Below, one piece after another: positions 1-21,993 of a stretch of DNA of 21,993 bases. Under the pieces are notes generated by a model. That model searched no databases. It saw only the letters and a program-made list of their open reading frames with translations, and had not been told where the DNA came from. The position numbers and the translations under genes were made by a program. Every line of letters begins with the position of its first letter. Positions within the stretch are counted from its first letter, which is position 1. Source of the DNA: a virus; the IMG/VR virus record IMGVR_UViG_3300013100_000033, positions 1-21,993 of that record, one strand, 5' to 3'.

Positions 1-2641
1 TCATCGGGACACGGACATAGATGGCATCGCCGCCGGCCCCGCCGACATTGCCGAACCCGCCGAGGCCGCCATCACCACCACCGCCGTCGACGATGCCGCC
101 CGATTGCACGACCAGCGTCAGCGCGATCGTGTAGCTGCCGGTCGGCCACGTCCCGGTATCGATGCCGATGCCGCCAGCTGCCGTTCCACGGACCGTGACG
201 CCGTTCGGGACGTTGAAGGTGACCGTGGCGTTGGAGTTGCCCGTATAGCCCGCTGCGTCAGCCAGGGAGCGGAGATTGACGGCCGATCCGCTGGTCAGGT
301 TGATTGTGGCGGAGAAGGCCCCCGGAGGCGTCGCCGGCGTTCCTGCCGCACCCGGCGCGGCATAGACGTCCCAATAGGCGTTGGCCTGTGCGGTGCCGGT
401 CGGCGCGTGGCCGGAGAAATTGTCCTGCGTCGCCACATAGGTGCCGCCGCCATAGGTGACGGTGTTGTTGGCATAATAGGTCGCGGTCGCGCTGTAATCG
501 CCGCGTGGCGTGATGCCCGAGATGGACGTCGGGGTCGACCACACCCCAATGACGGTACCGAGCGATGTCTTGGTCGCCGTCGTCTGCCAGATCGAGCCGT
601 CGCCGGTCGGAACATTGTCATACCAGCCCGACGGATTGTCGCCGGTCGGCGTCGCCGGGCGCGGAAAGGAGCGCTGGTATTTGACATCGCGATAGGCCGG
701 GCGGCCGGGCGCCGACGTGATCGCGATCGAATAAGCGGTGGCCGTCGAGAGGTCCTGCAGGCCGCGCCCGTAGATGTTGAACGACGCCAGCTTAACATAG
801 ATCGTATCGCCGACGTTCGCCGGGTCATATCCGAACTTGAAGATCGCGTCATCGAGCCGGGCGAAACTGGTCCCGCTCGAATGCGAGCCTGAGGTCGTAC
901 CGCGCTGGCCACGGCGTAGCGAGGTCAGGTTGTAGTGGTTGGCAGAGGTCAGGGTCGCGGTCTGGAAAGCAATCACCTCATCGCCGACCAGGCATAGCGT
1001 CACCCCGGCATCGCGGTCAGTCGTGCTGACAGTTTCGAGCGTGCCGAGACTGGTCGAGAGGTCGACCGCGCAGGTATTGGTCGTGTCAGGATCGGCGCCG
1101 GCTGCCAGCGTGGCCGTCAGGGTGCCGTAGCGCGCCGGCCCGTCGATCGTACCGACCATGGAATAATTGCTGCCGTCGGTGCTGATCCAGACCTGACAGC
1201 CGCCCCAGGTCGCCGATGTCGAGGCAGCGGCCACCCACACCTCGGCATCGAGCCCGGCAAGGTTCGGCGGCGCGATGAACAGCCAGGGCGTCGAGACGCT
1301 GCCCGGCGCGATCTCGGTGTTCGGCGAATAGCCGGAGCCCGAGTGCGAGGCATATTGTGCCGCGGAGGCGACGCCCACAGGCACACCCTCGGCGGTGATC
1401 GATAGGAGGTCGTCGGCATCCTCGGAAATCTCGGTGATGCGGACCAGCTGGCGGTTCAGCTGCAGCGAATCGGTGGTTGTCGTCAGGGTGACGAGATCGG
1501 TCGGCTCGAGCAGCGCGAAGTTCCACGGCAGCTTGAAGGTGTATTTCTCGCGGGTGTAGAGGACGCGCTGGCCGTAGAGTTGGACCGCCTGGCGCGCGAT
1601 CGCGGCGTCGCAGATCGAGTGGACCGTCGTCGGGTCCTGTTTGCGCCGGCCATAGGTCACGATGTTGTCGAGATCCTGCGCGACCGCGATGCCGACATTG
1701 TACTGATTGGCGCGGTCGAGGAACTCGAACTGGACGACGTTATAGGCGTCCGACTGGTCGACGATCTCGATCGAGACTGAGTTGCCGCTGTCGTCGACGA
1801 TCAGATCGTCTTCGGTGAGATCATATGCCGGCGTTAGGTTTGGATTCCAGGTGACCGAGTTGCCGGTCGCTGATGCATCGCCATAGGGCCGGATCTTGAG
1901 CACACCCTCGGACCAGAACACGGCCGAGTTTGTTGCCGTCAGCCATTCCTCCATGATCGACGCCGCGCTCGATTGCGATTCGAGGACGGGGGAGAGCAAC
2001 AGGTTGTTGGCGCGGCAATATAGCGAATAGTCGCTGAGATCGCCGATCAAGCCCGATCCCCACATCGGCACGCCGTAAGCCGGGTTGGTCAGGAAGTCGG
2101 TGATGATGTCCTTGGGATCGGCATCGCAGACGCCGCCGCCGAGCTGGGTCGCGAAGTCGATCTCGAAGCTGTGGTTCGGCAGGTTGGCGCTGTCGGCGAG
2201 GTCGTAATCCTGGGCATAGACATAGGAGATGCCGCTATAGGGGATCGCCTGGGCCGGGAACTTCGAGGTGAGATAGCTCCACACCGCTTGCGTCGGCGTC
2301 CCGGTCGCGAGGCTCAGCCCGGCGGCCGAGAGCGAGGTCAGGACCGACGTGTCCTTGTAGATCGTGCGGATGCCCTGGATGCCGGTCGAGCCGCCTTCGC
2401 AGATGCCCATCATGATCGACGCGGTGTAGGTATAGGTCGTGTTCTTCGATCCGCCGCCGAGACCCTTGCCGCCGCCCGTCTTCGTGGTGTGTGCCGTCGC
2501 GGTGAAGGCGCCGTACCACATCAGGTTGCACTTCATCCGGCCACGGCCCCAGCCCAAGGAGATGGGGAGACCGAGCGTGCTGGATTGGACCTGGATGCCG
2601 TTGAGCTTCGGCGCGGTGGTCGCGGTGGTCTTGCCGCCCAT
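1..2641 (-). CDS. Large tail-tip / host-specificity protein (J-like, GTA gp15-like), 3' end beyond window
   Basis: Translating the minus strand from ATG 2641-2639 gives about 880 codons with no stop down to position 2, so the gene continues past the left edge. I checked this frame line by line. The first ~560 residues resemble the phage tail-tip proteins that follow NlpC/P60 genes in alphaproteobacterial phages and gene transfer agents (for example GWGRGRMKCNLMWYG near residue 30). They would form the baseplate hub and tip that meets the host. Residues ~560-680 look like fibronectin-type beta domains. Residues ~711-760 match the aromatic pattern of CBM5/12 carbohydrate-binding modules (YYANNTVTYGGGTYVA, then YWDVYA). 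Residues ~845-873 are glycine-rich. A weak ribosome site (AAAGG) lies about 14 bases upstream. Family assignment is confident; the sugar-binding and receptor-binding roles are inferred. Confidence 0.87.
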   Translation of the reverse strand, partial: MGGKTTATTAPKLNGIQVQSSTLGLPISLGWGRGRMKCNLMWYGAFTATAHTTKTGGGKGLGGGSKNTTYTYTASIMMGICEGGSTGIQGIRTIYKDTSVLTSLSAAGLSLATGTPTQAVWSYLTSKFPAQAIPYSGISYVYAQDYDLADSANLPNHSFEIDFATQLGGGVCDADPKDIITDFLTNPAYGVPMWGSGLIGDLSDYSLYCRANNLLLSPVLESQSSAASIMEEWLTATNSAVFWSEGVLKIRPYGDASATGNSVTWNPNLTPAYDLTEDDLIVDDSGNSVSIEIVDQSDAYNVVQFEFLDRANQYNVGIAVAQDLDNIVTYGRRKQDPTTVHSICDAAIARQAVQLYGQRVLYTREKYTFKLPWNFALLEPTDLVTLTTTTDSLQLNRQLVRITEISEDADDLLSITAEGVPVGVASAAQYASHSGSGYSPNTEIAPGSVSTPWLFIAPPNLAGLDAEVWVAAASTSATWGGCQVWISTDGSNYSMVGTIDGPARYGTLTATLAAGADPDTTNTCAVDLSTSLGTLETVSTTDRDAGVTLCLVGDEVIAFQTATLTSANHYNLTSLRRGQRGTTSGSHSSGTSFARLDDAIFKFGYDPANVGDTIYVKLASFNIYGRGLQDLSTATAYSIAITSAPGRPAYRDVKYQRSFPRPATPTGDNPSGWYDNVPTGDGSIWQTTATKTSLGTVIGVWSTPTSISGITPRGDYSATATYYANNTVTYGGGTYVATQDNFSGHAPTGTAQANAYWDVYAAPGAAGTPATPPGAFSATINLTSGSAVNLRSLADAAGYTGNSNATVTFNVPNGVTVRGTAAGGIGIDTGTWPTGSYTIALTLVVQSGGIVDGGGGDGGLGGFGNVGGAGGDAIYVRVPM

Positions 2642-2665
2642 GATGGAACGTCTTACCTTTCATCC

Positions 2666-2818
2666 ATGTCGATATGGCCGAATGACCGCGACCCGCGCCC
2701 CAGTCTCAACGAAGCAGAGGCATCGCTGCGCGCGGCATTTGGCGCTCTCCGTGAAGCCAGGCACCCGCTACCTGAGGCGCTATCGGTCTACGTCGGGCGC
2801 TTGCCGCGGAAAGCTTAA
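2666..2818 (+). CDS. Probable 50-residue moron protein, opposite strand, function unknown
   Basis: A 51-codon frame on the plus strand begins MSIWPNDRDPRPSLNEAEAS and ends in TAA. It fills the 173-base gap between the NlpC/P60 gene and the tail-tip gene, which are usually nearly adjacent in this module. Its TAA and the TAA of the peptidase gene share the palindrome TTAA, the same tail-to-tail layout as the larger plus-strand gene at 4876-5607. The protein is charged, with one predicted amphipathic helix (ASLRAAFGALREARHPLPEA) and no membrane segment or cysteine. The helix plus the following proline-flanked PLPEAL loosely recalls NepR-type anti-sigma proteins, but this is too short to claim. 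There is no clear ribosome site before ATG 2666, which is the main reason for doubt. It could be chance coding in the reverse frame. Confidence 0.45.
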   Translation: MSIWPNDRDPRPSLNEAEASLRAAFGALREARHPLPEALSVYVGRLPRKA

Positions 2819-3243
2819 CTGCCAAACAGCGTGAAAAACTTGACCGGACGCGATCGCAATTCCTCATCGCGATCGACGTTACCGCGGACGACGCCACCGC
2901 CACGGATCACGGCGTGGATCACTTCCGGCATGTCGAGCACGATCGCACCGTGGCTGAAGCAGCGCCCGAACTTCCAGATCGCGAAGTCGCCGGGCTCGAC
3001 CCGTTTGCGCGGTATCTCGCGGGCATATTGGCGGACCCAGCCAAGATATTGTTCGTCGTCGCGGTGCAGCATCCATTGCGGCGAATATTCCGGGTTGGGG
3101 CCTTCCGGGACCAATCCCACCGTCCGATAGACGGCCAGCGGGTACATCGCGCAGTCGGTGCCGACGCCCTTGATCGCAGCGTGGGAATGATATGGCGTGC
3201 CTTCCCAGGCCAGCGCCTCGGCGATGACATCCTCGCGCGTCAT
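2815..3243 (-). CDS. NlpC/P60-family tail peptidase
   Basis: A 142-residue protein of the size of tail-associated NlpC/P60 domains. This family of cysteine peptidases cuts peptidoglycan cross-links and helps phage tails breach the cell wall. The catalytic cysteine is in GTDCAM (Cys31), the histidine in CFSHGAIVLD (about residue 98), and a polar third residue is probably His in VIHAV (about residue 109). The whole protein is one domain with no signal peptide, as expected for a virion part. The start ATG overlaps the stop of the DUF2163 gene as ATGA, so the two are translationally coupled. The same order (DUF2460, DUF2163, NlpC/P60, tip protein) is known from the Rhodobacter gene transfer agent. 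Downstream, its TAA stop overlaps that of the small plus-strand gene. Confidence 0.9.
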   Translation of the reverse strand: MTREDVIAEALAWEGTPYHSHAAIKGVGTDCAMYPLAVYRTVGLVPEGPNPEYSPQWMLHRDDEQYLGWVRQYAREIPRKRVEPGDFAIWKFGRCFSHGAIVLDMPEVIHAVIRGGGVVRGNVDRDEELRSRPVKFFTLFGS

Positions 3244-4106
3244 CCGAACGCGGTTTCCGGGACCGGGACATAGGGAGTTGCCTTGAACCGCCCGAGATTA
3301 TTGAACCGCGTCGTGCATCGACTCTGCGTCAGATCGCAGCCCGGATAAGCGGTGAAGGCATCGCCCGATGTCGGCGCGACCGGCAGCGGCGACACCATCG
3401 TCATCAGGCCGGAGCTATCATTGGACCGGACCGTCGCCGAGATGCCGGTATTGGGTCCGGACGTGAACACGATGCGCCCCTGCGCGAAATCGTTGGCCGT
3501 CGGCGTCAAGCTGGTATCGAACACGGTCTGCGTCGGCACAGGGGAGGCGCTGACAGTCCCTGTCACCGCGAACGATGCCGGATTGAGGGCACAGCCGGCG
3601 TCATAGACGGCATGGAGGCAGGCCGCCTGGTAGAGGTTGGCCGGCATGTTGGCGTTCAAGAGCACGGTCCAGGATGACACCGTGATCGTCGCCGAGTTGC
3701 CGGTGATCGCCGAGATCGCGGTGACGCGACCGGAGAACCGCAGCACGCTCCCGACGACCGGCAGATTCCAGTCGGTCAGGAAGGCGCGATCGAGCCGGAC
3801 ATTGGCGCCATCGAAGCCGTGGCCCCTGATGAACGGGATGATCGCGGTGCCATTGATCAGATCGTCGGCGTTGGCGGTGATCGCCATGTCGACGGTGGAG
3901 ACATCGAGCCCGATTTTCTCGCTGATGTCCTGCCTCTCGATGCCCGGGCCTAACACATAGGTATGGCCACCGGACACAACAGGAACATCGGCGCTCGACC
4001 AGCGGATCACAGAACCGCCGCGCAGCGTGATCGTCCAGAGATCGACCATCTGGAAGTCGGCGCCCGAGTTGAGCAGGGTGATGAGGGGGCCGGGAGCCGC
4101 TTTCAT
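3240..4106 (-). CDS. Tail hub protein, DUF2163 family (GTA gp13-like)
   Basis: A 288-residue protein of the DUF2163 family, which forms part of the baseplate hub in gene transfer agents and related siphophages. The family-typical C-terminus is clear (YPGCDLTQSRCTTRFNN followed by FKATPYVP). Four cysteines fall in two pairs, AACLHAVYDAGC near residues 163-172 and GCDLTQSRC near residues 256-264. Paired cysteines at this place fit an iron-sulfur cluster of the kind known in lambda gpL; the cluster itself is inferred. The N-terminal half is beta-rich. The start ATG follows the DUF2460 stop by three bases (TGA CCA ATG), with AAGGG seven bases upstream as ribosome site. Its own stop overlaps the peptidase start (ATGA). 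Confidence 0.9.
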   Translation of the reverse strand: MKAAPGPLITLLNSGADFQMVDLWTITLRGGSVIRWSSADVPVVSGGHTYVLGPGIERQDISEKIGLDVSTVDMAITANADDLINGTAIIPFIRGHGFDGANVRLDRAFLTDWNLPVVGSVLRFSGRVTAISAITGNSATITVSSWTVLLNANMPANLYQAACLHAVYDAGCALNPASFAVTGTVSASPVPTQTVFDTSLTPTANDFAQGRIVFTSGPNTGISATVRSNDSSGLMTMVSPLPVAPTSGDAFTAYPGCDLTQSRCTTRFNNLGRFKATPYVPVPETAFG

Positions 4107-4109
4107 TGG

Positions 4110-4766
4110 TCAGCCCTTGGTCGAGGTGAAGGAGAGCCCGCTTTGCGACCAGAGACTCTGCATCATCTGATTGAGCTCCAAGGTGTCGTCATCGAACCTG
4201 CACACGAACATGAACCGACCGGTCCAGGTCAGAGCCTTGCCGCTCGCCGGCGCGGTCGTGAACGTGATCGATCCGCGCGGGCCGATCGTGAATGCGGAGA
4301 TCGGGGTCGTGTCAGCGAACACCGTCGGGGTGCCGAGAACGCCGCCGACCGGTTCAGTGAAGGTCGAGCCGCCGAAGGTCATCGAGCGGGTCAATTGGAA
4401 CGTCGTGGTGACGCCATCGCCGGTGCCAAAGCGTTGCGAGGTGACGGTGTTGTCGCCCGGATCGTAGAAGAAGAATTCCTGATACTGCCCGGCATGGAGC
4501 AGGAAGAAGGCGGCGAGCCGGTCGAGGTCCGGGGTTGCCGGGAGATCGCGCAGCACCTCGTAGGCGACCTTGAACTGCCAGCGCGGATAGGACCAGGTCT
4601 TGCGGCGCCGTTCCCGGCCGGACGAGGTGGTCGCGATCTTCGTCGCCCAGGTTGGGGTCTTGGCGACCAGGAACGATTGCCCGATGAGTTCCGGGAACAC
4701 GTCTGGATCGTCGATCGATGGATCGGAGGTGATGAGCCAGCGTGTCGGCAGGTAGAGTGCTGGCAA
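4110..4766 (-). CDS. Distal tail protein, DUF2460 family (GTA gp12-like), TTG start
   Basis: A 218-residue protein of the DUF2460 family (TIGR02217-like), part of the distal tail/baseplate ring that connects the tail tube to the hub. Recognisable stretches are the N-terminal FPELIGQSFLVAKTP, the YPRWQFKVAYEVLRD block, then FFLLHAGQYQEFFFYDPGDN, and the GRFMFVCRFDDDTLEL near the C-terminus. The first codon is TTG at 4766-4764, preceded by GGAG six bases upstream. No ATG or GTG gives a full-length protein with as good a site, so TTG is the likely true start. A 109-base gap separates it from the plus-strand gene upstream, so the tail-tip operon is interrupted here. The DUF2163 gene follows after three bases. 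Confidence 0.9.
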   Translation of the reverse strand: MPALYLPTRWLITSDPSIDDPDVFPELIGQSFLVAKTPTWATKIATTSSGRERRRKTWSYPRWQFKVAYEVLRDLPATPDLDRLAAFFLLHAGQYQEFFFYDPGDNTVTSQRFGTGDGVTTTFQLTRSMTFGGSTFTEPVGGVLGTPTVFADTTPISAFTIGPRGSITFTTAPASGKALTWTGRFMFVCRFDDDTLELNQMMQSLWSQSGLSFTSTKG

Positions 4767-4822
4767 GGTGGTCTCCGTGTGAAGTCGGCCGCGCGCCGCA
4801 ATGGCGTGACCGATCGCGCGAC

Positions 4823-4875
4823 TTGACGCTGCACCCAGCCCGCGCGCAGGCTATGTCCAGCGGGAGGAGGTAACG
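4823..4875 (+). promoter_or_regulatory. Leader of the plus-strand exported-protein gene: strong ribosome site, possible -35
   Basis: The 53 bases before ATG 4876 hold a near-perfect ribosome site (GGGAGGAGGTAACG, with AGGAGG about five bases from ATG) and an upstream TTGACG (4823-4828). A TATGTC sits about 23 bases after TTGACG, too far for a standard -10, so the promoter is only tentative. The ribosome site is much stronger than those of neighbouring virion genes. Confidence 0.4.
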
Positions 4876-5607
4876 ATGCTTAAGTGGTTACTGGCGCCGG
4901 TCGCGCTGATGGTAATGACGACATCGGCTACGGCCGACGGTCAGGACAGAAAGCAGAACGCCGCTGCAGTCGCCGCGATCAAGGTCCGTGTTGACCAGCT
5001 GCGAGCCAATCCCCAATCCCGGAAATGCCTTGGCGCCGATGCGGTGACTTGCCTCGCCAGCCTGAGTTTCGGCGTCGCGATCACGACCGAACCGCTCTGG
5101 ATGGGCGGCGGCTTCAAACTGCCGGGGTCGGTCGAGCGGGACATCGATGGACGCCCGATTCCCCAGCTGGTGGAATTCCTCGTGGCGTTCGGCCCAAAAG
5201 ACCGTGACCTGTTCGGACCCAATATCGTGCGAGCCCAGCTGTGGCTTTCCGACGGCGAGCATGTGAGCGAGATCAAGTTCTTCCCGAAGGAGGCACCTCT
5301 GCTCGCGCGAACCAAAGAGGAGTGGGACGAAACCCACATTTTCGACATCGCGACTGCCGTCCTCGGCCAGGCTTGCGTCGGTCCGGATCGACTTGCTTTT
5401 TACCGCCGATACGACACTATTCAGAAGCAGATCATCGTCCCGGATAACATCAGCGGCTCCATCGCGGATCCGACCGTATCATCCGGCACTTCCGGAGAAG
5501 TTACGATCTGCGGAGCGATGATGTCAGCAGGATCGGCGTCCGGCATTTCCGCCAGCGTCGGGACATTCGGCGGGTCGTCGATCTCATTTTCCCTGCCAAC
5601 GCGCTAG
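4876..5607 (+). CDS. Exported protein of unknown function (moron candidate)
   Basis: A 243-residue protein on the strand opposite to all neighbouring tail genes. Residues 1-20 form a signal peptide: Lys after two residues, a hydrophobic core LLAPVALMVM, and a cleavage-like SATA/DG. The mature part should be periplasmic or secreted. It holds four cysteines (51, 59, 167, 212), enough for two disulfides, and a serine/glycine-rich C-terminal third. I recognise no family. No lipobox is present and no second membrane segment is visible. A strong AGGAGG precedes the ATG, pointing to independent expression. Its TAG stop and the TAG stop of the tape measure share the palindrome CTAG. A free-standing exported gene in a tail operon suggests a moron expressed in the lysogen, for example affecting the host envelope or blocking a second phage; this is inference. 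Confidence 0.85.
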   Translation: MLKWLLAPVALMVMTTSATADGQDRKQNAAAVAAIKVRVDQLRANPQSRKCLGADAVTCLASLSFGVAITTEPLWMGGGFKLPGSVERDIDGRPIPQLVEFLVAFGPKDRDLFGPNIVRAQLWLSDGEHVSEIKFFPKEAPLLARTKEEWDETHIFDIATAVLGQACVGPDRLAFYRRYDTIQKQIIVPDNISGSIADPTVSSGTSGEVTICGAMMSAGSASGISASVGTFGGSSISFSLPTR

Positions 5608-8567
5608 GCCGGCAGCGCGAACCCCAGCTTGCCTTCCCGGTGCGCCATCTTCATCGCCTTGGCGAAGGCGTTGCGGTTGGCGATGATCTGCGCCTCGGTC
5701 AGCCCGCGCGCGCTGTGGTCATGGTAGTGATAGCCACCGCCGGACGATCTGCGGTCATTGTCCGCGATCGGGGCGTTCGAGTTGGCGCCCCCGCCGAGCA
5801 ATGAACGCAGCGGTTGCGCCGCCCATGCCGGAAGCACCATTTCGTTCTTGTGCAACTCGGCCAGGGCGCCGTCGAATGGGACGTCGAACCAGCCCCCGGC
5901 AGCAGATGCCATCGGCAGAAAGGACATCGCCCCCGCAACGGCAGACGCTGCGGCCGCCGGCGCCAGTTCGGGACCAACGATAGGGATCGCGGCGGTTGCG
6001 GCGTAAGCGGCTGCACCAGCCTGACCCGCGCTCGATACAACCGATGCGGCGCCATCCGCCCCCTGCGCGGTCCTTTTGAGCAGAAGCGTCGAAAGTTCCT
6101 GGGCGATCCAGTTTTCCAGGATCTTGGCGATGGCGTCGCCGATGGCCTGCTGTACGGTCTGCCAGAGGCCCTTGATCGTGGCGGCGAACCCCTGCTGGAG
6201 GGTGATCATCTTGGCGATGTTCTGGCCCCACCCGGCCGCAACCTGGCTGATGGCCTGCCGCTCGATCGCCGTCCGTTCCAGCGTCGCCCTGCGGTCGATC
6301 TGGGAGAGCTTGGCCTGATGGCTTTGCTCAAGCATCTCAATCTGCTGATTGATCTTCGCAAACGCCGCAGGGTCGCGATTAGGATCGATCAGCGCCTTGC
6401 GCTGGGCGAGCGCCTGCGCCTCGATCTTATAGCGCTGATCTTCGAATTGCTTTTGCTGGGCGAGCAATTGCTGGTTGGTGATGACACCGAGTTGGTTTTG
6501 GAGTTCGGCGTCCTTTTCGGCTTCATCGATCCGCCGCAACTGCATGTCTTCGATATGCTTGAATAGATCGTCCTGGATGCGCCTCTGCTCATCGGCACCG
6601 CGGCGCATGATGTCGGTGATCTGTCGCTCCGCGTCCTGCGCCTGCTTCGACTTGTCGCCATAAGCCCGCTTATAGGCTGCCACGATCTCTGCGGCGATCC
6701 GCTGCATCTCGGGCATGTTACCCTTGGCGGCGTCCAGTTCGCGCTTCAGCGTCGCGATATGGTCGTCGAAGTCCTCCTTCCGAGCGGCGAAGCTGGCGTC
6801 ATAGTACTTCGTCTTGACCGCGATCAGTTCCTCATGGGACAGCTTCACGGTGTCGAGAATATTGCGCCAATAGGCCGCTTCCTCGGCCTTCGACATCTCG
6901 CGGAACGAATTGTCGGCTTCGTCCTCTTCCTGAAGGGCAAGCTTCTTCTCGGACAAGCCCTCCTCGAATTCCGACATGCGAGATTTCGGTTCCTTGGCCT
7001 TGCCCTTCTTGTCCTTGCTGAAGTCGACCGGAGGACCACCGACGGGCGATTGTAGCGTCTCGATCCCCGTCTTCTTAGATGCCGGCGGCGTGATTTGCTG
7101 CATCGCCCATTTGGTAAAATCAGCGGACACGCCGCCGGCCGCCGCGATCTCCTTGGCGGCCTGGATCCGGAAGTTCTGCGCCTCGCGCACAATCGCAGCC
7201 CCGCGCGCTGCGACGACGTTCTGGATCATGGCCATGCCATTGTCCCATGTCTGCGCGATCTTGCCCCATTGCAGACTCAAGGCCTCCTGGACGACGGTGC
7301 CGAGCAAATTGACCTCGGCTTCGATCTTGTCGATCCAGTTTAGGAAGTCCTCATAGGTCGTCTTTACACGCGACCACCACAAAAGGGTCTCAGCGACGAA
7401 GATGTGGTAATTCATCACCATCGTTTCGATGGCGTTGACGAACTGGACCTTGAGGTATGTGCCGTTCTCAGCGACCTGCGCGAAATAGGTCTTCATGGCA
7501 GTCGACCAGTCGCTCGCCTTCTGGCCGCTAGTCGAAAATATGCCACCGAACGCGTCACCGACATCGGCGAGCATGGTCTTCAGAGTCGACAACACCCCAA
7601 CGATGCCATCGAAGATAACCTTCCAGGTTCCGCCTTCGATGTAGCTCTTCGTAACATTCGAGGCGAGCGTATTGAAGTCGTCGACCACCTGCTTGAGCAT
7701 CGGTGCGAATGCAGAAGTCATGGTGTTGCCGAGACCGTCCCATGCCAGCTTCGATTCGTTCACGCTTTCAGCCAGCGCGAGGCCCTTCTTGGTGGCATCC
7801 TCGTTGATGACGCCATATTCTTCCGACTTGCGGTTGAGTTCAGCGAGGCCATCCGCGCCCAGGTTGAGGAACGGGATCATCTGGGCGCCAGCTCGGCCCA
7901 TGGTCTGGAACGCAAGCGCTGCTTTCTCCGGGCCGCCCTCCAATCCCTTAAAGCGGTTCATCACCGCCTCAAGCACTTGCATCTGCGTCGCGCCGTTCTT
8001 GACCTCGATGCCGAGCTTGCGGAAGGAATCCGGAGCCGTCTCGAACTTGCGGTCCATGAGCGTCATGCCGCGGGCGAGCGTGTCGAAGTCGATGCCGGTT
8101 GCAACGGCAGCGCCGCGCAATGCCTGTACCTGTTTCGTCGAGATGCCGAGGATCTGGCTCAAGTGCTCGGTGCGCTCGGCCGCCTCGCCCATCTTCTCGG
8201 CGACCTTCTTGATCTCCTCGACGGCGAACGCCGCCAACAGGAGTTCGCCGAAGCCGAAAACGGCTTCTTTCATCGACACGATTGCTTCAGCGCCTTCCCG
8301 AGCCGACAAGGCCATCTCGCGCAGCGATAGACCCTCTTTCTCTGTCTCCGCTTCCAAAAGGCCCATCTCGGCCGTCATTTCCGCAGTCGAGGCTGCCCCG
8401 GTGGTCATGCTCGCACGGATCTCTGCCGCCAGCGTGTTGAAGCCGGCGTTAAGAGCTTGGAGCGTATCCTGAAGACCGGCCATTTCGGTCTTCGTAAGAT
8501 TGACGGCAGGCGCAACGCCCGACGCATCTGCCGAGATCAGGATCCTCGCTTCGTTGTCACCCGGCAT
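5604..8567 (-). CDS. Tail tape measure protein
   Basis: At 987 residues this is one of the two longest genes here. Tape measure length sets tail length, and at the usual ~1.5 angstrom per residue this predicts a flexible tail of roughly 150 nm. Residues ~139-240 hold the conserved tape-measure core (LGISTKQVQALRGAAVATG). Residues ~550-790 are charged and heptad-like, predicted coiled coil with many Q, K and E. Hydrophobic alanine/glycine-rich segments around residues 840-890 may enter the host membrane. The C-terminus carries the family-typical AGGWFDVPFDGALAELHKNE followed by MVLPAWA. The start ATG lies inside the end of the preceding chaperone frame (11-base overlap), so translation is coupled. 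The stop overlaps the convergent exported-protein gene by four bases. Confidence 0.93.
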   Translation of the reverse strand: MPGDNEARILISADASGVAPAVNLTKTEMAGLQDTLQALNAGFNTLAAEIRASMTTGAASTAEMTAEMGLLEAETEKEGLSLREMALSAREGAEAIVSMKEAVFGFGELLLAAFAVEEIKKVAEKMGEAAERTEHLSQILGISTKQVQALRGAAVATGIDFDTLARGMTLMDRKFETAPDSFRKLGIEVKNGATQMQVLEAVMNRFKGLEGGPEKAALAFQTMGRAGAQMIPFLNLGADGLAELNRKSEEYGVINEDATKKGLALAESVNESKLAWDGLGNTMTSAFAPMLKQVVDDFNTLASNVTKSYIEGGTWKVIFDGIVGVLSTLKTMLADVGDAFGGIFSTSGQKASDWSTAMKTYFAQVAENGTYLKVQFVNAIETMVMNYHIFVAETLLWWSRVKTTYEDFLNWIDKIEAEVNLLGTVVQEALSLQWGKIAQTWDNGMAMIQNVVAARGAAIVREAQNFRIQAAKEIAAAGGVSADFTKWAMQQITPPASKKTGIETLQSPVGGPPVDFSKDKKGKAKEPKSRMSEFEEGLSEKKLALQEEDEADNSFREMSKAEEAAYWRNILDTVKLSHEELIAVKTKYYDASFAARKEDFDDHIATLKRELDAAKGNMPEMQRIAAEIVAAYKRAYGDKSKQAQDAERQITDIMRRGADEQRRIQDDLFKHIEDMQLRRIDEAEKDAELQNQLGVITNQQLLAQQKQFEDQRYKIEAQALAQRKALIDPNRDPAAFAKINQQIEMLEQSHQAKLSQIDRRATLERTAIERQAISQVAAGWGQNIAKMITLQQGFAATIKGLWQTVQQAIGDAIAKILENWIAQELSTLLLKRTAQGADGAASVVSSAGQAGAAAYAATAAIPIVGPELAPAAAASAVAGAMSFLPMASAAGGWFDVPFDGALAELHKNEMVLPAWAAQPLRSLLGGGANSNAPIADNDRRSSGGGYHYHDHSARGLTEAQIIANRNAFAKAMKMAHREGKLGFALPA

Positions 8568-8883
8568 TGGGATTTAGCCCCTTCAACTTTTCAAGGATCG
8601 CGGCGGATGCGGTAAGAGTGTCACCGCCCGCGATCGGCATCGGGACGGCGGCGGCGAGATCGGCGAGCGTCGGTTGGTGCGCATCGATCTCCACCGTCTC
8701 GGCCCGTTCCTCGCGATTGGCATTCTTAAGCAGGTCGACACCGAGCGCCGCAGCGATGTGTAGGGCGGCGATGTTCAGCGGCGGCCCGACGCGCTTCCAC
8801 GACCGGGCCTGTGCATCGACATCCTGCAGGGTCCAATGCTGCTCGATCGCGGCCTTGGAATGACCCTCGAGCCCGGCGCTCAC
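8557..8883 (-). CDS. Second tail assembly chaperone frame (gpT-like), probably made as a -1 frameshift fusion
   Basis: This frame gives 108 residues from GTG 8883, but that start has no ribosome site. The open frame extends upstream past the stop of the preceding chaperone gene (8904-8906) in the -1 register. The extension reads SLTDLIHDLVSAGLEGHS, which looks like real protein continuing into AIEQHWTLQDVDAQARSW. Position between the first chaperone and the tape measure, and this overlap, match the lambda gpG/gpGT arrangement, where a minor fusion product helps build the tail around the tape measure. The product was judged by context and frame, not by recognised motifs. Independent initiation at the GTG, coupled to the upstream stop, is the alternative. 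The stop overlaps the tape measure start. Confidence 0.7.
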   Translation of the reverse strand: MSAGLEGHSKAAIEQHWTLQDVDAQARSWKRVGPPLNIAALHIAAALGVDLLKNANREERAETVEIDAHQPTLADLAAAVPMPIAGGDTLTASAAILEKLKGLNPNAG

Positions 8884-8903
8884 CAGGTCGTGGATGAGAT
8901 CGG

Positions 8904-8961
8904 TCAGGCTTTCTTCGAGGCTCCCGCCGGCTTCGCGGCCACGGGAGCCTTCGCTTCCCCC
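8904..8961 (-). other. Candidate -1 programmed frameshift region between the chaperone frames
   Basis: Both frames are open here. The zero frame ends in TGA at 8906-8904. The -1 frame is open throughout and leads into the gpT-like sequence. The best slip candidate is the G-run at 8961-8957, read in frame as G GGG GAA; a Gly tRNA on GGG can re-pair perfectly one base back. A second, weaker A-rich candidate (AAG AAA G) lies at 8915-8909 just before the stop. Neither is the lambda heptamer. Confidence 0.5.
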
Positions 8962-9257
8962 GCCGATTTCAGCCCGGATTCCTTGGTGACGTCGAGGAAG
9001 GATGCCTGCATGGCGACGAAATCGTCCATGCCGACATTCGCCTCGAGATAATCGGGCGTCAGTTCCGGATCGATTCGGACGAGCCCGATCGACATCACGT
9101 TGAGCAGGTCGAGTGCGGAGTCTAGGACATCGACAAGGCCGGTGCCGCCCTCGCTGCGCTTCTGGATCGCATCGATGAACGGCGCCGCCTTGCGGAGATC
9201 GCCCAGCTTGTAGGGCGCGATATCGAAGTCGCGCCCCAAGATGGTGAGCTTGGCCAT
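8904..9257 (-). CDS. Tail assembly chaperone (gpG-like)
   Basis: A 117-residue protein starting MAKLTILGRDFDIAPYKLGD, located between the tail tube and tape measure genes as tail assembly chaperones always are. It is mostly predicted alpha-helical, with an acidic middle (VDVLDSALDLLNVM) and an alanine/lysine-rich tail (APVAAKPAGASKKA). The chosen ATG at 9257 overlaps the TAA stop of the tail tube gene by one base (TAATG), so it is read by coupled re-initiation. An in-frame start six codons upstream lies inside the tail tube gene and has no ribosome site. The 3' end is the probable frameshift region. A minor product should continue into the next frame. Similar chaperones coat the tape measure before tube assembly; that role is by family analogy. 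Confidence 0.75.
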   Translation of the reverse strand: MAKLTILGRDFDIAPYKLGDLRKAAPFIDAIQKRSEGGTGLVDVLDSALDLLNVMSIGLVRIDPELTPDYLEANVGMDDFVAMQASFLDVTKESGLKSAGEAKAPVAAKPAGASKKA

Positions 9258-10018
9258 TACTGCGCCGAGCCCCACTTCAGGACGTTGCCCGACGCGTCGG
9301 CAAACGCCGAGAAATCGAGTTCCGGGATCATGAAGTCGTCGATCTTGGTCTGGAGCGACAGCTTCGACGACACGCAGGCATACAGCGTGAGCGCCAGGCC
9401 GTTACCGCCGAGTTGGTTGAAGAAGTCGGCGCGGAAGGTCGGTGCCTGGCCCATGGCGACGTTCTGGACCAGCGACGTCTTCGCGACGGTCGAGGTCGCG
9501 GTGTACTGGTAATTGATGAAGACCAACTGTCCGGTGTCCGCCGCGGCAAAGGTGTAGACGCCGGTGGCGACGCTGTACTGGCCGGTCGCAGGGGCGGAGG
9601 CGACGCGCGTCATCGGGTTGCCCTGGGCGTTACGGACACCAAGGTCGGCCGACCACGTGCCGGAACCAGGAACGGTCGGCGTGATCTGAAAGGGCGTCGC
9701 CGGGATCGTCGCGCCGGTCGTGTCGACGACGTTGCTCAAGAGGCTCGACGTCATCGTCTGGCCAAAGAACAGTGAGTTGAGGATCGCGCCGTTGAACTGG
9801 CCATATTTGGCCTTGCCGGTGATCTTCATCTTGCCGCGGCCGACGGCGACCGGGAACTGGTTCGAGCCGTAGAGCTCCTTGATGTCGCCCGAGATGTCGA
9901 TCGACACTTCCTGCGTCACCGCCAACATGAGCGGGGTCGGGTTCGCCACTGCGGCGCCCGTGGCATCGAAGGTCGGCGTGCCCCACAGCACGCCGGCACC
10001 AAAATTGTACATTGCCAT
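9257..10018 (-). CDS. Major tail tube protein
   Basis: A 253-residue beta-rich protein that would polymerise as stacked hexamer rings into the non-contractile tail tube. It starts MAMYNFGAGVLWGTPTF. Supporting blocks are VTQEVSIDISGDIKELYGSN, then GKMKITGKAKYGQFNGAILN, which resemble siphophage tube subunits, and YSVATGVYTFAAADTGQLVF, which looks like a surface beta insertion (residues ~100-180). It sits between the tail terminator region and the chaperones, the standard place. AAAGGA eight bases before ATG 10018 is a good ribosome site, in keeping with a high-copy protein. The third codon is also ATG, so the start could be two residues later. The stop overlaps the chaperone start (TAATG). 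Confidence 0.82.
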   Translation of the reverse strand: MAMYNFGAGVLWGTPTFDATGAAVANPTPLMLAVTQEVSIDISGDIKELYGSNQFPVAVGRGKMKITGKAKYGQFNGAILNSLFFGQTMTSSLLSNVVDTTGATIPATPFQITPTVPGSGTWSADLGVRNAQGNPMTRVASAPATGQYSVATGVYTFAAADTGQLVFINYQYTATSTVAKTSLVQNVAMGQAPTFRADFFNQLGGNGLALTLYACVSSKLSLQTKIDDFMIPELDFSAFADASGNVLKWGSAQ

Positions 10019-10046
10019 GTCAGAAATCCTTTCTCAGATCGGTAGG

Positions 10047-10289
10047 TTAGGCAGCCGAGAAGCCGGCGCGGGTGAGTTGGAGACGCTCGTCATCGCTGAG
10101 ATCGTCGGGAGCAGTCAGGGCACCGTCGACGACCTCGATCTCGCGACCGGTCGAGAAGTAGATCGCGGTGACGTGCTCGGGCGCCGTGAAGGTGTTCGGC
10201 AGCTTCGTGGGAGATGCGGCCGACGCAGCGGTGGCATCGGTGGTTGCCGGCGCGGCAATATCCGCGTCGGGCGATTCGGCCTTGGCCAT
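10047..10289 (-). CDS. Small protein of unknown function between tail terminator and tail tube genes
   Basis: An 80-residue protein. The first ~30 residues are a low-complexity alanine/threonine/proline tract. The rest is more ordered, with the block VTAIYFSTGREIEVVDGALT, then LSDDERLQLTRAGFSAA. GGAGAA seven bases before ATG 10289 is a good ribosome site. The gene is collinear with both neighbours (15- and 28-base gaps), so it is very likely expressed with the virion genes. I do not recognise a family. Small proteins at this location may be minor tail or neck parts or assembly factors. There is no signal peptide, membrane segment or cysteine. Confidence 0.7.
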   Translation of the reverse strand: MAKAESPDADIAAPATTDATAASAASPTKLPNTFTAPEHVTAIYFSTGREIEVVDGALTAPDDLSDDERLQLTRAGFSAA

Positions 10290-10304
10290 GTCTCGGTTCT
10301 CCGT

Positions 10305-10733
10305 TCAGGGAAGGATGACGGTGATCGGCACGATGAGCATGGCCTGACCGTCGAGGTCGCCGTTATCCTTGTGGATCGTGCCGTCGATGAATGCCCGATA
10401 GGCGAGTCCGCCAAGCGTCTGCCGCGCGCCGGGGAGCGCGGGCCGAAACTTGGCCTCAAGCGCGTCGAGGATATCGTTGCTGGTCTGCGCAGGCGTCGCG
10501 GCCTGGTCCTTGCCGCCGCGGTGGTAGATGATCCAGTTGGCGCGGACGGTGCGCTTGTCGAGTTGGCCGTCGATCGAGACCACGGATTCACCCGCCTCGA
10601 CCTGATATAGCGATGGCGAGGGAGCCTTGTCCCACACCTTCAATCGGCGCGATCGCTCCGCGAATTGCTCGCCAGAGCCCCAGGAGACGTCGCTGAGCGC
10701 CAACAGGGCGTCGAACACAGCATTGCGGCTCAT
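10305..10733 (-). CDS. Tail terminator / tail completion protein
   Basis: A 142-residue protein, MSRNAVFDALLALSDVSWGS onward, ending GQAMLIVPITVILP. Size, the N-terminal helix followed by a beta-rich body, and its position right after the gp10-like gene and before the tail tube fit the DUF3168/gpU-like tail terminators, which cap the finished tube and join it to the neck. The block LYQVEAGESVVSIDGQ, then VRANWIIYHRGGKD, forms the expected beta strands. Its ATG overlaps the gp10-like stop (ATGA), so translation is coupled. The assignment rests mainly on context and shape and could be a neighbouring neck protein type instead. Confidence 0.65.
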   Translation of the reverse strand: MSRNAVFDALLALSDVSWGSGEQFAERSRRLKVWDKAPSPSLYQVEAGESVVSIDGQLDKRTVRANWIIYHRGGKDQAATPAQTSNDILDALEAKFRPALPGARQTLGGLAYRAFIDGTIHKDNGDLDGQAMLIVPITVILP

Positions 10734-11224
10734 TGGCCTAGCGCCTGCTGTGCGCCCCTCAGGGCGGCTTGTCTGAGGCCTTCCACGATGTCGCCGGCCT
10801 GGTCCGCGAGGGACGATCTTAAAAACGACCTCTCGGGCATCTGGGAGCCGGGGTGATGCACGATCTTGGCGAACACGGTCTTGCCGCCAATCGCGAACGC
10901 CAGCGCCTCGGCCTTGTTCGGGACGATATCGTGTGGCGGCGTCCGGCCGCCATATTCATGGATCGCGGCGTATTTGACGTCGCCGGCGGAGAAGACCTCG
11001 CCGACGACGACATCACCATCCGTGTGCGTTTCTCGCTGTATCGACTGCGCGAGCTTGCCGCTGCGCTGCTTCAAGACCTGGCCGTGCAACTTGTCATTGA
11101 TGACGTGCTGCTGAAGGTTGATCGTCAGTTGCTTCATTTTGGTCGCAACCGCCGCGATGACCTGTGCCGGCATCGCATCGACTCCCGCGAGCAGCCTGCC
11201 CGCATCAAGTTCCGCAGTCAGCAT
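10730..11224 (-). CDS. HK97 gp10-like head-tail joining protein
   Basis: A 164-residue protein of the HK97 gp10-like (phage tail-component/neck) family. The hallmark blocks are all present: RSGKLAQSIQ near residue 55, VKYAAIHEYGG near residues 83-93, and the C-terminal MPERSFLRSSLAD near residues 128-140. Proteins of this kind act in the neck between connector and tail. The start ATG lies inside the last codons of the gp6-like gene (overlap ATGCTGA), and the stop overlaps the next gene as ATGA. It is therefore held in a tight coupled set of three cistrons. Confidence in the family is high; its exact place in the virion is from analogy. Confidence 0.87.
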   Translation of the reverse strand: MLTAELDAGRLLAGVDAMPAQVIAAVATKMKQLTINLQQHVINDKLHGQVLKQRSGKLAQSIQRETHTDGDVVVGEVFSAGDVKYAAIHEYGGRTPPHDIVPNKAEALAFAIGGKTVFAKIVHHPGSQMPERSFLRSSLADQAGDIVEGLRQAALRGAQQALGQ

Positions 11225-11781
11225 AGCGGCGCGCCCGGAACATAGTTCTGCAACCGCGCCATGATGGCCTTGTGCATCGCCTCACGGCTGAACGCGACGG
11301 TGGTCTGACCGCCGCTCGAATGGCTGGTCTCGCCGATATGGGTCCGGGAGGTGTAGGCCTCGCCGACCAGTTCGGTCACGGCGAGCGCGAGGTCAGCCGG
11401 GACGGTGTCATAGCCGGCGGTGTAGATCACCTTGACCATGTCGTTATACGGCATGCGGACGCCGACCAGGATCAGGCTGCGGCCGTCGGTGCCGACGCCA
11501 TAGGTCGCGTCGGTGACGTCGACGAAGGTGTCGATCGTGGTGCCAGCCCATGAGATCGACTGGATCGATTGGACCGGCCAGCTGCGCAGCAGGAAGCGCG
11601 AGCCCCCGGTGCCGCGATAGGTCTCGGTGTGGGTCGCGGTCAGAATCTTGCGGTTGAGGCTGTTCTCGACGAACGCCGAGACTTGGGTCACGAGGTCGGT
11701 CAGCAGGGGATCGTCATTGCTCGTCGAGATGTTGAGCCAATTCTTGACCGCCGCGAGCGTGGTCAGATCCCCTGCCGCCAT
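11218..11781 (-). CDS. gp6-like head-tail connector protein
   Basis: A 187-residue protein of the gp6-like connector group (HK97 gp6 / phage connector families). It begins with the typical short helical opening LTTLAAVKNWLNIS, then DPLLTDLVTQVSAFVENSLN, a beta-rich middle including TYGVGTDGRSLILVG, and a helical C-terminus (LALAVTELVGEAYTSR). Such proteins form a ring under the portal and seal the head. The ATG at 11781 follows the stop of the upstream gene by four bases, with AAGG about nine bases ahead. It is the first of three coupled genes. Two residues before the end lies the only cysteine. Confidence 0.87.
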   Translation of the reverse strand: MAAGDLTTLAAVKNWLNISTSNDDPLLTDLVTQVSAFVENSLNRKILTATHTETYRGTGGSRFLLRSWPVQSIQSISWAGTTIDTFVDVTDATYGVGTDGRSLILVGVRMPYNDMVKVIYTAGYDTVPADLALAVTELVGEAYTSRTHIGETSHSSGGQTTVAFSREAMHKAIMARLQNYVPGAPLC

Positions 11782-11785
11782 CGTG

Positions 11786-12211
11786 TCAGGCCTTCTTCGC
11801 CGTGACGAAGCGGAAGCCGTGACCCATCAGGTCGGCAGCCGCCGCCGGAGGGACATGGACCGCGCCGTCATCGTCGGGCACATAGGAGGTGCCATCCCAG
11901 GAACAGCCGGCCAGGTCGTCGTTATGCATGAGGACGAGGCCGCCGTCATAGACGGGCTCCTCGGCCACTTCGACGGGCTCGTCGGCGACGACCGCGGGCG
12001 CTTCCTCGACCGGATCGGTTAGTTCGGCGATCGCGGCTTCGATCACGGGAATTGCGGTGACGCGCTGGTCGTCGCCTTTGCCCTGTTCGGCGGCAAGCAC
12101 GAGCTTGCGCGAGGGCAGGTCGAGCGTCGCAAGTTCGTCGGTCATCGCGGCGATGCTCATCGATGCGATCTCGTCGGCGCGCGACTCGTCGATGCTGATC
12201 AGGTCAGCCAT
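11786..12211 (-). CDS. Unknown protein between capsid and connector genes
   Basis: A 141-residue acidic protein. Residues 1-65 are predicted helical (MADLISIDESRADEIASMSI). Residues ~67-88 form a proline/glutamate/valine linker (EEAPAVVADEPVEVAEEPV). Residues 89-141 form a compact-looking C-terminal unit, CSWDGTSYVPDDDGAVHVPP followed by a short helix and GFRFVTAKK. The start ATG 12211 has GGAG seven bases ahead. A longer in-frame start inside the capsid gene has no support. It is the first gene after the strong terminator, so its dose should be far below that of capsid. It could be a minor head or neck protein. I do not recognise a family. The HVPPAAAADLMGHGF motif resembles VPVGDAQVLLANGW in the small head gene at 15622, a possible shared fold. 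Confidence 0.75.
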   Translation of the reverse strand: MADLISIDESRADEIASMSIAAMTDELATLDLPSRKLVLAAEQGKGDDQRVTAIPVIEAAIAELTDPVEEAPAVVADEPVEVAEEPVYDGGLVLMHNDDLAGCSWDGTSYVPDDDGAVHVPPAAAADLMGHGFRFVTAKKA

Positions 12212-12224
12212 TGGAATTCTCCGG

Positions 12225-12257
12225 AAAAATGGCCCCGCCGTTTGCCGCGGCGGGGCC
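12225..12257 (-). terminator. Intrinsic terminator directly after the capsid gene
   Basis: On the minus strand a perfect 10-bp stem, GGCCCCGCCG paired with CGGCGGGGCC, encloses a 7-base loop and is followed by ATTTTT. It begins about 45 bases after the capsid stop and ends 14 bases before the next start codon. It is the strongest terminator-like structure in the window. Confidence 0.88.
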
Positions 12258-12300
12258 AGGATCGGCCCGAGCAAGGGATGGAACTCGGGCGGGAGGCTCG

Positions 12301-13827
12301 TCAGCCGTTGGCGATGTTGTCGATGACGCCCATCGCGAACGGCGCATATACGGCCAGCACTTCCTCGACATAGACGCCGGACATTTCGGCGCGCGTCGTG
12401 ATCGGCCAGTCGATCTGGTAGTAGTCGCGGCGGACCTTCATCTCCGCGACGTTCGGCACCTCGGACGACTGGTACTGGACCGGCAGGTCGCCCGCCCAAC
12501 CCAGGATCGTGCCCGCCGACATGTTCGGGTGCAGCCGGATCGGGATTTTCTTGTTGAGGTACGGGTTGTAGTAATATTCCACGTTCCCGCCGGCGGTGAG
12601 GATGGCCTCGCCCTTCGCCGGGTCCTGGAAATAGTTGAGCAGCGAGGCCGAACCCGACGACAGCACCTTCTTGGTGATGTTCCGCTGTTCCTGCGAGTTG
12701 ACGTAGAGGACGTCGACCGAGCACTGGTAGTTGTCCCACATCGACTGCATCATGTCGTCGATCTCGTTGATCGAGCCCTGACCGGACGAGGTGAGCGGGG
12801 TACCGGTACCGGGCGTGCCGGTGGCCAGTGCCTTGACGTAGGCGCCCGAACCCGACTTGAGCGCGGTCGTCAGCAACCCGTCGAAGGCCAGCGTGTTGGT
12901 CGAGCAGTCCTGGGTGACCGCGGTGGCGGCCTGACCGGTGCCGGCGAGCGGGGCCGAGAAGGTGGCGGAATTGATCGAGGTGATCTTTTCCAGCTTCTCC
13001 GAGCCGGACGCGCCGACGAACCAGGCATAGCCGACAGCACCCTGGATCGGGGTCGCACTGACCGAGAGGGTCTGGCCGAGGGTCACCGCCTGGCTGGCAG
13101 CCGCCGACTTGTTGGACGAGCCGCCATAGATGGTGAACGTCTTGCCGTCGGCACCGGTAACCGTCTTCGAGGTTGCCACACCGTTGGCGAGCGAACTGTT
13201 CCGCATGCCTTCCATGGTGAGGGCAACCACGATCACCGAATAGGTGAGGGCCGGGAGAGTAGCGCCGCTGCCCGCCGCCGATGCGGTCGGGGTGGCCGGC
13301 GTGCCGAGCGCGAGCGAAGCGTTGCCGAAGATGACGCCCGCTTCTTCCTTGAGCATCGTCTTCTGCAGCAGGCGGGTCGTCATCGAGGCCTTGATGTCCT
13401 CGAAGGTGCGGCCGGCGCTGATGGCTTCGAAGGTGGCCTGGTCTTCCTCGCCCAGCGTCACATACGGCGCGGCCTTGTTGGTGGTCGAATACGACATCTG
13501 GCCGGCGCGCTGACCTTCCGGCACCCAGCCGGTGTTGTCGAACCCCGAACCGGTGATGGCGTTGACCGCCTTCCAGTTGGTCGCCGTGCCGGTCCCGCCA
13601 CCGACGCGCGGCAGCATTTTGATGATCGGAGTATTGACCGGGTAGAGGTTCTTCGCCGGCGCCTGCAGGTCATACGCGACCAGGCCGGTGCCGGTCGTGA
13701 TCGCCTTCTCGACCATGTCGGGACGGCCGCCGGCCATCAGCATGATCTCGCGGGCGATGTCCTCGCTGGGATTGGTCAGGCTGGTGACGAGAGCCTTCTT
13801 GATCTCGTCGGGGGTGATCATGTTCAT
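12301..13827 (-). CDS. Major capsid protein (HK97 fold) with inserted beta domain
   Basis: A 508-residue protein, clearly the capsid subunit by position after the protease-scaffold gene and by sequence. The N-arm and start of the HK97 fold run from residue 1 to ~175 (NLYPVNTPIIKMLPRVGGG, EEDQATFEAISAGRTFEDIK). The fold resumes from ~309 (QSMWDNYQCSVDVLYVNSQE), with the late block KKIPIRLHPNMSAGTI and the C-terminal RAEMSGVYVEEVLAVYAP. Residues ~176-308 are a serine/threonine/glycine-rich beta segment resembling an Ig or fibronectin domain (GAVGYAWFVGASGSEKLEKI). Inserted surface domains like this occur in other capsid proteins, often for stability or sugar contact. AAGGA lies eight bases before ATG 13827; ATG at the third codon is an alternative. 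There is no obvious cleavage site, so whether the N-arm is processed is open. Confidence 0.92.
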   Translation of the reverse strand: MNMITPDEIKKALVTSLTNPSEDIAREIMLMAGGRPDMVEKAITTGTGLVAYDLQAPAKNLYPVNTPIIKMLPRVGGGTGTATNWKAVNAITGSGFDNTGWVPEGQRAGQMSYSTTNKAAPYVTLGEEDQATFEAISAGRTFEDIKASMTTRLLQKTMLKEEAGVIFGNASLALGTPATPTASAAGSGATLPALTYSVIVVALTMEGMRNSSLANGVATSKTVTGADGKTFTIYGGSSNKSAAASQAVTLGQTLSVSATPIQGAVGYAWFVGASGSEKLEKITSINSATFSAPLAGTGQAATAVTQDCSTNTLAFDGLLTTALKSGSGAYVKALATGTPGTGTPLTSSGQGSINEIDDMMQSMWDNYQCSVDVLYVNSQEQRNITKKVLSSGSASLLNYFQDPAKGEAILTAGGNVEYYYNPYLNKKIPIRLHPNMSAGTILGWAGDLPVQYQSSEVPNVAEMKVRRDYYQIDWPITTRAEMSGVYVEEVLAVYAPFAMGVIDNIANG

Positions 13828-13849
13828 TCTATCCGTCCTTCATGGATAG
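13825..13849 (-). promoter_or_regulatory. Hairpin presenting the capsid ribosome site, with 4-codon minicistron
   Basis: On the minus strand CTATCC (13849-13844) pairs with GGATAG (13834-13829). The 9-base loop ATGAAGGAC carries the Shine-Dalgarno AAGGA, and the stem ends one base before the capsid ATG. The loop ATG also opens a 4-codon frame (M-K-D-G-stop) ending one base before the capsid start. The 6-bp stem is modest, so its effect is uncertain. Confidence 0.4.
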
Positions 13850-13914
13850 GCGCAGGGGTGCGATCCGCGCCGCCGGGTGGCGGGCGGTGGCAGGGCTTTC
13901 GCCCGTGCCGACGA

Positions 13915-15618
13915 TCAGACGGCTGCGCGGGCCGCCGTGACCGGGATGGGGTTGCCGAGCGCGATCTTGAGCAGGATCTGCCCTCGCTCGGCTTCGGGGA
14001 GGCTGTCGATGACCTTTTGCAAGTCCTCGGCGCTGATGGAGGCGACGCCGGCGTTAGTACCAGGTGCGGCATCCTCGACCTTGCTCACCGCGCGCAACGG
14101 GCCGGATGCCGTCTTCGGCGCGGCCGGCTCGGCTTCGACCTGTTCGAGGCGCTTGGTCAGGTCCGCTATCGTCGTCTCGAACTTCTTGGTCAGTTCCTCG
14201 ACGGCAGGGGCGGCATCGGTGAGGGCCTTGGCCAGCCGCTCGTTTTCGGCGACCAGCGCGGCCTTCTCGATTTCTGGATCGACACCCTCGACCTTCGCGC
14301 AATTGTCTTTGTCGCAGACGGCACCGAGTTTCGCCATGTGGTCATGGCTCTGCTGGATCATCGCGGCGTCGCGCTTCGAATTGCGGGCGCCGACCTTCTC
14401 CATCAGGTCCGTATCGGCCTTGACCAGATCGACAATCTCGTTGGCGAGCACGATGATTGCGGCGTCATCGTCACCCTCGACCATCGTCAGGGTGAAGTCG
14501 GGCAAGTTGGTCGTGATCGAGGTCAGCAGCTCGGCCGTTTCCTCGTTGGCAAGCGAGATGAGGAACGCCTTGACGCGGCTGACCAGATCAACGGCCATCG
14601 CTGGCAGCGGGGAGGTGGTGTCGCCTTCATCGCGAGCTTCCCATGCGATCGACGAGGCAAGCGATCCGATCTGCTGCAGGACGCACGCGGCGTTCTCGAT
14701 CATCCAAAGACCCTTGGTCAGGTCGTTGGTCTGGATCGTCTTGGCGATAAGGGACATCGCAGCGCCCGCTTTCGCCATGTCGGCGAACGGGCCGGTCGTT
14801 TCGACGATCGCGGGGACCGTCACGACGTCGTTCGCCTTCTCGATGGCTGCGACAAGCGCGGCGGCAGGATCGACGACTTCGGCAACGGCATCGGCCTGAT
14901 CGGCGGCGAGCTTGGCTTCGTCGGTGGCAGCGGCTTCGACCGCCGCTCCCTCGGCCTGGGCTTCGGCTGCATCGGTGGGAGCATCGCCGGTCTCCACGCC
15001 GGCCACCTTCGCGGCATCGTCTTCCTCGTCATCGCCGAGATCGGCAGAGAGCGCGTCCGAGATCAGCGTCTCGCGCGCCTTGAACAGGAAGTCCTTGTAC
15101 TTCTTCGACCCGGCCTCGGTGGCGAGTTCGCGTGCCTTGGCGACGACTTCGTCACCGGTGGGGACATATTGGGTCATATCGGCCTTCCACATGCTGATGA
15201 CGGCGTCCGGATTGCACGGGCTGTCTACGAGGGAAATTTCCACCAGGCGCAGGCCGGTGATAACGGAGCGATCGGTCGGATCGCGCTTCAGCACCTTCCC
15301 ACCGACGGAGAAGCCGGCATAGACGCCGGTCTTCACCTTCGTGATGGCGAGGGGGTCGACGACATGGGCGCAAATCTGGGTTTCGCCGGCACCGTCGACA
15401 TCAGCCTCCAGCACCTTGCCGGCGGCGAGCGGTTCGTGCATCTCGCGGAGCGCCGGAAACTTGCTGTAGTCGGGAAGCGCGGCCTTCATTGCCTCGGCGG
15501 TGATCTTCTCGCCGGCATGATCGACGGCTTCGGACGAGGCGACGCCCCAGACCTTGATCGTGCCGTCAGCTTGATCCTCGACTTTGGTGATGGCGCCGAA
15601 TTGGCGAACGGTCGCCAT
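13915..15618 (-). CDS. Prohead protease fused to scaffold domain
   Basis: A 567-residue protein. The first ~165 residues form a prohead protease of the HK97 type (peptidase family U35). Likely catalytic residues are His61 (REMHEPLA), Ser104 (GFSVGGKVL) and an acidic residue, probably Glu127 (LVEISLVDSPCNPD). The remaining ~400 residues are acidic and alanine-rich, with a coiled coil (EKAALVAENERLAKAL, then EELTKKFETTIADLTKRLEQ) close to the C-terminus. Such a tail fits an internal scaffold that directs capsid assembly and is then degraded by the protease. A short cysteine pair (CDKDNC) sits in the linker region. The start lies four bases after the previous stop and has only a weak ribosome site, so coupling is likely. 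A fused protease-scaffold is a known arrangement. Confidence 0.87.
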   Translation of the reverse strand: MATVRQFGAITKVEDQADGTIKVWGVASSEAVDHAGEKITAEAMKAALPDYSKFPALREMHEPLAAGKVLEADVDGAGETQICAHVVDPLAITKVKTGVYAGFSVGGKVLKRDPTDRSVITGLRLVEISLVDSPCNPDAVISMWKADMTQYVPTGDEVVAKARELATEAGSKKYKDFLFKARETLISDALSADLGDDEEDDAAKVAGVETGDAPTDAAEAQAEGAAVEAAATDEAKLAADQADAVAEVVDPAAALVAAIEKANDVVTVPAIVETTGPFADMAKAGAAMSLIAKTIQTNDLTKGLWMIENAACVLQQIGSLASSIAWEARDEGDTTSPLPAMAVDLVSRVKAFLISLANEETAELLTSITTNLPDFTLTMVEGDDDAAIIVLANEIVDLVKADTDLMEKVGARNSKRDAAMIQQSHDHMAKLGAVCDKDNCAKVEGVDPEIEKAALVAENERLAKALTDAAPAVEELTKKFETTIADLTKRLEQVEAEPAAPKTASGPLRAVSKVEDAAPGTNAGVASISAEDLQKVIDSLPEAERGQILLKIALGNPIPVTAARAAV

Positions 15619-15621
15619 GGC

Positions 15622-15909
15622 TCAGACCGCCGCGCCGGAGGTCGGGTTGCGCCAGACCTTGCCGTCGAAGATGATGTCAAAGCCGAGCGTCGCGTCATGG
15701 AAGCGCTGGCCCTTCACCGGGTTTGTCGGGCGCGCGGCGGTCGCGCCCACGGAATCCGACGATGAGGTCCAGCCATTGGCGAGCAGGACTTGCGCGTCGC
15801 CAACCGGCACGTCGAGCGTCGAGCTTAGCGCGCAGGTATAGGTCCGGCCGCCGGGCACGGTGAGGGAAGGGTGCAGCCCGTCAGCGGGCGGCATCACGCG
15901 GATGGTCAT
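15622..15909 (-). CDS. Small head protein with fibre-like C-terminal motif
   Basis: A 95-residue protein between portal-MuF and protease genes. AAAGGA lies six bases before ATG 15909, so this start is preferred over a longer frame overlapping the portal gene. Residues 1-55 form a beta unit with VPVGDAQVLLANGWTSS. Residues 60-95 (RPTNPVKGQRFHDATLGFDI, then GKVWRNPTSG) match the repeated motif found in many phage fibre and decoration proteins (PTNP-x-GQ-x-YFD-TTLG-x-x-G-x-W). A capsid decoration or head fibre function is therefore plausible. I cannot assign it further. It is collinear and close to both neighbours, and its stop (15622) is four bases before the protease start. Confidence 0.75.
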   Translation of the reverse strand: MTIRVMPPADGLHPSLTVPGGRTYTCALSSTLDVPVGDAQVLLANGWTSSSDSVGATAARPTNPVKGQRFHDATLGFDIIFDGKVWRNPTSGAAV

Positions 15910-15920
15910 GGGCTGTCCTT

Positions 15921-18155
15921 TCAGGATTCGTCGTCGGTGGCATCGGCGCTGTCGGCCGGGTCGGTCGCTTCGGCGGTGGTGACGCACGAGCAGCGAGGGT
16001 GCGCGGGCTCGAAATCGTCGCCGCTGGAAAAGGCTTGATCGAGCGGGATATCGCCCTCTGCTTCATTCCCGAGGCATTCGTCGCAGGTGTCGTCGTCGTT
16101 ACTGGTCTGCCACGACTTGGTGATCACGAGCCCGTCAGCCTGTGCCTCGGCCCATCCGGCACCCTTGCCGGCGCCGTTGGCCATGGCGACCTCCGTCTGC
16201 GCGATCGTGGTGGCGCGATCCTCGGAAAACGCCGCAGATTCCTGGATCGCCTCGGCGATGGCGTCGGTCCCGATATTCTGCTCGAGGCCGTCGGCGATGA
16301 TCGACCGCATCATGTTGCGGGTGCTTTCGACCAGGCTTTCGTCGCCATCGACCGAAACCAGTTCGGCGCCACGCTCCTTCACCCAGGCGACGGCACGGTC
16401 ATAGACCCGGTTGGTCAGGCCCTCGTCGGGCTTGATCCCGAAAGCATCGACCGCGAGCTTGGCGCTGTCGGCGGCGAGATCGCCGAGATCATCTTCGATC
16501 AGTTGCTCGATCTGGAGCAGTTCGTCGAACGATAGCCCCGATGCGATGGCGTCGGCGATGCGTGCCGCCGAGATCTTCGGGTCTTCCTCGGCCTTGCCCA
16601 GCTTGGCCAGCGCCTTTTCGACCGCAGCAGCGGTGGCGTCGCCCTCGGCGGCAAGGATCTTGGTCAGGCTCTTGGTCAGGCTGACCTTGGCGCGGCGGGC
16701 CTTTGGGCGAGCGGCGGTGATCGGCGCGATCTTGGCCAGCTTTTCGGCTGCGGCGGGTTTCGCCGGCTTCGGGGCCGTCTCGTCATTCGCCGGCACCGGC
16801 TTGCCTCCCGGCGCAGGTTCGGCACCCGGCGCGGGCACAACGACCTGTTCCGGCGGCTCCGGCGGATTGATCACCGATTCGAGCGTGACCGCACCGCTGG
16901 CGGTATAGATCAGCGGCTTGGCGCCGAGCCCATCCGGCAGCGGATCTTCACCGCGGGCGTCACGAACCTCATCGATCGTCTTCGAGCCGTTGCGCAGATC
17001 GGCGTTGTCGATCTCGGATTGCTCTTTCGCGCTGGTCGAATCTTCCTTGGCCCAGGCGAACTCGAGATCGGCGTAACCCATCTCGTCCTGGATGACGTCG
17101 TCGATCCAGCGCTTTGCCCAAAGCTTGAGCGGTTCGAGGCCTTCCTCAAGCGCGCGCTCCTGGTCCGTCTCCCCGGTCGAGCGGTTCATCTGCCGGATGA
17201 ACGGGGTGGGCGGCAGCGAGAACGCGAACGCCACGATGCGGGCGAGCCATTCGTCGAACTCGTCCTTGACCGGGGCGGACTTGAACGCGGTGTACTGCGA
17301 GCCAGCTGGCCCCCAGATCAGCTTGTTCTGCTCGCCCTGGTTGCCGCTGATGCGGTCATCGAACCACTGCTGCAGTTCCTGGATCTTGCGGGCATCCCAG
17401 CCGTCCGGGGCGTTGAGCAAGCCGGCGGGCACATTGCCTTCCGTGAAATATGCCAGCTGCGACGCCTGCCGACGCAGGATCGTGTTGATGGTGACGATGA
17501 TTTGCTCGACCGGCCCGAAGCCATAGAGGTGGTTCGGACGGGGATTGCGCGGCACATAGAGCAGATCGGCGTTGGTCAGATCAGCCCAGGCCACGCCCTT
17601 GATCACCTGCTGATAGGCGAGATCGCTGGCACCACGCGGGCGACGGCCGGTATCGTCGACCATCGGGTGAATCGTATCGCCGGGGACGATCTCCAGCCCG
17701 AGCAGCTTGCCGCCGCGAGTCCGTCGCTTCTCGAATGCCGGGGCATCGAGCGCGAGCAGGTCTTCGAGGCTCTGCCGCAGGAACGTCGCGAACGGGGTGA
17801 CACCATCCGGCTTGCGCCAGAACTTCGTCACCTCGACGATGCGCGGGTCCTCGCCCTTCTTCTTGTTGTCGACCGGCTTGATCTGCCAATCCAGCCGCTC
17901 GAACTGGTCCTTGCGGGTCTCGATCGCGAGCCGGATCAATTCGACATTGGCGAAGGCGCGCAGGGCCGGGAATCCGAATTGCTCGTAGGCGCGGGGCCGC
18001 AGCGTGGCATTGATGTTCGGCTTGAAGTCGAAGCCGCGCACCGGTTCCTGCACGACGGGTGTGAGCGGGATGCCTGGCGAGAACGGACCCCACGCGCTGG
18101 GATTGGTGCCGGCCCAGCTAAAGGTGATGTTCGTCTGCACGCCGCCTTTCGGCAT
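15921..18155 (-). CDS. Portal protein fused to MuF-type head morphogenesis domain
   Basis: A 744-residue protein with three parts. Residues ~40-425 are a portal protein: NVELIRLAIETRKDQFERLD near 70, YFTEGNVPAGLLNAP near 236, and FAFSLPPTPFIRQMNRSTGE near 310. Portals form the 12-mer DNA channel and motor dock at one capsid vertex. Residues ~430-490 are a proline/alanine-rich linker. Residues ~585-728 are a MuF/SPP1-gp7-type domain: DRATTIAQTEVAMANGAGK near 646, then DDTCDECLGNEAEGDIP near 688 and AHPRCSCVT near 718. The four cysteines and His719 suggest a metal-binding fold typical of the family. MuF proteins are usually encoded as a separate gene after portal, so the fusion is notable. AAGGAGA precedes ATG 18155; the gene starts 12 bases after the terminase gene. 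Confidence 0.9.
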   Translation of the reverse strand: MPKGGVQTNITFSWAGTNPSAWGPFSPGIPLTPVVQEPVRGFDFKPNINATLRPRAYEQFGFPALRAFANVELIRLAIETRKDQFERLDWQIKPVDNKKKGEDPRIVEVTKFWRKPDGVTPFATFLRQSLEDLLALDAPAFEKRRTRGGKLLGLEIVPGDTIHPMVDDTGRRPRGASDLAYQQVIKGVAWADLTNADLLYVPRNPRPNHLYGFGPVEQIIVTINTILRRQASQLAYFTEGNVPAGLLNAPDGWDARKIQELQQWFDDRISGNQGEQNKLIWGPAGSQYTAFKSAPVKDEFDEWLARIVAFAFSLPPTPFIRQMNRSTGETDQERALEEGLEPLKLWAKRWIDDVIQDEMGYADLEFAWAKEDSTSAKEQSEIDNADLRNGSKTIDEVRDARGEDPLPDGLGAKPLIYTASGAVTLESVINPPEPPEQVVVPAPGAEPAPGGKPVPANDETAPKPAKPAAAEKLAKIAPITAARPKARRAKVSLTKSLTKILAAEGDATAAAVEKALAKLGKAEEDPKISAARIADAIASGLSFDELLQIEQLIEDDLGDLAADSAKLAVDAFGIKPDEGLTNRVYDRAVAWVKERGAELVSVDGDESLVESTRNMMRSIIADGLEQNIGTDAIAEAIQESAAFSEDRATTIAQTEVAMANGAGKGAGWAEAQADGLVITKSWQTSNDDDTCDECLGNEAEGDIPLDQAFSSGDDFEPAHPRCSCVTTAEATDPADSADATDDES

Positions 18156-18166
18156 CGGATTCTCCT

Positions 18167-19867
18167 TCAGGCGCCGGCGTCAGCCATGAAGCGCTCATAT
18201 TCCATGCTGCCGGGAGCGTAGGGGCATTGGACCGCGGCGCGGCGTTGCGCCCGCTCGGCCTCTTCGATTTCCGCCGTCGCCTTCGCCGCGTTCTGGTCGC
18301 GGACTAGGTTGAGGAACCCGGCCGATGCGACCAACTCGCGTGACATGTAGGCGAGGGCCTGCGTCATCGAGTCGACCTGGTCGTCATGCGCCGAAGCCGG
18401 GAACTGCGATGTCTCGCCCGTGAAGTCCGCTAGCCACATCGCGCCTTCGGGCAGGAAAGTCCGCCCGCTTTCGATCACTGGCGTAACGGCGTGCGCGCGC
18501 GCAATCTTGTCGGTGTCGACCGGGATCGGAATAATCGCCAGCCGCGTGTCGCGACGAATCTCCTGAATCAGCGATTGGCCCGACGCTTTGTCCTCGACCA
18601 ATATCGCGTCAGCCGTTCGTCCGCCGAATTCCTTGGCGGCTAGCGCGACCACCTGTCGTTTGAGTTCTGGAAATTCGACACGTTCCCGCCAGACGTCGAT
18701 CAGGTAATATCCGTCGTCGCACTCCGCCCAGGTCGTGCAGACCGACGGGTCGTTATCCGTCTTCGCCTTGAAGCCAGTATCCCAGCTTTGGACGATCCGT
18801 CGCGGCTTGGGCAGTGCTTCGGGCCGGTAATACCGCCACCACGTCGACTTGAAGATACCGCCGCCGGCAGGTGCCGGGCGCTGCTGCAGCTGGCCAGCGG
18901 TGCCGTAGGAGCCGAGCGAGGCTTCGAGCGATCTCAGTTCGGTTTCGCCGACGCGCGCCGGCCAGAGCAGTTCGCCGCGCACCTTGCGGGGATCGCCGGC
19001 ATAGACGTGCGGGTGATCCTCTTCGTAGCGCGCTGGCAGGCAGAGCACCGTCCACGGCTCGCCCTTAGCCAGAATGTGCCCGACCAGGTCGTCCTCGTGT
19101 AGGCGCTGCATCACGCCGACGTATGCGCCCGTCTTCGGATCGTTGAGGCGGGTCGACATGGTGTTGTCCCACCAGTCGTTGACCGCCACGCGCGCCGTAA
19201 TGCTGTTCGCTTCCTTCGCCGACAGGGGATCGTCGAACATGACCACGCTGCCGCCTTCACCGGTCGCGGTGCCGTCGACCGACGACGCGATGCGATATCC
19301 GCCGCGGTTATTCTCGAACCGGATCTTGGTATTCTGGTCGCTGGTCAGGGCGAAGCGGTCGCCCCAGAGCGCGCGATACCAAGGGCTATCGATGAGACGG
19401 CGGCATTTGACGTTGTCGCGCACCGACAGCGAATGGGCGTAGCTGGTCGAGAGGAAGCCAACGCCGGGCCCGATCAGCGGCATGCCGCCGACCGATTCGA
19501 GCGTCCAGACCCAGGCCGGCCATGCGACCGAGACTAGCAGCGACTTCATGTGCCGCGGCGGGATGTTGATGATCAGGCGCCGCGATCGGCCGAACGTCAC
19601 CGCTTCGAGGTGCTCGCAGATCGTTTCGATGTGCCAGTTGTCGACGAACTCGGCGGGGTCGATGTACTTCCATGCCGCCTTCACGAACTCGTGAAGCGAT
19701 CGGCAGCGCGCCCGGATCTCGATGGCGTCGCGGGCGACCCGTTCCAGTTCGCGCCGCTCCCGCTCGGCGGCGATCGATGCGAGCAGGTGGTCAGGATTCC
19801 CCGTCGCTACCCGGATCACGTCCGCCAAGGAGCTTGGCGGCCTGTTCGAGGAGGGCGAGCTGGTCAT
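18167..19867 (-). CDS. Terminase large subunit
   Basis: A 566-residue packaging ATPase/nuclease. The ATPase domain has a Walker A variant PPRHMKSLL (residues 103-111) and Walker B VVMFDD (208-213). The nuclease (RNase H-like) domain has Asp363 (VQSWDTGFK), Glu425/Asp426 (LVEDKASGQS) and the Asp495-Asp499 cluster (HDDQVDSMTQALAYM). All catalytic positions are present, so it should cut and pump DNA. The shown ATG (19867) overlaps the small terminase gene by 77 bases and has no good ribosome site. GTG 19819 (residue 17, overlap 29 bases) is an equal alternative because the first clearly conserved block starts near residue 57. The portal gene follows after 11 bases. Confidence 0.93.
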   Translation of the reverse strand: MTSSPSSNRPPSSLADVIRVATGNPDHLLASIAAERERRELERVARDAIEIRARCRSLHEFVKAAWKYIDPAEFVDNWHIETICEHLEAVTFGRSRRLIINIPPRHMKSLLVSVAWPAWVWTLESVGGMPLIGPGVGFLSTSYAHSLSVRDNVKCRRLIDSPWYRALWGDRFALTSDQNTKIRFENNRGGYRIASSVDGTATGEGGSVVMFDDPLSAKEANSITARVAVNDWWDNTMSTRLNDPKTGAYVGVMQRLHEDDLVGHILAKGEPWTVLCLPARYEEDHPHVYAGDPRKVRGELLWPARVGETELRSLEASLGSYGTAGQLQQRPAPAGGGIFKSTWWRYYRPEALPKPRRIVQSWDTGFKAKTDNDPSVCTTWAECDDGYYLIDVWRERVEFPELKRQVVALAAKEFGGRTADAILVEDKASGQSLIQEIRRDTRLAIIPIPVDTDKIARAHAVTPVIESGRTFLPEGAMWLADFTGETSQFPASAHDDQVDSMTQALAYMSRELVASAGFLNLVRDQNAAKATAEIEEAERAQRRAAVQCPYAPGSMEYERFMADAGA

Positions 19868-20258
19868 CGGTGTATCCGCTCATGTCGCGATGCTCGATCG
19901 GAGCGCCGTTGGGCCCGCTGTGTTCGTGGGCGGTGACCTCGCGGAAGCGGCGGCGAGTTTTCTCCCACCAGATGATGCACGTCGCGTTGCCCTTCATGCA
20001 TTCCCGGAACAGCGCGCCTTCAACCATAAGGTCGGCTTCGGCCGCGCCTTCGTTGAATTCCTCGCGGCAGTGCTTGACGAGCGTGTCGACGGTGGTTCCC
20101 ACGACGCTAGCGATCGTTTCCTGCGTCGCGCGTCCGGCGAGGAACCGAACGATCATCCGCTGCTCTTCCGTTGGCGTCCACGGCTTCCGTCCGCCATTGC
20201 GCGGGGTCACGCGCGGCGCGCGCTCCCGCTTCGCCTGCGGCTTCGCTGGCGTTGCCAT
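19791..20258 (-). CDS. Terminase small subunit
   Basis: A 155-residue basic protein with a helix-turn-helix at residues ~30-64 (TEEQRMIVRFLAGRATQETI, then VVGTTVDTLVKHCREE), which would bind the packaging start site on DNA. It lies directly before the large subunit, whose start is inside its end. Residues ~75-107 (GALFRECMKGNATCIIWWEK) form the oligomerisation region seen in this group, and the acidic tail DDQLALLEQAAKLLGG may contact the large subunit. ATG 20258 has CGGAG six bases ahead. It is the first gene of the late region, downstream of the terminator and promoter-like signals. Confidence 0.85.
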   Translation of the reverse strand: MATPAKPQAKRERAPRVTPRNGGRKPWTPTEEQRMIVRFLAGRATQETIASVVGTTVDTLVKHCREEFNEGAAEADLMVEGALFRECMKGNATCIIWWEKTRRRFREVTAHEHSGPNGAPIEHRDMSGYTDDQLALLEQAAKLLGGRDPGSDGES

Positions 20259-20341
20259 GTCAATCTCCGGTGGGGTGCTGCGGCCTCACGCGCAACGGAT
20301 GAGATCACCTCCAATCCAGTTGAGGCGCGGGGCCTGAAACG

Positions 20342-20374
20342 AAAAACCGCCCGACGACCTTGCGGCCCGGGCGG
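20342..20374 (-). terminator. Intrinsic terminator upstream of the terminase genes
   Basis: On the minus strand CCGCCCG (20374-20368) pairs with CGGGCGG (20353-20347) across a 14-base GC-rich loop, followed by TTTTT (20346-20342). It lies between the membrane-protein gene and the small terminase start, with only 84 bases left before that gene. It would stop incoming transcripts unless they are made resistant. Confidence 0.75.
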
Positions 20375-20397
20375 ATTTATAACTCATGGCGGATTTG

Positions 20398-20424
20398 ATT
20401 ACAGTGCCACGCCCCGATTTGCAA
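20398..20424 (-). promoter_or_regulatory. Weak promoter candidate before the terminator
   Basis: On the minus strand TTGCAA (20424-20419) and TGTAAT (20403-20398) are separated by 15 bases, shorter than the usual 16-18. Transcription would start near 20391, about 17 bases before the terminator stem. This is only a pattern match. Confidence 0.3.
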
Positions 20425-20537
20425 TCCGAATTTTGGGCGCTGCGGAATCGTTCCTCGGCTGGGCGATGGTTTGGCACATCGCGGCGTGGAAATCCAGCCT
20501 TGGGTGAATGGCCAGCGACGTGGTGCTCAAAACACTG

Positions 20538-20551
20538 AATATCGCGATATT
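20538..20551. promoter_or_regulatory. Perfect 14-bp palindrome, possible operator
   Basis: AATATCGCGATATT is a complete inverted repeat without a spacer. It lies in an AT-rich patch that stands out from the GC-rich surroundings, in the gene-free interval after the membrane-protein gene. Its size and symmetry suit a dimeric repressor or activator. Whether any protein binds it is unknown. Beyond this palindrome and the two signals at 20342-20424, I see nothing else in the 324 bases from 20259 to 20582. Confidence 0.45.
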
Positions 20552-20582
20552 ATGCAATGGTGTCAGTTATTTAGTCTGGTGC

Positions 20583-20996
20583 CTACACCGAAAACACAAT
20601 GGCCCGGATCGCTTCCGCGACTCCATTATGGTTGTAAACCGATGGGAACATCAGATCGGCCATCGTGAAAACAAACGTCAGCAACATACCGCCGGCGCCC
20701 AGCACGGCGACGACGAGTGCGGCTGTCATATGAGCAATTCCTTTTCCCGACACGACCTGATCAATGCCGAAGAACCCTAGTCCTCCAAATGCGATGCATG
20801 TCATCAAGGCCGCGAGCGCGACCCATCCCATGCGGCCGCCCATGAAGAACCCAAAATGGGCACCGGCCCAGTTGAGGCCAAGCAGCAACGCTAGGGCCAG
20901 CAATCCGCATAGGGTGAACGTGATGACCGGGCGCGATTTGCCGGAAGGACCGCCAAAGCCACCAGCGATTGGCATGAAGAACGGAAAGAACATCAT
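20583..20996 (-). CDS. Small membrane protein with three predicted helices
   Basis: A 137-residue protein. Three hydrophobic segments are seen: VITFTLCGLLALALLLGLNW near residues 24-48, GWVALAALMTCIAFGGLGFF near 57-80, and AALVVAVLGAGGMLLTFVFT near 91-112. The N-terminus is glycine/phenylalanine-rich. AAAGGA lies seven bases before ATG 20996; a longer in-frame start would overlap the upstream stop and has no ribosome site. Size and helix number fit a holin, the membrane pore that times lysis, but no lysin gene is adjacent and no holin motif was recognised. A phage exclusion protein is an equal possibility. It ends the upstream gene group, before the operator/terminator spacer. Confidence 0.7.
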   Translation of the reverse strand: MMFFPFFMPIAGGFGGPSGKSRPVITFTLCGLLALALLLGLNWAGAHFGFFMGGRMGWVALAALMTCIAFGGLGFFGIDQVVSGKGIAHMTAALVVAVLGAGGMLLTFVFTMADLMFPSVYNHNGVAEAIRAIVFSV

Positions 20997-21018
20997 CTTG
21001 TCATCCTTTGGTTGTCGA

Positions 21019-21387
21019 TCACCGCCCACCGATCGGAAGGGAACGGATAGCAGCGGCGATGTCTTGGGCGGTCGGGAGGCGCTTCATCTTCATGCGATAC
21101 TCGGGCACCTCGACCTCGCCACCGTAGTCGTCAATTTCGATGTGCGCAGGGATCACCTTGTCAGGCGCAGGGACCATCGCCGCCATGCCCTCCGCCACCT
21201 TCGCACAAGCCTCTCTGACCCTCTCGGCTTCGGATGCACGATGGCGGGCGAAGGAAAGCACAAGCGGCGTGTCGCACTTGCCTTGGCGGATAGGTCCGAG
21301 ATCGACGCACCACCCGGCAGCGCCCATATAGTCAGCCGCTGCTTCCCGATCCGCTTGCGTCACCTCCACTATAGATAGATCAGACAT
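21019..21387 (-). CDS. Unknown small soluble protein
   Basis: A 122-residue protein that begins MSDLSIVEVTQADREAAADY and ends DIAAAIRSLPIGGR. The start ATG 21387 overlaps the previous gene's stop by eight bases (ATGTCTGA) and has AAGGA eight bases ahead, so a longer frame starting in the neighbour is rejected. The middle has a helical, alanine/arginine-rich stretch, SFARHRASEAERVREACAKV. The layout (short N-terminal unit, charged helix, C-terminal AIRSL) resembles small early-region phage proteins of the Ea22 type, but I do not assign a family. It is cotranscribed with the gene before it. Confidence 0.7.
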   Translation of the reverse strand: MSDLSIVEVTQADREAAADYMGAAGWCVDLGPIRQGKCDTPLVLSFARHRASEAERVREACAKVAEGMAAMVPAPDKVIPAHIEIDDYGGEVEVPEYRMKMKRLPTAQDIAAAIRSLPIGGR

Positions 21388-21952
21388 TGGCGGGGTCCTT
21401 GCTAACGGGGTCGGCAGGCTCGGCTCCGAACAGGTTGAAGCGCATGCGGAGCACCCTCGCGCGCTTGCGGCGTCCAGCGATGTCATCCGGGTATTTCCGG
21501 TCCATGATCTCGTTCAACTCGGTGTCGGTTTCTACGGAGGCAAGCATGTCCACCTCCATCCGGTCGAGCGGCTTGCGCCACCATCCGAGCGCGACGATCG
21601 GTGGGAACATCTTACTGCGGAATCCACCGCACTTGCGGCACCATGCCGAGCCGTTGGTGTACGTCCCGAACCGGACGTGCTGGCGACCCCAAACATGGTC
21701 GCACATGAACTCGCTCTGATATTGAGCGAACGCCTCGATCTCCGCATCCGCGATCGTCGGTCCTTCTCCGCGAATGAATGTGCCGCGTGGAAACGCCTCA
21801 AAAAACGGTGTCGCTGGAATGATGCCGTGCCCCCACTGGACGATGCAATCATCGGGCCACGCGCATGCTGGCTCATACTCAGTTTCGGTGCCGAGCAAGG
21901 CTGAGAGGCGGTGTTCAGCCGTCCCCTCGATGTGGTGAGCTGCGATCCTCAT
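21380..21952 (-). CDS. Unknown protein with possible zinc-binding cysteines
   Basis: A 190-residue protein of unknown function. The possible metal ligands are Cys-x-His in FMCDHVWGR and Cys-x-x-Cys in WCRKCGGFRSK, about 20 residues apart, which would suit a small zinc ribbon. The C-terminal third is basic (GRRKRARVLRMRF), which could contact nucleic acid. ATG 21952 with AGGGG seven bases ahead is preferred over GTG 21955. This ATG overlaps the stop of the partial gene upstream (TGATG), so the two are coupled. A DNA- or RNA-related early role is an inference from the motif and charge only. Confidence 0.7.
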   Translation of the reverse strand: MRIAAHHIEGTAEHRLSALLGTETEYEPACAWPDDCIVQWGHGIIPATPFFEAFPRGTFIRGEGPTIADAEIEAFAQYQSEFMCDHVWGRQHVRFGTYTNGSAWCRKCGGFRSKMFPPIVALGWWRKPLDRMEVDMLASVETDTELNEIMDRKYPDDIAGRRKRARVLRMRFNLFGAEPADPVSKDPANV

Positions 21953-21993
21953 CACTCTTCCCCTGGTATCGGCGCTACGTCGAGCATGGCGGA
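21952..21993 (-). CDS. 3' end of an upstream gene, cut by the window edge
   Basis: Fourteen codons are visible, reading SAMLDVAPIPGEE then TGA. The TGA shares its last base with the ATG of the next gene (TGATG), and the shared ribosome site AGGGGAAG lies in its final codons. Nothing can be said about function. The coupling to the next gene is the reason to call it real. Confidence 0.5.
   Translation of the reverse strand, partial: SAMLDVAPIPGEE

Follow-up and report, generated by a model that had tools for sequence, protein, structure and literature searches.

Exclusion by HK97 gp15 and by TP-J34 Ltp is overcome by changes in the tape measure protein (TMP) (PMC10883804, PMC3952083), and the exclusion exerted by gp15 is escaped via exchange of the tail tube/TMP genes (PMC10883804). 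P22 SieA is a prophage protein, occurring in very divergent types, which blocks injection through the trans-periplasmic conduit (PMC10883804). SNIPE acts at genome injection via association with the TMP, and susceptibility to it follows TMP clades (PMC13190303). The immunity conferred by Tha of S. aureus prophages is switched off on induction by an antisense gene (PMC11087260).

The locus described here lies in a 21,993-base IMG/VR record, the whole of which is referred to below as the window. Besides genes for terminase, portal and capsid it has a minus-strand tail module. The tail genes run in the order TMP (987 aa, complement of 5604–8567; PHROG_2854, E=1e-31), DUF2460 or distal tail protein (complement of 4110–4766; PF09343, E=1e-42), baseplate hub (complement of 3240–4106; PF09931/PF09356) and NlpC/P60 peptidase (complement of 2815–3243), an arrangement familiar in gene transfer agents. 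Upstream of the TMP gene two small minus-strand genes (8557–8883 and 8904–9275) occupy the place where tail chaperones sit. A 148-aa protein with several hydrophobic stretches and without a family match is specified near the terminase end (complement of 20583–21029).

Between the TMP and DUF2460 genes, on the plus strand, is a gene with an ATG start (4876–5607) which is a real gene and specifies a 243-aa exported protein, termed here family A1. Its stop codon (5605–5607) overlaps that of the TMP gene (complement of 5604–5606), tail to tail, and its start lies head to head with that of DUF2460, 109 bp away. An earlier note, made from the sequence alone, had described an antisense gene with a very strong ribosome site and a signal peptide, and both features were confirmed. 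The ribosome-binding site, GGGAGGAGGT, occupies positions 4862–4871, and a purine-rich site resembling it precedes most A1 homologues. The predicted signal peptide (codons 1–20, 4876–4935) has K3, a hydrophobic stretch at residues 5–16 and the cleavage site A18-T19-A20 followed by D21, the A-x-A motif being kept in most members of the family. The mature part, from about residue 21, carries cysteines 51, 59, 167 and 212, as that note had listed, and these are invariant in 17 aligned homologues. A1 has no lipobox, its mature N-terminus being D21 and its first cysteine residue 51; neither a further clear transmembrane segment beyond the signal peptide nor an outer-membrane beta-barrel was recognized.

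The junction which this gene splits is, as had been claimed, otherwise standard. In Rhodobacter phage RcOceanus the TMP gene ends at 13343 and DUF2460 begins at 13345, so that the two abut, and in most of some 60 distant DUF2460 contigs, where the TMP was called from position and size only, the gap is less than 60 nt. A1 is therefore, as is typical of morons, inserted between genes otherwise adjacent in related phages. The control junction, from DUF2460 to the next gene, had gaps below 60 nt in 51 of 57 cases and only one above 250. At least three distant lineages place other antisense exported genes in the TMP–DUF2460 junction: those of contigs L129, L191 and L198 have signal-peptide-like starts. 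The slot of L162 holds an antisense DUF1643 gene, and very few occupied slots depart from the antisense orientation. L191, from an unrelated phage, carries two tandem antisense exported paralogues (2764–3909) between a TMP-sized gene and DUF2460.

Searches by tblastn and by pattern recovered A1 homologues, 44–97% identical, from Sphingomonas asaccharolytica NBRC 15499 and from 21 further viral contigs; wherever the contig includes the flanks, the gene again lies antisense between TMP and DUF2460. The earlier note had proposed a search outside phages, and the S. asaccharolytica genome is its outcome; this was the only one of 351 Sphingomonadales genomes with a further A1, and isolated phages and plasmids gave no homologue. 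A weak match in genome G491 was set aside since it contains in-frame stops. Searches of Pfam, PHROG, NCBIfam, PADLOC and the PDB gave nothing significant, which agrees with the initial statement that the mature part belongs to no known family. As to selection, which the same note had wished to see examined, dN/dS is 0.12–0.34 in 9 of 11 pairs, with third codon positions the most variable, and A1 is under purifying selection. One pair, L019/L020, gave 0.81 with few differences, and in another, L006/L021, synonymous sites are saturated.

Sister phages whose TMP is of another type have, at this site and on this strand, a different exported family, A2. Homology between A1 and A2 was rejected by profile comparison, and A2 itself gave nothing significant in family and structure libraries. 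Relatives of A2 are also found, antisense and in the same slot, in the more distant phages L120 and L121. Carriage by temperate phages is seen in slots within bacterial contigs: an A2-bearing slot lies in a 1.26-Mb contig of genome G158 and an A1-bearing slot in S. asaccharolytica, no integrase being seen near either prophage slot. Two acyltransferase-3 genes, possibly belonging to the phage, lie near the tail fibre end of the G158 prophage (L090:4281–5438 and 7728–8855).

Some slots hold more than one gene. In five contigs (L012, L023, L013, L021 and L026) a 55-aa BRI3-like membrane protein, composed of a zinc ribbon plus membrane part (PF10164, E=1e-7 and 1e-6 for the two tested), is specified ahead of A1 on the same strand, at 9885–10049 in L012; in L033, which has A2 cargo, the corresponding ORF (1068–1232) is interrupted by an internal stop. 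Three A1 homologues (L013:9385, L021:7152 and L026:9425) are without ATG at the conserved start, that of L026 being CTG; a rare start codon, coupling to the BRI3-like ORF and decay are all possible. In L022 (3909–6590) A2 shares the slot with genes for a small Pmp3-like protein and an O-acetylase-type acyltransferase-3. Two more distant prophages carry, respectively, antisense YbjQ/zinc-ribbon, PDZ and Pmp3-like genes (L093) and a PDZ exported protein in the same sense as the tail (L094).

Relatives of A2 were also located outside the slot. In L118 one is placed after the tail fibre gene, in the opposite orientation, and in L122 one adjoins an HTH repressor-like gene (PF13560, E=3e-7; PHROG repressor, E=0.003). 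A P4-like element, L095:2589–14509, specifies an integrase, a Prim-Pol/D5 protein, a PtuA-like ATPase with PDC-M01B, a type IIG restriction enzyme and an A2 relative which is remote (24% identity, hhalign 94%). Such sites are where prophages and satellites keep lysogen genes.

The predicted structure of A1 has a pLDDT of 75. Foldseek comparison with the PDB gave a best E of 0.024, with DcrB at 0.19, none significant; the A2 model matched DcrB at 0.058, likewise not significant. The Mog1p/PsbP-like group (DcrB, together with EagT6, MTC28 and LpqN) recurs at low rank for both A1 and A2, and this predicted fold is a lead only. DcrB is a described member of that group (PMC7716261).

The divergent spacer from the DUF2460 start to the A1 start (4767–4875, plus strand) is the presumed promoter region. 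An element of 80 bp precedes the A1 genes in five contigs (L006–L010) and also A2 genes, matching at E 1e-17 to 1e-26 and less strongly in L090 and L022. It includes TTGCGA-N16-TAGCGT, which may be a promoter. The DNA upstream of A1 in L012 and of A2 in L033 is 75% identical over 543 nt. The element was not found in the window's 109-bp spacer, nor in several other A1 contigs, and a scan of the window for the sigma-70 consensus returned nothing. The sequence TTGACG at 4823 was rejected as a promoter, as no -10 box follows at the usual distance. No RNA family matched the long spacer of L012.

The cargo type is inherited with the TMP. On trees of the genes used as backbone controls the A1/A2 label changes 7 times for the hub and 7 times for the NlpC/P60 peptidase, and on that of DUF2460 6 times, compared with about 7.5 when labels are shuffled; on the major tail protein tree there are 4 changes versus 5.3 shuffled. 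On the TMP tree there is a single change, with full support, and on those of the two small genes upstream (8557–9275, minus strand), which are inherited together with TMP and cargo, one or two. In phages about 90% identical elsewhere, identity drops about a quarter of the way into the TMP gene, is low across the cargo and the spacer alike, and returns once DUF2460 is reached. Within A1, distance tracks that of the middle of the TMP (r=0.82) rather than that of the adjacent TMP C-terminus (r=0.30, partial -0.08). The former correlation rests on three deep lineages and is nil within the clade of short TMPs. In L024–L026 the C-terminal part of the TMP differs, and the A1 subtype is still that of other short-TMP phages. 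L015 and L021 have TMPs 95% identical, yet their A1 subtypes differ. The coupling may in part be linkage, because cargo and most of the TMP gene form one divergent block offering little homology for recombination. No pattern of charge matching was seen between A1 and the TMP C-terminus. The TMPs of L006, L012, L013, L015 and L024, from phages about 90% identical elsewhere, are hypervariable from about a quarter of their length, and the TMP is likely to be under a diversifying pressure of its own.

The earlier note had read the gene as a moron, and this reading has gained ground: the gene appears as exchangeable cargo in a defined slot, is under purifying selection, has an unrelated alternative occupant and is carried in bacterial genomes. 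On these sequence comparisons, that it is a moron with an exported, independently acquired product and not a fixed virion part is well supported. The note's suggestion of a block to DNA entry fits both the co-inheritance with the TMP and the genes among which A2 relatives are found. That the gene is exchangeable, runs backwards and has a secreted product which travels with the injection protein is a hint that the prophage deploys it to keep related phages from delivering their DNA. We therefore tentatively favour, at somewhat less than an even chance, a superinfection-exclusion protein of the periplasm, expressed in the lysogen from a cassette of temperate Sphingomonas siphophages and acting at the step of genome injection, with the TMP conduit as its probable target. 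On this view the TMP–DUF2460 slot would house a moron cassette open to exchange, with the A1 gene as its cargo, and we infer that the lysogen would make a secreted, probably disulphide-bonded A1 protein which excludes related phages as their genomes are injected, most likely by interfering with the TMP conduit across periplasm and inner membrane. The cassette is read against the direction of late tail transcription. Transcripts continuing from the TMP gene into DUF2460 after induction would thus run antisense over the A1 gene, and A1 might be turned down at the stage when the phage's own TMP is required. Against exclusion directed at the TMP, A1 looks soluble, whereas the TMP-directed exclusion proteins known to us are membrane-bound or lipoproteins.

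The same evidence may be read in other ways. A1 might be a lysogenic-conversion gene for host fitness, its periplasmic or secreted product altering the envelope or stress tolerance with no anti-phage role and only a physical link to the TMP. The Pmp3-like, BRI3-like, PDZ and acyltransferase neighbours in relatives' slots are a mix which fits general envelope change, and TMP and cargo do lie in one low-homology block; however, cargo type changes once on the TMP tree and at random on the genes of the other flank, and A2 relatives adjoin a repressor-like gene and phage-defence genes; we consider this rather unlikely. If instead the exported protein masked or inactivated a receptor at the outer surface, adsorption and not injection would be blocked. 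Export itself and the O-acetylase-like acyltransferase in the same slot of L022 are consistent with such a role, but the protein lacks a recognizable beta-barrel, lipobox or transmembrane anchor, and among the genes compared (TMP, DUF2460, hub, NlpC/P60, major tail protein and the two small genes) it is the TMP, rather than the hub, that the cargo follows; we think this improbable.

A protein of the virion or the lytic phase, whether a minor tail component, an exported lysis helper or an aid to TMP assembly, would account for the constant position beside the TMP gene and for inheritance with it. Its strand is nevertheless opposite to the late operon, it has a signal peptide, most phages which share the tail module have nothing in the junction, and unrelated proteins replace A1; we regard such a role as very improbable. 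Least credible is that the transcript matters more than an incidental protein, with the cassette regulating late tail genes through antisense RNA. Nearly every occupied slot does have the antisense layout, but unrelated coding regions would not then keep export, dN/dS falls far short of 1 in almost every pair, the cysteines are invariant and signal peptides are conserved.

Returning to exclusion at injection, one might ask whether the TMP–DUF2460 junction of gene transfer agent-like tails is a general exclusion slot, in which the cargo, encoded antisense, is a secreted anti-injection protein exchanged along with its matching TMP and silenced by antisense RNA from late transcription. We regard this extension as doubtful. 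The slot itself is a defined one, where unrelated phage lineages keep antisense exported-protein genes coupled to the DNA-delivering protein. If the cargo does exclude at injection, many new exclusion proteins could be found by position alone, each paired with its TMP target.

The HK97 gp15 gene is a moron which sits in the tail region, and A1, for which exclusion is proposed here, resembles it in being such a moron of a prophage. Unlike gp15, a predicted inner-membrane protein, A1 is apparently soluble and exported, is specified on the opposite strand and gives no profile match. The Ltp gene of TP-J34 is located in the lysogeny module and encodes a lipoprotein of Gram-positive hosts, whereas A1 has neither lipobox nor family match. 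P22 SieA differs again, as an inner-membrane protein directed against podophage ejection proteins, and SNIPE is a membrane-bound nuclease, A1 being without a nuclease or transmembrane domain. Homology of A1 to gp15, Ltp or known defence proteins was not found in Pfam, PHROG, NCBIfam or PADLOC. Tha and Ith are a HEPN RNase and its protein inhibitor; for A1 the antisense RNA would be that of the tail operon itself, and a switch-off on induction through this layout is suggested by comparison with Tha. By analogy with HK97 gp15, TP-J34 Ltp and SNIPE, exclusion at injection through the TMP would be the best single explanation for A1.
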